Of a DNA stretch of 64,000 nt, positions 1 through 64,000 are shown one piece after another (position 1 is the stretch's first letter; the number at the start of each line of letters is the position of its first letter). The DNA is from Ensifer sp. LC11 (GTDB taxonomy: Bacteria > Pseudomonadota > Alphaproteobacteria > Rhizobiales > Rhizobiaceae): positions 1 to 64,000 of the forward strand of contig NZ_MBSO01000019.1 in assembly GCF_001695835.1 (NCBI RefSeq), read 5' to 3'. The translations under genes and the position numbers were made by a program. Below the pieces are notes generated by a model that saw nothing but the letters and a program-made list of their open reading frames with translations, was not told the DNA's origin and ran no database searches.

Positions 1-1
1 A

Positions 2-91
2 ACCTTCGACACGCTCTCAAACGCCCTCGGGTCCATCTGCAACCTCTTCAACAGAACCGAGTGCTGGAACTATCTCAAGGCGGCAGGGTAG
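2..91 (+). mobile_element. C-terminal end of an IS630-family transposase (cut by window edge)
   Basis: The first 29 codons, open at the window edge and closed by TAG at 89-91, read as a typical IS630-type transposase tail. An 'ICNLF' stretch is followed by 'ECWNYLKAAG', the usual ending of the DDE domain in this family. Whether the element is intact to the left cannot be seen, and I could not place its terminal inverted repeat in the 200 bases before sufE. The identification rests on a short piece of protein, so it is likely but not certain. Confidence 0.65.
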
Positions 92-238
92 GCGTCTGAT
101 TAAACGTACGATGCTTTAAAGGAGCCGAACTCCACGCGCACCGCAATTGTCGGTTCTCAATGACCTTGCCATCCCCTATATGAAGGCTGGAAGCCCGGAC
201 GCCGGATCGGCAAAGGGCATGGATAAGGATGAACCACG

Positions 239-267
239 TTCGCAGCATGACCTGGCGGGCGTATAAT
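239..267 (+). promoter_or_regulatory. Candidate sigma70 promoter of sufE
   Basis: A perfect TATAAT at 262-267 lies 17 bases after TTCGCA at 239-244, a 4/6 match to the -35 consensus. Transcription would start near 274, giving a leader of about 15 bases before the ATG at 290. Confidence 0.5.
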
Positions 268-289
268 CTCCTGACAACTGGACCGGACC

Positions 290-712
290 ATGACGACGCT
301 TGACCAGATCATCGACGACTTCGCCTTCCTCGAGGAGTGGGAGGATCGCTATCGCTATGTGATCGAACTCGGCAAGGCGCTGCCAGACATGCCCGAAGCC
401 AAGCGCACCCAGGAAAACAAGGTTCAGGGCTGCGCCAGCCAGGTCTGGCTCGTCACCGATGCGGCCGGCAATCCCGAGGACCCTGTCCTCACCTTCGAAG
501 GCGAGTCGGACGCCCATATCGTGCGCGGCCTCGTCGCCATCGTGCTGGCCATCTATTCCGGCAAACATGCCTCCGAAATTGCCAGGATTGACGCGATCGA
601 CACCTTCGGGCGGATCGGCCTGATCGAGCACCTGTCGACCCAGCGCGCCAACGGCCTGCGCTCGATGATCCGCCGCATCAAGACCGAAGCGGAGCTTCGC
701 CTCGCGGCCTGA
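290..712 (+). CDS. sufE: SufE-family cysteine desulfuration protein
   Basis: SufE accepts the persulfide sulfur from a cysteine desulfurase such as SufS and passes it to Fe-S cluster scaffolds in the cytoplasm. The 140-residue protein has the usual family length. It carries the signature 'VQGCASQVW', in which Cys48 is the expected sulfur acceptor. The N-terminal 'IIDDFAFLEEWEDRYRYVIELG' region is also typical. The gene stands alone, between the transposase tail and the converging mucR, and is not inside a suf operon. Its own promoter is visible upstream (-10 at 262-267). Confidence 0.92.
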   Translation: MTTLDQIIDDFAFLEEWEDRYRYVIELGKALPDMPEAKRTQENKVQGCASQVWLVTDAAGNPEDPVLTFEGESDAHIVRGLVAIVLAIYSGKHASEIARIDAIDTFGRIGLIEHLSTQRANGLRSMIRRIKTEAELRLAA

Positions 713-762
713 GAGTGGCGGCGTCTGCGGGCACTTTCCTTTCCAATAGCACCAAACACAAA

Positions 763-779
763 GGCCGGACGCTCCGGCC
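763..779 (-). terminator. Probable rho-independent terminator of mucR
   Basis: Perfect 7-bp inverted repeat GGCCGGA (763-769) / TCCGGCC (773-779). Read on the minus strand it is followed by TTTGTGTTTGG, so it fits termination of mucR; on the plus strand there is no T-run after it. Confidence 0.6.
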
Positions 780-851
780 CGGCCCTTGTGAATTGTTCAC
801 GCCCCTCAACGCGCGAGACCAGCTGGCTCCTGCGCGGGACGCGTCAGGCGC

Positions 852-1283
852 TTACTTGCCGCGACGCTTGCGGCGCTGACCAAGGCCCATTTCCTTGGCA
901 AGGCGCGAGCGGGCCTCCGCATAGGCGGGCGCGACCATCGGGTAGTCGGTCGGCAGGTCCCACTTCTCGCGGTATTCCTCCGGCGAAAGATTGTGGTGGG
1001 TCATCAGGTGACGCTTCAGCGACTTGAAGGTGCCGCCGCATTCGAGGCAGGTGATCTGATCGTCCTGAACGGACTTGCGAACCGACACGGCCGGCTTCGG
1101 CTTTTCGACGGGAACAACGACCGGCGCCGGGGCTGCCGTGTTGTTGAGCGCCGAATGCACGTCTGCGATCAGCGTGGAAAGCTCGGCGACCGGAACCACA
1201 TGATTGCTGACATAGGCGGCAACGATTTCCGCCGTCAGCTCAACCAGAAGTTCATGGCTCGCGCCAAGCGCTGTTTCAGTCAT
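852..1283 (-). CDS. mucR: MucR/Ros-family zinc-finger transcriptional regulator
   Basis: MucR is a global regulator in rhizobia. It controls exopolysaccharide synthesis, motility and other envelope functions by binding AT-rich promoters, and it is usually autoregulated. The 143 residues match the family length. The C-terminal half holds the Ros-type Cys2His2 finger with a nine-residue Cys-His spacing (Cys79, Cys82, His92, His96), followed by '[13 protein letters not shown]', a hallmark of the family. The N-terminal half is the conserved oligomerisation region. The gene lies downstream of phaG on the same strand but is separated from it by 402 bases, so it probably has its own promoter. Confidence 0.95.
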
Positions 1284-1685
1284 TTCTTTCTCCTATCGGA
1301 CTTCAGCACAACCCGAAACGACGCTTCGGGGGAGGAACGCTTGCAATAGTCGTGAGGAAGCCTTCTCTGCCTTGGGATAGACCATCAAACGCGGCAAGGA
1401 GAAACACCGGCCGCGACATCAAGAGTTGGAATTTTGATTACGAACCTGCTGCCGAGTCACCGGTGACGACCGAACACTCAAAGCAACAACCAACACTCAC
1501 AACTCAAGCTGGAATTTCAGATCAAAGTATTTTCCACGACGACACTTTACATTTACTCGATTAACATCGATGCGCAAAAAGTCCAAACATAAATTTATCG
1601 ACGCTTAGCAACTTTATCTCCAAATTGCTAAAATGGCCACACTGCATCGCAAAGTTCTGAAATACAGAGTCAGAAATGCGGTCGA
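1284..1685. other. 402-base gene-free spacer between phaG and mucR, likely mucR promoter region
   Basis: I see no supported gene here. The stretch nearer phaG (about 1500-1665) is distinctly AT-rich, with several A/T tracts, for example around 1545-1600 and 1610-1635. There is a small dyad TCGAT-TAAC-ATCGA at 1557-1570. MucR-family proteins bind AT-rich DNA, so autoregulatory sites are plausible, but none can be proven by eye. No clear terminator for the pha operon was found. Confidence 0.5.
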
Positions 1686-2045
1686 TCAGCCACGACGTGG
1701 CTCTTCCTTTTGCGGAAGCTGATCTATGACAGATAGCTTTGCCAGTCTGTAACCTGCCTGATGAGCGGCTTTTGCCAAGAGATGAGCCGCGATTGGAGCA
1801 GTCAGAACGAAGAAGAAAAAGCCCGCAAGCGCCCGCATCAAAATCGCCGCGTCCAGGGAATGTACACCCGCCCCCAAAAGCAACAGGCCCGAACCAATCG
1901 TACCGGCCTTGGACGCTGCATGCATGCGCGTATAGAGATCGGGAAAACGCAGGATGCCGATCGCCGCCAGCAGCGAGAACATCGCGCCGACGACCAGCAG
2001 AACGGCGACCAGCACAGCGATGGCCAAATCGACTGCAGGGCTCAT
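1686..2045 (-). CDS. phaG: Mrp/Pha cation:proton antiporter subunit G
   Basis: Last gene of the seven-gene Mrp-type antiporter operon, encoding a small inner-membrane subunit needed for complex assembly. The 119-residue protein has three predicted membrane segments (about 5-28, 38-60 and 65-90). It carries the MnhG signature '[19 protein letters not shown]'. Its ATG overlaps the end of phaF by four bases, implying translational coupling. Confidence 0.93.
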
Positions 2046-2425
2046 CGGCGGCCTCCCTTTCGCTTGCGATGCGCGGTGCTGGCCCGAGCTGCCGGCGCCC
2101 GCTTCGCCTGTGTCGCGCCGTCATCGGCGCTCGCCTTCTCCGGCGAAAGGCCGCGCGCGAGAATGAAGCGCGCAAAGGCAACCGTGGCCAGGAAGCCGAC
2201 AAGACCGAGCGCAATGGCGATGTCGATGTAAAGGTTGAAACCCGTACGGATAGCGACGACGGCGATCAGACCGATGGCGATCGCCACCAGCATATCAAGG
2301 CCAAGCACCCGATCCGGCAGTGTCGGACCACGGATGATGCGCCAAACTGTTATCAGCAGCGCCGCGGAGAGCGCGACAAGCGCGAAACCTGTGGCAAGGG
2401 CTTCTATCTGATCAGGCAGGTTCAT
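2042..2425 (-). CDS. phaF: Mrp/Pha cation:proton antiporter subunit F
   Basis: Small membrane subunit of the Mrp complex. The first 90 residues form three hydrophobic segments with the family motif '[15 protein letters not shown]'. The remaining 35 residues are a basic, Ala/Arg/Lys-rich tail longer than in most MnhF proteins; the start of phaG lies within the last codons. It overlaps phaE upstream by four bases and phaG downstream by four. Confidence 0.92.
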
Positions 2426-2898
2426 TCGAACGCCTCCTTGATCCGGCGTTCAAAGCCATTGGCGATGTCGCGCCTGAGGCCGCCCGGGTCGGCGCAGTCG
2501 AGCGCATGGACATAGAGCGTCCGGCGGTCATCGGACACGTCGACCGACAGGGTTCCCGGCGTCAGCGTGATGAGGTTTGCGAGCAGCGCGATCTCGAAAT
2601 CGCTCTTGACCGTCAGGGGATAGGCAAAGATGCCAGGCTTCAGCGTCATCTTCGGTTTGATCACCATCAAGGCGACCTTGGTCGCCGAGATCGCCAGCTC
2701 CTTGAAGAACAGCGCCGTCAGCAGAAAGAGCCTGAGCGGGCGCACCGGGTAGGCGACCGGCTGAAGCTCGCGCCGGATCAGCCAGAGCGACAGCGCGCCG
2801 ACGGCAAAACCAAGGACCAGGTTGGCTGGCGAAAAGCTGGCGCTGATTGCGCCCCAGATCGCCGTGAACACCAGGTTGATGGTCAGAAACTTGGTCAC
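2422..2898 (-). CDS. phaE: Mrp/Pha cation:proton antiporter subunit E
   Basis: MnhE-type subunit of 158 residues. An N-terminal pair of hydrophobic segments is followed by the conserved '[28 protein letters not shown]' region typical of the family (positions about 108-135). It is translationally coupled at both ends: four-base overlaps with phaD upstream and phaF downstream. It acts in the inner membrane as part of the hetero-oligomeric cation/H+ antiporter. Confidence 0.93.
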
Positions 2899-4457
2899 GG
2901 GGCACCTCCCGGAAAGACCGAGTTCAGGTAGGCCGAAGGCTCGCCAAGCCCGGCCGCTGCACTCTGAATGGTCGACAGCAGCAGCTCCGGATAAAGGCCG
3001 ATCGCCAGGACCAGCATCGTCAGTGCCGTGAGTGGCAGCAGAGCGGCGGGCGAAATCGTCACGGAATGCGGCGTGTCCGTGGTGTCAGCCCGATCGCGCC
3101 AATAGGCAAGCAAAAAGAAACGCCCTGTGACCACAGTCGTCAGGAAGCCGGTCACAAGCAACGCCGCTGCCAGCCACCAGGCACCGATGTCGAGCGCGGC
3201 CTTGACGAGCATGACCTTCGGCCAGAATCCCGAAAATGGCGGCAGGCCCGAAACCGCAAAGCAGAGCATCAGCGTCAACGCCGCGAAGCCGGCGTGGCGA
3301 CGATAGAGACCAGCGAGCGACGCGAGCGAAAAGCTGCCGCCGAGCTTGGCCGCAACGCCGGATGCGAAGTAGAGCGCGGTCATAACGAGCATCGAATGCA
3401 AAGCGTAGAAGATCGCGCCACCGATGCCGCCCGGCCCGCCAACGGCAACACCGGCGAGGATCGAGCCAATGCCGGAGACCACGAGATAGCCCAGCATGCG
3501 GCGGAAATCCGACTGCGCCAGAGCGCCGAAAGCGCCGACAAGCATGGTCAACGCGCCGGCCACGGCAATCACGAAGCTCAATTGCTCGCGTTCGAGCGGC
3601 AACAGCATGACGGTGATGCGGATCAAGGCGTAGATCCCGACCTTGGTCAGCAGCCCGGCAAAGAGCGCCGACACCACGACGCGCGGCGTGTGGTAGGACG
3701 CCGGCAACCAGAAATTCACCGGGAAGGCCGCCGCCTTCATGCCGAAGGCAAGCACGAAGAGCGCCGTCAGCGTCATCAACGGCGCTGTGCCTGAAAGCCC
3801 CTCCGCCTTGCGGGCGATATCAGCCATGTTCAGCGTGCCGAAGCTCGCATAGAGATAGCCGGTCGTGATCAGGAACAGGGTTGTGGCGACAAGGTTGAGG
3901 AAGCCGTACTTCACCGCGCCATCGATCTGCTCACGCTCGGAACCGAGTACGATCAGGCCGAAAGACGAGATCAACAGCACCTCGAACCAGACGTAAAGAT
4001 TGAAGACGTCGCCCGTCAGGAACGCGCCGGAGACGCCCGCCATCAGCAACATCAGGAACGGATAGAAGCCGTAGCGCCGGCCGCTGTCATTGATGTCGGC
4101 GAGCGAATAGATAGCACCGGCAAGCGCCACCACCGAAGCGGTCAGCGCAAAGAGCGCGCCCGTCAGATCGACGGTGAAGGCGATGCCGAAGGGCGGCAGC
4201 CAGCGCCCCATGACCATTGTCACCGGACCGCTCGCAAGCACGTGCCGAAGCAGGAGAACGTCTATCAAGACGAGACCGGCAAGGCCAAGGACCGCAATGT
4301 AAGGGTGCCAGTCGATCTGTCGGCGCAGCATGACAAGCAGTGCGCCGATCGCCAGGCACCAGGCGACCGGCAGGATCACCAGCCAATCGGCAGAGGCGAC
4401 CGGCTCGAGCACCAGTGCGGCGGAAAGATCTGCGGGGGAAGGAGTCGAAGCGGCCAT
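2895..4457 (-). CDS. phaD: Mrp/Pha cation:proton antiporter subunit D
   Basis: A 520-residue polytopic membrane protein of the proton-pumping NADH dehydrogenase ND2/4/5 (NuoN/M-like) superfamily. About fourteen hydrophobic segments are visible. Conserved features include 'GVSGAFLTGDVFNLYVWFEVLL' and 'VNFWLPASYHTPRVVVSALFAGLLTKVGIYAL', where the Lys in the 'LTKVG' element is a family proton-path residue. It starts seven bases after the phaC stop and overlaps phaE by four bases. With phaA it forms the proposed proton-translocating core. Confidence 0.95.
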   Translation of the reverse strand: MAASTPSPADLSAALVLEPVASADWLVILPVAWCLAIGALLVMLRRQIDWHPYIAVLGLAGLVLIDVLLLRHVLASGPVTMVMGRWLPPFGIAFTVDLTGALFALTASVVALAGAIYSLADINDSGRRYGFYPFLMLLMAGVSGAFLTGDVFNLYVWFEVLLISSFGLIVLGSEREQIDGAVKYGFLNLVATTLFLITTGYLYASFGTLNMADIARKAEGLSGTAPLMTLTALFVLAFGMKAAAFPVNFWLPASYHTPRVVVSALFAGLLTKVGIYALIRITVMLLPLEREQLSFVIAVAGALTMLVGAFGALAQSDFRRMLGYLVVSGIGSILAGVAVGGPGGIGGAIFYALHSMLVMTALYFASGVAAKLGGSFSLASLAGLYRRHAGFAALTLMLCFAVSGLPPFSGFWPKVMLVKAALDIGAWWLAAALLVTGFLTTVVTGRFFLLAYWRDRADTTDTPHSVTISPAALLPLTALTMLVLAIGLYPELLLSTIQSAAAGLGEPSAYLNSVFPGGAP

Positions 4458-4464
4458 GGGTCAG

Positions 4465-4842
4465 TCAGTATCCAAGCGGCGGGGCCGGCTCGTCTTTCGG
4501 CTCGGCGACGCGCATCTCGTCGGTATTGTCGGTTTGCAGGTCCTCGTAGGCTCGCCAGGCGAGAACCAGCAGGAAGGCGAAGAAGGAGAAGGAGATGACG
4601 ATTGCCGTCAGGATCAGCGCTTGCGGCAGGGCATTGGCAGCCAGACCGGTGAGCGCGTCCTGGTGACCGGGAATGACGGGCGGCACGCCCCGGGTCAGCC
4701 GGCCACCGGTGAAGATCAAGAGATTGACCGCATTGCCGAGGATCGCCACGCCAAGCAGCACACGGATGATGTATTTCGACAGCAGCAGATAGATGGCGAC
4801 CGTAAAGAAGATGCCGACGAGCAAGGCAAACCAGGCTTCCAT
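4465..4842 (-). CDS. phaC: Mrp/Pha cation:proton antiporter subunit C
   Basis: MnhC/NuoK-like subunit of 125 residues with three membrane segments and the motif 'LLGVAILGNAVNLLIF', followed by 'ALPQALILTAIVI'. The open frame extends 25 codons further upstream, but the ATG at 4842-4840 gives the normal NuoK-like start. It also overlaps the phaB stop by one base (TGATG), so I chose it. The acidic C-terminal tail (about 100-125) is not part of the NuoK core. Confidence 0.93.
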   Translation of the reverse strand: MEAWFALLVGIFFTVAIYLLLSKYIIRVLLGVAILGNAVNLLIFTGGRLTRGVPPVIPGHQDALTGLAANALPQALILTAIVISFSFFAFLLVLAWRAYEDLQTDNTDEMRVAEPKDEPAPPLGY

Positions 4843-5261
4843 CACTCGCCTCCCCGCTCTTCGAGCGACAGCGCAATCGAACTGATCGCGCCGACGACCA
4901 CGAGATAGACGCCGCAATCGAACAGCGTCACCGTCGACAGCGGTATCTCTACGCCGAGAACTGACGGGTAGATCCAGAGGCCGGTCATGAAAGGGACGCG
5001 GGCCGCAATCGATATCAGCCCCGCAATCGTCGCTGCGAAAAGCCCCGCACCAGAGATCGCCATCGGGTGGATGTAGATGGCGCGGCGCACGGTCTCGACG
5101 CCGCAGGCGATGCCGTAAATCGCGAGCGCCGAAACCGCAATCAATCCGCCGATAAAGCCGCCGCCGGGTTCATTGTGGCCGCGCAGCAGGACGAAGATCG
5201 AAAACAGCACCATCAGGCTGGTGAGAAACGGCGCGACGGCACGGAAGATCACCGACGTCAT
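4842..5261 (-). CDS. phaB: Mrp/Pha cation:proton antiporter subunit B
   Basis: A 139-residue MnhB protein with four hydrophobic segments and the conserved '[14 protein letters not shown]' loop near residue 33. It is encoded separately from phaA, so this is a seven-gene Mrp layout and not the six-gene layout with a fused AB subunit. It overlaps phaA by four bases and phaC by one. Confidence 0.93.
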
Positions 5262-7618
5262 GCGCGCTCCTCCGCATCCGGATCGTTATCGGCGATGCGG
5301 CGGAGCGAACCGGCCCGCAAGCGAACCAGCGACAGGATAGCGAGACCGGTGACCATCACCACGGCGATCTCGCCCAACGTGTCCGTGCCACGGAAGTCGA
5401 CAATGATGACGTTCACCACGTTGGCGCCGTGGGCGATCGTCTTCGAATAGAGATTGAAGAAATCGGTGAGCGTCGCATCGAAGGGAACGCCTGTCACCTT
5501 CAGGAGCATCAGGCCGAAGCCGAGACCGCAGGCGAGCGCAATGGCTAGATCCGGGATTTTCTGGGCGAGCGGACGATGGTCGGAGGGCGAGAGCCTGAGG
5601 CGGGTCATCACCAGCGCCAGGACGACGACCGACAGCGTCTCGATCATGAACTGAGTAAAGGCGAGATCCGGCGCGCCATAGAGCAGGAAGATGACGGCGA
5701 CGGCAAAGCCCTGGATGCCGAGCGAGACGATCGCTGTCAGCCGGTCGGCCGCGACCATCACGGCAACCAGACCGATGACGGCGATCGCCATGATCGCGAG
5801 TTCGTGCAGCGGCACATCGGCCGCAAAGTATGGCGCGCGCGGAAACTCACCATAGGAAAGCGGCACGATCAACAGCACGAAGGCAACCAGGACGAAGGTC
5901 GCTGTCATGTACACCTCAAGGCGGCCTGATTGCAGTCGGCGCGTCAAGGCGACGGAGAAACGGACGAGCCCGCGGATGAACTGATCAAAGCCGCGGTCCG
6001 GGCCCCAGCCGATGTCAGCAAGCACGGTGGCGATGAAGGCGCGAAGGCGGTCGAGCTTCAGATAGAAGACAACGCCGATCACCGCGGTCGCGACCGACAT
6101 GGCCAGGGGAAGGCCGATATGCGGTACGACAGACATCGTGACCGCGCGGGGGGCGCCTGATATCGCCGAGGCCATCGGCGTCGACACCAGTTCGTGTGTC
6201 AGCCCCGAGAGCAACGCGGCGGAAAGCCCCTTGGCCGCCAGCAGTGCGGGGCCAAGCCAAAGCAGGACAGGCGCTTCGTGCGCCGCCTTCGGTGTATCGA
6301 CATGCGGGCCGATGAAGGGCCGCAAGGCGACGGCGAAAGCCACGGCAAACATCAGCGCGTTGCCGAAAATGGTAAGCGCCGCAAAGACCATGGTGCGGCG
6401 GTCAAAACCGGACAGCGCATAGTAAATCTCCTCCTTGGCAATAAAGCCGAAGAAGGGAACCAGCCCGCCCATTGAGAATGCGGCAGTGAGCGCGATCACG
6501 AAAGTGAGCGGCATGGCGGAGCGCAAACCGCCAAGCCTGGTCACGTCGCGCGTGCCGGTCTCATGGTCGATGATGCCGGCGACCATGAACAAGGCGCCCT
6601 TAAACAGGGAGTGCGCAACGAGATAGACCGTCGCCGCTTCGATTGCATGTGGGACGCCAAGACCGGTGAGCATGACAAGCAGACCGAGCGACGCCATCGT
6701 CGTATAGGCGAGCATCAGCTTCAGATCGGTCTGGCGACAGGCAAGCACGGCGCCGATGACAAGCGTGGCACCGCCGAAGAGCGGCAGCAGGATCTGCCAT
6801 TCGGGCGTGCCGCCGAACACCGGATTGAGCCGCATCAACAGATAGACGCCGGCCTTCACCATCGTTGCCGAATGCAGGTAGGCCGAGACCGGCGTGGGTG
6901 CCTCCATCGCGTTTGGCAGCCAGAAATGGAACGGAAACTGCGCCGACTTGGTGAAGGCACCACCGAGAACGAGAAGGAGTGCAGCGAGATAGAACGGGCT
7001 TTCGCGCATCTCCGGCCCGAACGCCGATAGCAGCGAGAGCTGGGTGACGCCGCTGACGTTCCAGATAATCAACAGTCCGGCGAGCAGGAACAACCCGCCG
7101 CCCCCGGTCACGACCAGCGCCTGAAGGGCGGCGCGTCTTGCGGCTTCACGCGAATGATCAAAGCCGATCAAGAGGAACGAGGTGATCGAGGTCAGTTCCC
7201 AGAAGACGAAGAGCATCAGGAAGCTGTCGGAAACGACGATCCCGAGCATCGACCCCATGAACATCAGGATGAACGAAAAAAACCGCCCCTGCTGCGGATG
7301 CCCTTTCAGGTAGCCGCCCGAGTAAAGCACGATCAACGTGCCAATACCGGCGATCAAGAGGACAAAGGTCAACGACAGGCCGTCGATCAACCAGGAGAAG
7401 CTGACGTTGAACGACGGAATCCAGGCATAGCCGCCGGTTACAACCTCACCTTTCTCGATTTCCGGCCAGAAGCGGGTGAAATGCAAGACGATCGCCGCGG
7501 GAAAGAGCGCCAGCACCCAAGCCGCATTGTGCCCGAGAACACGGGTGAGAAGCGGCGCGACCAATGCCGCGACGAAAGGGAGTGCGAGAGCCAGCAATGT
7601 CAGGGCCGCAACGTCCAT
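5258..7618 (-). CDS. phaA: Mrp/Pha cation:proton antiporter subunit A
   Basis: The largest Mrp subunit, a 786-residue ND5/NuoL-like membrane protein. It has the core motifs '[30 protein letters not shown]' and '[34 protein letters not shown]', where the Lys of 'MVKAG' is a proton-path residue. The C-terminal 200 residues carry the MrpA-specific extension. I chose the ATG at 7618-7616, preceded by AGGAG about 12 bases upstream, over a GTG 15 codons earlier. It is the first gene of the operon. Such antiporters export Na+ or K+ for pH and salt homeostasis; specificity cannot be read from sequence. Confidence 0.94.
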
Positions 7619-8079
7619 CGTTCTGGCCTGCTCCTTTTTTTCAACGTACAATCGAACGAACACCCGACATAGAAGAAGGGTATTGGTGTCTCAAGCCTTA
7701 TCCAGATAACATCGGCGTTATGTGCCCGTCAGATCAGCCAGACGAACCGAAGCGGCAGCCTCTGCATTACCAGATTCGCGGGCCCTATGTTGCGGCGACC
7801 CACAACAATTAAAAATGCTGTTAGTAAAATATTCATGCCGTCGCTGCGCATAGATCGAACGTCCTGGAAACGGCACAGCAAGGCGTGATAGTTGTATTTG
7901 CAGAGTTTCTCAATTCAGAATCAACAAGAACAGCCGCCGCTGGCGGCGGAAACGTGTAACAGCTCGAAAGCACCTGCCACGACGACATCGATGACTGCAT
8001 GGCGCCGGTTGACCTGCCACCCTTCCTGCCGCAAGCAGCACAAAACTGAAGATCACCATCTCGAATGGGCGAGGCCTGA
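7619..8079. other. 461-base intergenic region between divergent phaA and the EAL gene
   Basis: This spacer must hold the divergent promoters of the pha operon and the c-di-GMP phosphodiesterase gene. Short open frames occur, including one from ATG 7720 to TAA 7812, but none has a convincing ribosome site or recognisable product. A small GC-rich dyad (GCCGCC-GCT-GGCGGC, about 7934-7948) is visible without a T-run. Confidence 0.4.
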
Positions 8080-9672
8080 TTGGAACGATCTCGGATAGTC
8101 GTCATCGCCAGTATCCTGGCTGCGTTCGGCGCTATCTTGCCGATGCTGGCAGCCTATTACCTATCCTGGTCGATTGCGGTACGCAGCGAACAGACGCGGC
8201 TGGCGCGCCTTGCAGACTACGCCATCATGCGCGCCGACGCGGCCCTCGAAGAGGCCGCCCGTGCACTTAAAACCGCGGACCGGTTCGATGTACCGCCCTG
8301 TATGACGGCGCACATCGCGGCGATGCGATCCCTCGTCGTCAACACGACCTCGATCGAGGATATCGGCTACTTCGAGAATGGGCTGCTCAGATGCACCTCG
8401 TGGGGCTATCCACCCCGTCGCCTCACCCGCTCCCAGCCCGCGGACTTTTTTGCGGACAACGGCATAGAAGTCATTCCGCGGATGTATCCCACCATCAGCA
8501 CCGGCACCGCCATGACGGCGTTTCGCTACCGGTCCTACACCGTGCTGACGAACCCGGCTCGCTTTGTCGACGTGATTGCGGAGCCTGGCACCCGGCTCGC
8601 CGTGGCGACAAAAAATGGTGTCGTGGTCAGCACCTTGAACGACCCTGATACTTCGCTTACGGCACGGCTCGCCGAACTTCCCAGGACCGGAAGCGATGCC
8701 GCCGATCTGTTCGCGACCGCCCGGGGAACAAACTGGATCGCCGTTGCGAGTGCACCCGATATCGCCATGCTCAAGGACATGGACCGTGAACGCCTGCTGC
8801 TCCTGCCGGTTGGCGCCCTGGTGGCGGCACTCATGGTTGGTCTGGTCGTCTGGCTGTCCCGACGCCGGCTCTCGCCACTCGGCGAGCTTTCGATCGCCGT
8901 CCAACGGCACGAGTTCGTCGTGCACTATCAGCCACTCATCGAGCTGAAGACCGGTATCTGCGTGGGTGCGGAAGCGCTCGTGCGCTGGCGTCGGCCGGAT
9001 GGGCAATTCGTCCGCCCTGATCTCTTCATCCCGCTGGCGGAGGAAAACGGCCTGATCGAGGAAATCACGGATCAGGTCATTCGTGCCGCAATCGCAGAGC
9101 TGAAAGCGGTACTCGTCGCCGACCGCTCGCTGCATATCGCCGTCAACCTCGCCGCCAACGATATCAAGTCGGGACGCATCCTGCCCGTCATCCAGGCCGC
9201 GCTCGAAAACACCGAGATACGCACCCAACAGATCTGGCTGGAGGCGACCGAGCGGGGATTCATGGATGTGAAATCGGCCAGGGCGACGATCGAGGAGGCG
9301 CGCCGACGCGGTCATTCGGTGGCGATCGACGATTTCGGCACCGGCTACTCGAGCCTGCAATACTTGCAGGAGCTACCGCTCGACGCGCTGAAGATCGACA
9401 AATCTTTCATTGATACTGTCGGCACGGATTCGGCCACCAGTTCGATCACGCCGCATATCATCGACATCGCCAAATCGCTCGATCTCTACATCGTCGCGGA
9501 AGGCATCGAACGCCAGGAGCAGGCCGACTATCTCCTCGAGCGCGGTGTGCACTACGGCCAGGGCTGGCTGTTTTCCAAGCCGTTGCCGGCGGCGGAGTTC
9601 ATCGCCTTCTACAACGACAGCAAACGCAGGCGTGGCGCCGGACCCAAGGTTATCCGCCGCGAGATTGCGTGA
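8080..9672 (+). CDS. Membrane-bound CSS-motif EAL-domain c-di-GMP phosphodiesterase
   Basis: Likely hydrolyses cyclic di-GMP in response to a periplasmic redox signal. The order is: transmembrane helix (about 6-27), periplasmic sensor (about 30-235) with two cysteines at 74 and 105, the second in 'CTSWG' (a CSS-type motif), second transmembrane helix (about 239-259), then an EAL domain (about 270-520). Catalytic landmarks are present: 'EAL' at 298-300, 'DDFGTGYSSL' from 417, 'KIDKSFI' and 'AEGIERQEQ'. CSS proteins of the E. coli PdeC type are controlled by disulfide formation between the two cysteines. The start is TTG at 8080, with GAGG about 6 bases upstream; a later ATG would cut into the first helix. 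Confidence 0.88.
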   Translation: MERSRIVVIASILAAFGAILPMLAAYYLSWSIAVRSEQTRLARLADYAIMRADAALEEAARALKTADRFDVPPCMTAHIAAMRSLVVNTTSIEDIGYFENGLLRCTSWGYPPRRLTRSQPADFFADNGIEVIPRMYPTISTGTAMTAFRYRSYTVLTNPARFVDVIAEPGTRLAVATKNGVVVSTLNDPDTSLTARLAELPRTGSDAADLFATARGTNWIAVASAPDIAMLKDMDRERLLLLPVGALVAALMVGLVVWLSRRRLSPLGELSIAVQRHEFVVHYQPLIELKTGICVGAEALVRWRRPDGQFVRPDLFIPLAEENGLIEEITDQVIRAAIAELKAVLVADRSLHIAVNLAANDIKSGRILPVIQAALENTEIRTQQIWLEATERGFMDVKSARATIEEARRRGHSVAIDDFGTGYSSLQYLQELPLDALKIDKSFIDTVGTDSATSSITPHIIDIAKSLDLYIVAEGIERQEQADYLLERGVHYGQGWLFSKPLPAAEFIAFYNDSKRRRGAGPKVIRREIA

Positions 9673-9938
9673 CAGACCTGGGACAGGCTTTGTTCAGGTC
9701 AGAAGACTGTCGAGATAGGTCGATGCCTCGTTGTTGGCTATGCGCACTGGTCGCTGTCTCCTTGGCAGGCACTTCCGCATCGAGCTGGGCGCGAAGCCGT
9801 TTGAGGTTGTCCACGACACGCCCGCGCCGGTCGAGTTCCCGAAACGACAGCCCAGAAGCACATGGACAGGCTGCGCCCACTGGTTTGCGCCGACCCGACC
9901 GCATCCCTATATAATCGCCGTAGCGGCAGGAGACTTCA

Positions 9939-10346
9939 ATGACGACCGTCAAGACGCCCAAGGTGGTGAAGACCGATGCGGAGTGGCGCGCGCAACTCTC
10001 ACCGGAGCAATACCGCATCACCCGACGACAGGGCACCGAGCGTCCGTTCACCGGCCCCTTCCTCAACAACAAGCAGACCGGCACTTATGAATGCGTCTGT
10101 TGCGGCCGGGCCCTGTTTCGCTCCGACACGAAGTTCGATTCCGGTTGCGGCTGGCCGAGCTACTTCGCGGCGATCGACGACCAGGCGATCCGGGAGATCG
10201 AGGACCGCTCGTATTTCATGGTCCGCACCGAAATCCGGTGCGCCGATTGCGATGCTCATCTCGGCCATGTCTTTCCCGATGGCCCGCCGCCGACGGGCAT
10301 GCGCTATTGCCTCAACGGCCATGCAATGACGTTTACCGAGGATTGA
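9939..10346 (+). CDS. msrB: Peptide-methionine (R)-S-oxide reductase MsrB
   Basis: Repairs the R-epimer of methionine sulfoxide in proteins using thioredoxin. The 135-residue protein has both zinc-binding Cys pairs (Cys52/Cys55 and Cys101/Cys104), the 'SGCGWPS' element and the catalytic Cys124 in 'MRYCLNG'. No signal peptide is visible, so it is cytoplasmic. A ribosome site (AGGAG) precedes the ATG at 9939. The 266 bases upstream hold no convincing gene. Confidence 0.95.
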
Positions 10347-10379
10347 CACTGGCGCGCGGAAGGAGTGGCATAGGGTTTG

Positions 10380-10397
10380 CTGTTCCATTGGGAACAG
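10380..10397. repeat. Perfect dyad CTGTTCC-ATTG-GGAACAG
   Basis: Seven-bp arms at 10380-10386 and 10391-10397 with a four-base loop, lying between msrB and the next gene. There is no T-run after it on either strand, so it is more likely an operator or a weak hairpin than an intrinsic terminator. Confidence 0.45.
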
Positions 10398-10461
10398 GCC
10401 CTGTGCCGGTAGTCGCGTTATCGAAAGAATAAAGGGTAGAGCGAGCCGAGAGGAGGTCCGC

Positions 10462-10986
10462 ATGCTACGCATCCTGACTGCACTCGTGCTTTGCTTCCCG
10501 TCCGCCATCATCGCGATGGCCGCCGAAGACTGGCAGCCCTATTCCAATGCGCGGTTCGGCTATGTGCTCGACATTCCGCCCGGCTTCGAATTGCAAAGCG
10601 AAGGCGACAACGCTGACGGTGCGAGCTTCCACGCCAACGACAATGGCGCGACGCTCTCGGTCTTCGGCAGCACACTGCTCGATGGCGACTTTGAGACCGA
10701 CGTCAACGACCGCATCGGTTTCGAGCGCGAGGGCGAATGGCGAATCGTCTATTCCCGCGTGACGGCAGCCTGGGCAAGCTTTTCTGGCTCGCGCGGCGAG
10801 GAAGTGTTCTATACCCGTGCCGTCGCGCTCTGCGACGGCAGCGCCGCCTATTTCCGCCTGCAATACCGCAAGAGCCGGCTCACCAGTTTCGACGGCGTGA
10901 TTTCGCGCATGGCGGAAGCGTTGAGGCCATCAGAAGGCTGTCAGCACGCCCCCGTCGCGGCTGCGGCGGGCGAAGCTCCGAACTGA
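10462..10986 (+). CDS. Conserved hypothetical exported protein
   Basis: A 174-residue protein with an N-terminal signal peptide (about 1-20, cleavage after 'AMAA'), then a soluble domain with 'YSNARFGYVLDIPPGFE', a pattern seen in periplasmic proteins of unknown function in Rhizobiales. Two cysteines (in 'ALCDG' and 'EGCQH') could form a disulfide. A very strong ribosome site (GAGGAGG) precedes the ATG. I cannot assign a function. Confidence 0.75.
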   Translation: MLRILTALVLCFPSAIIAMAAEDWQPYSNARFGYVLDIPPGFELQSEGDNADGASFHANDNGATLSVFGSTLLDGDFETDVNDRIGFEREGEWRIVYSRVTAAWASFSGSRGEEVFYTRAVALCDGSAAYFRLQYRKSRLTSFDGVISRMAEALRPSEGCQHAPVAAAAGEAPN

Positions 10987-11018
10987 CCACGCGATCGCCG
11001 TCTCTCGTCGCGCTCGGC

Positions 11019-11681
11019 TCATGACGCCGTCGCGTTGCTGAAGCAGGTCAGAACCGCCGAATAGTGCACCGCTGCACCGGTGACCACGAAGCCGTGCCAG
11101 ATCGCATTCTGAAAGCGCAACTTTTCCCACACGTGAAAGATCACACCCGCGGAATAGATGATCCCGCCCACCAGGATCAGCACCAGCGTCGTTGCCGTCA
11201 GGGCCGACAGAAGCGGGCCAACGGCAAGCACACCGCTCCATCCCATGGCGAGGTAGAGTAGGATCGCCAGCCGGTCGAAGCGGCCGGGAAAAAGGCACTT
11301 GATCGCAACCCCGAGCGCGGCGATCGCCCAGATGCCGATCAGCATCACAAACAGGAACGGGTCATCCAGGCCGCGCTGCAGGAACGGCGTGTAGGTGGCG
11401 GCGATCAGAACGAAGATCGAGGAATGGTCAAAGCGGCGCAGAAACCACTTGGTCCGCGAGACCGGATAGAGATTGTAAAGGAACGAGATCGACAGCGTCG
11501 CCAGCAACCCTGCGCCATAGACGGCGGCAGCCGCGAGCTGGCCGGTTGTGCTCCAGAGCGTCGCGTAGAAGATCAGCGCGGTGACGCCGACCAGCGCGGC
11601 GGCCAGGCCGATGCCATGCACGATGCCGTCGGCAATCAGCTCCGAGCGGTCATAGTTCCACTTGACGCCAGCAAACTCCAC
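11019..11681 (-). CDS. Hemolysin III / PAQR-family membrane protein
   Basis: Seven-helix integral membrane protein of the HlyIII/YqfA (PAQR) family. Conserved markers are 'ELIADGIVHGIGL' near the start, the 'FDHSSIFVLIAATYTPF' helix and 'FHVWEKLRFQNAIWHGFVVTGAAVHY' near the end, holding the His/Asp residues of the proposed metal site. I chose GTG at 11681 because GGGAGAGG precedes it and the product is then 220 residues, the usual size. An upstream ATG at 11738 would add 19 residues. The original hemolysin name is historical; activity here is unknown. Confidence 0.85.
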   Translation of the reverse strand: MEFAGVKWNYDRSELIADGIVHGIGLAAALVGVTALIFYATLWSTTGQLAAAAVYGAGLLATLSISFLYNLYPVSRTKWFLRRFDHSSIFVLIAATYTPFLQRGLDDPFLFVMLIGIWAIAALGVAIKCLFPGRFDRLAILLYLAMGWSGVLAVGPLLSALTATTLVLILVGGIIYSAGVIFHVWEKLRFQNAIWHGFVVTGAAVHYSAVLTCFSNATAS

Positions 11682-11923
11682 GCGATCCCTCTCCCCGCTC
11701 CTGTCTTTTCCGTGGCGCGCTCTTGCGTGTCGCACCATCGCATCAAAAGTATCCTGCCACAGCGCCACGTTATGGCAAAGACACATTGGCGCGGCAAAAG
11801 CATCAACTTTTGCAACGCATTACAATAATCGCATGAGATGATTGCGAAGTCCGGCTTGGCTTGTCCGCGGGTTCGGCAGTGACCAAATGAGGGGACTACG
11901 AGACGACGATTGGGAGGACAACC

Positions 11924-12400
11924 ATGACAATCCTGCGTGCCCCTCACCCGCAACAGGCGGCCGCACTCAGCGATCTCTGCTTGCGATCGAAAGCCGTGTG
12001 GGGATACGACGCCGCCTTCCTTGAGGCGTGCCGTCCGGCCCTGACACTAACGGATGAGGACTGGGCGGATTCGGATCTGCAGATTGCCGTCGATGGCGAC
12101 CGGATCCTTGGCATGGCGCAGGTCCGCACGAACGAGCGGATTGCCGAGCTCGACAAGCTCTTCATTGAGCCCGCAGCACGGGCGGGCGGCCTCGGCAGGA
12201 AGCTCTTCGGCTGGTGCGTACAGGCCGCCCGCGCTCGTGGCGCCACGGTCATGACGATCGATGCGGATCCCTGGGCGGCCGATTTCTATCGCCGTATGGG
12301 CGCAGTCGATGACGGCATGATCGTCTCTACTGTGATCCCGGGCCGCTTTCTGCCCAGATTGAAGCTGGAACTGAATGGCGGTTCGATGGCAAACCGCTGA
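11924..12400 (+). CDS. GNAT-family N-acetyltransferase
   Basis: A 158-residue protein with the GNAT fold. The acetyl-CoA binding motif A is visible as 'LDKLFIEPAARAGGLGRKLF' (about 74-93), followed by 'DADPWAADFYRRMG', the typical beta5-alpha4 segment. The N-terminal region includes 'CLRSKAVWGYD', common in a GNAT subgroup of rhizobia. A GGGAGGA ribosome site precedes the ATG. Substrate unknown. The gene is monocistronic, facing the convergent traR/dksA-type gene. Confidence 0.85.
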   Translation: MTILRAPHPQQAAALSDLCLRSKAVWGYDAAFLEACRPALTLTDEDWADSDLQIAVDGDRILGMAQVRTNERIAELDKLFIEPAARAGGLGRKLFGWCVQAARARGATVMTIDADPWAADFYRRMGAVDDGMIVSTVIPGRFLPRLKLELNGGSMANR

Positions 12401-12425
12401 CCAAAGTGCTGCCGTAGGCGGGCAG

Positions 12426-12770
12426 TCACCGGCCGCCTCGAGCAACCTCAGCTGCGCATTCCTGGCAGAGTGGCGCATGGGGTACCGCGTGCAGGCGCGC
12501 AGACGAAATCGGCATACCACAGCGAACACAGGTGCCAAAACTGCCTGCCCCGATCCGGTCGAGGGCGGCGTCGATCGCACGGATCTCCTCCTGCCCGGCA
12601 AGACCGAGGCCTTCCAGGACCTCGTCACCTTCCCGCTCGGTCACGCGATCCGGCACGTCCGCGTTCATAGGCTCATCGAGATCGTGCTCGATCTTGACCA
12701 GGCGCCCCTGAAGCTCCTCCTTGCGGCGGGTGAGGCGATCGCGAAAGTCGTCAAGCGCATGTTTGTCCAT
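12426..12770 (-). CDS. TraR/DksA-type zinc-finger protein
   Basis: A 114-residue protein with an N-terminal helical region 'DDFRDRLTRRKEELQGRLVKIEHDLDEP' and a C-terminal C4 zinc finger ('CVRCGMPISSARLHAVPHAPLCQEC'). It resembles short DksA/TraR relatives that bind in the RNA polymerase secondary channel. I chose the ATG at 12770; the frame is open further upstream but that part is low-complexity. It follows the UspA gene on the same strand after a 65-base gap, so the two may be cotranscribed as a stress unit. Confidence 0.85.
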   Translation of the reverse strand: MDKHALDDFRDRLTRRKEELQGRLVKIEHDLDEPMNADVPDRVTEREGDEVLEGLGLAGQEEIRAIDAALDRIGAGSFGTCVRCGMPISSARLHAVPHAPLCQECAAEVARGGR

Positions 12771-12835
12771 CTGAACACTCCTTGGCGGTGGCGGCGCGAA
12801 AGTTGCGCGCCGCAGGCGCTCTTTTTGTTGGTGGC

Positions 12836-13258
12836 TTACCGGTCGACGAGAACGGCGCAAGCGCAATGGCTGACGACCCGGCTTGCGGTTGATCCGATGA
12901 AGTAATCGATCAGACCCGGCCGGTGCGAAGCGATGATCACCAGATCGGCATTCTCTTCACTGGCGAAGGCGTTGATGGTGCCGGCGGCGCCGCCGGTGCG
13001 GATTTCGACGCGACCATTGATCCCGTGTTTGCTCTTCAGCGCGTCGAGCGTTTTTTGGGCCTGCTTGCGCGATTCCTCGACCATTTCCAGCGGGAAATCG
13101 ACGATCATGTAGCCCTGTGCATAGGCATTCAGATCCTCGACGACGTTGAGCAGGATAATCTCGCCCCCTTCATCGATCAGCTTCTCGGCGATGCCCAGGA
13201 CGGATTCGCCGTGCTCGAGCTGATCCATCGCGATCGGGACGATGATCTTCTTGTACAT
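12836..13258 (-). CDS. Universal stress protein UspA family
   Basis: A 140-residue single-domain Usp with start 'MYKKIIVPIAMDQLEHGE' and the C-terminal 'ADLVIIASHRPGLIDYFIGSTASRVVSHCACAVLVDR'. This is close to the ATP-binding G-2X-G-9X-G(S/T) motif, but with 'HRPGLIDYFIGS' in place of the canonical glycines. AAGGAG precedes the ATG at 13258. Likely a cytoplasmic stress-response protein. Confidence 0.9.
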   Translation of the reverse strand: MYKKIIVPIAMDQLEHGESVLGIAEKLIDEGGEIILLNVVEDLNAYAQGYMIVDFPLEMVEESRKQAQKTLDALKSKHGINGRVEIRTGGAAGTINAFASEENADLVIIASHRPGLIDYFIGSTASRVVSHCACAVLVDR

Positions 13259-13563
13259 GCTGCACTCCTTCTGTTGCCCCACGGATCGCCGGCGCCCGAT
13301 GCGACAGACCAATCCCTCGCCTGGAGATTGCATGCGGCCCGCCAGATCGTCATTGACTGAAATCAAATCGAAAGCGCTGCGCTCGCGTGGCCTCACTCAA
13401 AATGAGGTAGGGCGACGACAATCACTGTCAACGCTCATCGAACACAACATCAAGTGACTGACGGTCTTCCGTGAACGGACGAGGCGGCCCATATTCCCGC
13501 TAACAGTTTCAGCGAAACTGGACCGCGCAAGCCGGTCGCAGCTTCGATGCCTAGGAGCCAGAC
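13259..13563. other. 305-base divergent intergenic region (uspA / VOC gene)
   Basis: No gene is supported here. It must contain the promoter of the UspA gene on the minus strand and that of the VOC gene on the plus strand. The only clear structure is a perfect dyad at 13504-13520, listed separately. Confidence 0.4.
13504..13520. promoter_or_regulatory. Candidate operator upstream of the VOC dioxygenase gene
   Basis: Perfect inverted repeat CAGTTTC-AGC-GAAACTG, 44 bases before the VOC start. Its GTTTC/GAAAC core is also the core of the dyad in front of the neighbouring HxlR gene (14870-14889), although the spacing differs. Confidence 0.45.
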
Positions 13564-14442
13564 ATGACGCTATACCAGACGTCCGATATCCCAACCGACC
13601 ACGCGCTTGCCATGCCTGCCCATGTCGATCGCGCACACCTGGTCGTCCAGGATCTGCCGGTCGTTTCCGCCTGGTATCAGAAGATCATGGGCCTCAAGCC
13701 GCTTGAGACCAGCACGAGCGGCGAGACGCTCGGCGCCGGTGGCCGGCCGCTCCTGACCCTGACGACCCAAGGCAACGCGGCGCGCGCGCCACGCAATGCG
13801 CCAGGTCTCTTCCACAACGCCTTTCTCGTGCCGAACCGCGAGGAGCTCGGGCGCTGGCTGGCGCATGCGGCACACCACAACATCAGACTGCAGGGCGCTT
13901 CCGATCACCTGGTGAGCGAAGCGATCTACCTCGCCGACCCGGAAGGCAACGGCATCGAAGTCTATCGCGACCGGCCGCGCGCCGAGTGGACGTTCATGGC
14001 GGATGGGTCCGTCGGCATGGACACCTTGCCGCTCAATCTCCAGGCGCTGTACGACGAAGCCCCCAAGGACAATTGGGACGGCATGGCGGATGGCACCGCT
14101 ATCGGCCACATCCATCTGCAGGTCTCCAACATCCCCGAGGCCGATGCCTTCTTCCGCGATGTGCTGGGGCTAGGGCTGATGGCGCGCTATCCCGGCGCCA
14201 GTTTCTTTGGCTCCGGCAAGTACCATCACCACGTCGCCGCCAATATCTGGAACTCGCGGGGGGCGCCAAAGCGCGAAAGCCGCATGACCGGGCTTTCGGA
14301 CTATACGATCCACTTCAGGGAACCGGCGGAACTCGACGCGGCACTCGCCAAGCTCGACGCTCTGGAAATTCCGGTCAATCGCGACGGCAATGCCCACAGC
14401 CTGATCGACCCCTGGGGCATCGGCCTCAAGCTGGTCGCCTGA
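13564..14442 (+). CDS. VOC-family (glyoxalase/extradiol dioxygenase-like) protein, CatE type
   Basis: A 292-residue protein with two tandem vicinal-oxygen-chelate modules (about 18-130 and 175-290). Metal-ligand candidates are His25 in the first module ('DRAHLVVQDL') and the 'IGHIHLQVSNIPEADAFFRDVLGL' His together with 'YHHHVAANIW' in the second. This organisation matches CatE/YfiE-type catechol 2,3-dioxygenases, which cleave catechols or hydroquinones. AGGAG precedes the ATG. It lies beside an HxlR regulator and an NmrA-type reductase, suggesting quinone or catechol detoxification. Confidence 0.85.
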   Translation: MTLYQTSDIPTDHALAMPAHVDRAHLVVQDLPVVSAWYQKIMGLKPLETSTSGETLGAGGRPLLTLTTQGNAARAPRNAPGLFHNAFLVPNREELGRWLAHAAHHNIRLQGASDHLVSEAIYLADPEGNGIEVYRDRPRAEWTFMADGSVGMDTLPLNLQALYDEAPKDNWDGMADGTAIGHIHLQVSNIPEADAFFRDVLGLGLMARYPGASFFGSGKYHHHVAANIWNSRGAPKRESRMTGLSDYTIHFREPAELDAALAKLDALEIPVNRDGNAHSLIDPWGIGLKLVA

Positions 14443-14493
14443 GCCTTCTCCCGACTGCAGAGCATCTGCAGATACTTACCGGCCGCAGCTGCC

Positions 14494-14850
14494 TCAGGCG
14501 CTGCGGTCGTATTTTTGCTGCGCCTTAAGGACGGCCTCGATGTTTTCCTCCGCCCAGCGGGTCAGGGCCGTGACGGTCAACGCCAGGGTGCGACCGAGCG
14601 GCGTGATGGCATATTCGACGGTCACCGGCACCGTGGCGAAAACGCTGCGGCTGACGAGGCCATCGCGCTCGAGCTTCTTTAGAACCTGCGACAACACCTT
14701 CTGTGAAATGCCGTCGATCTCGCGCTTCAGCTGATTGAAGCGCACCGGCTTGTCATCAAGTTTGCCGAGCACCAGAACCGCCCACTTGTCGGCGAGCCGA
14801 TCAAGCACCAGGCGGGTCGGGCAGGTCTGGACATAGACGTCGTATTCCAT
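14494..14850 (-). CDS. HxlR-family transcriptional regulator
   Basis: A 118-residue winged-helix protein with 'CPTRLVLDRLADKWAVLVLGKL' at the start, 'FNQLKREIDGISQKVLSQVLKKLERDGLVSR' as the recognition helix-wing, and 'VEYAITPLG'. The N-terminal Cys9 sits where YodB/HypR/QorR-type members carry their redox-sensing cysteine, so electrophile or disulfide stress sensing is likely. It is divergent from the NmrA-type gene at 14986, and a strong dyad (14870-14889) lies in front of it. Start is the ATG at 14850. Confidence 0.9.
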   Translation of the reverse strand: MEYDVYVQTCPTRLVLDRLADKWAVLVLGKLDDKPVRFNQLKREIDGISQKVLSQVLKKLERDGLVSRSVFATVPVTVEYAITPLGRTLALTVTALTRWAEENIEAVLKAQQKYDRSA

Positions 14851-14869
14851 CAGCCGCAGGCTCCAAACG

Positions 14870-14889
14870 TGGTTTCCATGGGGAAACCA
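14870..14889. promoter_or_regulatory. Candidate HxlR operator
   Basis: Perfect 8-bp dyad TGGTTTCC-ATGG-GGAAACCA, 20 bases in front of the HxlR start codon and about 100 bases before the divergent NmrA-type gene. A degenerate copy, TGGTATCC-AAT-GGAAACTT, lies at 14955-14973 next to the ribosome site of the NmrA-type gene. Together they suggest control of both genes by the HxlR protein. Confidence 0.6.
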
Positions 14890-14985
14890 TGTGACCAAAA
14901 ACTGCCTGCTTTACAGCATTTTTCGTCGGCTATATCCAGTACCCATAGGAAATATGGTATCCAATGGAAACTTAGGAGACGCGCT

Positions 14986-15825
14986 ATGTCGGGAAAGGTA
15001 TTGGTTCTGGCGGCGAATGGAACCGTCGGCAGCAAGGTGGTCCGCGCCCTGATCGAAAAAGGTGAAGCGGTCAAGGCTGCAACACGCAAGGCGACGCCTG
15101 TCGATGGCGCCGAAGTCGTCGCCTTCGATTTTCAGGACGCATCAACCTTCGGCCCCGCCCTTGATGGCGCCGATCGCCTGTTCGTCCTTGCGCCGTCAGG
15201 GCACCTCGACCCGGTCGGACTGCTGTCGCCAATCATCACTGCTGCGGCCGCACGCGGTCTCAAGATCGTGCTGATGAGCGTCATCGGCGTCGACGCCGAC
15301 GATAGTATCCCCTACCGCCAGGTCGAACTGCTGCTCGAAAGGACCGGTGCGCGCTTCGTCATTCTCCGACCGAACTGGTTCTCCGACAATTTCCAGACCT
15401 ACTGGATCGAGGGCATCCGCCATGGCGCGATCGCCGTACCGGCCGCCGAGGGCAAGACGAGCTTCATCGATGCCCGCGACATCGCCGAATGCGCGGCGGC
15501 CGCGCTGACGAGCGATGCGTTCAACGGCCGCGCCTACAATCTGACCGGCCCGGAAGCGCTAGGCTATGACGAGGCCGCCGCCATCCTGTCACGCGTCACC
15601 GGCAGGCCGATCGCTTATGCGCCGGTCGACGACGAGACCTTCGTCGGCATTCTGACAGGCGCCGGCGTGCCTTCGGACCACGCACGCTTCCTCGCCTCGA
15701 TCTTCTATCCGGTGCGCCAGGGCTGGGTGGCGAAACCGACCGGCGACGTGAAGACGCTGACGGGCCATGAGCCGCGCAGCGTGGAGGTCTATGCGAGGGA
15801 CAACATCGACGCACTCAAAGCTTGA
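14986..15825 (+). CDS. NmrA-family NAD(P)-binding oxidoreductase
   Basis: A 279-residue atypical short-chain dehydrogenase. It begins 'GKVLVLAANGTVGSKVVRAL', a variant of the NmrA/QOR2 glycine-rich dinucleotide motif. It also has 'RPNWFSDNFQTYW' and 'FIDARDIAECAAAALT', typical of NmrA-like quinone reductases such as QorB. TAGGAG precedes the ATG. Being divergent from an HxlR gene is the same arrangement as qorR/qorB, so quinone reduction is a reasonable guess; the substrate is unproven. Confidence 0.82.
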   Translation: MSGKVLVLAANGTVGSKVVRALIEKGEAVKAATRKATPVDGAEVVAFDFQDASTFGPALDGADRLFVLAPSGHLDPVGLLSPIITAAAARGLKIVLMSVIGVDADDSIPYRQVELLLERTGARFVILRPNWFSDNFQTYWIEGIRHGAIAVPAAEGKTSFIDARDIAECAAAALTSDAFNGRAYNLTGPEALGYDEAAAILSRVTGRPIAYAPVDDETFVGILTGAGVPSDHARFLASIFYPVRQGWVAKPTGDVKTLTGHEPRSVEVYARDNIDALKA

Positions 15826-15991
15826 AGCCGCCTTCCTAAAGTTGCAGGCAATCGCCGCCACCCGCCTGCGTCAACACGCCGCTGGATAGTCACCATTTTG
15901 TCGATCAATAAACTTGAGTATGATACTCACATATCTTAACCGCATGCCCAAGCGGCCTCGCCCAAGGCTGCATACATGCGGAGTTAATGAT

Positions 15992-18151
15992 ATGAAAAAT
16001 AAGAACATTTTCTTGGCTTCCCTGGCAAGCAGCACCTTGCTATCGAGCGCCGCGCTGGCGGTCGATCTTCGTGCACAGGCGGAAATCGAGGGCGGTTTCT
16101 TCAGCGGCGGCTCGGATGTGAGCGGCGGTTTCTTCCTGCCTTTCGTGCTCGATTCGGGCAATGCGATTTTCATCGATACACACGGCACGATTGCCAATGG
16201 CTCCGTGCGCCAGGGCTCAATCGGTGCCGGCTATCGCTTCCGCGCCAATGAGCAATGGGTCGTCGGTGCCTATGGCTACTACGACTATCTGAAGAGCGAC
16301 TACGGCAACTCCTTCAGCCAACTGTCCTTCGGTGTCGAGGCGCTGAACGGCGACCTCGAAATGCGCAGCAACTTCTACCTGCCGCTGACCGGCGCCAAGG
16401 CACTCAGCGCCTTCAACGCCGCCTATGTGCGCGATCATGTGCTCGTCTTCCAGGAAGGCAAGGAACGTGCCCGGCGCGGCCTTGACGCTGAAATCGGCGG
16501 CCGCCTTCCTGTCTTCGATGAAGGCTCCAACGTACAGCTCAAGGTCTTCGGCGGCAGCTACTGGTATGGCGGGCGCAACCTCGGTGACATGTTCGGCGCC
16601 AAACTGCGCGCGGAACTGACGTTTGCCGATCTGCCCGGTCTGTCGGAGGGTTCAACAGTTTCGCTCGGCGTCACCGGAACCTATGACAACCAGGACAAAC
16701 TGAAGGGCGCCGTCATGGCGCGACTGCGCATCCCGTTCGGCGCGACCGGCTCGACCAGCGACGCGTTCGACCCGATGACCCAGCGCGTCGAACGTGCGAC
16801 CAGGATCCGCACCCAGGCTGGCACAACCGGAGACATCGAGGCGGCACAGCTCGCCGCCAGCGGCCGTGACGCCGGGCGGGTCGTCACCGTTTCGTCCGCT
16901 TCCGGCAACGCGTCTGATATCAACGCCTTGATCGGCTCGGCCGGCGCCGACGCGCTGATCCTTGCCGACGGAGACCTCGGCCTCGACCGCACGCTCGCAC
17001 TCGGAAACGGCCAGACGTTTCTCGGCGGCGGCGGCGTTATCGCGGTGCGCGGCGCAAGAAGCGGCGCGACCGCGAGCTTCGTCAACCAGGGCGCCGCCAC
17101 GACGATCACCGGCTACAACCCTGCCCAGGACGTGATCGCCATGGCGTCGGCAAGCACTGTCTCGTCGCTCTCGATCCGTGGGGGCCTCGCCGGCATTTCG
17201 GCCACCAATGCCGCAAATGTCATCGTCGATAACGTCGACATTTCTGCCACCAACCACGACGGCATCCGCTTCACCCGGGTCAATGGCGCGCTGGTTCAAA
17301 ACAGCCGCATCCACGACCTCTTCATCTGCGAAAACAACACGAGTTGCGAGTTCTCGATCTCCAATCCGAACAAGGCGCCCTATGCGGCCATCAGCTCGGT
17401 CGGTGGCCGCAACATCACGGTTCGAGACACGACGATCGACAGGGTTACCTACGGTGTGTTCGCCAGCGGCGAGTTCAGGAAGATCAGCCGGACCGAACAT
17501 GAACTCGTCAGCAGCACGGAGAATGTGACGCTCGACAATGTCAACGTCGGCAACTCGCGGCGCGAAGGCGTGCTGCTGGTCGCCGGCAACGGCGTCAGGC
17601 TCGACCGGGTGACAGTCGACAATTCCAAGCAGGATCGCGACATGGACTTGGTCGTGCTCCAGGGCACCTCGAATGTCGCCATCAATGACATGCGGCTATC
17701 AGGCGGCATCAACGGACTGATGCTGGTTGCAAGCCCCAATCTCAACGTGCAGACCACGAACGTTAACGTAAAGCGCCTAGAGGTCGACCGCACGCTCAAG
17801 GCCGGCATCTTCTTCAACCCGGTCTCCGGCATTTCGCTGGAGGACGTTACGGTCACCAATGCCGGTACCTATGGAGCCCACATCTATGGCGATCCTTATG
17901 GATTCCTGGGCGGGCCGGTAAGCAACGTCGTGCTGAAGAACATGTCAGTCGACAAGGCCGGCATCGCGGGCCTGCACTTCTCGGGCCCGGCTGAAGACAT
18001 CAATGGTAGTGTCACCGTCACCAACACGCCCACGGATTGCGTGCTCGATACCGGTTGGTCGCCCGGGACAATCACCCAGTCGGCGGGTTCGGTGTTGACC
18101 GTCAACGGCACCCCGCTTGACCAGGGCAACGCCGCAGCCCGTTGCCGCTAA
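15992..18151 (+). CDS. Inverse-autotransporter beta-barrel protein with right-handed beta-helix passenger
   Basis: A 719-residue predicted outer-membrane surface protein. Order: signal peptide (about 1-23, ending 'AALA'), an inverse-autotransporter-like beta-barrel domain (about 30-255) with 'IGAGYRFRANEQWVVGAYGYYDYLKSDYG' and 'FGVEALNGDLEMRSNFYLPLTG', a linker rich in Ala/Thr/Arg, and a C-terminal parallel beta-helix (about 300-705). The helix has many short Asn/Val/Asp repeats such as 'NVIVDNVDISATNHDGIRFTRVNGALVQNSRI'. Two Cys in 'FICENNTSCEF' may form a disulfide. The ATG at 15992 has GGAG eight bases upstream and precedes a clean signal peptide; the open frame extends 26 codons earlier. 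Intimin/invasin barrels usually carry Ig-like domains, so a pectate-lyase-like passenger is unusual. A carbohydrate-binding or lyase role is inference. Confidence 0.82.
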   Translation: MKNKNIFLASLASSTLLSSAALAVDLRAQAEIEGGFFSGGSDVSGGFFLPFVLDSGNAIFIDTHGTIANGSVRQGSIGAGYRFRANEQWVVGAYGYYDYLKSDYGNSFSQLSFGVEALNGDLEMRSNFYLPLTGAKALSAFNAAYVRDHVLVFQEGKERARRGLDAEIGGRLPVFDEGSNVQLKVFGGSYWYGGRNLGDMFGAKLRAELTFADLPGLSEGSTVSLGVTGTYDNQDKLKGAVMARLRIPFGATGSTSDAFDPMTQRVERATRIRTQAGTTGDIEAAQLAASGRDAGRVVTVSSASGNASDINALIGSAGADALILADGDLGLDRTLALGNGQTFLGGGGVIAVRGARSGATASFVNQGAATTITGYNPAQDVIAMASASTVSSLSIRGGLAGISATNAANVIVDNVDISATNHDGIRFTRVNGALVQNSRIHDLFICENNTSCEFSISNPNKAPYAAISSVGGRNITVRDTTIDRVTYGVFASGEFRKISRTEHELVSSTENVTLDNVNVGNSRREGVLLVAGNGVRLDRVTVDNSKQDRDMDLVVLQGTSNVAINDMRLSGGINGLMLVASPNLNVQTTNVNVKRLEVDRTLKAGIFFNPVSGISLEDVTVTNAGTYGAHIYGDPYGFLGGPVSNVVLKNMSVDKAGIAGLHFSGPAEDINGSVTVTNTPTDCVLDTGWSPGTITQSAGSVLTVNGTPLDQGNAAARCR

Positions 18152-18160
18152 AGGCTCTCA

Positions 18161-18186
18161 GCCACGCCCGGGTAACCGGGCGTGGC
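18161..18186 (+). terminator. Strong hairpin after the autotransporter gene
   Basis: Perfect 11-bp stem GCCACGCCCGG / CCGGGCGTGGC with a GTAA loop, nine bases after the stop codon. Only a weak T-stretch follows (GCTCTTA), so it may act as a terminator or as an mRNA 3'-end stabiliser. Confidence 0.55.
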
Positions 18187-18416
18187 GCTCTTACGCGAGC
18201 GCGTCGAACGTTGTTCTGGGCGGCGGCACTCGAAGGTGACGGCGTGATCGCCATCGCGCGGCGTACGGCCACAGGCATAGTTACCGGACACGACAAGATC
18301 GGTGAAACCGGCCGCTACCAGGGTCAGCGCCATTTCCTGAACGCCCCACCAGCATGGTGAAGAATTCCAGTTCGCTCGACGCCAGCCGTCCCTCATCGGC
18401 TCAAATGGGCTGCATC

Positions 18417-18788
18417 TCAGAAGCGCGCCGGGCGGATAAACTTGCCGTAGACCCAGCCTTCCTGCCAGTTACCGCTACGTTGCGGGTCGTGCCAGATCTG
18501 ACACCAGGTCGCGCGCACCGCCCGGCTCTGCGCCAAGGCTGACCAGCGGGCGATGCGCCTGAGGTCGACGCCATTCATGCAGCGGCCGGTCATCTGCAGC
18601 CGCGTACCATTGGGATAGCCGGCGCGAACGGCCGAGGACGAGGATGGCCAGGCCCGCGCATTGAGCACATCGTTCCACTCCACTCCCGCGACTTCCCAAG
18701 CGACGAAGGTGCTTGCGCTCGCGGGCATCGCCGCGGTGAGAGCCGAGGCCAGAACGGCGGCCGATACCAGTTTTTTCAGCATGCCCAT
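18417..18788 (-). CDS. Exported SH3-like domain protein
   Basis: A 123-residue protein with a signal peptide (about 1-25, 'VSAAVLASALTAAMPASA') and a small SH3b-like domain. The domain has 'NVR'-type strands in 'LNARAWPSSSSAVRAGYPNGTRLQMTGRC' and ends in 'WCQIWHD...EGWVYGKFIRP'. Such domains often bind cell-wall material. Start is the ATG at 18788, preceded by AAGGGG; a second ATG two codons later is possible. Function unknown. Confidence 0.78.
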   Translation of the reverse strand: MGMLKKLVSAAVLASALTAAMPASASTFVAWEVAGVEWNDVLNARAWPSSSSAVRAGYPNGTRLQMTGRCMNGVDLRRIARWSALAQSRAVRATWCQIWHDPQRSGNWQEGWVYGKFIRPARF

Positions 18789-18946
18789 CGCGAAACCCCT
18801 TGCTTGGAGCCGCCGATCATCGACGGCAAGGAAGAAGATGCGACTGCAAGGCTGAATTGCAAGTGAACGTGCCGAGAGCGTCCCATCGCGATCGTTGAAA
18901 GGCACGCGTCAGGCTGCCCGTCCCGGACGTCCGGGACGGTGCTTTC

Positions 18947-19219
18947 TCAGCCAGGCAGGCGGCAAACGGTGCCGACGAGCTTGGCGACGAAGGGGCGAAC
19001 AAGGAGTACGCAGACAAAGGCGACGGGCATGGCGAGCCCGTAGGCACTGAGCACGCGCAAGGGATAGCCGCCGTTGATGCCGGTATTGGCGCCGACGATG
19101 ACGCAGCACATCAGGAACGCCATGATCGCCGACATGAAGAAGGCAAAGGCTATGGGTGCGGCGCGCGGTGGCAGCTTGCGGCTGCGGGCGAGCCGCGGAG
19201 CGGATAACGTGTCTTCCAT
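18947..19219 (-). CDS. DUF2798 membrane protein
   Basis: A 90-residue protein with two transmembrane helices (about 20-42 and 56-78) and the pattern 'AFAFFMSAIMAFLMCCVIVGANTGI', typical of DUF2798. GGAG precedes the ATG at 19219. It is divergent from a LysR gene, an arrangement common for this family in proteobacteria. Biochemical function unknown. Confidence 0.8.
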   Translation of the reverse strand: MEDTLSAPRLARSRKLPPRAAPIAFAFFMSAIMAFLMCCVIVGANTGINGGYPLRVLSAYGLAMPVAFVCVLLVRPFVAKLVGTVCRLPG

Positions 19220-19356
19220 GAGCAAATCTCCAGCAAATGACCGAGGGGAAAATCCCCTCGCTTCGGATTGCACTATACGGATCACGCACACGCGAAGTAG
19301 ACCCTTGCAGCCTCCTTCAGAAGTAGGCAAAACTATCGAATAGACACAAGCATTCG

Positions 19357-20289
19357 ATGGATGACATTATGGACACCCTGCGCGGAGTCGAGAGTTTCGT
19401 AAGGAGTGTCGAAGAGGGCAGCATTGCCGCGGCGGCACGAAAGCTGGGCATCACGCCGGCCTCTGCGAGCCAGAACATTGCACGGCTCGAACGCACGCTC
19501 GGCAGCCGGCTCCTCAGCCGGACAACGCGCCAGCTTGGCCTCACCGAGAGCGGCCGGATCTATTACGAACGGGTGCGTGGTGTCGTGCATGAACTGGAAC
19601 TCGCGGCCGCGGCCGTCTCAGCGCTTAGCGCCGAGCCGCGCGGGCCGCTCAAGATCGCCTCATCCGTCGCCTTCGGCCGCCATGTCGTGGCGCCGCTCGT
19701 GCCGTCGTTTGCGGCCAGGTACCCTGATGTCTCGATCGAACTCGTCGTCACCGACCGCGAGATCGACCATATCGGCGAAGGCATCGACATCAGCGTGCGC
19801 TTCGGCCTGCAGCTCGAGCCGGGATTGATCGCGCGCAAGCTCGCTTCGGTGCCGATGATCATCTGCGCCGCCCCGTCCTATCTGGAGCGCCGCGGCCGCC
19901 CGCAACGGCCCGAGGATCTCGTCCACCACGATTGCCTCGTCTATCGTTACGCCGGGCACGGCCGCATCTTCCGCTGGGCCTTTACCCGCGACGGCCTGCG
20001 CTTCGAGCCGGAACTGAAGGCGACGATCGTCAGCAACGACATCGACACGCTCGCGGAAATGGCGATCGCCGGCGCCGGCATCACCCGGCTCGGCGCCTTC
20101 ATCGCGGCACCGCTGATCGAACGGGGACTGGTGGTGCCGCTGTTCGGCGGACTGCCGCGCGAGGGGGTCGCCAGTACCGACCACGAGCCCTTCGACTTCT
20201 ATGCCTGCTTTGCCGACCGCCAGGCGGAAACGCCGAAGGTCCGGGCTTTCATCGAACACGCCGTGCAGACACTGAAGGGGCGCTGGTAA
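19357..20289 (+). CDS. LysR-family transcriptional regulator
   Basis: A 310-residue LTTR. The winged HTH occupies about 5-65 ('FVRSVEEGSIAAAARKLGITPASASQNIARLERTLGSRLLSRTTRQ') and the periplasmic-binding-like effector domain about 90-305. It belongs to the CrgA-like branch with 'GPLKIASSVAFGRHVVAPLVPSFAARYPDV'. It is divergent from the DUF2798 gene, its likely target. An in-frame ATG four codons downstream (19369) is an alternative start. Confidence 0.9.
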   Translation: MDDIMDTLRGVESFVRSVEEGSIAAAARKLGITPASASQNIARLERTLGSRLLSRTTRQLGLTESGRIYYERVRGVVHELELAAAAVSALSAEPRGPLKIASSVAFGRHVVAPLVPSFAARYPDVSIELVVTDREIDHIGEGIDISVRFGLQLEPGLIARKLASVPMIICAAPSYLERRGRPQRPEDLVHHDCLVYRYAGHGRIFRWAFTRDGLRFEPELKATIVSNDIDTLAEMAIAGAGITRLGAFIAAPLIERGLVVPLFGGLPREGVASTDHEPFDFYACFADRQAETPKVRAFIEHAVQTLKGRW

Positions 20290-20292
20290 GCC

Positions 20293-20694
20293 TCACCCGT
20301 CGCCGGCCACGGCATCAACGGCAGCCTTTTCGCTGCGCACGACCTCGACGCCTCGCCTCTGCTTCAGCCGATAGCCCACCTCGACGATGGCGTGTATGGC
20401 CGGGATGAATTCCTCGCCGAGATCGCTCAGACTATACTCGACTGAAGGCGGCGACGTCGGCATGATCCGCCGTTCGATCGCTCCCTTTTCCTCAAGCTCC
20501 TTGAGCCGCGTGCTCAGCACCTTGGCCGAGATGCCGGGAACATCGATCCTGAGTTCGCTGAAGCGGCGCGGGCCTGCGCTCAAGGACCAGAGAATGTTCG
20601 GTGTCCAGGCGCCGCCGAGCAGCACCATGCATTCGCCGACCGGGCACGTGGGCGGCAAGGCAGCCGCCCGATTTTTTCGGATTTTCAAGCTCAT
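20293..20694 (-). CDS. HxlR-family transcriptional regulator
   Basis: A 133-residue winged-helix regulator with 'CPVGECMVLLGGAWTPNILWSLSAG' and 'FSELRIDVPGISAKVLSTRLKELEEKGAIER'. Two N-terminal cysteines (Cys17 and Cys22) lie where redox-sensing Cys residues are found in this family. The ATG at 20694 is preferred over an upstream frame extension of 12 codons. It is divergent from the GST operon, with direct repeats in between, so it probably represses that operon under non-stress conditions. Confidence 0.9.
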   Translation of the reverse strand: MSLKIRKNRAAALPPTCPVGECMVLLGGAWTPNILWSLSAGPRRFSELRIDVPGISAKVLSTRLKELEEKGAIERRIMPTSPPSVEYSLSDLGEEFIPAIHAIVEVGYRLKQRRGVEVVRSEKAAVDAVAGDG

Positions 20695-20745
20695 CGGCAG
20701 AATTTTCCAGTTACCGTCGGGAAACTGCAATAGGAAGTAACATAT

Positions 20746-20770
20746 GGTTATCTGATATACAAAGGTTATC
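20746..20770. promoter_or_regulatory. Direct repeats in the HxlR / GST divergent region
   Basis: Two copies of GGTTATC at 20746-20752 and 20764-20770, exactly 18 bases apart, lie between the HxlR and GST genes; TAAC at 20738 is inverted to the first copy. They are candidate HxlR half-sites. A looser dyad (CAGTT / AACTG, 20708-20727) lies nearer the regulator. Confidence 0.4.
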
Positions 20771-20830
20771 GCTTCCGCTTAGGTTCCGCCGTCCCCGACA
20801 AGGGACAGTCATTTCAGAAGGAGCCTGATC

Positions 20831-21445
20831 ATGAAGCTTTATTACGCCCCCGGCGCCTGCTCGCTTTCCCCCCATATCAGCCTGCATGAGGCCGGCGCCG
20901 ATTTCGAGATCGTCCGGGTCGATACGCAGACGCATCGCACCGAGGACGGCGCCGATTTCAAGGCGATCAATCCCAAGGGCTATGTGCCGGCGCTGATGCT
21001 GGAAAGCGGCGACGTCGTCACCGAAGGTGCAGCCGTGGTGCAGTATATCGCCGACCGCTTTCCGGTGGCGAAGCTCGCGCCGGCAAACGGCACGCTCGCG
21101 CGCACCCGCCTGCAGGAACAGTTGAACTTCATTTCATCCGAACTGCACAAGGCCTTCTCGCCGCTGTTCAACAAGACGGCGAGCGCAGAGGCGAAGGAAG
21201 CGGCCGCAGCTCAAGTGGCGAAACGCTTCGGCAACGTAGAAAGTCTGCTTGCGGACGGACGCCCCTATCTGCTCGGAGAGGCGTTCTCGGTCGCCGACGC
21301 CTATCTCTTCACGGTCGTCAACTGGAGCGGCGTCACCGGCGTCTCGCTCGCCCCCTGGCCGCACCTGACCGCCTATATGCAACGGATCGGCGCACGACCC
21401 GCCGTCCGCGCCGCGATGCAGGCCGAAGGGCTGATCGCAGCATGA
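20831..21445 (+). CDS. gstA: Glutathione S-transferase, beta class (GstA-like)
   Basis: A 204-residue cytoplasmic GST with the beta-class N-terminus 'MKLYYAPGACSLSPHISLHEAG', in which Cys10 is the residue that forms mixed disulfides with glutathione, and 'NPKGYVPALML' holding the cis-proline. The C-terminal helical domain includes 'LLGEAFSVADAYLFTV'. AGAAGGAG precedes the ATG. First gene of a three-gene operon with an NTF2-like protein and a tautomerase; it overlaps the former by four bases. Confidence 0.93.
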   Translation: MKLYYAPGACSLSPHISLHEAGADFEIVRVDTQTHRTEDGADFKAINPKGYVPALMLESGDVVTEGAAVVQYIADRFPVAKLAPANGTLARTRLQEQLNFISSELHKAFSPLFNKTASAEAKEAAAAQVAKRFGNVESLLADGRPYLLGEAFSVADAYLFTVVNWSGVTGVSLAPWPHLTAYMQRIGARPAVRAAMQAEGLIAA

Positions 21446-21837
21446 GCGCGTCAACGAGCGATCCGCGCTTCGCTGCCGTCATCGAGGTGCTGCAGCTCTA
21501 TTTCGACGGGCTCCATCGGAGCGATACCAGCATCCTCAGGCAAGTCTTCCACCCGAAGGCACTTTACGCCACCGCAACGGACGGTACCCTGCTTGAACTC
21601 GACATGGAGCGATACTTCCCGATCGTCGACAAGCGCCCCTCGCCTGCAAGCCGCGGCGAGGGACTTGCCGAGAAGATCGTCTCCATCGAGTTCGCGGGGC
21701 CGGTGACGGCGCTCGCGAAGGTTCAATGCGCCATCGGCGAGAAGGCCTTTACCGACCTGCTGTCGCTCGTCTTCGTCGACGGGCGCTGGCAGGTGATCGC
21801 CAAGGTCTTCCACTACGACATCCAACCTTCGAACTGA
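21442..21837 (+). CDS. NTF2-like (lumazine-binding/SnoaL-type) protein
   Basis: A 131-residue single-domain alpha+beta cone protein. Markers are 'VIEVLQLYFDGLHRSDTSILRQVFHPKALYA', 'KIVSIEFAGPVTALAKVQCAIG' and 'FTDLLSLVFVDGRWQVIAKVFHY', all typical of the nuclear transport factor 2-like putative lumazine-binding family. It overlaps gstA by four bases and ends ten bases before the tautomerase gene. Its ligand or reaction is unknown; the operon suggests a role in electrophile handling. Confidence 0.82.
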   Translation: MSASTSDPRFAAVIEVLQLYFDGLHRSDTSILRQVFHPKALYATATDGTLLELDMERYFPIVDKRPSPASRGEGLAEKIVSIEFAGPVTALAKVQCAIGEKAFTDLLSLVFVDGRWQVIAKVFHYDIQPSN

Positions 21838-21847
21838 GGAGCGACGT

Positions 21848-22060
21848 ATGCCCTATGTGAACATCAAGATCACCCGGGAGGGAGCAACCGCCGAACAGAA
21901 GGCCGCGTTGATCAAAGGCGTCACCGATCTGCTTGTCACCGTGCTCGACAAGAACCCGGCCACCACCGTTGTCGTCATCGACGAAGTGGCGCTCGAGGAC
22001 TGGGGCGTCGGCGGACTGCCGGTCGACGAATATCGACGGAAGGCCAGGGAGAAATCCTAG
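21848..22060 (+). CDS. 4-oxalocrotonate tautomerase-family protein
   Basis: A 70-residue protein with the catalytic N-terminal proline exposed after Met removal ('MPYVNIKITREG') and the helix 'EQKAALIKGVTDLLVTVLDKNPATTVVVIDEV'. This is the small beta-alpha-beta tautomerase unit that assembles as hexamers. GAGG precedes the ATG. Third gene of the GST operon. The physiological substrate cannot be read from sequence. Confidence 0.88.
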   Translation: MPYVNIKITREGATAEQKAALIKGVTDLLVTVLDKNPATTVVVIDEVALEDWGVGGLPVDEYRRKAREKS

Positions 22061-22103
22061 CGGCACGAAGCCCCTTCCCCACCATGGAGGAAGGGGCAAC
22101 TCG

Positions 22104-22137
22104 GCCGCCCGAATGCGAACCCCACCCGTCGGGCGGC
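22104..22137 (+). terminator. Probable terminator of the GST operon
   Basis: Nine-bp stem GCCGCCCGA (22104-22112) / TCGGGCGGC (22129-22137) with a 16-base loop, followed by TCCTTTG. A second hairpin (CCCCTTCC / GGAAGGGG) lies just upstream at about 22071-22096. Confidence 0.55.
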
Positions 22138-22211
22138 TCCTTTGCGCTTGATCCCCATCACCAGGCTCTCTATCTCATGGTCTCCCACCGCATCGATCCC
22201 GGAGACGCATC

Positions 22212-24320
22212 TTGTCCGTATTCAAAAACCTTCCCGAAGCTCCCGTTGCCGCAAGGAAGCCGGTGAGCGACACGCGCCACGGCATCACCCGCACCGACGA
22301 GTACGCCTGGCTGCGCGCGGACAATTGGCAGGCCATGTTCCGTGATCCCTCGATCCTCGACCCGGGTATCCGCCTGCATCTGGAAGCCGAAAACGCTTAC
22401 ATGAACGCGGCGATGGATGACACGAAGGCGCTGCAGAAGACGCTGTTTTCCGAGATGCGCGGCCGGATCAAGGAGGACGACAGCTCGATCCCGGTCAAGG
22501 ACGGTCGCTTCGCCTATGGCCATGCCTATGTCACCGGTGGCGAGCAGCCGCGCTATTTCCGAATCCCGCGCGATGGCGACCACAAGGACGAGACGATCCG
22601 GCAACTGCTGCTCGATGGCGACAGGGAAGCGGAAGGCAAAGCCTACTTCCGCCTCGCCGGCCTCGACCATTCGACCGACCATGGCCTTGGCATCTGGGGC
22701 TACGACGACAAGGGTTCGGAGTACTTCACGCTCAGGGTCCGCGACCTCGCCACCGGGGAGGACCTGGCCGACGTGATCGAGAACACCGGCGGCGGCGGTG
22801 CCTGGGCGCCCGACGGCAAGAGTTTCTTCTATACCGTGCTCGACGACAATCATCGCCCGTCGAAGATCTTCCATCATGTCCTCGGCACGGCACAGGCGGA
22901 CGACAGGCTGGTGTTCGAGGAGACGGATCCGGGCTTCTTCATGTCGGTCGGCGGTTCACTGCTCGACGACTTCATCTATATCGACATCCACGATCACGAG
23001 ACGAGCGAATACCGGCTGCTCTCGACCAAGGACCTGATGGCAGAACCGCAGCTCGTCGCCGAGCGCGTGACCGGGCTGGAGTACTCGATGACGGAAGGCG
23101 GCGACGTCTTCTACATTCTGACCAACGCCGATGGCGCCAAGGATTTCAAGATCGTCGAAGCACCCGTTGATGCGCCAGCCAAGGAAAACTGGCGTGAGGT
23201 GGTGCCGCACAAGCCGGGCACGCTGATCCTCAGCCATATGGCCTATGCCCGTCATCTCATTTGGCTGCAGCGACGCGAGGGTTTGCCGGAGATCGTCATC
23301 CGTGACCGCAAGACCGGCGAGGAACATGCGATCGCCTTTGCCGAGGAAGCCTATTCGCTCGGCCTTTCCGGCGCTGCCGAATACGATACCGACGTCATCC
23401 GCTTCTCCTATTCATCGATGACGACGCCGTCGCAGCTTTTCGACTACAATATGGCCACGCGCGAACGCACGCTGCTGAAGACCCAGGAAGTGCCCTCCGG
23501 CCACAATCCCGATGACTACGTCACCCGACGTGTTTTCGCCCCCTCCTGGGATGGCACCGAAATTCCCGTGACCCTGCTTTATCGCAAGGACACGCCGCTC
23601 GACGGTTCGGCGCCGTGCCTGCTCTATGGCTATGGCGCCTACGGCATTACCATTCCCGCCGGCTTCAACACCAATTGCCTGTCGCTCGCCGACCGGGGCT
23701 TCGTCTATGCCATCGCCCATATCCGCGGCGGCAAGGATCGCGGTTTTGCCTGGTACGAAGACGGCAAGATGGCCAAGAAGACCAATACCTTCAAGGATTT
23801 CATCGCTGCCGCTGACTATCTGAATCAACAGAAGTTCACGTCCTACGCAAAGATCGTCGCCGAGGGCGGCTCGGCCGGTGGCATGCTGATGGGCGCAATT
23901 GCCAACATGGCCCCGGAAAAATTCGCAGGCATCATCGCAGCCGTTCCCTTCGTCGACGTGCTGAACACCATGCTCGACGACACGCTGCCGCTGACCCCGC
24001 CGGAATGGCCGGAATGGGGCAATCCGATCGAGAGCCGCGAATTCTACGACATCATCGCCGGCTACTCGCCCTATGACAATGTCGGCGCAAAGCCTTACCC
24101 GGCGATCCTGGCGCTTGGCGGCCTGACCGATCCGCGCGTCACCTACTGGGAACCGGCAAAATGGGTCGCAAGGCTGCGTGAAAAGACCACCGGCAGCGAA
24201 CCGATCCTGATGAAGACCAACATGGATGCCGGCCATGGCGGCGCTTCCGGGCGCTTCCAGCGGCTCGAAGAGATCGCCTTCGAATATGCCTTCGCGATCA
24301 AGGTCGCCGGCAAGATGTAA
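22212..24320 (+). CDS. ptrB: Oligopeptidase B (S9A serine peptidase)
   Basis: Cytoplasmic peptidase cleaving short peptides after Arg or Lys. The 702-residue protein has the family length. An N-terminal seven-bladed propeller (about 70-410) is followed by the alpha/beta-hydrolase domain. The nucleophile Ser554 is in 'EGGSAGGMLMGA', and the catalytic His is near 675 in 'DAGHGGASGR'. 'RRVFAPSWDGTEIPVTLLYRKD' and 'YGAYGITIPAGFN' are S9A markers. The start is TTG at 22212, with GGAG ten bases upstream; no ATG gives a full N-terminus. Confidence 0.93.
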   Translation: MSVFKNLPEAPVAARKPVSDTRHGITRTDEYAWLRADNWQAMFRDPSILDPGIRLHLEAENAYMNAAMDDTKALQKTLFSEMRGRIKEDDSSIPVKDGRFAYGHAYVTGGEQPRYFRIPRDGDHKDETIRQLLLDGDREAEGKAYFRLAGLDHSTDHGLGIWGYDDKGSEYFTLRVRDLATGEDLADVIENTGGGGAWAPDGKSFFYTVLDDNHRPSKIFHHVLGTAQADDRLVFEETDPGFFMSVGGSLLDDFIYIDIHDHETSEYRLLSTKDLMAEPQLVAERVTGLEYSMTEGGDVFYILTNADGAKDFKIVEAPVDAPAKENWREVVPHKPGTLILSHMAYARHLIWLQRREGLPEIVIRDRKTGEEHAIAFAEEAYSLGLSGAAEYDTDVIRFSYSSMTTPSQLFDYNMATRERTLLKTQEVPSGHNPDDYVTRRVFAPSWDGTEIPVTLLYRKDTPLDGSAPCLLYGYGAYGITIPAGFNTNCLSLADRGFVYAIAHIRGGKDRGFAWYEDGKMAKKTNTFKDFIAAADYLNQQKFTSYAKIVAEGGSAGGMLMGAIANMAPEKFAGIIAAVPFVDVLNTMLDDTLPLTPPEWPEWGNPIESREFYDIIAGYSPYDNVGAKPYPAILALGGLTDPRVTYWEPAKWVARLREKTTGSEPILMKTNMDAGHGGASGRFQRLEEIAFEYAFAIKVAGKM

Positions 24321-24321
24321 T

Positions 24322-24436
24322 CAGAGCGGGATGAGGAAACGTGTATGCGGCTTTCCGCCCGCATCCCGCTCCAGCTTTTTAGAATCGATCACGCTCGTGA
24401 TTTTGGGTCGACCCGACCCAAGATCATCGTGATCTG
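24322..24436. repeat. Rhizobial mosaic palindromic repeat (RIME/BIME-like)
   Basis: Two nested palindromic units fill the gap after ptrB. The first has arms GAGCGGGATG (24324-24333) and CATCCCGCTC (24362-24371) with an inner GCGG/CCGC hairpin. The second has outer arms GATCACG (24387-24393) / CGTGATC (24428-24434) around an inner TTGGGTCG/CGACCCAA dyad. This composition matches the dispersed intergenic mosaic elements known from Sinorhizobium chromosomes. The element ends at the ribosome site (GGGAGG) of the next gene. Confidence 0.75.
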
Positions 24437-24448
24437 GGAGGTCTCGTG

Positions 24449-24967
24449 ATGCCCGTCCATGTCGCCCTGCTCCGCGCTGTCAATGTCGGCGGGACGACGC
24501 CGCTCGCCATGGCCGACCTCAAGGCGATCTGCGAGGGGCTCGGCTTTGCCGACGTCAAGACCTACATCCAGAGCGGCAATGTGCTGTTCCGGTCGGATCT
24601 GCCCTCGGCGGAAGTAGCAGCGATGCTGGACGGCGCCCTTGAGAAGAAAATCGGGAAGGCGCCGGGCGTGATGATCCGGACCGGCGCCGAACTTCAGGCG
24701 ATCGCCGATCGCGCGCCCTTCCCCGAAGCCAAGCCCAACCTCCTGCATGTCGTCTTCCTGAGCGCGCCCGCGCCGGCCGATGCGCTCGAAAAGCTCGTGG
24801 CGCCTGACGGGGAAGAAGTGCAACTGGCCGGGAGCGAGATCTACATCCACTTCCCGAGCGGCTCCGGCCGGTCGAAGTTCAAGCTACCGGCGGCGAAGCC
24901 GGGCACCGCCCGCAATCTCAACACGGTGCGCAAGCTCGCCAGTTTAGCGCTTGAAATGGAAGGCTGA
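24449..24967 (+). CDS. DUF1697 family protein
   Basis: A 172-residue protein starting 'MPVHVALLRAVNVGGTTPLAMADLKAICEGLGF', with 'VKTYIQSGNVLFRSD', both diagnostic for DUF1697. The C-terminal 'GTARNLNTVRKLASLA' is also conserved. GGGAGG precedes the ATG at 24449; a GTG immediately before it is possible. Two structural halves of ferredoxin-like fold are expected. No function is established for the family. Confidence 0.9.
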   Translation: MPVHVALLRAVNVGGTTPLAMADLKAICEGLGFADVKTYIQSGNVLFRSDLPSAEVAAMLDGALEKKIGKAPGVMIRTGAELQAIADRAPFPEAKPNLLHVVFLSAPAPADALEKLVAPDGEEVQLAGSEIYIHFPSGSGRSKFKLPAAKPGTARNLNTVRKLASLALEMEG

Positions 24968-25018
24968 CGCAACTGCGGACGGGAAAACCGCTTCGCCCTT
25001 TTCCTGGAATTGCACTAG
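24965..25018. repeat. Rhizobial palindromic repeat, second type (minus orientation)
   Basis: Read on the minus strand this contains GCAATTCCAGGAAAAG, an AAGCGGTTTTCCCGTCC centre and GTTGCGTCA. A second copy lies at 58030-58088 in the opposite orientation. The copy exactly fills the gap between two convergent genes and supplies both stop codons (TGA of the DUF1697 gene at 24965-24967 and TAG of the TetR gene at 25017-25015). Confidence 0.72.
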
Positions 25019-25632
25019 GCAGCTGCCGGCTGAAACAGCAGGCGGACGAAGGACCGGAGCACCAGCAGTTGCTGCGGCAGGCTTTCCGGCTGCTTCAGCG
25101 CCTTCGACAGGATGATGCCACCTTCGAGCACCGTCGAAACCATATCGGCGAGTTGGTCGATGTCGAGCGGCTCACGCGGCCGATAGACACGCATGATCTC
25201 CGCAAACATCGCTCCGAAACGCCGGCGCCACATCAGTGCCGCCTGCCGGTTGATCTCCTGGATCTCGCGATCAAACGCGCGCTCCTGGGTGCACATGACA
25301 GCAACCAGACAGCCGGGGTGGCCGTTCGGCAGGTCGCCCAGAACTTCCGACAGCAGCTTGAGGCCGAGCAAGAAGGCCTGCAGCGGGTCATCGGCCAATT
25401 GATGCGCACGGCCGAAGATCTCGTCGTAGATGCGCTCGTCGTTCTCGATGTAGCGTTCAAGCAAGGCCCGCGCGAGCTCGTTCTTGTCCCTAAAATGGTA
25501 GAAGAATCCGCTCTTGGTAATACCGGTCTCGGCGATCAGCTCATCGATCGAGGTCGCACCGAAACCCTTCGCCAACACCGCCGCCTCCGCAGCGTCGAGG
25601 ATCCTCGCTCGCGTTTCCTCACCCTTTCGCAT
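25015..25632 (-). CDS. TetR/AcrR-family transcriptional regulator
   Basis: A 205-residue repressor. The HTH is at about 8-55 ('RARILDAAEAAVLAKGFGATSIDELIAETGITKSGFFYHFRDKNELARALLERY'), followed by a C-terminal ligand domain with 'GHPGCLVAVMCTQERAFDREIQEINRQA'. I chose the ATG at 25632, which has AGGGAAG eight bases upstream; ATG 25650 and TTG 25671 are possible. It is divergent from the homocysteine methyltransferase-like gene, with 240 bases between, but no clear shared operator was found. Confidence 0.88.
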   Translation of the reverse strand: MRKGEETRARILDAAEAAVLAKGFGATSIDELIAETGITKSGFFYHFRDKNELARALLERYIENDERIYDEIFGRAHQLADDPLQAFLLGLKLLSEVLGDLPNGHPGCLVAVMCTQERAFDREIQEINRQAALMWRRRFGAMFAEIMRVYRPREPLDIDQLADMVSTVLEGGIILSKALKQPESLPQQLLVLRSFVRLLFQPAAA

Positions 25633-25872
25633 TAGCCGCTTCCCTACCATTGGTGCGGTTTCCAGGAGCAACGTGACAGTCAGCCTGCAGCGCCGTGACG
25701 GAAGCCAAACAGTAAGTCACTGATTTTACGGCAGTAATTTGGTGTATTAGCAATAGTATACCGCAAGTCGCCTAGTTTAGAAGATGTTAATAAGGCAGAA
25801 ATTTACTTGGTTCTGCGGGAAAGGAGGCGTCCCCGGGCCCCATCAGCAAGACTGAACCGGGTGGAGACCGAT

Positions 25873-26829
25873 ATGGCCAAATACAGACGCAACCTGCCGC
25901 TCTTGAAGGGTGGACTGTTCCTGAGTGACGGTGGCATCGAAACGACGCTGATTTTTCATGAGGGCATCGCTCTTCCGCATTTCGCCGCCTTCGTGTTGCT
26001 TGCGACGGCGGACGGACGGCGGCGCTTGCTCGACTACTACAGGCGCTACCTGGCGATCGCGCAGCAACACGCCACCGGCTTCGTGCTCGACACGCCCACT
26101 TGGCGCGCCAGCGCCGACTGGGGCGTGAAGCTCGGCTATGATAGTGCCGCCCTCACCGAGGCCAACCAGAACGCCATCTACATGCTCGCGGAACTGCGCG
26201 CCGAATACGAACGTCCGCAAGCGCCGATCATCCTCAGTGGCGCCATCGGACCGCGCGGCGACGGCTACCGCCTGGGCCGCATGAGTGCCGAGGAGGCCGA
26301 GGATTATCATGCGCCGCAGATTTCCTCCTTTGCCGCCAGCGACGCCGATATCGTCGGCGCCTACACACTGACCAGCATCGACGAGGCGACCGGGATTGTC
26401 CGGGCGGCCCAGAGCCATGGCATGCCCTGCTCGATTGCCTTCACGGTGGAAACCAACGGCCGGCTCCCAGACGGCCGGACACTTCAGGTCGCGATCGAGA
26501 CTGTCGATGCGGCGACCGGCGGCTATCCGCACTACTACATGATCAACTGCGCCCATCCTGATCATTTCGAGACGAGCCTGGACGCCGGCAGCGCCTGGGC
26601 CCAACGCATCGCCGGTATCCGGGCCAATGCCTCGAGGATGAGCCATGCCGAGCTTGATGACAGCGAAACGCTCGACGCCGGTGATCCCGCCGACCTCGGG
26701 CAGCGCTATCGAACCCTGACGACGCATTTGCCACGATTGCGCATCCTTGGCGGCTGCTGCGGCACCGACCATCGGCATATCGCGGCAATCTGCGAGGCCT
26801 GCCTTCCACCGACGGCGCTAAGCGCCTGA
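25873..26829 (+). CDS. Homocysteine S-methyltransferase family protein
   Basis: A 318-residue TIM-barrel protein of the Hcy-binding family. The start 'LSDGGIETTLIFHEGIALPHFAAFVLL' and the zinc-ligand cysteines ('MINCAHP' and 'GGCCGTDHRHI' near the end) are all present. Members transfer methyl groups from S-methylmethionine or betaine to homocysteine, or act on related thiols. The ATG at 25873 follows GTGGAG; the open frame upstream is Arg-rich and not family-like. The adjacent TetR gene may regulate it. Confidence 0.85.
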   Translation: MAKYRRNLPLLKGGLFLSDGGIETTLIFHEGIALPHFAAFVLLATADGRRRLLDYYRRYLAIAQQHATGFVLDTPTWRASADWGVKLGYDSAALTEANQNAIYMLAELRAEYERPQAPIILSGAIGPRGDGYRLGRMSAEEAEDYHAPQISSFAASDADIVGAYTLTSIDEATGIVRAAQSHGMPCSIAFTVETNGRLPDGRTLQVAIETVDAATGGYPHYYMINCAHPDHFETSLDAGSAWAQRIAGIRANASRMSHAELDDSETLDAGDPADLGQRYRTLTTHLPRLRILGGCCGTDHRHIAAICEACLPPTALSA

Positions 26830-26841
26830 GGCACGCGGCCT

Positions 26842-26880
26842 CGCCCTCCCGGCCCTCTCGCGAGCAATCGCGGGAGGGCG
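26842..26880. terminator. Hairpin after the methyltransferase gene
   Basis: Ten-bp perfect stem CGCCCTCCCG (26842-26851) / CGGGAGGGCG (26871-26880), 12 bases after the stop codon. No T-run follows, so intrinsic termination is only moderately supported. Confidence 0.45.
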
Positions 26881-26983
26881 CCGCACGTCTTGACGCCCTC
26901 GCGAAAGCTGCCGCGCTCGTGTAGACTTGGGCCGAAAGGACGGCCGCCGGATCATCCAGGCAAAGGCCGTTGACCGCTCTGCC

Positions 26984-28489
26984 ATGAACTACGTCCCCCC
27001 CTCATCGACCGGAAATGTCGAGGTCTTCAGCTTCGACAACAGTTATGCACGACTGCCGCAGCAGTTCTTCGCGCGCGTCGCGCCGACCCCGGTCGCCGAA
27101 CCCTGGCTGATCAAGCTCAACGGGCCATTGGCCGAGGAACTCGGGCTCGACCTCGCCGCGCTCGAGCGCGAGGGCGCGCAGATCTTCTCCGGGAACCGCG
27201 TTCCTGAAGGCGCCGATCCACTCGCCATGGCCTATGCCGGCCACCAGTTCGGCACCTTCGTGCCACAGCTCGGCGACGGCCGGGCGATCCTGCTTGGCGA
27301 AGTCGTCGATCGCAACGGGCGGCGTCGAGACATACAGTTGAAGGGGCCCGGCCAGACGCCATTCTCGCGGCGCGGCGACGGGCGTGCAGCGCTGGGGCCG
27401 GTGCTGCGCGAGTACATCGTCAGTGAGGCGATGTTCGCGCTCGGCATCCCAACGACGCGGGCGCTTGCAGCCGTCGTCACCGGCCAACCCGTCTACCGCG
27501 AGCAGATCCTGCCCGGCGCCATCGTTACCCGCGTTGCGGCAAGCCATATCCGTGTCGGCACCTTCCAGTTCTTCGCCGCGCGCGGTGACATGGCCTCGGT
27601 GAAGGTGCTCGCCGACTATGCGATCGACCGTCACTACCCGGAGATCAAGGGCGATGAACGACCTTATCTCGCCTTCTACAAGGCGGTGACGGCGCGCCAG
27701 GCGGAACTGATTGCACGCTGGCTCCATGTCGGCTTCATCCATGGCGTGATGAACACCGACAACATGACAATCTCTGGCGAGACGATCGACTTCGGACCTT
27801 GCGCCTTCATGGACGCCTATGATCCCAGGAAGGTCTTTTCCTCGATCGACCAGGTCGGCCGCTACGCCTATGCAAGCCAGCCGGCCATCGGCCAATGGAA
27901 CCTTGCGCGCCTGGCAGAAACGCTGGTGCCGCTGTTCGACGACGATGAGGGCACCGCGGTCGAACTCGCAAACGATGCACTCGGCGAGTATGGCGCGATT
28001 TTCCAACGCCATTGGCTCGACGGCATGCGGGCCAAGATCGGACTTTCGACAAGCGAGGACGGCGATCTCGATCTGGTGCAAGCGCTGTTGACGGCGATGC
28101 ACAAAGGCGAAGCCGACTTCACCCTCACCTTCCGTCGGCTGTGCGACAGTGCGCGTGATCCGGCCGAGGATGCCGTGTTCAGCTCGTCGTTTACCGGGTC
28201 CGAGGCGATCGGGCCATGGCTTCACGACTGGCGCCAACGGCTCGCCCGCGAAAAGAGGGATCCCGAAGAGCGGGCGACGGCCATGAAGGCCGTCAATCCC
28301 GCCTATATCCCACGCAACCACCGGATCGAACAGGCCATCGCCGCTGCGACCGATGACGCGGATTTCTCGCTGTTTGAGGCGTTGCTCGACGTCACGGCAA
28401 AACCCTTTGACGACCAGCTCCAGTTTTCCGCTTACCAAGCCCCACCAAAACCGCAAGAAGAAGTCCAGCGAACCTTCTGCGGAACGTGA
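26984..28489 (+). CDS. selO: Protein adenylyltransferase SelO (UPF0061/YdiU)
   Basis: A 501-residue pseudokinase-fold enzyme that transfers AMP from ATP to protein hydroxyls, with a role in oxidative stress in characterised bacteria. Family landmarks: 'AYAGHQFGTFVPQLGDGRAILLGE' (about 84-106), 'LKGPGQTPFSRRGDGRA' with Lys120, 'HGVMNTDNM' (253-261) and 'DFGPCAFMD' (from 269). The protein ends 'FCGT': Cys499 occupies the third-last position, where eukaryotic SelO has selenocysteine. Start is the ATG at 26984; an earlier ATG at 26927 would add 19 atypical residues. Confidence 0.95.
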   Translation: MNYVPPSSTGNVEVFSFDNSYARLPQQFFARVAPTPVAEPWLIKLNGPLAEELGLDLAALEREGAQIFSGNRVPEGADPLAMAYAGHQFGTFVPQLGDGRAILLGEVVDRNGRRRDIQLKGPGQTPFSRRGDGRAALGPVLREYIVSEAMFALGIPTTRALAAVVTGQPVYREQILPGAIVTRVAASHIRVGTFQFFAARGDMASVKVLADYAIDRHYPEIKGDERPYLAFYKAVTARQAELIARWLHVGFIHGVMNTDNMTISGETIDFGPCAFMDAYDPRKVFSSIDQVGRYAYASQPAIGQWNLARLAETLVPLFDDDEGTAVELANDALGEYGAIFQRHWLDGMRAKIGLSTSEDGDLDLVQALLTAMHKGEADFTLTFRRLCDSARDPAEDAVFSSSFTGSEAIGPWLHDWRQRLAREKRDPEERATAMKAVNPAYIPRNHRIEQAIAAATDDADFSLFEALLDVTAKPFDDQLQFSAYQAPPKPQEEVQRTFCGT

Positions 28490-28851
28490 AGAGCCCAGCA
28501 TGTTGCCGTCAGGCGCATGCGGAATTCTGTTGCCAGGCAGATTCACCGGATCGCTCCATCTCTTTGTTTTTGCGTGTCTGGGCGCAGGGTTCGCCCTGCC
28601 CGGATATCTCGGGCGCGGCCCGCGCAAGAGCGCGAAGCAAGTTTCCCGCCACCGCTTGAGCACAAACTCATTGCGGCCTTCTAAAATTTCCGCATTGCGG
28701 AATTGTGGCTATTGAAAGGCAGGCGCCGCGCGTTAGGTGCAAGCAGGACAGGCGCTATGCGCCTCCCTGACCGGGTAGCCGCGGCACGGCTCGCGACCAC
28801 CAAACCAGAATTCCACCTGTCTCACGCGGCCCTGGCCCAAGGGCCGCCGCA
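28490..28851. other. 362-base intergenic region between selO and gcd
   Basis: No gene is supported. The stretch contains a GCAGGG-TTCG-CCCTGC hairpin near 28584-28602 and a TTCCGC-ATT-GCGGAA dyad at 28688-28702, about 150 bases before gcd. The latter may be an operator or part of the gcd promoter. An AAGGG ribosome site precedes the gcd ATG. Confidence 0.4.
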
Positions 28852-31230
28852 ATGAAAAAACCGTGCCGCGGCACCGTTCTTGCGGGAGTTTCCAGCATGC
28901 TCATTCTGACGGCTATCGCCTTTGCTCTCATCGGCCTGGTGCTTGGCGGCGGTGGCGCCAAGCTCGTGATGCTTGGTGGCAGCCCCTACTATCTGGTCAC
29001 CGGCATCGGCTTCCTGCTGACGGCCGCACTTCTGTTCATGCGGAAATCGGTCGCGATCTGGCTCTATGTGCTGATCATTGTCGGCTCGCTTGGCTGGGCG
29101 ATCTCGGAGGTCGGGTTCGACTGGTGGCAACTCGGCCCGCGCGGCGGCATCATCGTGCTGCTGGGGCTCTGGCTGCTGTTGCCGGCCGTCCGCCGGCCGC
29201 TCGGCTTCGAAAGCCCGACGGGCGAGCGCTATGCTGCGAGCGCCTGGCCGCTGGCGTTTGCAGTTCTGGTTTCGGTCGGCGTCGCCGGCTACGCGATGAC
29301 GCAGGATCCGCACGATATCCGCGGCGACCTGCCAAACGGTATCGTTGCCGCCAAGCCTCCCCTTGGCGGCTCGGTACCACCAGGTGAATGGCACCAATAC
29401 GGGCGCACGCCCTTTGGTCAGCGCTATTCGCCCCTCGACCAGATCACTCCTGACAACGTCGCCAATCTGAGGGTTGCCTGGCAGTATCAGACCGGCGACG
29501 TCAAGCGGCCGGACGACGTTGGCGAAACGACCTACCAGGTAACGCCGCTCAAGATCAAAGACACGCTCTATGCCTGCACGCCGCACAACTGGGCGATCGC
29601 GCTGGATGCGGCGACCGGCGAGGAGAAATGGAAGTATGATTCCAATTCGGGCATGAACCCCGACCGGCAGCACCAGACCTGCCGGGGCGTTACCTATTGG
29701 GCCGACCCGGCAGCCGCTGCGGGCAGCCCCTGCGCCGAGCGGGTTTACCTGCCGACATCGGATGCGCGGCTGATCGCGCTGGATGCGGCAACAGGCTCCG
29801 TCTGCACCGGCTTTGCCGACAACGGCGTGCTGCATCTCGAAGCGGGTATGAAGTACAACCCGGCCGGCTACTACTATTCGACATCACCGCCGGTGGCCGC
29901 CGCCGGCAAGCTCATCATCGGCGGTGCGGTCAACGACAACTACTCCACCCAGGAACAGTCGGGCGTCATCCGCGCCTTCGACGTCAATAGCGGCGCGCTG
30001 ATCTGGAACTGGGACAGCGGCAATCCTGACGTGACGACGCCGCTCCCCCAGGGCCAGACCTACACCACCAACTCGCCGAACAGCTGGTCGGTGTTCAGCT
30101 ATGACGAGGGCCTTGGCCTCGTCTACATACCCATGGGCAACCAGGTTCCCGACCAGCTGGGCATGGGCCGCAGCGAACACGTCGAGAAGTATTCGTCCTC
30201 GATCGTCGCGCTCGACATCAACTCAGGCGCGGTGCGCTGGGTCCAGCAGACCGTGCACCACGATCTCTGGGACATGGACGTGCCGGCACAGCCCGCACTT
30301 CTCGACATCACCAGGGAGGACGGCACTGTCGTGCCAGCGCTCGTCGGGCCGACGAAGCAGGGCGACATCTATGTGCTTGATCGGCGCAGTGGCGAACCAC
30401 TCATCCCGATCGAGGAAGTCAAGGCGCCGGGTGGAGCGATCCCGGAGGATTTCACCGCGCCGACGCAACCGGTTTCGGACCTTACCTTCATGCCTGCACC
30501 GCTGCAGGAGAAGAACATGTGGGGCATCACGCTTTTTGACCAGCTTGCCTGCCGCATCGCCTTTCGCTCGCTGAAGTACGAGGGCCGCTATACGCCGCCG
30601 TCGCTCGAAGGCACGCTCGTCTATCCCGGCAATTTCGGCACGTTCAACTGGGGCTCGGTCGCGATCGATCCGGAAAGGCAGGTCATGTTCGGCATGCCGA
30701 CCTACCTTGCCTTCACCTCGCGTCTCGTACCTCGCGACCAGATCCCGCCGAAGGGGCAGGACGAAAAAGGCTCCGAGCAGGGTCTCAACCGCAATGACGG
30801 TGCGCCCTATGGTGTCTTTATGGGTCCCTTCCTCGGACCACTCGGCATCCCTTGCCAGGCGCCGCCCTGGGGTTACGTTGCCGGCGCCGATCTTCGAACC
30901 GGCAAGATCGCGTACAAGCACAAGAATGGAACGGTCGAGGACATGACGCCGCTGCCGCTGCCATTCAAGGTAGGCGTACCTGGGATCGGTGGGCCGATGA
31001 TCACAAAGGGAGGCGTCGCCTTCCTTGGAGCCGCGGTCGACGATTATCTGCGCGCCTATGATCTGACGACCGGCCGCCAACTCTGGGAAGCACGCCTGCC
31101 CGCCGGCGGTCAGTCGACCCCGATGAGCTACGCGGTCGGCGACAAGCAACATGTGCTGATCGTCGCCGGCGGCCACGGCTCGGTCGGAACCAGACCCGGC
31201 GACTACATCATCGCCTACACCCTGCCCTGA
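28852..31230 (+). CDS. gcd: Membrane-bound PQQ-dependent glucose dehydrogenase
   Basis: Oxidises glucose to gluconolactone in the periplasm and passes electrons to ubiquinone. The 792-residue protein has the E. coli Gcd layout. Five N-terminal membrane helices (about 15-145) precede an eight-bladed quinoprotein propeller. Its markers are 'WHQYGRTPFGQRYSPLDQITPDNV', 'TPHNWAIALDAATGEEKWKYD' and 'VHHDLWDMDVPAQPALLD', which includes the catalytic Asp region. The start is ATG 28852; ATG 28897 is an alternative just before the first helix. No PQQ biosynthesis gene is in the window, so the cofactor must be made or imported elsewhere. Confidence 0.95.
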   Translation: MKKPCRGTVLAGVSSMLILTAIAFALIGLVLGGGGAKLVMLGGSPYYLVTGIGFLLTAALLFMRKSVAIWLYVLIIVGSLGWAISEVGFDWWQLGPRGGIIVLLGLWLLLPAVRRPLGFESPTGERYAASAWPLAFAVLVSVGVAGYAMTQDPHDIRGDLPNGIVAAKPPLGGSVPPGEWHQYGRTPFGQRYSPLDQITPDNVANLRVAWQYQTGDVKRPDDVGETTYQVTPLKIKDTLYACTPHNWAIALDAATGEEKWKYDSNSGMNPDRQHQTCRGVTYWADPAAAAGSPCAERVYLPTSDARLIALDAATGSVCTGFADNGVLHLEAGMKYNPAGYYYSTSPPVAAAGKLIIGGAVNDNYSTQEQSGVIRAFDVNSGALIWNWDSGNPDVTTPLPQGQTYTTNSPNSWSVFSYDEGLGLVYIPMGNQVPDQLGMGRSEHVEKYSSSIVALDINSGAVRWVQQTVHHDLWDMDVPAQPALLDITREDGTVVPALVGPTKQGDIYVLDRRSGEPLIPIEEVKAPGGAIPEDFTAPTQPVSDLTFMPAPLQEKNMWGITLFDQLACRIAFRSLKYEGRYTPPSLEGTLVYPGNFGTFNWGSVAIDPERQVMFGMPTYLAFTSRLVPRDQIPPKGQDEKGSEQGLNRNDGAPYGVFMGPFLGPLGIPCQAPPWGYVAGADLRTGKIAYKHKNGTVEDMTPLPLPFKVGVPGIGGPMITKGGVAFLGAAVDDYLRAYDLTTGRQLWEARLPAGGQSTPMSYAVGDKQHVLIVAGGHGSVGTRPGDYIIAYTLP

Positions 31231-31303
31231 AGCGCGAGAGGCATCCCTAATTCTCGCTAGAAGGTTGCAAAAGCAAGCTCCACGCAAGCCCACGAAAGCA
31301 GCC

Positions 31304-31329
31304 TCCCCCGGACGAAAGATTCCGGGGGA
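31304..31329 (+). promoter_or_regulatory. Hairpin overlapping the ribosome site of the next gene
   Basis: Perfect 9-bp stem TCCCCCGGA (31304-31312) / TCCGGGGGA (31321-31329) with an eight-base loop. The 3' arm contains GGGGGA, the only purine-rich ribosome site in front of the ATG at 31335. The structure could therefore hide the ribosome site, or act as a gcd terminator (no T-run follows). Confidence 0.5.
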
Positions 31330-31334
31330 TTCCC

Positions 31335-31802
31335 ATGAAGATCGACAACAGCATCTCGAGCTACTATTTCTCGCAGCGCCGCGCCCAGGCCGGGACGGTT
31401 GCCCCGATCGAGGAAAGCGGCAGCGACGCGCGCCCACGCCTTGCTCCCACCATCGCACCACCTTCAACGTCCAATGCACTCTCCAACGCCTTGTGGGCCA
31501 CGGCGACCCGTGAAGAAACAGGCACCGCCTCGATCACCGACAAGGAGGGAGCGGCCCCATCCGGCAATTCGGTCAGTGACGAGTTCCTGAAACGCGCGAA
31601 GATGAGCCTGGCGGAGCAGATCCGAGCCCAGATCCTCGAATCGCTCGGCCTCAGCGAAGAGGACCTGAAGGCGATGGATCCCGAACAGCGGAAGGCCGTC
31701 GAGGAGGAAATCCGCAAGGCGATCGAGCGGGCGATGGGCGTTGAGAAGCAGCGCGATGATGCCGCCGCCGACATCGCCAATAGCGACAGCGATATCGCCT
31801 GA
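31335..31802 (+). CDS. Conserved hypothetical protein, helical C-terminus
   Basis: A 155-residue soluble protein without signal peptide. The first 80 residues look disordered (rich in Ala, Ser, Thr, Pro). The rest is a charged helical segment 'LAEQIRAQILESLGLSEEDLKAMDPEQRKAVEEEIRKAIERAMG', a pattern I recognise from small Rhizobiales proteins of unknown function. Translation may be controlled by the hairpin upstream. Not recognised further. Confidence 0.68.
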   Translation: MKIDNSISSYYFSQRRAQAGTVAPIEESGSDARPRLAPTIAPPSTSNALSNALWATATREETGTASITDKEGAAPSGNSVSDEFLKRAKMSLAEQIRAQILESLGLSEEDLKAMDPEQRKAVEEEIRKAIERAMGVEKQRDDAAADIANSDSDIA

Positions 31803-32034
31803 TATCGCGCGGATTTCGCGGATCTAACTGTGAGTATCTTCGACAAGAGCGTACACACGCCGCAACTGGAGGAAAGTGACCTCTTCGGCGAGGTGCTGCT
31901 TTCCTTTCCAGGCCCCGTCGATGGGCGCGCGTAGAAAAAGCAGGAATTGAAGCGGAGCGTCATTCGCGTGCACTTGGGAAAGGCGATCGGGCCTTCCCCT
32001 CTTCGCCACCATTGACACCCGGCAGCAAGCCATT

Positions 32035-32059
32035 ACCTATTGCTCCAGAAGCTATAGGT
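32035..32059. promoter_or_regulatory. Candidate MerR operator
   Basis: Dyad ACCTATTGCT-CCAGA-AGCTATAGGT with one mismatched pair, ending 12 bases before the merR-type ATG at 32071. The outer ACCT/AGGT ends and total length fit operators of MerR-family metal sensors. A TTGACA at 32012-32017 lies just upstream. Confidence 0.6.
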
Positions 32060-32070
32060 TTGAGGCATAC

Positions 32071-32484
32071 ATGTATTCCATCGGTGATCTCTCCCGCCGC
32101 ACCGGCGTGAAAATACCGACGATCCGCTACTACGAGCAGATGGGGCTGATCGCAGCGCCCGAGCGCTCTGAAGGCAATCAGCGGCGATACGAGAAACGCG
32201 AACTTGAGCGGCTGACTTTCATCCGCCATGCACGCGACCTCGGCCTGTCGATCGAATCGATCCGCGACCTGCTCGCGCTCAGCCAGCATCCGGAGCGCCC
32301 CTGCGGCGAGGCGGACCGGATTGCCAGTGAGCATCTGACGACCGTGCGCGAGAAGATTGCCAGGCTGAGGAAACTGGAACAGGAACTCGAACGGATCGTT
32401 GCCTGCGACGGCAATCACACCGTCGGCGACTGTTATGTCATCCGGGCGCTGGCCGATCACTCGATGTGCGACAGCGAGCACTGA
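32071..32484 (+). CDS. MerR-family metal-sensing regulator (ZntR/CadR-like)
   Basis: A 137-residue regulator with the MerR winged helix ('YSIGDLSRRTGVKIPTIRYYEQMGLIAAPERSEGNQRRYEKRELERLTFIRHARDLGLSIESI', 2-64) and a dimerisation helix (about 80-110). Cys78, Cys112, His116, Cys121 and Cys133 match the ligand pattern of E. coli ZntR (Cys79, Cys115, His119, Cys124, Cys141). This suggests sensing of Zn(II) or similar divalent ions. Its operator overlaps its own promoter. No metal-efflux gene is next to it, so the target lies elsewhere or it controls only itself. Confidence 0.85.
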   Translation: MYSIGDLSRRTGVKIPTIRYYEQMGLIAAPERSEGNQRRYEKRELERLTFIRHARDLGLSIESIRDLLALSQHPERPCGEADRIASEHLTTVREKIARLRKLEQELERIVACDGNHTVGDCYVIRALADHSMCDSEH

Positions 32485-32520
32485 GGCGGCCGGCTTCGAC
32501 CACGCGCGCAAAATTCCCCG

Positions 32521-32549
32521 TTGACAAAATGGCGAAAACGAACAATCTA
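32521..32549 (+). promoter_or_regulatory. Strong sigma70 promoter of the attenuated GNAT operon
   Basis: Consensus TTGACA at 32521-32526, 17-base spacer, then AATCTA at 32544-32549 as the -10 region. The expected start point, six to seven bases later, coincides with the ATG of the leader peptide at 32556, which would make that mRNA leaderless. Confidence 0.65.
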
Positions 32550-32555
32550 GCGCCC

Positions 32556-32606
32556 ATGATCAAGAACGCACCCATTTGCCGCGCGTATTTTTGGCTGTTC
32601 CGATAG
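32556..32606 (+). CDS. Leader peptide MIKNAPICRAYFWLFR of a transcription attenuator
   Basis: A 16-codon reading frame ending TAG at 32604-32606. It contains the run Tyr-Phe-Trp-Leu-Phe (codons TAT TTT TGG CTG TTC, 32586-32600). The last codons overlap the first strand of the pause hairpin, as in classical attenuators. No ribosome site is visible, but the predicted transcription start lies at the ATG, so it could be translated leaderless, as is described for the trpL leader of S. meliloti. The rare aromatic run suggests sensing of charged tRNA for aromatic amino acids. Confidence 0.75.
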   Translation: MIKNAPICRAYFWLFR

Positions 32607-32660
32607 GAGCGGCCTGCTGATCGTATTCAACAAGGCCGCCATCAGGCGGCTTTTGTTTTT
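32593..32660 (+). terminator. Transcription attenuator (pause, antiterminator and terminator stems)
   Basis: Four segments can pair in two exclusive ways. Segment 1 GGCTGTTCC (32593-32601) pairs with segment 2 GGAGCGGCC (32606-32614) across a GATA loop. Segment 2 (GCGGCCT, 32609-32615) can instead pair with segment 3 (AGGCCGC, 32633-32639) as antiterminator. Segment 3 (GCCGCC, 32635-32640) can pair with segment 4 (GGCGGC, 32645-32650) across ATCA as terminator, followed by TTTTGTTTTT (32651-32660). Ribosome stalling on the Tyr-Phe-Trp codons would block segment 1 and favour readthrough. Confidence 0.82.
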
Positions 32661-32698
32661 CCGGCTCCTGATGGCGAGAAAACCCGAGGAGCCCAGAC

Positions 32699-33202
32699 AT
32701 GCTACAGACCGCCATCCCGACCCTTCATTCGACACCGGCAACCCGACCGCCGATGGTCACCATCCGCTGCGCCAAACCGCGTGACCTGCCGGAACTGCGC
32801 GACATGATCGCCGAGCTGTCCGCTCATCACGGCGACGCCGCAGCGATCACGCCGGAACAGCTTGAGCGCGACCTCTTCGGCCGCACGCCCTGGATCACCG
32901 CGCTCGTCGCCGAGGCCGGAAACCGGCTGATCGGCTACGCGATCCTGGTACCGATCTACAGGGCTGCCGAAGGTGCGCGCGGCATGGAACTGCATCATCT
33001 CTTCGTGCGTACGGAGAGCCGCGGCACCGGCATTGGCCGCCATCTCGTCGCCAAGGCGCGCGAGCAGGCGAAGATGGCCGGCTGCGACTATCTTTCCGTG
33101 AGTGCCGCCACGGGCAACTTCCAGGCGCATCATTTCTACGAATCCGAGCGCTTCGTACCTCGTCCGGTCACCGGCATGCGCTATATGCAGAAACTTGGGT
33201 GA
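32699..33202 (+). CDS. GNAT-family N-acetyltransferase under attenuator control
   Basis: A 167-residue GNAT protein. The fold begins around residue 20 ('VTIRCAKPRDLPELRDMIAELSAHHGDAA'), motif A is 'MELHHLFVRTESRGTGIGRHLVAKAREQAKMAGCDYLSVSAATGN', and the end 'AHHFYESERFVPRPVTGMRYMQKL' is the usual beta5-alpha4 segment. GAGGAG precedes the ATG at 32699, 38 bases after the T-run of the attenuator. Control by aromatic-amino-acid codons hints that the substrate is an amino acid or related amine. It is followed after ten bases by a DJ-1-type gene. Confidence 0.9.
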   Translation: MLQTAIPTLHSTPATRPPMVTIRCAKPRDLPELRDMIAELSAHHGDAAAITPEQLERDLFGRTPWITALVAEAGNRLIGYAILVPIYRAAEGARGMELHHLFVRTESRGTGIGRHLVAKAREQAKMAGCDYLSVSAATGNFQAHHFYESERFVPRPVTGMRYMQKLG

Positions 33203-33212
33203 GGATGAAACG

Positions 33213-33794
33213 ATGCGCCTTGCGATCGTGCTTTACGAAGGTTTCGCCGATTGGGAATGCGCGCTGTTGATGGCGGCGGCGCGCACCCATCTCGGCGTCG
33301 AGATCGACGTCGCGACCGCCGATGGCGCACGGGTGACGTCGATGGGCGGCCTCGACGTTTCGGCGCATCTGTCGATCGACGCGCTCGATCCTGCGGGTTT
33401 CGACGGGCTGGTGATCTCAGGCGGCTCGATCTGGGAGACGGATGAGGCTCCCGATCTCTCCGCCACGATCCGCGCCTTCGACCGCGACAGGCGGCTCGTT
33501 GCAGCCATTTGCGGCGGGGTCAGTGCGCTGGCCGCAAGCGGTGTTCTCGATCGCATCGACCACACCGGCAATGGCGCCGACAGCCTTGCGCCGCTCCGCG
33601 GCTATCGTGGGCAAACTCACTATTGCAACCAACCGCAGGCGCTGCGCAGCGGCCATGTCGTGACGGCCGCCGGCACTGCGCCGATCAGTTTCGCCGGCGA
33701 GATCCTGCGCGGCCTTGGCCTCGGCTCACCGGAACTCGACGGCTTTCTCGCCCTCTACGGACGAGAGCATGAAGCCGCGGCGAGCGCCGGATAA
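33213..33794 (+). CDS. DJ-1/PfpI-family protein
   Basis: A 193-residue class I glutamine-amidotransferase-like protein with 'MRLAIVLYEGFADWECALLMAAAR' and the nucleophile elbow 'VAAICGGVSALAASGVLD', in which the Cys is the expected active residue; Glu in 'DWECAL' may assist. Relatives act as glyoxalases, chaperones, amidases or isonitrile hydratases. It starts ten bases after the GNAT gene and is probably cotranscribed, so it is also under the upstream attenuator. Confidence 0.87.
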   Translation: MRLAIVLYEGFADWECALLMAAARTHLGVEIDVATADGARVTSMGGLDVSAHLSIDALDPAGFDGLVISGGSIWETDEAPDLSATIRAFDRDRRLVAAICGGVSALAASGVLDRIDHTGNGADSLAPLRGYRGQTHYCNQPQALRSGHVVTAAGTAPISFAGEILRGLGLGSPELDGFLALYGREHEAAASAG

Positions 33795-33847
33795 GAAGGC
33801 CCGCCGAACTGCCGGCTGGCGATCCTCTCACATTTCCCGAAACGGCT

Positions 33848-34522
33848 TCAGAGCCAGCTCGAAATCTGATCGAGCGGCTTCTTGACCTTGCCCGCCACAG
33901 GCACAGTCGCATCCGGCGCAGGATAACCAACCACCAGGATCAGGAACGGCTTTTCGCTATCAGGCCGGCCGCAGATCTCGTTGAGGAAGTTCATCGGTGC
34001 TGGCGTATGGGTAAGCGTCGCAAGCCCGGCGTGATGCAGCGCGGTGATCAGGATACCGGTGGCGATGCCGACGCTTTCGTTGATGTAGTAGTTCTTCTTC
34101 AGGTCGCCCGGATTGGGGCCACCGCGCTTTTGCGAGAAGACGACGATGAGATAGGGCGCGGTCTCAAGGAAGGGCTTGTCCTCGTCGGTGCCGAGCGGCG
34201 CCAGCGCATCGAGCCACTCCTGCGGTGCCTTCTCCCGGTAGAAGACGCGCTCTTCTTCCTCCGCCGCGCGCCGCACCTCGGCCTTGATCTGAGCGCTCTC
34301 GATGACGGCGAAATGCCAAGGCTGATGGTTGGCCCCGCTGGGTGCGGTTCCAGCCGCCATCAGGCATGCCTCGATCACTTCACGCGGCACTGCCCGGTCG
34401 CTGAAATAGCGCGTTGTACGACGTCGGTTGACCTCTTCATAAAACGCGTTGGCGCGCGCAGCCATCTCCTCGGGGCTGCGTTCGATCCACTGGTCATAGG
34501 GTGCGGTTTGATGTGGGCGCAT
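33848..34522 (-). CDS. Nitroreductase family protein
   Basis: A 224-residue FMN-dependent oxidoreductase. '[44 protein letters not shown]' (about 33-76) is the FMN-binding start of the family. '[37 protein letters not shown]' is the C-terminal core, resembling the iodotyrosine deiodinase/BluB-like branch. GAGGAGGAG precedes the ATG at 34522. Substrate unknown. It lies alone, convergent to the DJ-1 gene. Confidence 0.9.
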
Positions 34523-34581
34523 TCAGTCTCCTCCTCGTTGCGGGAGCGAGTTTGACCGCGCCTTGCAGCGAAGATCAAGCG

Positions 34582-35496
34582 TCAGAGCGCCGGGATCGCC
34601 TTCAGATAGGCGGCGATCGCCTCGCGGTCGGCGGGCGTCAGTTTCGCCATGTTTTTCTGCACTTCGACCATGGAGCCGCCGACGGAATCAAATTCCGGCG
34701 TGAAGCCGGTTTCCAGATAAGAAGCGATATCAGACGCGCTCCAACCGCTGATGCTCTTGGAGCCAGGGGTAATATCAGGGATGCGGCCCTCGCCCTCCGG
34801 GTTCGGCGCGCCGGCAAGCCATTGATCCGGTTCGAAGCCGCCGATCGCATTTCTGGGCGTGTGGCATTCGCCGCAGTGCCCTGGTCCCTCGACGAGATAC
34901 TGACCGCGCGCAAGCTTCGGATCGTTGACGTCCACGGCAACACGAGGCTTGTCCGTGAGAAACAGCAGTTTCCAGCCGCCGAGCGCCATGCGGATGTTGT
35001 AGGGGAACGGCAGTTCATGCGGGGGCGCCACGTCGGCGCTCTTCGGCAGGGTCTTCATGTAACCCCAGAGATCGTTGACGTCCTTCGCGGTCAGCCGGGA
35101 ATAGGAACCGTAGGGAAAGGACGGATAGAGGTGTTCGCCATTGCGCCCCACGCCGCGGGTCATCGCGTTGCCGAACTCGGCAAGCGTCCAGCCGCCAATA
35201 CCAGCGGTCTCGTCAGGTGAGATGTTCGGAGCATGGAAGGTGCCGAAGGGGCTCTTCAGCGGTGCGCCGCCGGATAGCACGAGGCGAGCATCGCCTTCGG
35301 CGCCCTTCTTCGAATGACAGCTGACGCAGCCACCGGCCCAGAACACCTGTTCACCGTTGGCAAGGTCGGGCGCCCCGAGCCCTTCCCAGTGCGACGCACT
35401 CCAGGGCGCCGGCTTCGTCAGCCACCAGAACGCCGCGCCACCGACGACACCCAGCACCAGAAGACCCGAAATGAACTTTCTCGTCCGACGACCCAT
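34582..35496 (-). CDS. Membrane-anchored diheme cytochrome c
   Basis: A 304-residue protein with an N-terminal membrane anchor or signal (about 7-25) and two heme-c sites, Cys57-x2-Cys60-His61 and Cys208-x2-Cys211-His212. The region '...PSFPYGSYSRLTAKDVNDLWGYMKTLP' is typical of cytochrome subunits of alcohol, gluconate or fructose dehydrogenases, but with two instead of three hemes. Start at ATG 35496, preceded by AGGGGAA. The cytochrome c' gene lies 96 bases upstream on the same strand. Confidence 0.88.
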   Translation of the reverse strand: MGRRTRKFISGLLVLGVVGGAAFWWLTKPAPWSASHWEGLGAPDLANGEQVFWAGGCVSCHSKKGAEGDARLVLSGGAPLKSPFGTFHAPNISPDETAGIGGWTLAEFGNAMTRGVGRNGEHLYPSFPYGSYSRLTAKDVNDLWGYMKTLPKSADVAPPHELPFPYNIRMALGGWKLLFLTDKPRVAVDVNDPKLARGQYLVEGPGHCGECHTPRNAIGGFEPDQWLAGAPNPEGEGRIPDITPGSKSISGWSASDIASYLETGFTPEFDSVGGSMVEVQKNMAKLTPADREAIAAYLKAIPAL

Positions 35497-35592
35497 TGTT
35501 TCCCCTGCCGCGTCTTGGCCTTCAATGCGGATAGGGCACGCGGCTGACGTCGCGTGCCCCCTCAATTCATCAGGAAGCGCTATCCCCGCCCG

Positions 35593-36039
35593 TCAATTTT
35601 TCTTCAGGCGATAGCTCTCATGACAGCTACCGCAATCCTTGCCGATGCCACCAAGCGCAGCGCCGACAGCGGCCTGGTCAGCGGGAAGCTGCGCGAGGAC
35701 CGTCGCGGCATCGGTGCCAAGCTTGGCCGCCTTGGCCTTGAAGTCGTCCATGTTCTCCCAGATCTTCGGGCTCGCTTCGGTCTCATGTCCCGTTTCCGAG
35801 CCGGTCGGGAAGTGGTCGGGGAAGGTCTTCATCGCATCGCTGATCGTGGTCAGTGATGCTTTGACCACCTCTGCGTCATAGGGTTTCTCGCCCTTGGCGA
35901 TACCGGCGAGAGCGCCAGTCGCTCCACCCACCTTCTTCATCGTCTGCTGGCGAACCACCTGCGGCTCGTCGGCTGCCGTCACGGCAGTAACACCCAGGCC
36001 CGCAAGAGCGGCAGCCAACATGAGTGCGCGTATTTTCAT
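35593..36039 (-). CDS. Cytochrome c' / c556-type periplasmic cytochrome
   Basis: A 148-residue protein with signal peptide (about 1-22, 'GVTAVTA'), a four-helix-bundle body and a C-terminal heme motif 'CGSCHESYRLKK'. The N-terminal 'RQQTMKKVGGATGALAGIAKGE' is the helix that carries the sixth heme ligand or distal residue in this family. It probably forms an electron-transfer pair with the diheme cytochrome encoded just downstream. Confidence 0.9.
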   Translation of the reverse strand: MKIRALMLAAALAGLGVTAVTAADEPQVVRQQTMKKVGGATGALAGIAKGEKPYDAEVVKASLTTISDAMKTFPDHFPTGSETGHETEASPKIWENMDDFKAKAAKLGTDAATVLAQLPADQAAVGAALGGIGKDCGSCHESYRLKKN

Positions 36040-36271
36040 CAGGATCTCCCGGTCAATGAAATCTATTTGGCGAATCCGCCTGGCTGGCCTTCATGTCCAA
36101 TGCGCCGGCATGATGTCATCTTGAGTATTCGACGGAAGTAACATTTTTTTGATGTGCTTGTTACGACAGAGGAATTTCCGTTGATCGCCGCAATTCCTGG
36201 ATTTCAGCTGATCGACTTAATAATATGACTATTTAACTCATGTTTATACTTTAAACAACTGCCCGGCGGCA

Positions 36272-36907
36272 TCACGTCATTGCCCAGCCCTGCCAAACTG
36301 TGAAGGCCGCGACGAGAACGAGCACGACCCCGGCGGCGCGACCGATCCACACCGTCGCCCCGGGACTGCCCACCAGAAAATCACGACCGCGGCCGGCGGC
36401 AAGTGCCAGGCCGCCATAGACGGCGAGTTGCGTCGTCGCGATCATCGCAGCCATGACCAGCGCCTGGGACCAGATCGGCCCGAACTGCGGCTTGAGGAAC
36501 TGCGGATAGACCGCCAGCATGAAGAGATAGGCCTTGGGATTCATCAGGCTCGTCAGCGCCCCTTGCCGGAAGCTTGCCCAGCGCGAGAGCCGCCCTGAGC
36601 CTTCGATGCCGCCAATGGTGATGGAGCTCCTGACGAGCGAAAAGCCGATCCAGGCGATATAGGCGGCACCGGCGACGAGCAGCACATTGAAGAGACCAGG
36701 CACCAGATGCAGGATGACACTGACGCCGAGCGCGGCGTAGAGCGTGTGCAGCACACCGCCCGCCATGATGCCGGCCGTCGCCGACAGACCGGAGGCGCGA
36801 CCGCCGGTCAGCGAGTTCGCCAGGACGAATACCATATCCATGCCGGGCACGATGATGATGCCGAAAAGCAGCGTGAAGAAGAGCCAGAGATTTTCCGTAT
36901 AGGTCAT
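36272..36907 (-). CDS. LysE/RhtB-family amino-acid exporter
   Basis: A 211-residue inner-membrane protein with five or six helices. 'LLFGIIIVPGMDMVFVLANSLTGGRASGLSATAGIMAGGVLHTLYAALGVSVIL' is the LysE signature, and 'FRQGALTSLMNPKAYLFMLAVYPQF' is the conserved central loop. Start is ATG 36907. It is divergent from a YafY-type regulator, which probably controls it. Exported substrate unknown. Confidence 0.92.
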   Translation of the reverse strand: MTYTENLWLFFTLLFGIIIVPGMDMVFVLANSLTGGRASGLSATAGIMAGGVLHTLYAALGVSVILHLVPGLFNVLLVAGAAYIAWIGFSLVRSSITIGGIEGSGRLSRWASFRQGALTSLMNPKAYLFMLAVYPQFLKPQFGPIWSQALVMAAMIATTQLAVYGGLALAAGRGRDFLVGSPGATVWIGRAAGVVLVLVAAFTVWQGWAMT

Positions 36908-37038
36908 GTCAGTTGTCCGTCGTTCGATTTCATGGGTTCCTGGACGAATTGCTGTTTTTTCAATTCGTTGGCTGATGGTATAAATCCGCGCAACTGACAA
37001 GGTATTGTCAGGAGCGTTGGCGACAGGTGGAGTTTTCG

Positions 37039-37734
37039 ATGCGCAAGGCGTCGCGACTTTTCGAGATCATCCAGATCCTCAGGCTTGCCAGGAAGCCGGT
37101 GACAGCGGCCCAAATGGGCGAGACGCTGGAGGTAACCGTGCGCTCGATCTACCGCGATATCGCAGCACTTCAGGCGATGCGGGTGCCGATCGAGGGCGGC
37201 CGCGGCATCGGCTATATCCTCAGGCCCGGTTTCGACCTGCCGCCGCTGATGTTTTCGATCGAAGAGACGGAGGCGATCGCCGTGGCGCTGGCGCTGCTGT
37301 CGCGCACCGGCGACGAGGAGCTGAAGGCGGCAGCCGGCCGCGTCAACAAGAAGATCACTGCCGCGGTGCCCGAGCCGCTCAGGCTCGCCTTTCGTTCCCA
37401 GGCGCTGCATGTCTGGGGCACTGTTGCCCCCTCGCCCGCCGGCATCGACCTTGCACTGGTGCGCCGTGCCATCCGAGACGAACAGAAACTTGCGCTCGAC
37501 TATCGCGACGAACTTGGCCGGGCGACGGAAAGGATGATCCGGCCGGTGGCGCTGATCTACTATTCGGAAACCGCCAACATCGTCGCCTGGTGCGAATTGC
37601 GCCAGGCGATCCGCAACTTCCGCGCCGATCGCGTCGAACATTGCGAAGCGGCCGACGCGTACTTCCCGGGCGAAGGGAACCGCCTCCGCGAACTCTGGGT
37701 CAGTGGCTGGCAGACGCCGCCGACGCCCACCTGA
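37039..37734 (+). CDS. YafY-family HTH/WYL-domain transcriptional regulator
   Basis: A 231-residue regulator with a DeoR-like HTH at about 5-60 ('RLFEIIQILRLARKPVTAAQMGETLEVTVRSIYRDIAALQ'), a linker ('GRGIGYILRPGFDLPPLMFSIEETEAIAVALALL') and a WYL domain (about 140-210, 'LALDYRDELGRATERMIRPVALIYYSETANIVAWCELRQAIRNFRADRV'). The ATG at 37039 follows AGGTGGAG; GTG 37027 is an alternative. Divergent from the lysE-type gene. WYL domains bind small ligands or nucleic acids. Confidence 0.9.
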   Translation: MRKASRLFEIIQILRLARKPVTAAQMGETLEVTVRSIYRDIAALQAMRVPIEGGRGIGYILRPGFDLPPLMFSIEETEAIAVALALLSRTGDEELKAAAGRVNKKITAAVPEPLRLAFRSQALHVWGTVAPSPAGIDLALVRRAIRDEQKLALDYRDELGRATERMIRPVALIYYSETANIVAWCELRQAIRNFRADRVEHCEAADAYFPGEGNRLRELWVSGWQTPPTPT

Positions 37735-37762
37735 CGCGCCACGCAAAGACCGACGAACGAAA

Positions 37763-37786
37763 AGACCCGGCGCAAGCGCCGGGTCT
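37763..37786. terminator. Bidirectional terminator between yafY-type gene and sodB
   Basis: Near-perfect stem AGACCCGGCGC / GCGCCGGGTCT. On the minus strand it is followed by TTTTCGTTCG, fitting sodB; it also lies 30 bases after the plus-strand gene. Confidence 0.7.
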
Positions 37787-37811
37787 GATAACGTGCACTG
37801 TCGAAGGCGAC

Positions 37812-38414
37812 TTACTTGGAAGCCGCTTCGTACATTTCGAGCACGTAGTCCCAGTTGATCAGGCTGTCGACGAAGGCCTCGAGGTACTTCGGGCGGGCAT
37901 TGCGGTAGTCGATGTAATAGGAGTGTTCCCACACATCGACGCCGAGGATCGGCGAAGCACCGTGAACGAGCGGGTTTTCGCCGTTCGGGGTCTTGGAGAT
38001 TTCAAGCTTGCCGTTCTTGACCGAGAGCCAGGCCCAACCCGAGCCGAACTGGCCGGTGCCGGCGGCGATGAAGTCGGCGCGGAACTTGTCGTAGCCGCCG
38101 AGATCGGACTTGATGGCCGCGTCAAGCTTGGCCGGCAGGCTGGTGCCGCCGCCGCCCTTCTTCATCCACTTCCAGAAGTGGATGTGGTTGTAGTGCTGGC
38201 CGGCATTGTTGAACAGCGGCTGGTTGGTGCCGTAGGACTTCTTGACGACTTCTTCGAGCGACAGGTCGGAGAGGCCGGCTTCTTCGGCAAGCTTGTTGCC
38301 GTTGGTCACGTAAGCCAGGTGATGCTTGTCGTGGTGGTATTCGAGCGTCTCGCGCGACATGTAGGGCGCCAGTGCATCGTAGTCATAGGGAAGGTTCGGC
38401 AATTCGAAAGCCAT
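37812..38414 (-). CDS. sodB: Superoxide dismutase [Fe/Mn]
   Basis: A 200-residue cytoplasmic enzyme converting superoxide to peroxide and oxygen. Metal ligands are visible: His27 in 'EYHHDKHHLAYV', His77 in 'NNAGQHYNHIHFW', and Asp and His in 'GVDVWEHSYYIDYRN'. The Gln in 'NAGQHYNH' is the Fe-type position, but the sequence around it is intermediate, as in cambialistic rhizobial SodB. Start at ATG 38414, preceded by AAGAGGAG; an upstream frame extension of seven codons is unlikely. Confidence 0.95.
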   Translation of the reverse strand: MAFELPNLPYDYDALAPYMSRETLEYHHDKHHLAYVTNGNKLAEEAGLSDLSLEEVVKKSYGTNQPLFNNAGQHYNHIHFWKWMKKGGGGTSLPAKLDAAIKSDLGGYDKFRADFIAAGTGQFGSGWAWLSVKNGKLEISKTPNGENPLVHGASPILGVDVWEHSYYIDYRNARPKYLEAFVDSLINWDYVLEMYEAASK

Positions 38415-38532
38415 GTGGGCATCTCCTCTTGGCATGGAATTTCGTCAGGAAATCCGTGAGCGGGAACATAGGCACCGGCCCCCATGGAGGCAACCGATGC
38501 AATGCCAATTTTTCCTCAACCCACGGAATATA

Positions 38533-38553
38533 CTTTCAACATCATTTTGAAAG
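38533..38553. promoter_or_regulatory. Dyad in the sodB / exported protein divergent region
   Basis: Perfect inverted repeat CTTTCAA (38533-38539) / TTGAAAG (38547-38553) with a seven-base spacer, between the divergent sodB and 38633 genes. Candidate operator; the regulator is unknown. Confidence 0.4.
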
Positions 38554-38632
38554 CATGACACTTTCGAGCACATTCATGCCGCGGTTTGCTTGCAGCCTGC
38601 CGACCGCTGCAACCATGCATAAAGGACTGTCC

Positions 38633-38971
38633 ATGCCATCGCGCCTGATCCCCGCCTTAGCCCTCTCCGCCGCAGCCGCGCTCGCTGCCTCCAGTGCCGC
38701 CGCCTCCTCCGGCGACGCATGGGAGAGCTTCCGGGCGGAGGTTTCGCAAAAGTGCCTTGCGGCGGCCACCTCGCTCGAAAAGGCAAGCGCCGTCGTCGAT
38801 CCATTCGGCTCCGAAAGCTTCGGCCTCGCGCTCGTGACTGGCACCCCCAAGGGAGCCGACACCGCCGTTACCCAGATCTGCGTCTTCGACAAGCAGAAGA
38901 AGACCGTCGAGCTCGGCGGCGAATTGACCGTGGAGACGGTGACCGTCACGGCGCCAGCAAAGGCCAAGTGA
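38633..38971 (+). CDS. Hypothetical exported protein
   Basis: A 112-residue protein with a signal peptide (about 1-25, 'LALSAAAALAASSAAA') and a small domain with two cysteines ('KCLAAA', 'QICVFDKQKKTVEL'). AAAGGA precedes the ATG at 38633; an ATG six codons earlier is possible. The mature part looks like short Rhizobiales periplasmic proteins of unknown function. Confidence 0.72.
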   Translation: MPSRLIPALALSAAAALAASSAAASSGDAWESFRAEVSQKCLAAATSLEKASAVVDPFGSESFGLALVTGTPKGADTAVTQICVFDKQKKTVELGGELTVETVTVTAPAKAK

Positions 38972-39053
38972 GCAAGGCTCAGGGGGCGGACACGCTGCGT
39001 GGGTTTTGGCTTGCACGCGAGCCACTAGGATGCCGCCAGTCGCTTGAGCTTCA

Positions 39054-39067
39054 ACCGACCAGTTGGT
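39054..39067. promoter_or_regulatory. TetR operator copy 1
   Basis: Imperfect palindrome ACCGACCAGTTGGT, ending 11 bases before the tetR start at 39079. Its reverse complement, ACCAACTGGTCGGT, differs by one base from the site at 39796-39809 in front of the next gene. Confidence 0.65.
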
Positions 39068-39078
39068 AGAGAAAGCTC

Positions 39079-39729
39079 ATGGTGAGCGATACCTACGAAA
39101 AGATCCTGGACGCGGCCGAACGCCTCATGGTGTCGCGGGGCTATAACGCCTTCAGCTATGCCGACATCGCGCCCGAAGTGGGTGTCGGCAAGGCGACGAT
39201 CCATCACCACTTCCCGACCAAGGCGGACCTGGCGGCCGCGGTGCTTGCCCGTTACCGCAAGAACAATCGCCGCCACGTCGAGGGTCTGTTTACGGCTGTT
39301 ATCGATCCGGTTGCCCGGCTCGAAGCCTATATCGGCTTTTGGGAGGACTGCATCCGCCGGCAGGACATGCCGTTCTGTATCGGTGCCCTGCTCGCTTCGG
39401 AGATACCCTCCCTACCCGACGCCGTCGTCCAGCAGGTACGCGGCCATTTCGCCGACCTTTCGAGCTGGCTTGGCGCGGTCATTGAAGATGGCGTCGCCAA
39501 GGGCCGGCTCAAAGCCGAGCAAGGGACAGCGGTAACGGCCGAGTGCTTGATGGCGTCCGTCCACGGCGCCATGCTGGCCGCACGCGTTGCCGGCTCCGAT
39601 CCAGCAGTGTTTTCGGCTATCGCCCGCCGAGCAGTGGATCAATTGCTGACCGCCGCGACCGGCGACCAAAGCCCGGCAGAATCGCAGGCTGTTCCCACGG
39701 TAACGGCAGGCGGCGCGCGCGGGCCATAA
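39079..39729 (+). CDS. TetR-family transcriptional regulator
   Basis: A 216-residue repressor with HTH at about 6-52 ('EKILDAAERLMVSRGYNAFSYADIAPEVGVGKATIHHHFPTKADLAAAVLARY') and a TetR C-terminal domain ('FWEDCIRRQDMPFCIGALLASEIPSLPDAVVQQVRGHFADLSSWL'). The operators in front of it and in front of the next gene imply that it represses itself and that membrane-protein gene. The C-terminal 25 residues are a low-complexity tail. Confidence 0.92.
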   Translation: MVSDTYEKILDAAERLMVSRGYNAFSYADIAPEVGVGKATIHHHFPTKADLAAAVLARYRKNNRRHVEGLFTAVIDPVARLEAYIGFWEDCIRRQDMPFCIGALLASEIPSLPDAVVQQVRGHFADLSSWLGAVIEDGVAKGRLKAEQGTAVTAECLMASVHGAMLAARVAGSDPAVFSAIARRAVDQLLTAATGDQSPAESQAVPTVTAGGARGP

Positions 39730-39795
39730 AACTGATCATCGACAAACACGATGCGCCGGCAGAAACCAGCGCATCTCTTTTTTGAACCGGAGTCG

Positions 39796-39809
39796 ACCAA
39801 CTAGTCGGT
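39796..39809. promoter_or_regulatory. TetR operator copy 2
   Basis: Palindromic site ACCAACTAGTCGGT in the 104-base gap between tetR and the membrane-protein gene, flanked by CG on both sides. It matches copy 1 in the reverse orientation with one change (A for G at position 8). A separate promoter for the membrane protein is implied. Confidence 0.65.
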
Positions 39810-39833
39810 CGATACAATTGAAAGGACAAGACA

Positions 39834-40349
39834 ATGGCAAATCCGCTTTCCACGCTCGGTATCATTCATACGGCCGTCAGCCTGGCGCCTGTTGTTGCGG
39901 GTCTCTATGGCTTTGCCCGCTACGGCGCGATCGCTCCGGCGACGCGTTCCGGCAAGATCTATCTCGCCACTCTCGTCCTCGCCGTCTTGACATCCGCGGG
40001 GCTGTCGAGCACCGGCGGCTTCAACGAAGGGCACGCGCTTGGCATCGTCACGCTGCTGGTGATTGCCGGAAGCCTGGCCGCTACGCGGCTCAACGTCTTC
40101 GGTCGCCTCAAACCCTATCTGACGACGCTTGGCTTTTCCTTCACCTATTTCCTGCTGATGGTACCGGGGATCAACGAAACCCTGAGCCGGCTTCCGGTCT
40201 CGCAGCCGCTCGCAAGCGGTCCGGAATCGCCGATCGTGCAGACGACACTGCTCGTCTGGTTGGTGATCTTCCTGTCGGGTGTCTCGGTCCAGACCTATCT
40301 GATCCACAAGCGCGCAGCCGCCAGGGCGCGCGCTCCCCTTCCCCGCTGA
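39834..40349 (+). CDS. Multipass membrane protein, probable TetR target
   Basis: A 171-residue inner-membrane protein with four hydrophobic segments (about 5-28, 42-60, 65-85 and 138-158) and 'IHTAVSLAPVVAGLYGFARYGAI', 'STGGFNEGHALGIVTLLVI', reminiscent of DUF2306-like proteins. Conserved His residues could bind heme or metal, but this is only a possibility. AAAGGA precedes the ATG. A strong terminator follows at 40398-40422. Confidence 0.72.
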   Translation: MANPLSTLGIIHTAVSLAPVVAGLYGFARYGAIAPATRSGKIYLATLVLAVLTSAGLSSTGGFNEGHALGIVTLLVIAGSLAATRLNVFGRLKPYLTTLGFSFTYFLLMVPGINETLSRLPVSQPLASGPESPIVQTTLLVWLVIFLSGVSVQTYLIHKRAAARARAPLPR

Positions 40350-40397
40350 TTGCGGAAAAGCAACTGGCGCGCGACCTCAACGCAATTGCCGGAGACC

Positions 40398-40422
40398 CCG
40401 AGCGTAGGATACCTGCGCTCGG
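40398..40422 (+). terminator. Rho-independent terminator
   Basis: Stem CCGAGCG-T-AGG / CCT-G-CGCTCGG (11 pairs including one wobble) with an ATA loop, followed by TGTTTTC. It ends the tetR/membrane-protein unit. Confidence 0.75.
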
Positions 40423-40443
40423 TGTTTTCGCTTGAGGGGCGTT

Positions 40444-41325
40444 TCAGATATCGCGCGCCGCGTGCGCCCAGTCCATGTAGAGATCGCGCGCCTTGGCGGC
40501 GACCGGGCCTGCCTGCAGGTCGCGGCTTTCGAGCCGGGTGACCGGCAGCACCTTGGAATAGTTGCCCGTGGTGAAAATCTCGTCGGCAGCCTCGAACTCG
40601 GCCATCGTGAGCGTCGCCTCCACCACTTCGAAACCGGCTTCGCGCAGCAGCGACATCACGCGGAAGCGGGTGATGCCGGCGAGGAAAGTGCGGTTGGCGG
40701 CCGGTGTGTAGACGACGCCGTCCTTCACCAGGAAGACGTTGGAAGAGCCGGTCTCGGCAATGTTGCCGAGCATGTCGCGCACCAGCGCATTGTCGAAACC
40801 GCGCGAGCGGGCCTCAGTCAGGATGCGCGCGTTGTTCGGGTAGAGGCAACCGGCCTTGGCATCGGTCGGCATTGATTCCAGCGTCGGCCGGCGGAAAGGC
40901 GAGAGCGTCAGCGACGAGCCGCCATGGCCGTTGCCCATCGGCGCCTCGAACAGGCACAGCGCAAAGCGTGTCGATTCCGGATCGATGGCGACGACGCCGG
41001 CAGCACCATGCTCGGCCCAATACATCGGCTTCACATAGAGCGCGGTCTTGCCGTCAAACTTCTTGGCGCCTTCCCAGGTCAGCGTTTCGATCTCTTCGGC
41101 CGTCATCGTCGGCTTCAGGCCGAGCGCCATCGCCGAGCGATTGACGCGCTGGCAATGAAGATCGAGATCGGGTGCAACGCCGTCGAAGACACGGGCGCCG
41201 TCAAACACCGTCGAACCTAGCCACATCGCGTGCGAAGTCGGGCCGATCAGTGGCGGGTTGCCTGAGAGCCATTCGCCATCGACATAGGTCCAGGTCACTG
41301 AGCGGGGGGATGTATCGACGGCCAT
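40444..41325 (-). CDS. ilvE: Branched-chain amino-acid aminotransferase
   Basis: A 293-residue PLP fold-type IV aminotransferase converting between branched-chain amino acids and 2-oxo acids. The PLP lysine is Lys157 in 'MPTDAKAGCLYPNNARILTEA'. Also visible are 'YVKPMYWAEHG', 'RDMLGNIAETGSSNVFLVKDG' and 'LAGITRFRVMSLL'. Start at ATG 41325, preceded by AAGGAG. It stands alone, as expected for a second (IlvE2-type) copy in rhizobia; D-amino-acid or aminodeoxychorismate activity is less likely. Confidence 0.9.
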   Translation of the reverse strand: MAVDTSPRSVTWTYVDGEWLSGNPPLIGPTSHAMWLGSTVFDGARVFDGVAPDLDLHCQRVNRSAMALGLKPTMTAEEIETLTWEGAKKFDGKTALYVKPMYWAEHGAAGVVAIDPESTRFALCLFEAPMGNGHGGSSLTLSPFRRPTLESMPTDAKAGCLYPNNARILTEARSRGFDNALVRDMLGNIAETGSSNVFLVKDGVVYTPAANRTFLAGITRFRVMSLLREAGFEVVEATLTMAEFEAADEIFTTGNYSKVLPVTRLESRDLQAGPVAAKARDLYMDWAHAARDI

Positions 41326-41478
41326 CGGCGTCTCCTTCAGGTTTTTTGTTCTCAGCATTCGGCATAACCCGAAAAAACAGCATCGTGGTGAATGGGTATA
41401 TCAAAAAATGTCATGGCGGCCATTCTGGCACCGGCGCTGTCTCTCGCTTAGTCTCGCGCAGACAGAAAGGGAGCAGCC

Positions 41479-42006
41479 GTGCGTATCAAACATCTCGATC
41501 CTGATGACGTCGACATCTTCCGCAGCATCAGGCTGGAGGCGCTCAACCGTGAGCCGCAGGCCTTTGCTTCGACGGCGGCCGACTGGGAGCGGCTTTCGCC
41601 GGAGGAGTGGCGTGCGAGATTGACCGCCAATGCCGTTTTTGTCGCGTTCGAAGGCGACCAGCCACTGGGGATCATGGGACTGATGCGCGAGCGCGCCAGC
41701 CGGCTGGCGCATCGCGCCACGATCATCATGGTCTATGTACGCGACGAGGCACGCGGGTCCGGCGTGGCGCGCCAGCTTCTCACCCACCTGACGGATCACG
41801 CCCGATCGACCGGCACCCGACTGCTCGAACTTGTCGTCCGTGCCGACAACGACGCGGCTATCCGCTTTTATGAGCGTGAAGGTTTCTACAAAATCGGCCA
41901 CGTCCCGGGCGGCCTGCTCGATGGCGACGAAGAGGTCGATGAATTTCTCATGGCGCGGCACATCGACGGTCGCGCCCCGCCTGCATCTCAAGGAGCACCC
42001 CGATGA
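41479..42006 (+). CDS. GNAT-family N-acetyltransferase
   Basis: A 175-residue GNAT with '[57 protein letters not shown]' covering motif A and the C-terminal beta5 segment. The start is GTG 41479, with AAGGGAG upstream. It ends in an ATGA overlap of four bases with the alcohol dehydrogenase gene, so the two are translationally coupled. Substrate unknown. Confidence 0.9.
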
Positions 42007-43043
42007 GAGCGATGTATTACGACGCCTTCGAGAAGACACCGGAAATCCGCACGCTTGCCGATCCGACCCCGACGGAAAACGGCGTGGTCATCAAGGTCGA
42101 GGCGACGGGGCTTTGCCGGTCCGACTGGCATGGCTGGATGGGCCATGACGCCGATATCCGCCTGCCGCATGTGCCGGGCCACGAACTCGCTGGCGTGATT
42201 ACCGCCACTGGCCGCGGCGTCATGCGCTACAAGGTCGGCGACCGGGTGACCGTGCCCTTCGTTTCCGGCTGCGGCCGCTGCGGCGAGTGCCGCTCGGGCA
42301 ACCAGCAGGTCTGCGAGGCGCAATTCCAGCCGGGTTTTACCCATTGGGGCTCGTTTGCCGAATATGTGGCGCTCGACTTTGCCGACCAGAACCTCGTGCA
42401 TTTGCCCGAAAGCATGGACTTCACCACAGCCGCAAGCCTCGGCTGCCGCTTCGCCACCTCGTTCCGGGCCGTCGCCGACCAGGCGAAGGTGAAGGGCGGC
42501 GAATGGGTGGCGGTGCACGGCTGCGGCGGCGTCGGGCTTTCGGCGATCATGATCGCGGCCGCACTCGGCGCCCAGCCGATCGCGATCGACATCGCTGAGG
42601 ACAAGCTTGCATTTGCTCGGAAACTCGGCGCGGTCGCGGCGATCAACGGCCGAAAGGTTGATGATGTGGCCGCGGCCGTCAAGGACATTACCGGCGGCGG
42701 TGCCCATGTCTCGATCGACGCGCTCGGCAATCCGGTGACCTGCTTCAACTCCATCAAGAACCTCAGGCGGCGCGGCCGCCACGTTCAGGTCGGGCTGATG
42801 CTCGGCGACCAGGCGACACCACAGATCCCGATGGCGCAGGTGATCGGCCACGAGCTCGAAATCTACGGCAGCCACGGCATGCAGGCCTGGCGCTATGACG
42901 CCATGCTGACGATGATCACCGACGGCAAGCTGAAGCCACAGGAGCTGATCGGGCGGGAGATCTCGCTTGCCGAGGCAATCCCTGCATTGACCTCCATGGA
43001 CCGTGCGACCGACCTCGGCATCAGCGTCATCACGCGCTTCTGA
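42003..43043 (+). CDS. Zinc-dependent alcohol dehydrogenase
   Basis: A 346-residue medium-chain dehydrogenase. Catalytic zinc ligands are in '[11 protein letters not shown]' and 'PGHELAG'. The structural zinc loop is '[15 protein letters not shown]', with four Cys, and the Rossmann motif is '[27 protein letters not shown]'. '[23 protein letters not shown]' is typical of the zinc-ADH branch acting on alcohols or polyols. Substrate not determinable. Coupled to the upstream GNAT gene. Confidence 0.93.
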
Positions 43044-43150
43044 AGCGCCGCGATGGAGCGGCACGCATGGTTGACGGAGGACGCCGTCATTGCCCGTTCC
43101 GACTCACCGGCCCCATGCGTTAGCCTTGCTCCAGATCGAGGGCCAGGCAT

Positions 43151-43834
43151 ATGACGATTGGACGACGACGAAAACTGATCAGGCGTCAGCGCACGGGAAC
43201 GGCGCTGGCGGTTGCCGCGACGATCTCCTTTCTCGCCGGCATGACTGACGCCATCGGGCTGCTCAGCATCGGCGATTTCGTCTCCTTCATGAGCGGCAAT
43301 ACGACCCGAGCAGCGATTGCGCTCGGCGACGGCAATTTTGCCGGCGCGCTGATATTGCTCGGGGCACTGGTGGCCTTCATCGTCGGCAATGCACTCGGCG
43401 TAATCGTGGCTGCGCGCCGTGGCGTCGTCGGCGTCCTCACGACTGTCAGTCTCGTGCTGATGACCTGCGCCGGCTTTGGCGCCTGGATGCCGCCGCCCTG
43501 CTACTTTTACGGCATCGTGCTTTCAATGGGCCTGGTCAACGCGGCTGTCGAGCATATCGAGGGCCTGCCGATCGGGCTCACCTATGTCACTGGCGCGCTT
43601 TCGCGCTTCGGCCGCGGCCTCGGCCGCTGGTTGCTTGGAAACAGGAACCGCCAATGGCTGGTGCAGATCGTGCCCTGGCTCGGCATGTTTTCGGGCGCGG
43701 TCGCCGGCGCGGTGCTGCAGCGCCACTTCGGCGCGGCATCGCTCTGGGCGTCCTTCGCGCTCAGTGCCGGGCTCGCGCTTGCCACCATTCTCGTGCCGTC
43801 CCGCTGGTCGAAGCGCTACATCAATCCGGGCTGA
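43151..43834 (+). CDS. DUF1275 (YoaK-family) membrane protein
   Basis: A 227-residue protein with six hydrophobic segments and the family start 'ISFLAGMTDAIGLLSIGDFVSFMSGNTTRAAIALG', plus 'NAAVEHIEGLPIGLTYVTGALSRFGRGL'. Family members are inner-membrane proteins without established function. An inverted repeat follows its stop (43872-43911). Confidence 0.9.
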   Translation: MTIGRRRKLIRRQRTGTALAVAATISFLAGMTDAIGLLSIGDFVSFMSGNTTRAAIALGDGNFAGALILLGALVAFIVGNALGVIVAARRGVVGVLTTVSLVLMTCAGFGAWMPPPCYFYGIVLSMGLVNAAVEHIEGLPIGLTYVTGALSRFGRGLGRWLLGNRNRQWLVQIVPWLGMFSGAVAGAVLQRHFGAASLWASFALSAGLALATILVPSRWSKRYINPG

Positions 43835-43871
43835 GCCAGCAGCACCGGCGGCAGCTTTTCGCTTTTCCCAA

Positions 43872-43911
43872 GATTTTGCCCTTAAGCCCGGCCAGGTTTC
43901 AGGGCAAAATC
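43872..43911. repeat. Inverted repeat between DUF1275 and phosphatase genes
   Basis: Perfect 11-bp arms GATTTTGCCCT (43872-43882) and AGGGCAAAATC (43901-43911) with an 18-base loop, 31 bases before the phosphatase start. No T-run follows; it could be an operator, a processing signal or a weak terminator. Confidence 0.55.
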
Positions 43912-43942
43912 CGCAAAGAAGAATCACGAGCGAGGTCCTGTC

Positions 43943-44503
43943 ATGGCGCTTGCGGCAGCCGTCACCGCGGATGAACTCTACCATCCCGTTCTCAATGCCA
44001 ATCCGGTGCATCCATCCGGCTGGCCGATCCGGGCAATCGTCAGCTCGCAGACAGAAGCGCGGCACAACCGGGCGCTCTGGGCGCCGACGCATCTGATCTC
44101 GATCCGCGCGCCCGGCAGCCGGCTCTTGTCGATGATCGAGCTGCCGCCGGAACGGCATCTGGAACTCTATTTCGGCGACACAACCGATCCGGACGAGCCG
44201 GATGCGGCGCGCCCGGATACGATCGATGCGGTCTTCGCCTTTGTCGATCGCTTGCCGGAAGACGCGCATCTCCTTGTGCACTGCCTAAGGGGCATCGGCC
44301 GCGCGACGGCGCTCACTCTCGGCGTCCTTGCGCGCTACATGCCGCCGGAAGAGGCGGCCGCAGCACTCCATGCATTGCGCCCCGAGGCCAAGCCGAACCG
44401 TCATGTGGTCAACCTTTGTGACACGGCCCTTGGCCTCAAGGGCAAACTCTCAAAGCAGGCGCTGCGCTTCCCGGCCAAGGTTTGGAAACCGGCCAAAAGT
44501 TGA
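43943..44503 (+). CDS. Dual-specificity/tyrosine phosphatase-like protein
   Basis: A 186-residue cytoplasmic protein with the Cys-based phosphatase P-loop 'HCLRGIGR' (113-120): Cys114 is the nucleophile and Arg120 binds phosphate, exactly the HC(x5)R pattern. An acidic stretch 'DTTDPDEPDAARPD' (79-92) precedes it and could supply the general acid. GAGG precedes the ATG. Substrate (protein or small molecule) unknown. Belongs to the small alphaproteobacterial PTP-like group. Confidence 0.85.
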   Translation: MALAAAVTADELYHPVLNANPVHPSGWPIRAIVSSQTEARHNRALWAPTHLISIRAPGSRLLSMIELPPERHLELYFGDTTDPDEPDAARPDTIDAVFAFVDRLPEDAHLLVHCLRGIGRATALTLGVLARYMPPEEAAAALHALRPEAKPNRHVVNLCDTALGLKGKLSKQALRFPAKVWKPAKS

Positions 44504-44692
44504 GGCAAGTACATGCGACGGTGCCGCCACCCGTTGTGCATTGCACAAAGATTTGACATGATCTCAGGAAAGAACGGAGACAGTTCGATGCTCGAGCGGG
44601 CATGATGCTGTAAGCCTTTGTTTTCGGGTGGCCTTTGACGGGATGATGTTGACGTCTCCGACGGCGCCGAGGACAAAAGACGGGAGGAAAAG

Positions 44693-45355
44693 ATGTCCCA
44701 CGCGGCCTATGTGTTTGACGCCTATGGCACGCTCTTTGACGTGCACGCAGCCGTCAGGCGCCACGCGCAGGAGATCGGCCCGGACGGGCAAGCCTTTTCC
44801 GAACTCTGGCGCGCCAAGCAGCTCGAATATTCCTGGGTGCGCTCGCTGATGGGCAGCTATCAGGATTTCTGGCAGTTGACCGAACAGTCGCTCGACTATG
44901 CGTTCGCGCGTTTTCCGTCGGCCGACCCAAAGCTTCGCAAGCGCTTGCTCGACGCCTATTGGACGCTCGATTGCTACCCTGAAGTACCGGCGGTCCTGAA
45001 GGGGCTCAAAGAGCGTGGCGCGCGGATCGCCATCCTCTCCAATGGCTCCCCAGCCATGCTGGCCTCGGCGGTCCGCAATGCCGCGCTCGACATCGTCATC
45101 GACGACGTCTTCTCGGTCGACGCAGTCAAGGCCTTCAAGGCGGCACCTGCAGTCTACGACCTCGTCACCACCAGCTACCGGCTTTATCCGCATGCCGTCT
45201 CGTTCCAGTCGTCGAACCGCTGGGATATCGCCGGAGCGACGAAGTTCGGTTTCCGCACAGTCTGGATCAACCGGGCCGACATGCCCGACGAGTATCGCGA
45301 TCACGGACCGGCCCTGATCCTGCCCTCTCTCGAAAGCCTGCAATTCGGTATCTGA
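44693..45355 (+). CDS. Haloacid dehalogenase type II (HAD superfamily)
   Basis: A 220-residue HAD enzyme hydrolysing (S)-2-haloacids. Motif I is 'FDAYGTLFD' with nucleophile Asp9, motif II 'LSNGSPAML', the Lys is in '[13 protein letters not shown]', and motif III is '[15 protein letters not shown]'. The '[17 protein letters not shown]' cap region and 'SSNRWDI' are specific to type II dehalogenases. GGGAGGA precedes the ATG. tam follows after 11 bases. Confidence 0.92.
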
Positions 45356-45366
45356 AGGATTTCCCC

Positions 45367-46137
45367 ATGGTCTGGTCGCCAGCGCAATATCTCAAATTCG
45401 AAGATGAACGCACACGACCCGCCCGAGACCTCCTCGCCCAAGTCCCCGAGCTCCCCGAAGGCATTGCATTCGACCTCGGTTGCGGCCCGGGAAATTCCAC
45501 CGAACTCATCCGCGACCGGTTTCCCTGGGCCACGCTTTCCGGTCTGGACAGCGATGAAAACATGCTCGTCGCCGCGGCCAAGCGGCTGCCAGGCATCACG
45601 TTCGAAAGGGCCGATCTCGCAAACTGGAGCCCACCCAATGGCGCTTCGCTGTTTTACGCGAACGCCGTATTCCAGTGGCTTCCCAATCATCTCGCCATCT
45701 TCGAACGGTTGATGACTGCCCTTGCCGCAGGCGGCACGCTCGCCGTCCAGATGCCCGACAACCCCGACGAGCCAACGCATCTTCTGATGGAGGACGTCGC
45801 GCGCAGTCCGGCCTTCGCCGATGCTTTTGCCGGCAAGACCATTCGCCGCGCTCCTCTGACGGCGCCGGCGACCTACGTCGAATGCCTCGCTCCGCAGGCC
45901 GCAAACATCGAGGTCTGGCATACGATCTACTATCACAGGCTTGCCAATGCCGAGGCGATCGTCGAATGGGTGAAGGGGACGGGTTTGCGTCCTTATCTCG
46001 ACGCCTTGCCGGAAGCGCGACGGGATGCCTATCTCGCAGCCTATACCGACCGGATCCGTTCCGCCTATCCGGCCATGGGCGATGGCAAGGTACTGCTGCG
46101 CTTCCCGAGATTCTTCCTCGTGGCGGTGAAGGCGTAA
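45367..46137 (+). CDS. tam: Trans-aconitate 2-methyltransferase
   Basis: A 256-residue SAM-dependent enzyme that methylates trans-aconitate, a spontaneous inhibitor of aconitase. '[27 protein letters not shown]' is the diagnostic start, '[14 protein letters not shown]' is the SAM motif I, and '[16 protein letters not shown]' and '[20 protein letters not shown]' complete the family pattern. AAGGA precedes the ATG. Probably cotranscribed with the dehalogenase gene. Confidence 0.94.
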
Positions 46138-46149
46138 CGCCTCTGCCGG

Positions 46150-47040
46150 CTACATACGCTCGGCCAGGAAATCGATGAAGGCGCGGATGCGGGCGGCGAG
46201 ATGTTCGTGGCCGGCATAGACGGCGTAGACGGTCTCGATCTCGCCCGAGCGATAGTCCTCCAACAGCGGCACAAGTGTGCCGGCGTCGAAGTCCGGCTCG
46301 ACGTGGAACCGTCCGATACGACCAATGCCGACGCCGGCCAGGCAAAGCTGGCGGACGATCGAGCCGCTCGATACCTGCATGTTGCCGAACACGGAACGGA
46401 GTTCCGAAGACTGGTCCGGCATACGGAACGCCCATTCGTCGACGCTGCGGCGGAAGTTGAAGCGGATGCAGTTATGGCCGTCGAGATCGTCGGGCGTCTG
46501 GGGGACGCCATGCTTTTCAAGATAGGCGGGCGAAGCGATCACCACCGGACGGCTCTCCATCAGCTTGCGCGCCTTCAAAGATGAATCCCGCAACGGTCCG
46601 GTGCGGATCGCCACGTCGGCGCGCTCGCCGACGACATCGATCATGCTGTCGGTAAGCGTCAGATCGAGCCGCACCTCCGGATAGCGTGCCAGGAACTCCG
46701 GTGCGAGCGGCATGATGTAGCGCTCGCCGAAGCCGACCGCGGCGTTCACCCGCAAGAGCCCGCGCGGCACCGTGCGGCCGCCGGCGGCCACCAGTTGTTC
46801 CGTTTCGACGATTTCGGCAAGGATCCGCTGAGCCCGCTGGAGATAGACCTCCCCCTCCGGTGTCAATTGCAACGTCCGGGTCGAGCGCACGACGAGCCGC
46901 GTGCCGAGCCGATCCTCGATGCGGGTGACCAGCTTGCTGACCGCCGATGGCGACAGCTTCAACCGCCGCGCAGCGGCGGAGAAGCTGCGGGTCTCCGAAA
47001 CGGCAACGAAGACCTCCATTTCACCCGCCCGATTGTCCAT
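46150..47040 (-). CDS. LysR-family transcriptional regulator
   Basis: A 296-residue CrgA-type LTTR. The HTH is 'MEVFVAVSETRSFSAAARRLKLSPSAVSKLVTRIEDRLGTRLVVRSTRTLQLTPEGE' (about 8-65). The effector domain follows, with 'GLLRVNAAVGFGERYIMPLAPEFLARYPEVRLDLTLTD'. It is divergent from an MFS transporter gene with a 63-base gap, so it very likely controls the transporter and possibly the aldo-keto reductase downstream. Confidence 0.92.
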   Translation of the reverse strand: MDNRAGEMEVFVAVSETRSFSAAARRLKLSPSAVSKLVTRIEDRLGTRLVVRSTRTLQLTPEGEVYLQRAQRILAEIVETEQLVAAGGRTVPRGLLRVNAAVGFGERYIMPLAPEFLARYPEVRLDLTLTDSMIDVVGERADVAIRTGPLRDSSLKARKLMESRPVVIASPAYLEKHGVPQTPDDLDGHNCIRFNFRRSVDEWAFRMPDQSSELRSVFGNMQVSSGSIVRQLCLAGVGIGRIGRFHVEPDFDAGTLVPLLEDYRSGEIETVYAVYAGHEHLAARIRAFIDFLAERM

Positions 47041-47103
47041 GCGGCACCATCCTTTGAATTCAATTCATGATCCTTTGTCCGATTATGCGTATTCTCCTAT
47101 AGA

Positions 47104-48366
47104 GTGCCAAGCCTCATATTCCGCTCGACTTCCTCAACCACCAACGCGCCCGGTTCCTCCCAGCCGGGCGGGAAAGGTATTGCCGTGCCCATTGCACTCC
47201 TTGCCCTGACGATCGCCGCCTATGCGATCGGAACGACGGAATTCGTGATCGTCGGCCTCTTGCCGACGGTCGCCACCGACCTCAACATCACCCTGCCACT
47301 GGCCGGTCTGATCGTCAGCGTCTACGCGCTTGGCGTCACCTTTGGCGCACCGGTGCTGACCGCGCTCACCGGCGGGATCGCGCGCAAACCGCTCCTGATC
47401 GGCCTGATGGCGCTGTTCATCGCCGGCAACGCCGCTGCAGCACTGTCGCCGAGTTATGAACCGCTGCTCGTCGCGCGCGTCATTTCCGCCTTTGCCCATG
47501 GCGTGTTCTTCTCGGTCGGTTCCACCATTGCCGCCGATCTCGTTCCGGAGGATCGCCGTGCGTCCGCCATCGCCATGATGTTCATGGGGCTCACGGTCGC
47601 AATCGTCACCGGCGTGCCGCTCGGCACCTGGATCGGTCAGACCTTCGGCTGGCGTGCCACATTCTGGGCGGTCACCGGCCTCGGCGTCATCGCCCTTCTT
47701 GCCATCGCCGCGCTGCTGCCGAACACGCTGAAGAAGGCGGCGCCGGCCAGGCTCATCGACCAGGTGCGGGTGCTCGGTTCCGGCCGCCTGCTGATCGTCT
47801 TTGCCATGACCGCGCTCGGTTATGGTGGCACCTTCGTCGCCTTCACCTTCCTGGCTCCGATCCTGCAACAGATCACTGGCTTTTCCGAGAGTGCCGTCAG
47901 CCTGATCCTCGTGCTCTATGGGCTCGCCATCGCGATCGGTAACATCGCCGGCGGCAAGATTGCCAACCGCGATCCGGTCAAGGCGCTCGTCGGCCTGTTC
48001 ATCGCCCAGGCGGCCGTGCTCGTGCTCTTTACCTTCACGGCTCCCTCGCCGGTGCTGACGCTGGTGACGCTTGCTGCGCTTGGTTTCCTGTCCTTCGCCA
48101 ATGTTCCGGGCCTGCAGCTCTATGTCGTGCAGCTCGCCAAACAGTACCGGCCGGGCGCCGTCGATGTTGCCTCTGCGCTCAACATCGCCGCCTTCAACCT
48201 CGGTATCGCCGTCGGCGCCTGGCTTGGTGGCGTGATCGTCGCTTCGCCGCTCGGCCTTGGCATGACGCCTGTCATCGGCGCCCTGCTCGTCGCCGCCGCC
48301 CTGCTGCTCACGCTCTTAAGCGGCGCCCTTGATCGTCGGGCCGGCGCCGCCTACCAACCGGCTTGA
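47104..48366 (+). CDS. MFS transporter, AraJ/drug-efflux type
   Basis: A 12-helix major facilitator with 'IGTTEFVIVGLLPTVATDLNITLPLAGLIVSVYALGVTFGAP' and motif A in 'LTGGIARKPLLIGLM'. GTG 47104 has no clear ribosome site. GTG 47185 (27 codons later) has AAAGG nine bases upstream and begins just before the first helix, so it may be the real start. Such proteins export sugars, arabinose or drugs. It is paired with the divergent LysR. Confidence 0.9.
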   Translation: MPSLIFRSTSSTTNAPGSSQPGGKGIAVPIALLALTIAAYAIGTTEFVIVGLLPTVATDLNITLPLAGLIVSVYALGVTFGAPVLTALTGGIARKPLLIGLMALFIAGNAAAALSPSYEPLLVARVISAFAHGVFFSVGSTIAADLVPEDRRASAIAMMFMGLTVAIVTGVPLGTWIGQTFGWRATFWAVTGLGVIALLAIAALLPNTLKKAAPARLIDQVRVLGSGRLLIVFAMTALGYGGTFVAFTFLAPILQQITGFSESAVSLILVLYGLAIAIGNIAGGKIANRDPVKALVGLFIAQAAVLVLFTFTAPSPVLTLVTLAALGFLSFANVPGLQLYVVQLAKQYRPGAVDVASALNIAAFNLGIAVGAWLGGVIVASPLGLGMTPVIGALLVAAALLLTLLSGALDRRAGAAYQPA

Positions 48367-48407
48367 ACAGTCGCCCCGGAAGACCACCTATAACATCGTT
48401 CCCTTCC

Positions 48408-48428
48408 CGCCCGGCCATCGGCCGGGCG
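48408..48428 (+). terminator. Hairpin between MFS and aldo-keto reductase genes
   Basis: Perfect 9-bp stem CGCCCGGCC-ATC-GGCCGGGCG, 42 bases after the MFS stop. No T-run, so it is a weak terminator or a transcript-processing structure. Confidence 0.4.
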
Positions 48429-48468
48429 CACGCCAGAACAACGTGCCAAGCACAAGGAGTTACCCACC

Positions 48469-49305
48469 ATGCATTCCGTCAATTCCAACGGCGCCAATAT
48501 TCCGGCGCTCGGCTTCGGCACCTTCCGCATGCCCGGCGCCGACGTGCTTCGCGTCCTGCCGGAGGCCTTGAAACTCGGCTTCCACCACGTGGACACGGCG
48601 CAGATCTATGGCAACGAGGCTGAGGTCGGACAGGCCATCCATGCATCCGGCGTGTCGCGAGCCGATATTTTCCTCACCACCAAGGTCTGGGTCGACAAAT
48701 ATGCGCACCGCGACTTCCTCGCCTCCGTTGACGAGAGCCTGAAGAAGCTGAAGACCGACCATGTCGATCTGCTTCTCCTGCACTGGCCGGGCGGCAGCGA
48801 CGTACCGATGGCCGAGCGCATTGGCGCCCTCAATGAGGTGCAGAAGGCCGGCAAGGTCCGCCACATCGGCGTCAGCAACTTCAACACGGCGCAGATGGAA
48901 GAGGCCGTGAAGCTCAGCGACGCGCCGATCGCCACCAATCAGGTCGAATACCATCCCTATCTCGACCAGACCAAGGTGCTCCAGACCGCCCACAGGCACG
49001 GCATGTCGATCACCGCCTATTATGCGATGGCGAACGGCAAGGTGCCTGCTGATCCGCGGCTGAAGGACATCGGCGCGCGTCATGGCAAGACGGCCGCGCA
49101 AGTGGCGCTGCGCTGGCTGGTGCAGCAGAAGGACGTGATCACGCTCTCCAAGACCGCGACGATCGAGCGCCTGAAGGAGAACTTCGCGATCTTCGACTTT
49201 GCGCTCGGCGACGGTGAGATGGCCGAAATCCATGCGCTTGCCCGTGCCGATGGCCGGATCGTCAATCCGGAAGGCCTCGCGCCTGTCTGGGACAAGGCTG
49301 CCTAG
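48469..49305 (+). CDS. Aldo/keto reductase (2,5-diketo-D-gluconate reductase-like)
   Basis: A 278-residue NADPH-dependent (beta/alpha)8 barrel. The catalytic tetrad is visible: Asp and Tyr in 'HHVDTAQIYGNEAEVG', Lys in 'LTTKVW', His in 'LLLLHWPG'. 'RHIGVSNFN' and 'TNQVEYHPYLDQ' are standard family motifs. AAGGAG precedes the ATG. It lies between two MFS genes and may act on the same class of carbonyl compounds as they export or import. Confidence 0.92.
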   Translation: MHSVNSNGANIPALGFGTFRMPGADVLRVLPEALKLGFHHVDTAQIYGNEAEVGQAIHASGVSRADIFLTTKVWVDKYAHRDFLASVDESLKKLKTDHVDLLLLHWPGGSDVPMAERIGALNEVQKAGKVRHIGVSNFNTAQMEEAVKLSDAPIATNQVEYHPYLDQTKVLQTAHRHGMSITAYYAMANGKVPADPRLKDIGARHGKTAAQVALRWLVQQKDVITLSKTATIERLKENFAIFDFALGDGEMAEIHALARADGRIVNPEGLAPVWDKAA

Positions 49306-49322
49306 TCCGACAGCCATCATTT

Positions 49323-49351
49323 CGCCGCCGGTCCATTTCCAGCCGGCGGCG
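49323..49351 (+). terminator. Hairpin after the aldo-keto reductase gene
   Basis: Perfect 9-bp stem CGCCGCCGG (49323-49331) / CCGGCGGCG (49343-49351) with an 11-base loop, 17 bases after the stop; no clear T-run. Confidence 0.45.
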
Positions 49352-49400
49352 GATCGGCTATGGACATCGCCTTGAGGACACCGAACAGAGGGAGGGGGCG

Positions 49401-50561
49401 ATGTCGTTGCATGGCGCGAAGGCGAACGATTTTGCTCCAGACTGGCCGGCGATCGTTGCCGTGGTGCTTGGCGTTACCGCCTTCTCGGTGGCTCAAGGCC
49501 TTACCTATCCGCTGATCTCGCTTTCGCTCGAGGGCCGCGGTGTCTCTGCCGGCATGATCGGCCTCAACGCCATGGGCTTTGCCGCCGGCCTTGGTGCCGC
49601 AACGCTGCTGCTCGGCCGGTTGACCCGGCTCGCCTCCGCCGACAGGCTGATCATCGCCAGCCTCTGCGGCTGCTCGATCTGCCTTGCGACCCTTGCCGCA
49701 ACGTCTGAGCTTGCCATCTGGTTCGTCGCCCGCTTCGCGCTCGGCTTCTTCGTCAGCATGGTCTTCATGCTCGGCGAAGCCTGGCTCAACACTGCCTGCC
49801 CGGATCGGCTGCGCGGCCGTGTCTCCGGCCTTTATGGCGCCGGCATGTGCGGCGGCTTTGCCGCCGGTCCGCTGGCGATCCCGCTGCTCGGCACCGCCGG
49901 CGGGCTCGGCTTTGCGCTCCTGGCGATCTATATCGCGCTCGTCGCCTTCCTCACCGGGCTCCTGACCATGGGCGCCCGCACCCGCCCCGAGCCTTCATCG
50001 ACACGCGACCCCTTCGCCTTCCTCGCGAAGGCGCCAATCCTGATTCTCATGGTGCTGATGTTCGGCTTTGCCGATATCGCGGCGATCTCGGCCATGCCCG
50101 TCTATTTCGTCAAGACGGGACACAGCCAGGCCTTCGCCGCGCTCAGCGTCACGGCGCTTGCGATCCCGACGGCGCTCGCCCAGCCCTTCATCGGCGTGCT
50201 TCTCGACCGGCTACCACGCCGTCAGGTGGCGATTTCGGCCGCCGCCGTTGCCGCGACCGGCTATCTTCTCGTGCCGTTCCTGTCTTCCGATATCGCGCTG
50301 CTTGTGACATTCGCCTTCATCGGTGCCGCCAGCTTTGCGCTCTATACGGCCGCCTTGACGATGCTTGGCGAAGAATACCGCGGCAGCATGCTGGTTGCCG
50401 GCAGTGCCGCCTTCTCACTCGCCTATGCCGCCGGCAGTGCGGCGGGCTCGGGCGCCACTGGCGCCCTGATGAACTTCATCACCCCAGTCGCAGGCCCGAT
50501 CGGCGTCGGTTCCGTCCTCGTCATCTTCACGCTGGTATTCGCGGTGGCAGGGCGACGCTAG
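49401..50561 (+). CDS. MFS transporter, YcaD type
   Basis: A 386-residue 12-helix transporter with 'FSVAQGLTYPLISLSLEGRGVSAGMIGLNAMGFAAGLGAA', 'RFALGFFVSMVFMLGEAWLNTACPDRLRGRVSGLYGAGMCGGFAAGP' and 'YTAALTMLGEEYRGSMLVAGSAAFSLAYAAGSAAG', all typical of the YcaD/EmrD-like branch. GAGGGAGG precedes the ATG. Transported compound unknown. Confidence 0.92.
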   Translation: MSLHGAKANDFAPDWPAIVAVVLGVTAFSVAQGLTYPLISLSLEGRGVSAGMIGLNAMGFAAGLGAATLLLGRLTRLASADRLIIASLCGCSICLATLAATSELAIWFVARFALGFFVSMVFMLGEAWLNTACPDRLRGRVSGLYGAGMCGGFAAGPLAIPLLGTAGGLGFALLAIYIALVAFLTGLLTMGARTRPEPSSTRDPFAFLAKAPILILMVLMFGFADIAAISAMPVYFVKTGHSQAFAALSVTALAIPTALAQPFIGVLLDRLPRRQVAISAAAVAATGYLLVPFLSSDIALLVTFAFIGAASFALYTAALTMLGEEYRGSMLVAGSAAFSLAYAAGSAAGSGATGALMNFITPVAGPIGVGSVLVIFTLVFAVAGRR

Positions 50562-50680
50562 CTGTTGAAATGACGCAATGTCGGACGGGAAACCGTTTCA
50601 CACTGCACCACTGCATGTTTCCTTTAATCGTAGCCGATCAAAGGACAAAAACATGCAGCAAATCAAAGTGCTACAGCGAC

Positions 50681-51622
50681 CTATGCGCGTCTGGTAAGAC
50701 GCGCGGCGCTGTAGCTCCCCGCGCAGAGCCGGGCAAGCGCCTCCCCAAAGACGCGGGCGGCGGGCCCGAGCGGCTCGTCTATCCGATGAGCGAGATAGCA
50801 CTCGGCACCGACCTGGCTGTTGCGGCCAAGGGCTGCCGTCGGCATGCGCACGAGCCGGCCCTCGTCGAGATCGCGCTCCACCTGCCAGAGCGGCAGCCGG
50901 CCCCAGCCAAGCCCCGCCCGGATCATCGCATATTTGGCATCCTGACTGTTGACCCGACAGGTCTGCGGCGAAAGCACCCCGAAGTCCCGGCCCACTGTCC
51001 GCTGCGACGGATCGGACTGAACGATCTGCAGGTGATCGGCAAGTTCGGCGTTTTCGAGCGCGCCGCCGCCGGCACTGCGCCCAAGGGGGTGGTGCGCAGC
51101 GACGACCGCAACGATCTGAACCGTCGAGAGCGCCTGTCGAGCAATTGCCGGGTCGCGGAAATCTTCGCCAACCATGATACCGAGAGTGAACCGGCGTTCG
51201 ACGAGACCATCCAGCGGTCCGCCCAGCGGCGAAACCGAGAGCCTGATGGAAACATTGGGGTAGATCGTTCGCATCTCGTTCAGCGCCAACCCGATCGTCT
51301 CGATCGGGAAGAGCGTGTCGACGATCAGCGAAAGCTCCAGCTCGATGCCTTCGCCGAGCCCGCGTGCCCGGGCTCGCATCGCGTCCACCCGCAGCAGGAT
51401 GTCGCGTGCGTTCGCCAGCAGCGCCTGCCCTTCCGACGTCAGTACCGGCCGGTGGCCGGAGCGGTCAAACAGGAGGACGCCGAGTTCGGCCTCCAGGTTG
51501 GCGATGGCGTGACTGACGGCGGATTGCACGCGTGAAAGCTTGCCGGCGCCGGCGCGGAAGCTCCCGCTTTCGGCGACGGTCACGAATGTCCGCATCTGGT
51601 CGAGCGTCAGGGCATCCAGCAT
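50681..51622 (-). CDS. LysR-family transcriptional regulator
   Basis: A 313-residue LTTR. HTH: 'LDQMRTFVTVAESGSFRAGAGKLSRVQSAVSHAIANLEAELGVLLFDRSGHRPVLTSEGQ' (about 7-66). The effector domain has 'LSLIVDTLFPIETIGLALNEMRTIYPNVSIRLSVSPLGG'. The ATG at 51622 has GGAAT nine bases upstream; ATG 51634 is four codons earlier. It is divergent from the wrbA-type gene and probably activates it and the MFS gene. Confidence 0.92.
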   Translation of the reverse strand: MLDALTLDQMRTFVTVAESGSFRAGAGKLSRVQSAVSHAIANLEAELGVLLFDRSGHRPVLTSEGQALLANARDILLRVDAMRARARGLGEGIELELSLIVDTLFPIETIGLALNEMRTIYPNVSIRLSVSPLGGPLDGLVERRFTLGIMVGEDFRDPAIARQALSTVQIVAVVAAHHPLGRSAGGGALENAELADHLQIVQSDPSQRTVGRDFGVLSPQTCRVNSQDAKYAMIRAGLGWGRLPLWQVERDLDEGRLVRMPTAALGRNSQVGAECYLAHRIDEPLGPAARVFGEALARLCAGSYSAARLTRRA

Positions 51623-51724
51623 GATCGATTCCATAGATCAACTTGATGAAAATTATATCACTCCAAGAGATCAAGGAAAGTACCCATCTTTTCGGTGAAC
51701 AGCTCATCAGAAAAGGGAATGCAA

Positions 51725-52357
51725 ATGACCAAGGTGCTCGTCCTCTACTACTCCTCCTACGGCCATATCGAGACCATGGCGGAGGCGGTCGCCGAGGGAG
51801 CACGCGCCGCCGGCGCCACCGTCACGCTCAAGCGTGTCCCGGAAATCGTCCCCGAGGCCGTTGCCATCAGGGCAGGTTACAAGCGTAACCAGGACGCGCC
51901 GGTCGCGAGCGCTGCGGAGTTGCCCGACTACGACGCGATCATCATCGGCACGCCGACACGCTTCGGCAACATGGCAGCTCAGATGAAGAACTTTCTCGAT
52001 CAGGCCGGCGGCATCTGGGCGCGCGATGCGCTGGTCGGGCGCATCGGCAGCGTCTTTACCTCGACCGGAAGCCAGCACGGCGGCCAGGAAACGACGATTA
52101 TCGCCACCCACACGGTGCTGCTCCACCTTGGCATGGTGATCGCCGGCCTGCCCTACAGCTTCAAGGGGCAGATGCGCATGGACGAAATCACCGGCGGATC
52201 CCCTTATGGTGCCTCGACACTTGCCGACGACGGCAATGGCGGCGACCGTCAGCCAAGCGCCAACGAACTGGACGGTGCACGTTTCCAGGGCCGCCACGTC
52301 GCAGAACTGGCAACAGCACTTGTTGCCGGGCGCGCGCGGGTGATGGAGACCGCGTGA
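51725..52357 (+). CDS. wrbA: NAD(P)H:quinone oxidoreductase WrbA
   Basis: A 210-residue type IV flavodoxin-like quinone reductase carrying out two-electron reduction of quinones. The FMN phosphate loop is '[20 protein letters not shown]'. '[53 protein letters not shown]' is the WrbA core and '[40 protein letters not shown]' is the diagnostic C-terminus. The ATG at 51725 is preceded by AAGGGA. It overlaps the MFS start by one base (TGATG). Confidence 0.95.
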
Positions 52358-53559
52358 TGCCCGCCGCTGCGACCTTCATTCGGGAGAGAACCGATTGGGC
52401 CGGCGTGGCCGCTGTCGTTGCCGCCGGTATCGTTGCAGCGATGCAGGTCGGCAAAGGGCTGATCGCGGGGCCGATGCTGCAGTCCGACCTCGGGCTCGAT
52501 CTGGCGGCACTCGGCTGGGTCACGTCCGTCTTCGCCGTCGTCGGCGTCGTCGGCGGCATGCCGGCCGGCGCGATCGTTCCGGCGGCAGGAGATCGCCGCC
52601 TTTTCGGGATTGGGATGGCAATGCTTGCGGCCGGCACGCTCGCCGGCGCGGCAAGCCAGACCTTCACCCTGCTTCTCCTGTCGCGCATCGTCGAAGGCTT
52701 CGGCTTCCTGCTCGTCGTCGTCGCCGGGCCGGCCATCCTGACGCGCCTGGTGACCTCCGACCGCCGCGATTTCGTCTTTTCGCTGTGGAGCTGCTTCATG
52801 CCCGCAGGCATGGCTATCGCCATGCTGACCGGCCCGTTCTTCGGCCGTTGGCAGGCGATCTGGTGGAGCAATGGCCTGATCACGCTGGCAAGTCTCCTCT
52901 CAGTCTTTCTCGTGGTGTCGCCGTCGCGTGAGGGTCAGCTGAGGGTCAGCGCTTTCCGCGACGATGTGAAAGAGACGCTTGCGAGTGGTGGCCCCGTCCT
53001 GCTCTTCGTGATGTTTTCTCTCTACAGCCTGACAAGTTTCACGCTTTCCAGTTTCCTGCCGATCCTGCTTGTCGAGCGGCTGAAGGTTTCGCTCGGCACC
53101 GTCGGCCTCTTCAGCGCTGTCATCACGCTTGCAAACGTCGGCGGCAACCTCGCCGCCGGCCACATGCTGTCTCGCGGTTTCTCCCGCGCCCGGCTCATCG
53201 CCGCCGCCGCCATGCTGATCGGCTTGTCCGGCATCTGGATCTTTCTCGGCCGATCCGGCGACGCTCTCACGCTTTGGCTCTGCTTCCTGTTTTCCGCAAT
53301 CGGCGGCATCATCCCGGCAACGCTGATATCAACGGTACCGCTCCTTTCGCCTCGCCCGGCCCTTGTGCCGATGGCGATGGGCTTGCTGATGCAGGGTAGC
53401 AATCTCGGACAGCTCGTCGGCCCCGTCGCAGTCGGCACGGCGATCGAGTTTTATGGCTGGGGCTCAGGGGCGGCCTTCATCGGCGTCGGCGCCGTGCTCT
53501 CGATCGTCCTGGCACTGACGCTCGATCGAACCCTGCGCGCCAAATCACAAGCGCACTGA
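52357..53559 (+). CDS. MFS transporter
   Basis: A 400-residue 12-helix major facilitator of the cyanate/CynX-like or AraJ-like group, with 'SDLGLDLAALGWVTSVFAVVGVVGGMPAGAIVPAAGDRRLFGIGMAMLAAG' and 'SRIVEGFGFLLVVVAGPAILTRL'. It starts on the last base of the wrbA stop (TGATG); a GTG one codon earlier is possible. The coupling suggests transport of a quinone-related or redox-active compound, but no substrate can be named. Confidence 0.9.
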   Translation: MPAAATFIRERTDWAGVAAVVAAGIVAAMQVGKGLIAGPMLQSDLGLDLAALGWVTSVFAVVGVVGGMPAGAIVPAAGDRRLFGIGMAMLAAGTLAGAASQTFTLLLLSRIVEGFGFLLVVVAGPAILTRLVTSDRRDFVFSLWSCFMPAGMAIAMLTGPFFGRWQAIWWSNGLITLASLLSVFLVVSPSREGQLRVSAFRDDVKETLASGGPVLLFVMFSLYSLTSFTLSSFLPILLVERLKVSLGTVGLFSAVITLANVGGNLAAGHMLSRGFSRARLIAAAAMLIGLSGIWIFLGRSGDALTLWLCFLFSAIGGIIPATLISTVPLLSPRPALVPMAMGLLMQGSNLGQLVGPVAVGTAIEFYGWGSGAAFIGVGAVLSIVLALTLDRTLRAKSQAH

Positions 53560-53597
53560 AAAGTGCAAAGCCGCCGCCGACAGCGCGGCAACGAAAA

Positions 53598-53622
53598 ACC
53601 CACCGGCTGGTGACCGGTGGGT
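53598..53622 (-). terminator. Terminator for the DUF gene (minus strand), shared with the MFS gene
   Basis: Perfect 9-bp stem ACCCACCGG / CCGGTGGGT with a seven-base loop. On the minus strand it is followed by TTTTTCG. It lies between two convergent genes. Confidence 0.7.
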
Positions 53623-53654
53623 TCGGCATTTCCAGAGATTCTATCCGGTCCGAA

Positions 53655-54047
53655 TCAGACGAACTGGCTGAGGCCCGGAACCGAGGCGACGACTTCGTCG
53701 ACCACTTCGTCGCCAGCCTTTTCCTTGGCAAACGCGATGGTCTCCTTGGCGAGCGAGGTGATTTCGCCCATGCCGAGGCCCTGGCTCATCAGCTGCTGGC
53801 CGAGCGCCATGACGCCGCCGCCGCCAATGGCTGCCATCAGGCCGCCGAGCAGGCCGCCACCGCCCGAGCCTTCGCCATTGTACTGGGCGATCAGCTCGGA
53901 CGCGCCCGGGATCGCTTCGATCATCTGGGCGACCGGGCCGTCGGCGGCTTCGCGCTGCAGAAAGCCGAGGATCATGCCGACAGCCTTTTCGGCCGTCGCA
54001 GGCTCGATGCCGACGTTCTCCGCGACGCGCGTGACCAGTTCATTCAT
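53655..54047 (-). CDS. DUF2267-like small helical protein
   Basis: A 130-residue protein, 'MNELVTRVAENVGIEPATAEKAVGMILGFLQREAADGPVAQMIEAIPGASELI', followed by a Gly-rich stretch (about 62-80, 'GEGSGGGGLLGGLMAAIGGGG') and a second helical unit. This layout is typical of DUF2267/DUF2780-like proteins of unknown function. AGGGAG precedes the ATG at 54047. A perfect TTGACGTCAA palindrome lies about 25 bases upstream. Confidence 0.75.
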   Translation of the reverse strand: MNELVTRVAENVGIEPATAEKAVGMILGFLQREAADGPVAQMIEAIPGASELIAQYNGEGSGGGGLLGGLMAAIGGGGVMALGQQLMSQGLGMGEITSLAKETIAFAKEKAGDEVVDEVVASVPGLSQFV

Positions 54048-54295
54048 GGACAAACTCCCTCATTGAATTTTTGACGTTGACGTCAAGGTAAATGATCGTT
54101 GCCCAAATAACAAGCCGTGCGCCATGACTATCAACCCCATCGATCCGGCAGCTTTAAGATCACGGGCGGGCACAGCCTTGTTGCCGGGCGCAACCGCACC
54201 ACCTATAACAGAAAATCAGGCACATTTCGATGACGGGCGCCTGTGCAAAGCTGCGAACCGCCCGCTTTCATTGATGAAACGGAGATGAAGCCCAC

Positions 54296-55858
54296 ATGCT
54301 GGAAGAAGGCAAGCTCTTTATCGGCGCCAGCCGCAAGCCTGATGATTCGATCAACAAGGGCGAGTATCTGGAGCTGAAATTCGGCAACCGCCATGGCCTG
54401 ATCACCGGCGCCACCGGCACCGGCAAGACGATCACTCTGCAGATCCTCGCCGAAGGCTTTGCCAACGCCGGCGTCCCGGTCTTCTGCGCCGACGTCAAGG
54501 GCGATCTCTCCGGCATCGGCGCGATCGGCGAACCAAAGGATTTCATCGTGAAGCGCGCCGAGCAGATCGGCCTGCCGACGAACCCCTACGAGTGCCAGGA
54601 ATTCCCGGTCATCTTCTGGGATCTCTATGGCGAGAAAGGCCATCGTGTCCGTACCACCATATCGGAGATGGGGCCGCTGCTGCTCTCGCGGCTGATGAAT
54701 GCGACCGACGCGCAGGAAGGCGTTCTCAACATCGCCTTCAAGATCGCCGACCAGGGCGGCCTGCCGCTGCTCGACCTGAAAGACCTGCAGGCGCTGCTCA
54801 ACTACATGGGCGAAAATGCCAGCGAGCTTTCGAACCAGTTCGGCTTCATCTCCAAGGCCTCGGTCGGCTCGATCCAGCGTGAACTCCTGATTCTCGAGCA
54901 GCAGGGCGCCGAGCATTTCTTCGGCGAACCGGCGCTCAAGATCACCGACATCATGCGCACCACCAATGACGGGCGCGGGGCGATCTCGGTGCTGGCTGCC
55001 GACAAATTGATGATGAACCCGCGGCTTTACGCGACCTTCCTTTTGTGGCTGCTCTCGGAACTCTTCGAGGAACTGCCTGAGGTCGGCGACCCGGAGAAGC
55101 CTAAGCTGGTCTTCTTCTTCGACGAAGCACATCTGCTCTTCAATGACGCGCCGAAGGCGCTGATCGAGCGCGTGGAACAGGTCGTGCGCCTGATCCGCTC
55201 CAAGGGCGTCGGCGTCTATTTCGTCACCCAGAACCCGCTCGACGTGCCGGATACGGTGCTTGGCCAGCTCGGCAACCGCGTGCAGCACGCGCTGCGCGCC
55301 TATACCCCGCGCGACCAGAAGGCGGTGAAGACGGCTGCCGACACTTTCCGTCCGAACCCGGAGTTCAACTGCGCCACGGTCATCACCAATCTCGGCACCG
55401 GCGAGGCGCTGGTCTCGACGCTCGAAGGCAAGGGTGCGCCCTCGATGGTCGAGCGCACGCTCGTGCGTCCGCCGCAATCGCGTGTCGGCCCCCTGACGGA
55501 GGCGGAGCGCCAGAAAGTCATGGATGTCAGCCCGGTCCGCGGCCTTTATGACGAGGATTTCGACCGCGAGTCGGCCTATGAAATGCTGACGGCGCGCGCC
55601 AAGAAGGCGGCTGAAGCGCAAGCGCAGGCCGAGCAGCAGACAACAGAGGCGAGCACCGGCGGCAGCCGCTGGACGCTTCCCGGTTTCGGCGACGACGAGC
55701 CGGCCGCACCAGCAGGCAAGCAGGCGCGGCCGCGCAGTTCCGGCTATCAGCGCGAAACGGTGGTCGAGGCGGCGATGAAATCGGTCGCCCGCACCGTTGC
55801 CACGCAGGTCGGCCGCGCATTGGTGCGTGGCATCCTTGGCAGCCTCAGCCGGCGTTAA
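54296..55858 (+). CDS. HerA-like helicase/ATPase (DUF853)
   Basis: A 520-residue P-loop ATPase of the HerA/FtsK superfamily. Walker A is 'GATGTGKT' (38-45), Walker B 'LVFFFDEAHLLF', and 'GVYFVTQNPLDVPDTVLGQLGNRVQHALRAYTPRDQKAV' holds the sensor and arginine-finger region. The C-terminal 100 residues are variable (Ala/Gln-rich linker, then 'VEAAMKSVARTVATQVGRALVRGILGSL'). DUF853 members are widespread in proteobacteria and their exact DNA role is not established. It is not next to NurA or a defence gene here. Confidence 0.92.
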   Translation: MLEEGKLFIGASRKPDDSINKGEYLELKFGNRHGLITGATGTGKTITLQILAEGFANAGVPVFCADVKGDLSGIGAIGEPKDFIVKRAEQIGLPTNPYECQEFPVIFWDLYGEKGHRVRTTISEMGPLLLSRLMNATDAQEGVLNIAFKIADQGGLPLLDLKDLQALLNYMGENASELSNQFGFISKASVGSIQRELLILEQQGAEHFFGEPALKITDIMRTTNDGRGAISVLAADKLMMNPRLYATFLLWLLSELFEELPEVGDPEKPKLVFFFDEAHLLFNDAPKALIERVEQVVRLIRSKGVGVYFVTQNPLDVPDTVLGQLGNRVQHALRAYTPRDQKAVKTAADTFRPNPEFNCATVITNLGTGEALVSTLEGKGAPSMVERTLVRPPQSRVGPLTEAERQKVMDVSPVRGLYDEDFDRESAYEMLTARAKKAAEAQAQAEQQTTEASTGGSRWTLPGFGDDEPAAPAGKQARPRSSGYQRETVVEAAMKSVARTVATQVGRALVRGILGSLSRR

Positions 55859-55947
55859 GAGCCGGTCGGCAGCGCCAACACAAAGGATCAATTTGCGCGC
55901 CCTGATCCCGATCGGGGCGCATCGCTTTTCTTAAAAGGAACACGCAC

Positions 55948-56160
55948 ATGGACGTGAAGGATTCGAACGGCGCCATTCTGGTGGACGGCGACAATGTCAC
56001 ACTGATCAAGGACCTGAAGGTCAAGGGGACTTCGACGACGCTGAAGCGTGGGACGATGGTGAAGGGTATCCGCCTCACCGACAATCCCGACGAGGTCGAG
56101 TGCCGGGTGGAGAAGATCAAAGGCCTGGTGCTGCGCACTGAATTTCTGAAGAAAGCCTAG
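55948..56160 (+). CDS. PhnA-domain (YjdM-type) protein
   Basis: A 70-residue protein matching the C-terminal half of PhnA/YjdM: 'VKDSNGAILVDGDNVTLIKDLKVKGTSTTLKRGTMVKGIRLTDNPDEVECRVEKIKGLVLRTEFLKK'. The N-terminal zinc ribbon of the longer E. coli protein is absent, as in many alphaproteobacterial members. AAAGGA precedes the ATG. Despite the historical phosphonate name, no phn genes are nearby and the function is unknown. Confidence 0.88.
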   Translation: MDVKDSNGAILVDGDNVTLIKDLKVKGTSTTLKRGTMVKGIRLTDNPDEVECRVEKIKGLVLRTEFLKKA

Positions 56161-56237
56161 AGCCGAGGGCGCCCTACATTCGGCGCCACCTATCGAACGC
56201 GACTTGTGGCGGCTGGCATCGAGTTGGCAGCTGCCGC

Positions 56238-56480
56238 TCAATGCCGCGTCTTGGTCAATACGCACAAGCCGCTGGGACGAGCGATCGGCACCAGGCCGGC
56301 GCGGTGCGCCGAAGCGTATTCGTCAGTCAGTTCCAGCAGGGCAAGTGCGATCTCGTCCCATCGCCACCCCGAGCGCTCGGCAATATCCGTCAGCAGTTCG
56401 AACTCATCTCGAATGGCGCTTTGGCATTCGAGTTCGCGTCCCGCGGACGACTGCATTTTCTTTGGTCGAGCGATCATCAC
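56238..56480 (-). CDS. Small hypothetical protein
   Basis: An 80-residue acidic, mostly helical protein ('SAIRDEFELLTDIAERSGWRWDEIALALLELTDEY') with two cysteines. A clear AAGGAG eight bases before the ATG at 56480 supports translation. I do not recognise the family. It lies between the phnA-type gene and a DUF1236-like gene, on the opposite strand. Confidence 0.6.
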   Translation of the reverse strand: MMIARPKKMQSSAGRELECQSAIRDEFELLTDIAERSGWRWDEIALALLELTDEYASAHRAGLVPIARPSGLCVLTKTRH

Positions 56481-56634
56481 GCAGCTCCTTTTGCGCTATC
56501 AACGCCGTGACGACACACAGGGTTCCAGTTGCTTGCATGCTCCCCTCGCCCTGCGGCCTTGCCATGGCGGGACCCCATCGGCCGAATGGAACCAATCATT
56601 TCTCGATTTGTTGGGTAAGGCAGGAGGTAGCGTT

Positions 56635-56919
56635 ATGAAGAAACTCATTCTAGCGACACTGTTGTCGAGCCTCACCTTCGTTGCCGCAGGCTTCGCCCAA
56701 ACCACGGTCGTGGTCCCAGGCGAGGTCAAAACCTATGTCCTGCAGCAAACCAATCCGTCGGTGGTGTATGACGGGGCGGTGGTCGTGGGCGAGCCGTTGC
56801 CCGAAACCGTCGAAATCTATCCGATCCCTCAGCAGCCGACCTATGGCTATGTCGTCCTCAACCAGCAGCGCGTGCTGGTCGACCCGCAAAGCCGACAGGT
56901 GATCGAAGTCCTGCGGTAA
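56635..56919 (+). CDS. DUF1236-like exported protein
   Basis: A 94-residue periplasmic protein with signal peptide (about 1-21, 'LSSLTFVAAGFA') and a single DUF1236-type repeat ('VPGEVKTYVLQQTNPSVVYDGAVVVGEPLPETVEIYPIPQQPTYGYVVLNQQRVLVDPQSRQVIEVL'). AGGAGG precedes the ATG at 56635. The domain is common in Rhizobiales surface or periplasmic proteins; function unknown. Confidence 0.85.
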   Translation: MKKLILATLLSSLTFVAAGFAQTTVVVPGEVKTYVLQQTNPSVVYDGAVVVGEPLPETVEIYPIPQQPTYGYVVLNQQRVLVDPQSRQVIEVLR

Positions 56920-56925
56920 ATCTGC

Positions 56926-56958
56926 AAAGAGCCCGGCGGATCCTCCACCGGGCCCTTT
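56926..56958. terminator. Shared terminator between DUF1236-like gene and ohr
   Basis: Stem AAAG-A-GCCCGG / CCGGGC-C-CTTT with one mismatch and an 11-base loop, lying between convergent genes; followed by GATTTCATTTG on the plus strand. Confidence 0.65.
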
Positions 56959-56980
56959 GATTTCATTTGTCGCCGCGGTC

Positions 56981-57403
56981 TCAGGCGACCGTGAGCTTGA
57001 CGTCGATGTTGCCCTTGGTCGCGTGGCTATAGGGGCAAACAATGTGGGCTTTCTGCACGAGGTCTTCGAGCACGGCCTTGTCGACGCCCGGAGATGAGAT
57101 CTCAAGTGCCGCATCGATGCCGAAGCCGGCGCCATCCTCGCGCGGACCGATGCCGACCGTTCCCGTCACCCTCGTGTCTTCCGGAAGCTTTACCTTCTCC
57201 TTGCCGGCAACGAACTTGAGCGCGCCGAGGAAGCAGGCCGAGTAGCCGGCCGCAAACAGCTGCTCCGGGTTGGTGCCACGGGCGCCGTCGCCGCCGAGTT
57301 CCTTCGGCACGGTGAGGGTCACATCGAGAACGCCGTCGGCGCTCTTGGCCTGGCCAGCGCGGCCGCCGGTTGCGGATGCAGTGGTGCGATAAAGAATGGG
57401 CAT
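56981..57403 (-). CDS. ohr: Organic hydroperoxide resistance protein Ohr
   Basis: A 140-residue thiol peroxidase reducing organic hydroperoxides. Both catalytic cysteines are present: Cys57 in '[10 protein letters not shown]' and Cys123 in '[14 protein letters not shown]'. '[54 protein letters not shown]' is the standard start. It is divergent from ohrR with tandem near-palindromes between them. Confidence 0.97.
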
Positions 57404-57448
57404 TGGCGTTCTCCTTTGCGTTTCCCGTTGGATGCGAATTTAGATAGC

Positions 57449-57480
57449 GCAAAATTCAATTGCACGCAAATTAATTTTGC
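57449..57480. promoter_or_regulatory. Tandem OhrR operators
   Basis: Two 15-bp near-palindromes, GCAAAATTCAATTGC (57449-57463) and GCAAATTAATTTTGC (57466-57480), separated by two bases, with a further half-site GCAAATTGC overlapping the end (57479-57487). They lie in the ohr/ohrR divergent gap, where OhrR is known to bind AT-rich dyads in other species. Confidence 0.7.
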
Positions 57481-57518
57481 AAATTGCATTTTCAGCAGGT
57501 TTTTGCGAGAATGCAGCC

Positions 57519-57995
57519 ATGGCGAACAAAGCGGCACATATTCACGACATCCCCGAGGAGGCACTGGCGCTCGGCAAGCAACTCTGCTTTGCCGTCTATT
57601 CAGCGGCGCATGCCTTCAACCGCGCCTACAAGCCGTTGCTCGACCGTTTCGGCCTCACCTACCCACAATATCTCGTGCTGCTGGCGCTCTGGCAACAGGA
57701 CGAAATGACGGTCAAACGCATCGGCGAGGAGATCGGGCTCGATTCCGGCACGCTGTCGCCGCTTCTCAAGCGCTTGGAGGCGGCGGGTTATGTCGGCCGA
57801 CAGCGGGATCCGGGCGACGAGCGCCAGGTGATCGTACGCCTCACGGACAAGGGCCGGGACCTGAAGGGCGAGGCTTTCGGCATTCTCATGGATATCGGCA
57901 AGGCATCGGGATGCAGCCTGGAAGACGCCGGAGAAATCCGCGAAACGCTGCATCAATTGACGCGACAGCTCAACACCAGCCACGGCACGGACTGA
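57519..57995 (+). CDS. ohrR: Organic-hydroperoxide-sensing MarR-family regulator OhrR
   Basis: A 158-residue MarR repressor. The redox-sensing Cys23 is in 'GKQLCFAVYSAAHAFNRAYKPLLDRFGLTYPQYLVLLALW'. The winged helix follows with 'VKRIGEEIGLDSGTLSPLLKRLEAAGYVGRQRDPGDERQVIVRLTDKG'. A second cysteine (in 'ASGCSLED') lies near residue 129, as in two-Cys OhrR proteins. The ATG at 57519 is chosen to match the family N-terminus. Confidence 0.96.
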   Translation: MANKAAHIHDIPEEALALGKQLCFAVYSAAHAFNRAYKPLLDRFGLTYPQYLVLLALWQQDEMTVKRIGEEIGLDSGTLSPLLKRLEAAGYVGRQRDPGDERQVIVRLTDKGRDLKGEAFGILMDIGKASGCSLEDAGEIRETLHQLTRQLNTSHGTD

Positions 57996-58029
57996 CTTGC
58001 CGCCGACATCCGCATCGGCAGGCAACCGT

Positions 58030-58088
58030 CTAGGGCAATTCCAGGAAACGTCGACAACGGCTTTCCGTCCGGAGTTGCGTCATTCAAA
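58030..58088. repeat. Rhizobial palindromic repeat, second copy
   Basis: Contains GGGCAATTCCAGGAAACG, the ACGGCTTTCCGTCC centre and GGAGTTGCGTCA, the same order as the minus-strand copy at 24965-25018 with scattered changes. It lies between ohrR and the convergent L,D-transpeptidase gene. Confidence 0.72.
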
Positions 58089-58124
58089 GCGTGAGATCCG
58101 CAAATTGCAGCGACTGCAGGATCG

Positions 58125-58913
58125 TCAGATGACGAGGATCGGCGCCTTGCCGCGCACGCGACCATAAAGATCCATCACATCCTGGTTGAGCATGCGCACG
58201 CAACCGGACGACACGGCCTTGCCGATCGACTTCCATTCCGGTGTCCCGTGGACCCGGTAGAGCGTGTCCTGTCCATTCTGGAAGATGTAGAGCGCGCGCG
58301 AACCCAAGGGATTGTTGAGGCCTGGCGCCATGCCGCCATTGCTGGCCGAATAGGGCTTCAACTGCGGCTGGCGGGCGATCATGCTGTCGGGCGGGGTCCA
58401 GCGCGGCCACTTCTGCTTCCATTGGATGACGCCGCGGCCCGACCAGGCGAAACCTTCGCGGCCAAGGCCGACACCGTAGCGCAGCGCCCTGCCGCCCGGC
58501 TGGATCAGGTAGAGATAGCGATCGCCGGTATCGACGACGATCGTTCCAGGCTGCTCGCCAAAGGGATCGCTGACTTCCTGCCGGTAGAAGCGTGCGTCGA
58601 TCTGACGGAAGGGTACCTCCGGCACCTGATAGCCGCCATCATTGATGGAGGCATAAATGTCCGAAACATAGAGGCCCTGCGGCGGCAGACCGGTCGGAAG
58701 CGGACCCTCGCCGCCCGGACCTTCATAAACACCCTCGGCGCGCGGATCGGTAAAGCGCCCTTCGAGCGCTGGATTGCGGAAGACCGGCGCCGTCTCATAA
58801 CGGAAGACATCCGTGTTCATCGACGAGGTGCAGCTTGCAAGTCCGGCAGAGGCGAGCGCCACTCCGGACGAGCGAAGAAACTGACGGCGGGAGAAGAGAA
58901 CTGAAGAGGACAT
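58125..58913 (-). CDS. L,D-transpeptidase (YkuD family), Tat/lipoprotein-type export
   Basis: A 262-residue periplasmic enzyme that forms 3-3 crosslinks in peptidoglycan or anchors proteins to it. The N-terminus has a twin-arginine-like 'SRRQFLRSSGVALASAGLASC', with a possible lipobox ending at Cys28. The YkuD domain (about 120-260) has 'PGTIVVDTGDRYLYLIQPGGRALRYGVGLGREGF' and the active-site motif with His222 and Cys238 in 'RVHGTPEWKSIGKAVSSGCVRM'. Start ATG 58913; ATG 58940, nine codons earlier, is possible. Neither has a strong ribosome site. Confidence 0.93.
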   Translation of the reverse strand: MSSSVLFSRRQFLRSSGVALASAGLASCTSSMNTDVFRYETAPVFRNPALEGRFTDPRAEGVYEGPGGEGPLPTGLPPQGLYVSDIYASINDGGYQVPEVPFRQIDARFYRQEVSDPFGEQPGTIVVDTGDRYLYLIQPGGRALRYGVGLGREGFAWSGRGVIQWKQKWPRWTPPDSMIARQPQLKPYSASNGGMAPGLNNPLGSRALYIFQNGQDTLYRVHGTPEWKSIGKAVSSGCVRMLNQDVMDLYGRVRGKAPILVI

Positions 58914-59053
58914 CGAACTCTGGGGGCTTGAGTGCGGCATGAGGAGTGCTGCATGAATTTGCTTAACGAAATGCTACGCACAGCCCCCACGGATTAGGGC
59001 GATGCTTGCATTTACGGCTGGAACGAAGCTTGCGTCGCGGTGCAAAGCAGAGT

Positions 59054-61435
59054 TCAAACGCTATGAGCGTTGAATCGCGGCTGGCGCATCAGCGTCTCGA
59101 AGTCTGCCGCCGAGAGCGGCCGGCTGAAGAAATACCCTTGAATCTCGTCGCAGCCGCTTTGGCGGAGAAATTCGACCTGCGCCTGGGTTTCAACGCCTTC
59201 GGCAATGACGCGCAGCCCCAGGTTCTGGGCGAGCGAAATGATCGCTGCAGTGATCGCCTTGTCGTCAAGATCTGCAGGGATATCGGCGACGAAGGATCTG
59301 TCGATCTTCAGGCGGCGCACCGGAAACCGCTTCAAGGCGCTGAGGCTCGAGTACCCGGTGCCGAAATCATCGATGGCCAAGTGGACCCCGATCGTCTGCA
59401 ACTCGTGCATGGTGGCGATCGCACCCGGCACGTCCTGCATGATCAGGCTCTCGGTCAGTTCGAGTTCGAGGCAGCAGGGATCAAGCTCGGTTTCGGCGAG
59501 GATCGCTGCAACGTGGCCCGCCCAATTTCGCTCCCGGAACTGGCGCGCCGAAACGTTGACGCTGACGATCAGCGGCGGCAGGCCGGCATCCTGCCAGGCC
59601 TTCGCCTGACGGCAGGCGGCGCGCAGCACCCAGTCGCCGATCGGCACGATGAGCCCGGTTTCTTCGGCAAGGGGAATGAAGTCGCCGGGCGAGACTGTGC
59701 CGCGCTCCGGATGGCGCCAGCGAAGTAAAGCTTCGGCCGCAAAGACGCGGCCGTTGGCGAGGTTCATCTGCGGCTGGAACTGCAGGAAGAATTCCTCACG
59801 CGCCAGCGCCCGGCGCAATTCCTCCTGCTGCCTGAGCTTCTCATGCGCCTTGGCCGCCATTTCCTCGGTGAAGACCTGCAGATTGTTGCGGCCGAGCTCC
59901 TTGGCGCGATACATCGCCATATCGGCATTGGCGAGCAGCTCGCCGACCGTCTTGCCCTGATTGGGGAAACAGGCGACACCCATGCTGCAGGTCACCTGCA
60001 GGCTCCGGCCTTCGATCTGCATCGGCGCGGCGATTGCGCGCCTGATGTCCTCGAGCCTCGCCAGCACGATGTCGCGTTCGCAGGGGAGCCCGTTCAGAAG
60101 CAGGATGAACTCGTCGCCGCCAACGCGCACCACCATATCGGACTTGCGCACCGAGGTACGCATGCGCGAGGCCGTGACCTTCAGCAGTTCGTCGCCGGCG
60201 GCATGGCCCAGCGTATCGTTGACCAGCTTGAAATTGTCGAGATCGAGGAAGGCAAGAACCGCCCATTGCCCCGTGCCGCGCAGGGCTTCGAGTGCCTCGG
60301 CGACCTGCTCCTCGAACAGCGCCCGGTTGGGCAGACCGGTCAGCGCGTCGTGGTGCGCCATGAAACTGATGCGGTCTTCCGCCTGCTTGCGCTCGATCGC
60401 GATACCGGCGAGATGCGCCGCCATCGCGATCAGTTCCTTCTGTCCGTCATCGGGCACGCCCACCGAGCCGGAATAGAGCGCGAAGGTGCCGAGCACCTTG
60501 CGCTCGCGCGAGTGGATCGGGGTCGACCAGCAGGAGCGGAAGCCATAGGGGCGCACCAGCTCGCGATAGTCGTCCCAGAGCGGATCGACGAGGATATCCG
60601 ATACGATCACCTGCTCGCCGCGCCAGGCGGCCGTACCGCAGGAGCCCATGCGAGGTCCGATCTCGACGCCATGGATCGTCGTGCAATAGGACTCATCCAG
60701 GCTCGGCGCCGCGCCATGGAAGAGATAACGGCCATCGGCCGAAAGCAACAGCACGGAGCCTTTGATCCCGGGCATCAGTGCCTCGATCAGCAGGATCATG
60801 TCGCGAAAGAACTCGTCGAGCGGCCGGCCCTTGGCAATCATCTCCAGCAGGCGGGCCTGCCCCTCGAGCAGGCGTTCGGCCGCCTTGCGATCGGAGATAT
60901 CGCGCGATACGCCGACGACGCCGACAATCTTGCCGCGCTTGTTGCGCAGTGGCACCTTGGAGGTCATCAGCCAGCGGTCGCGCCCCTTGCTGACGATCGC
61001 CCGCTCCTCGATGCCGAAGATCGGCTCGCCGGTTTCGATCACACGACGCTCGATGTCGGCAATCGCCTTTGCCATGTGCGGCGGGTGAAGATCGAAGTCG
61101 GTCTTGCCGACGATATCCTTCAGCGCTTCGAGACCGTTGTCGGCAACCGTCACCTGGTTGGCGATCAGGAACCGTCCTTCGACATCCTTGGCGTAGATGT
61201 AGTCGGGGACGTGGTTGATCATCGTTTCCAACCAGTAGTGGCGGTCAGCGATGTCTGGCTCATTCGGAAAGATGCGCGCGACTTCCTCGGCCAGACGGTT
61301 GCTGGCATCGATCAGGCGACGCGTGTCCTCGTTGCCGCCGGCATTCATGGCAGCGTATCGTGGATTGCGGGACGTGTTCTTCGCCAAGCAAGGCCTCCCG
61401 ACGCTTTTCGTCGCGTCGCTGCGATCTTTCCCCAC
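59054..61435 (-). CDS. PAS-GAF-GGDEF-EAL cyclic-di-GMP signalling protein
   Basis: A 793-residue cytoplasmic protein. PAS domain about 68-185 ('VPDYIYAKDVEGRFLIANQV', with a PAC tail 'GVVGVSRDISDRKAAERLL'), GAF about 195-350, GGDEF about 355-520 with intact 'GGDEF' at 439-443 and an RxxD I-site at 430-433, EAL about 540-785 with 'EAL' at 568-570 and 'DDFGTGYSSL'. Both catalytic sites look complete, so it may make and degrade c-di-GMP. The start is uncertain: GTG 61435 gives the long form and ATG 61348 a form 29 residues shorter, and neither has a clear ribosome site. Confidence 0.92.
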   Translation of the reverse strand: MGKDRSDATKSVGRPCLAKNTSRNPRYAAMNAGGNEDTRRLIDASNRLAEEVARIFPNEPDIADRHYWLETMINHVPDYIYAKDVEGRFLIANQVTVADNGLEALKDIVGKTDFDLHPPHMAKAIADIERRVIETGEPIFGIEERAIVSKGRDRWLMTSKVPLRNKRGKIVGVVGVSRDISDRKAAERLLEGQARLLEMIAKGRPLDEFFRDMILLIEALMPGIKGSVLLLSADGRYLFHGAAPSLDESYCTTIHGVEIGPRMGSCGTAAWRGEQVIVSDILVDPLWDDYRELVRPYGFRSCWSTPIHSRERKVLGTFALYSGSVGVPDDGQKELIAMAAHLAGIAIERKQAEDRISFMAHHDALTGLPNRALFEEQVAEALEALRGTGQWAVLAFLDLDNFKLVNDTLGHAAGDELLKVTASRMRTSVRKSDMVVRVGGDEFILLLNGLPCERDIVLARLEDIRRAIAAPMQIEGRSLQVTCSMGVACFPNQGKTVGELLANADMAMYRAKELGRNNLQVFTEEMAAKAHEKLRQQEELRRALAREEFFLQFQPQMNLANGRVFAAEALLRWRHPERGTVSPGDFIPLAEETGLIVPIGDWVLRAACRQAKAWQDAGLPPLIVSVNVSARQFRERNWAGHVAAILAETELDPCCLELELTESLIMQDVPGAIATMHELQTIGVHLAIDDFGTGYSSLSALKRFPVRRLKIDRSFVADIPADLDDKAITAAIISLAQNLGLRVIAEGVETQAQVEFLRQSGCDEIQGYFFSRPLSAADFETLMRQPRFNAHSV

Positions 61436-61558
61436 TTCACGTTAGACGAGCAAGAGTTAGCCCTTCCTAAATAACTTGTAGAAAAATCGTGCAGAGGTTG
61501 CAATCGCCAAGTTGCACGAGCCCAAAGAAGGGGTGGGCGACGCCACCCCTGTGCCTGT

Positions 61559-62932
61559 TCAGGACAGGCGCTGGCGCGCCGGGGGAATGAGCATCAAGAG
61601 CTGATCGACGATCACCATCACGACGATCGCAAGCCCCGTCAGCGGGAAGGCTAGTCCGAAGAGTACGGCCATGATCCACAATCCTGCATAGACGCTGCGT
61701 CGCGGCGGCATCGGCGGCACGCCGATGCGCCCGGCCGGGCGACGCTTCCACCACATGACGACGGCGGAAAGCGAGACGAGCACGATGGCGATGCAGGCGG
61801 AAAGCATCAGCAGCTGGTTAAACCGTCCCCACTCCTGCCCCTTGTGCACGTTGATGCTCCACTCAATCGCCTTTCCAAGCGCCGGATAGTCGCCAAAGGC
61901 AATGTCGACGAGCGGTTTTCCGGAATACTGGTCAATGTGGATCGTGCGTTCCCGTGCGAGATCGGCCGGAAAGATCGCAGCCGTATAGACGCCGGTCTCG
62001 TCTGAGGGGATCGCCAGCTCGTAGCCGGGCAGCATGCCGGCGGCATCGGCAATCGCCACGGCGCGGTCAATCCCGACCGCCCCGACCGAAGCATCGACGT
62101 CCGACGTCGGAACCGGTGCGCTCTCCATCAGCCAGTTGGCCTTGGCCAGCACGTCGGTCGAAACCTTGCTCGAGGTCGGAACCTCATCCCAAAGCTGCGC
62201 CGGATAGCCGAGCCCCATCGCCGTCAGCTTGCCGTTGACGGCCGCACCCCAGTAGCCAGACCAGAGAAGGCCGGAGAAGGCGAGGAAAACGATCAGCACC
62301 CCTGCTCCGATGCCGGTCACGGCATGGAGATCGCGCCAGAAAACGCGACGTTTCGGGGTACCGCGCACCGTCAGCACGCCGCCCGTCTGCTGGCGCGGCC
62401 ACCAGAGATAGATGCCGGTGAAGACAAGCAGAATGGCAAAGCCCGCGACGATTTCGATGATCTTTTCGACCGACTTGCCGAAGTAATCGAGACTGTGCAG
62501 GTCCTCGACCACCTGGTTGAACTCCTCTGAAGGCGCGACCCGATCGAGGATGGCGCCCGAATAGGGATCGACGAAGACCAGCATGCGGGCTTTGCCGATG
62601 CCGACGGTGACACGCGCCGAGCGATCGGTGTCGGCGGGCGTGCGGTAAGACACGGCTGCGCTGCCGGGCACCGACTCGACGGCGGTGGCGACGATCGCCG
62701 AAGGGGCCAGCCGTTCGGCACCAACCGGCACGACGTTGCGGTAGGCAAAGACGGTGTCATCGATCTCGTCATTGAAGAGATAAAGCCCGCCGGTGACAGC
62801 GAGGCTGATCATGAAGGGAATGACGAGCAGGCCGGCGAAGAAGTGCCAGCGCCAGATGGCACGATAGAGCGAAACGCCGCGCTCGGCGGCGACCGGCTGC
62901 ATTGCGGCGCCGGTAAAGGATGCGGTTGTCAT
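61559..62932 (-). CDS. PepSY-associated transmembrane protein
   Basis: A 457-residue inner-membrane protein of the PepSY/PiuB family with four main helices (about 28-52, 160-182, 208-232 and 372-392), a pair near the C-terminus, and conserved 'IWRWHFFAGLLVIPFMISLAVTGGLYLF', 'DLHAVTGIGAGVLIVFLAFSGLLWSGYWG' and 'INVHKGQEWGRFNQLLML'. His residues in these helices suggest heme or metal-related electron transfer. Related genes are found with siderophore or copper uptake systems. GGAG precedes the ATG. It follows the DUF2946 gene by 130 bases. Confidence 0.9.
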   Translation of the reverse strand: MTTASFTGAAMQPVAAERGVSLYRAIWRWHFFAGLLVIPFMISLAVTGGLYLFNDEIDDTVFAYRNVVPVGAERLAPSAIVATAVESVPGSAAVSYRTPADTDRSARVTVGIGKARMLVFVDPYSGAILDRVAPSEEFNQVVEDLHSLDYFGKSVEKIIEIVAGFAILLVFTGIYLWWPRQQTGGVLTVRGTPKRRVFWRDLHAVTGIGAGVLIVFLAFSGLLWSGYWGAAVNGKLTAMGLGYPAQLWDEVPTSSKVSTDVLAKANWLMESAPVPTSDVDASVGAVGIDRAVAIADAAGMLPGYELAIPSDETGVYTAAIFPADLARERTIHIDQYSGKPLVDIAFGDYPALGKAIEWSINVHKGQEWGRFNQLLMLSACIAIVLVSLSAVVMWWKRRPAGRIGVPPMPPRRSVYAGLWIMAVLFGLAFPLTGLAIVVMVIVDQLLMLIPPARQRLS

Positions 62933-63062
62933 GATGTTCTCCGGGGAAGTTCCGCTTTGCGCGACTTCGCCTCTTGAGGGGCGGGACGGCTCCGGACGCT
63001 AGCGCAGCGCATCGAAACGCTTTCGACGCGGCTGCGGCCGACTGGTCGCCATCAGGCGGATA

Positions 63063-63581
63063 TCAGGCGGAGAAAGCTGATGGAGGCGCCCTTGGTCCCG
63101 CACCGGTCAACAGAACGGCGTGAACGAGCACAAGCTCGTTGGATTGGAGGGACGGCGGCAAAGCCGGCAAATGCGGCGGGGTCGATATCCGATAGGACGT
63201 CGGCAGCGCGCCCGGCGCAACGAGGCAGCAGGACTGGCACCCATGGCCTTTCGTGCCGCCCTTGCCATCGGGATCGTCGTGACCGGTGAGGCAGAGATCG
63301 GCAAGAGTGCCATCGGGAAGGACGTAGGCGGCCATAGCCGGTGCGACCGGCATGGCGGCGGCAGGCTGCTGGACGAAGGCCGACACGACGAGGACCAGCG
63401 CGCACAACATGCGCGCCGCCAAATCCGTCAGCCGATCTCCCAGAAACCGTCGCGCCAATTGTGCCCCCGAAAACCGAGAGCGACAGCTAAAGTCCGCCGA
63501 CGAGAAAGGCAAGCGGGCAATGAGCCGCATGCCCGCATCAAAACATTTCATGTCTGATATCAGCGCGATCTGCTTCCGCAT
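63063..63581 (-). CDS. DUF2946 family protein
   Basis: A 172-residue protein with a membrane segment (about 65-82, 'MLCALVLVVSAF') and a periplasmic part containing 'DLCLTGHDDPDGKGGTKGHGCQSCCLVAPGALP', a Cys/His-rich motif typical of DUF2946 and suggestive of metal binding. The ATG at 63581 has AAGGA ten bases upstream; shorter in-frame starts lack one. It probably forms an operon with the PepSY gene downstream. DUF2946 genes often neighbour copper or iron uptake genes. Confidence 0.78.
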   Translation of the reverse strand: MRKQIALISDMKCFDAGMRLIARLPFSSADFSCRSRFSGAQLARRFLGDRLTDLAARMLCALVLVVSAFVQQPAAAMPVAPAMAAYVLPDGTLADLCLTGHDDPDGKGGTKGHGCQSCCLVAPGALPTSYRISTPPHLPALPPSLQSNELVLVHAVLLTGAGPRAPPSAFSA

Positions 63582-63632
63582 CCCCACGTCCTTGCCTAAG
63601 ACAGGCCACGGCAACGACGGGAGGAATTCGGC

Positions 63633-64000
63633 ATGCTGACGATCTATGGGGTCTACCGCTCACGCGCATCGCGCAACTACTGGATGGCGGGGGAGCTCGG
63701 CATCCCCTTCAAATCGGTGCCGGTCGTCCAGGCCCGCCGCGTTGCCGACCCACTTGCCACCGACGCCCCCATCAACACCAAGTCGCCGGCCTTCCTCGCC
63801 GTCAATCCAATGGGCCTGATCCCGGCGATCGAAGACGATGGCGTGGTGCTGACGGAGTCGCTTGCCAACAATCTCTACCTCGCCCGCAAATATGGCGGCC
63901 CGCTGGCGCCAGCCGACGTGCGCGAGGAAGGCCTGATGGGCAACTGGACGATGTGGGCAGCGACCGAGGTCGAGCCCCATGCGGTGCAGATCATCCTGAC
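63633..64000 (+). CDS. Glutathione S-transferase, N-terminal part (runs off the window)
   Basis: The first 122 codons of a GST-fold protein. '[31 protein letters not shown]' is the thioredoxin-like start, with Ser/Arg in place of the beta-class Cys. '[36 protein letters not shown]' holds the cis-Pro and Glu-Ser glutathione site. GGGAGGA precedes the ATG. Divergent from the DUF2946 gene by 51 bases. The C-terminal helical domain continues beyond 64000. Confidence 0.88.

Follow-up and report, generated by a model that had tools for sequence, protein, structure and literature searches.

The described system closest to the present locus is trpLE(G) of Sinorhizobium meliloti (rnTrpL/peTrpL). According to two papers (PMC7298713, PMC10117765), which deal with trpL and also with a Thr/Lys leader candidate, trpLE(G) has a leaderless leader ORF and a ribosome-dependent 1:2/2:3/3:4 switch, and releases a short RNA. 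PMC12218461 deals with another attenuator of S. meliloti that also relies on a uORF. For vmlR of Bacillus subtilis, PMC9226507 describes uORF stalling that governs both termination and a stem sequestering the Shine-Dalgarno (SD).

The window analysed here is a stretch of 64,000 nucleotides from Ensifer sp. LC11 (NZ_MBSO01000019.1, positions 1 to 64,000), and the attenuator parts and the GNAT gene given below are on its forward strand. Positions 32521-32701 form a putative complete ribosome-dependent transcription attenuator before a SSAT-like GNAT gene. This candidate resembles trpLE(G) by the apparently leaderless ORF, the 1:2/2:3/3:4 switch and the short RNA proposed here; it differs in signal and target, i.e., Trp only and anthranilate synthase for trpLE(G), Tyr, Phe and Trp and a GNAT in the present case. 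It resembles vmlR in that uORF stalling would act on both termination and a SD stem, whereas vmlR belongs to a Gram-positive bacterium, relies on an antibiotic-induced three-codon uORF and has no sequence relation to the element. Compared with the Phe leader (Rfam RF01859), also an aromatic leader attenuator, the element scores 15.6 bits vs. a gathering score of 55. The Rfam families, including Phe_leader and T-box, gave no gathering-score match in the window, and the best sub-threshold scores near the element are far under their gathering scores; a known Rfam element is thus ruled out.

Consecutive Trp codons before trpE, as in trpL, are not what is found at this locus, where the leader peptide is MIKNAPICRAYFWLFR and the gene a GNAT. 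The trpE leader of the Ensifer sp. LC11 genome is MENARNISIWWWAR (L265:1200-1530), trpE being found by family. Its sequence presumably differs from that of S. meliloti peTrpL, and a trpL pattern had no match in this genome. By eye, the same trpE leader has possible region-3 and SD pairings past its terminator.

The leader ORF extends from 32556 to 32606 (ATG at 32556, stop TAG at 32604-32606, both read from the sequence and placed by script), is conserved in relatives and contains the control codons TAT TTT TGG at 32586-32594. A -35 box TTGACA is read at 32521-32526, and of 95 distinct leaders all but one have TTGAC 34-37 nt upstream of their ATG (94 of 95). Of the promoter claimed in the preliminary description, TTGAC is thus kept in relatives, but the presumed -10, CAATCT (32543-32548, read by eye), is a poor match and the strict sigma-70 scan of 31500-34000 gave no promoter. 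The spacing of the -35 box fits the leaderless start claimed with it, and the ORF is apparently leaderless; however, leaderless translation is not certain because SD-like letters stand upstream of the ATG in 26 of the 95 leaders.

Five pairings and a terminator can be placed in this 5' region. (i) P0 joins the leader start-codon region (32556-32562, including the start codon) to a segment upstream of the terminator (32618-32624). (ii) The pause stem P1 has 9 pairs, two of them G-U, between region 1 (32593-32601, overlapping the Trp-Leu-Phe-Arg codons) and region 2 (32606-32614), i.e., it overlaps the end of the frame as had been described. (iii) The antiterminator, 7 pairs as previously claimed, joins region 2 (32609-32615) to region 3 (32633-32639). 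(iv) The intrinsic terminator with its T-rich tail, located by scan, fold and energy, occupies 32635-32660 (stem 32635-32640/32645-32650, loop ATCA). (v) P5 joins the terminator arm, loop and GG of region 3 (32637-32646) to a segment downstream of the T-run, CCTGATGGCG (region 5b, 32667-32676). (vi) P6 joins the flank just before this segment, the anti-SD GGCTCCT (region 5a, 32663-32669), to AGGAGCC (32687-32693), which contains the SD of the GNAT gene. The calculated energies are -12.7 kcal/mol for the terminator, -13.3 for the antiterminator, -17.0 for P5 and -9.4 for P6. Pause stem, antiterminator and terminator are mutually exclusive by sequence and energy. P0, P5 and P6 were absent from the preliminary description.

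Folding of the leader RNA (32556-32665) yields P1, the terminator and, unprompted, a helix between the 5' end and 32618-32624 (-42.2 kcal/mol, z -2.98, 1 of 200 shuffles equally good). The 3' part alone (32604-32665) folds unremarkably (z -1.17), and 31500-34000 contains 2 terminator-like sites vs. 2.1 from shuffles, i.e., the chance level. Scans of the single sequence being weak, it is its conservation in relatives that places the attenuator above chance.

A DNA search across 199 Rhizobiaceae genomes gave matches in 39. All 30 loci returned by this search have the same GNAT downstream and a leader with neighbouring Tyr and Phe. The covariance model R1 has matches in 112 of 394 family genomes. 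At 62 bits or above, matches occur in 100 of the 394; all were opened, and the element precedes the GNAT in each of them, with a second copy of the element in 7 of these 100 genomes. The 12 other genomes have weak matches only, and the three that were opened showed one true element and two without any. Locus L140, a weak match, has a true element ahead of a GNAT of 41% identity. A protein-based search gave 402 GNAT relatives, the best 80 of which were kept as named loci (Ensifer, Sinorhizobium including S. meliloti 4H41, Rhizobium, Pararhizobium, Neorhizobium, Agrobacterium, Ciceribacter and other Rhizobiales). The leader is present in 80 of these 80, a figure that concerns the most similar relatives and does not speak for the remaining 322. 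A plain terminator or a chance ORF is ruled out by the conserved leader and helices.

The helices were examined by a swap test, in which pairing with the own partner is compared with that obtained when partners are exchanged among sequences (1000 swaps). With the relatedness of the sequences left in, z is 4.4 for P0, 9.4 for P1, 12.6 for P5 and 9.5 for P6, no swap out of 1000 being as high, while nine control segment pairs range from -5.7 to 1.4. No excess is seen for the antiterminator (497 of 2000 swaps as high). Antiterminator and terminator core are nearly invariant and thus give no covariation for or against, so that, of the covariation of three stems expected in relatives, only that of P1 is found; together with the conserved leader frame, it supports the preliminary reading. 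It has to be noted that the alignment matters: the covariation is strong on the alignment fitted to the structure model, unlike on a plain MAFFT alignment of 30 leaders, where that of P0, P1 and terminator together is weak (double-change pairs, 271 of 500 shuffles as high).

In 71 of 97 sequences P5 spans the whole of GCC-loop-GG without a break; its strands occur in 17 vs. 29 states, with 32 joint changes on the GNAT tree. Examples are CCATCAGG/CCTGATGG, CCGTCAGG/CCTGACGG, CCGCAAGG/CCTTGCGG and CCTTCGGGG/TTCCGAAGG. For P6, GGCTCCT/AGGAGCC becomes GCGTCCT/AGGACGC, GCATCCT/AGGATGC, CGTCCC/GGGACG and others. Among 84 5'UTRs, P5 with at least 7 ungapped pairs is found in 69 and missing in 15, and the same numbers hold for P6 with at least 5 ungapped pairs; both helices are found together in 57, of which 51 have the order of a H-type pseudoknot. 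The third loop, L3, has a median of 12 nt and is A-rich (51% A). Covariation thus supports P0, P5 and P6 as helices beyond the pause stem, and, as judged from the sequences, one switch probably controls both termination and translation.

The leader frame with aromatic codons, already noticed in the preliminary description, is conserved in the 80 named loci and in 89 distinct peptides pooled from the genome and named-locus sets. Tyr adjoins Phe in all 89 and Trp is present in 88 (L131 is the one leader without it). The order is YFW in 78, WYF in 9 and other in 2; Trp thus moves across Tyr-Phe and is retained despite the rearrangement. Codons were scored for 96 of 97 leaders, L140 being left out for its different residue order. 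Phe is encoded by TTT in 96 of 96 leaders vs. 32 of 526 (6%) in the GNAT genes, and Tyr by TAT in 93 of 96 leaders vs. 135 of 477. The control codons TTT and TAT are thus the rare ones by GNAT-gene usage. A short leader ORF carries the codons of the amino acids that would be sensed, as in an attenuator; a single codon each for Tyr, Phe and Trp is however few for a classical one, and this counts against the reading.

A second copy of the element in the Ensifer sp. LC11 genome, with the YY leader MIKTALIAATYYATSP, stands directly before a tyrosyl-tRNA synthetase gene. This putative sister attenuator is a model match at L075:1501-1618 (minus strand; G000:C11:21859-21976). The enzyme, TyrS2, is one of two TyrS of this genome, as is expected of an auxiliary TyrS, and no comparable leader was found upstream of the other. 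An auxiliary TrpRS of Streptomyces is also under ribosome-mediated attenuation, though for another amino acid and in another phylum. An intact YY TyrS2 leader at L132 (G071) has no TyrS within about 1 kb downstream, i.e., it is an orphan attenuator.

Outside Rhizobiaceae, TyrS is downstream of the element in L064, L065, L068 and L245 (NCBIfam) and in L226 and L230 (Pfam; the start of the L230 leader was not located), and L227 and L228 are putative further cases by appearance. TyrA (prephenate dehydrogenase) is downstream in L066, L067, L071 and L249, all four at the Pfam cut-off and only L249 at that of NCBIfam as well. The gene behind a WW leader is TrpS in L250 and a class I W/Y synthetase in L260. 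The leader residues are YY before TyrS and TyrA and WW before TrpS. From their sequences, other alphaproteobacteria are thus predicted to have related switches ahead of genes for tyrosine and tryptophan, relatives that the preliminary description did not include. For these relatives the targets belong to amino-acid biosynthesis or charging (TyrS, TyrA, TrpS); the GNAT is not known as such.

Two other families of the class (f118, f144) have W-Y-F leaders ahead of GNATs with 27-31% identity to that of Ensifer sp. LC11. In f118 the distant GNAT is found in 69 of 75 genomes, and among its best 30 loci, all opened, 29 have the W-Y-F leader, the remaining locus being cut by a contig end. A tandem GNAT pair stands behind the W-Y-F leader in many f118 genomes (G970, G971, G1004 and others). 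A plasmid search for the other-family GNAT gave no match. In 20 relatives (TyrS, TyrA, TrpS or other GNAT), letter shuffles match the pairing in at most 5% for P0 in 12, for P5 in 7 and for P6 in 7; some relatives thus show the extra helices clearly (e.g., L246, L228, L250), others not at all or doubtfully (e.g., L071). The weak model matches that were opened (E 1e-5 to 1e-3) were mostly rejected as ordinary terminators without leader.

Taken as a whole, the element is, with good confidence, an attenuator sensing the charging of the Tyr, Phe and Trp tRNAs, with a second lock on the readthrough mRNA; the switch probably turns the GNAT on when ribosomes are short of Tyr, Phe or Trp. Transcription would start at or near the leader AUG. 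When a ribosome passes TAT TTT TGG and reaches the stop, or when there is no initiation, regions 1 and 2 would pair (or both be covered), the 3:4 terminator would form and transcription would end near 32660 with release of a RNA of about 105 nt. A ribosome stalled at an aromatic codon would instead sit over region 1; regions 2 and 3 would then pair, no terminator would form and the GNAT gene would be transcribed; induction would presumably occur through such stalling. Once formed, P0 would hide the leader start codon, which is the role that we infer for it.

In the readthrough mRNA, region 5a would pair with the SD of the GNAT gene (P6) and the adjoining region 5b with region 3 (P5); the partner of region 3 would thus set both termination and translation. 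In leaked mRNA, the energies permit 5b to compete with the terminator for region 3 and take it over. P5 and P6 would then form a H-type pseudoknot that shuts this mRNA and is loosened when region 2 holds region 3. This closing pseudoknot is favoured, and it is the direction of the second lock that we infer. The lock may also be reversed, P5 displacing P6 and so opening the SD in the induced mRNA, as PMC9226507 proposes for vmlR; besides this precedent, P5 is the most stable helix, and 23 of the 57 5'UTRs having both P5 and P6, i.e., those in which the pairing is with the SD core, have 3 nt common to the two helices. We lean against such an opening while holding it to be a real possibility: 26 of the 57 have no more than 0-1 nt in common, so that P5 and P6 need not exclude each other, and the A-rich L3 (51% A, median 12 nt) suits a pseudoknot. 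Either reading of P5 gives the same sign, i.e., induction on stalling.

The stall itself might have another cause. A YFW peptide could arrest a ribosome bound by a drug or metabolite, the GNAT being then a resistance enzyme. Antibiotic inactivation is common among GNATs; vmlR of B. subtilis combines a stalling uORF with attenuation of transcription and sequestration of the SD (PMC9226507), and a tetracycline-responsive uORF attenuation is known in S. meliloti (PMC12218461). An arrest peptide is nevertheless improbable, since the residue order varies (YFW, WYF) with free flanking residues, YY or WW versions of the element stand before TyrS, TyrA and TrpS, and the NCBIfam resistance models are all under cut-off for this GNAT. 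Still less probable is a sensor of tRNA modification, in which the loss of iron-dependent (ms2)i6A37, not of charging, would slow the ribosome. UAU, UUU and UGG are of the UNN type, and the tRNAs that decode them bear (ms2)i6A37. The leader has them consecutively, and its TAT and TTT are fixed at the wobble position, but the pairings YY-tyrS, YY-tyrA and WW-trpS indicate the cognate amino acid. A TnaC-like stall at the stop codon under aromatic amino acid excess, to which an aromatic peptide before a possible detoxifying enzyme might point, is hardly credible, since a ribosome held at the stop covers, by geometry, both regions 1 and 2 and would favour the terminator, and since the C-terminal residue is variable (R, L, P, Q, S).

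The gene under the proposed tRNA-charging attenuator (32699-33202, ATG at 32699) is an acetyltransferase, as had been claimed, and belongs to the GNAT superfamily by Pfam (PF00583, 57.6 bits vs. a cut-off of 20.7) and by fold. The closest PDB profiles are SSAT2/thialysine acetyltransferase and SSAT; the predicted model has a pLDDT of 89.9 and its best fold matches are 2fe7, SSAT and SSAT2. The SSAT/SSAT2 (thialysine) N-acetyltransferases are thus nearest in solved sequence (2bei, 1.7e-19) and in fold (2fe7, 3bj7), at about 24-33% identity, and no NCBIfam equivalog, resistance models included, was reached at cut-off. In the 80 named loci the neighbours are cytochrome genes (80), LysE (78), a WYL regulator (77), MerR (51) and DJ-1/PfpI (42). 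Nothing aromatic is seen among the ten window genes that served as queries, and no functional clue comes from the neighbours. The DJ-1/PfpI gene (33213-33794) lies directly 3' of the GNAT gene and may be co-transcribed with it. A 155-codon frame at 31335-31802 has no Pfam or NCBIfam match and a similar sequence in 26 of the 80 named loci.

A joint loss of Tyr, Phe and Trp charging is the effect expected if the shikimate pathway or the aromatic aminoacyl-tRNA synthetases were blocked, and in a speculative reading the GNAT may therefore disarm an inhibitor of this kind. The wider proposal to which this belongs, rather unlikely to hold as a whole, is that of an ancient alphaproteobacterial architecture in which region 3 has three partners (for termination, antitermination and pseudoknot sealing of the SD) and three aromatic tRNAs are sensed to switch on this GNAT, TyrS2 under the sister switch being a second defence arm.

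The preliminary description could not place the GNAT among established attenuator targets, and no GNAT attenuator was found in the open-access literature, subscription papers being outside this search. Within the same scope, no tyrosine attenuator and no alphaproteobacterial tyrS, tyrA or trpS attenuator was found. Attenuators of this class of bacteria are said to have been treated by Vitreschak et al. in 2004, where such a case might be mentioned.

The proposed switch would extend ribosome-dependent attenuation to tyrosine and to mixed aromatic signals, as well as to an acetyltransferase as target. For amino-acid attenuators of Gram-negative bacteria, P5 and P6 suggest that the same switch can also act on translation. 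The W-Y-F leader, recurring before divergent GNATs in separate families, would be the first clue to the role of these enzymes.
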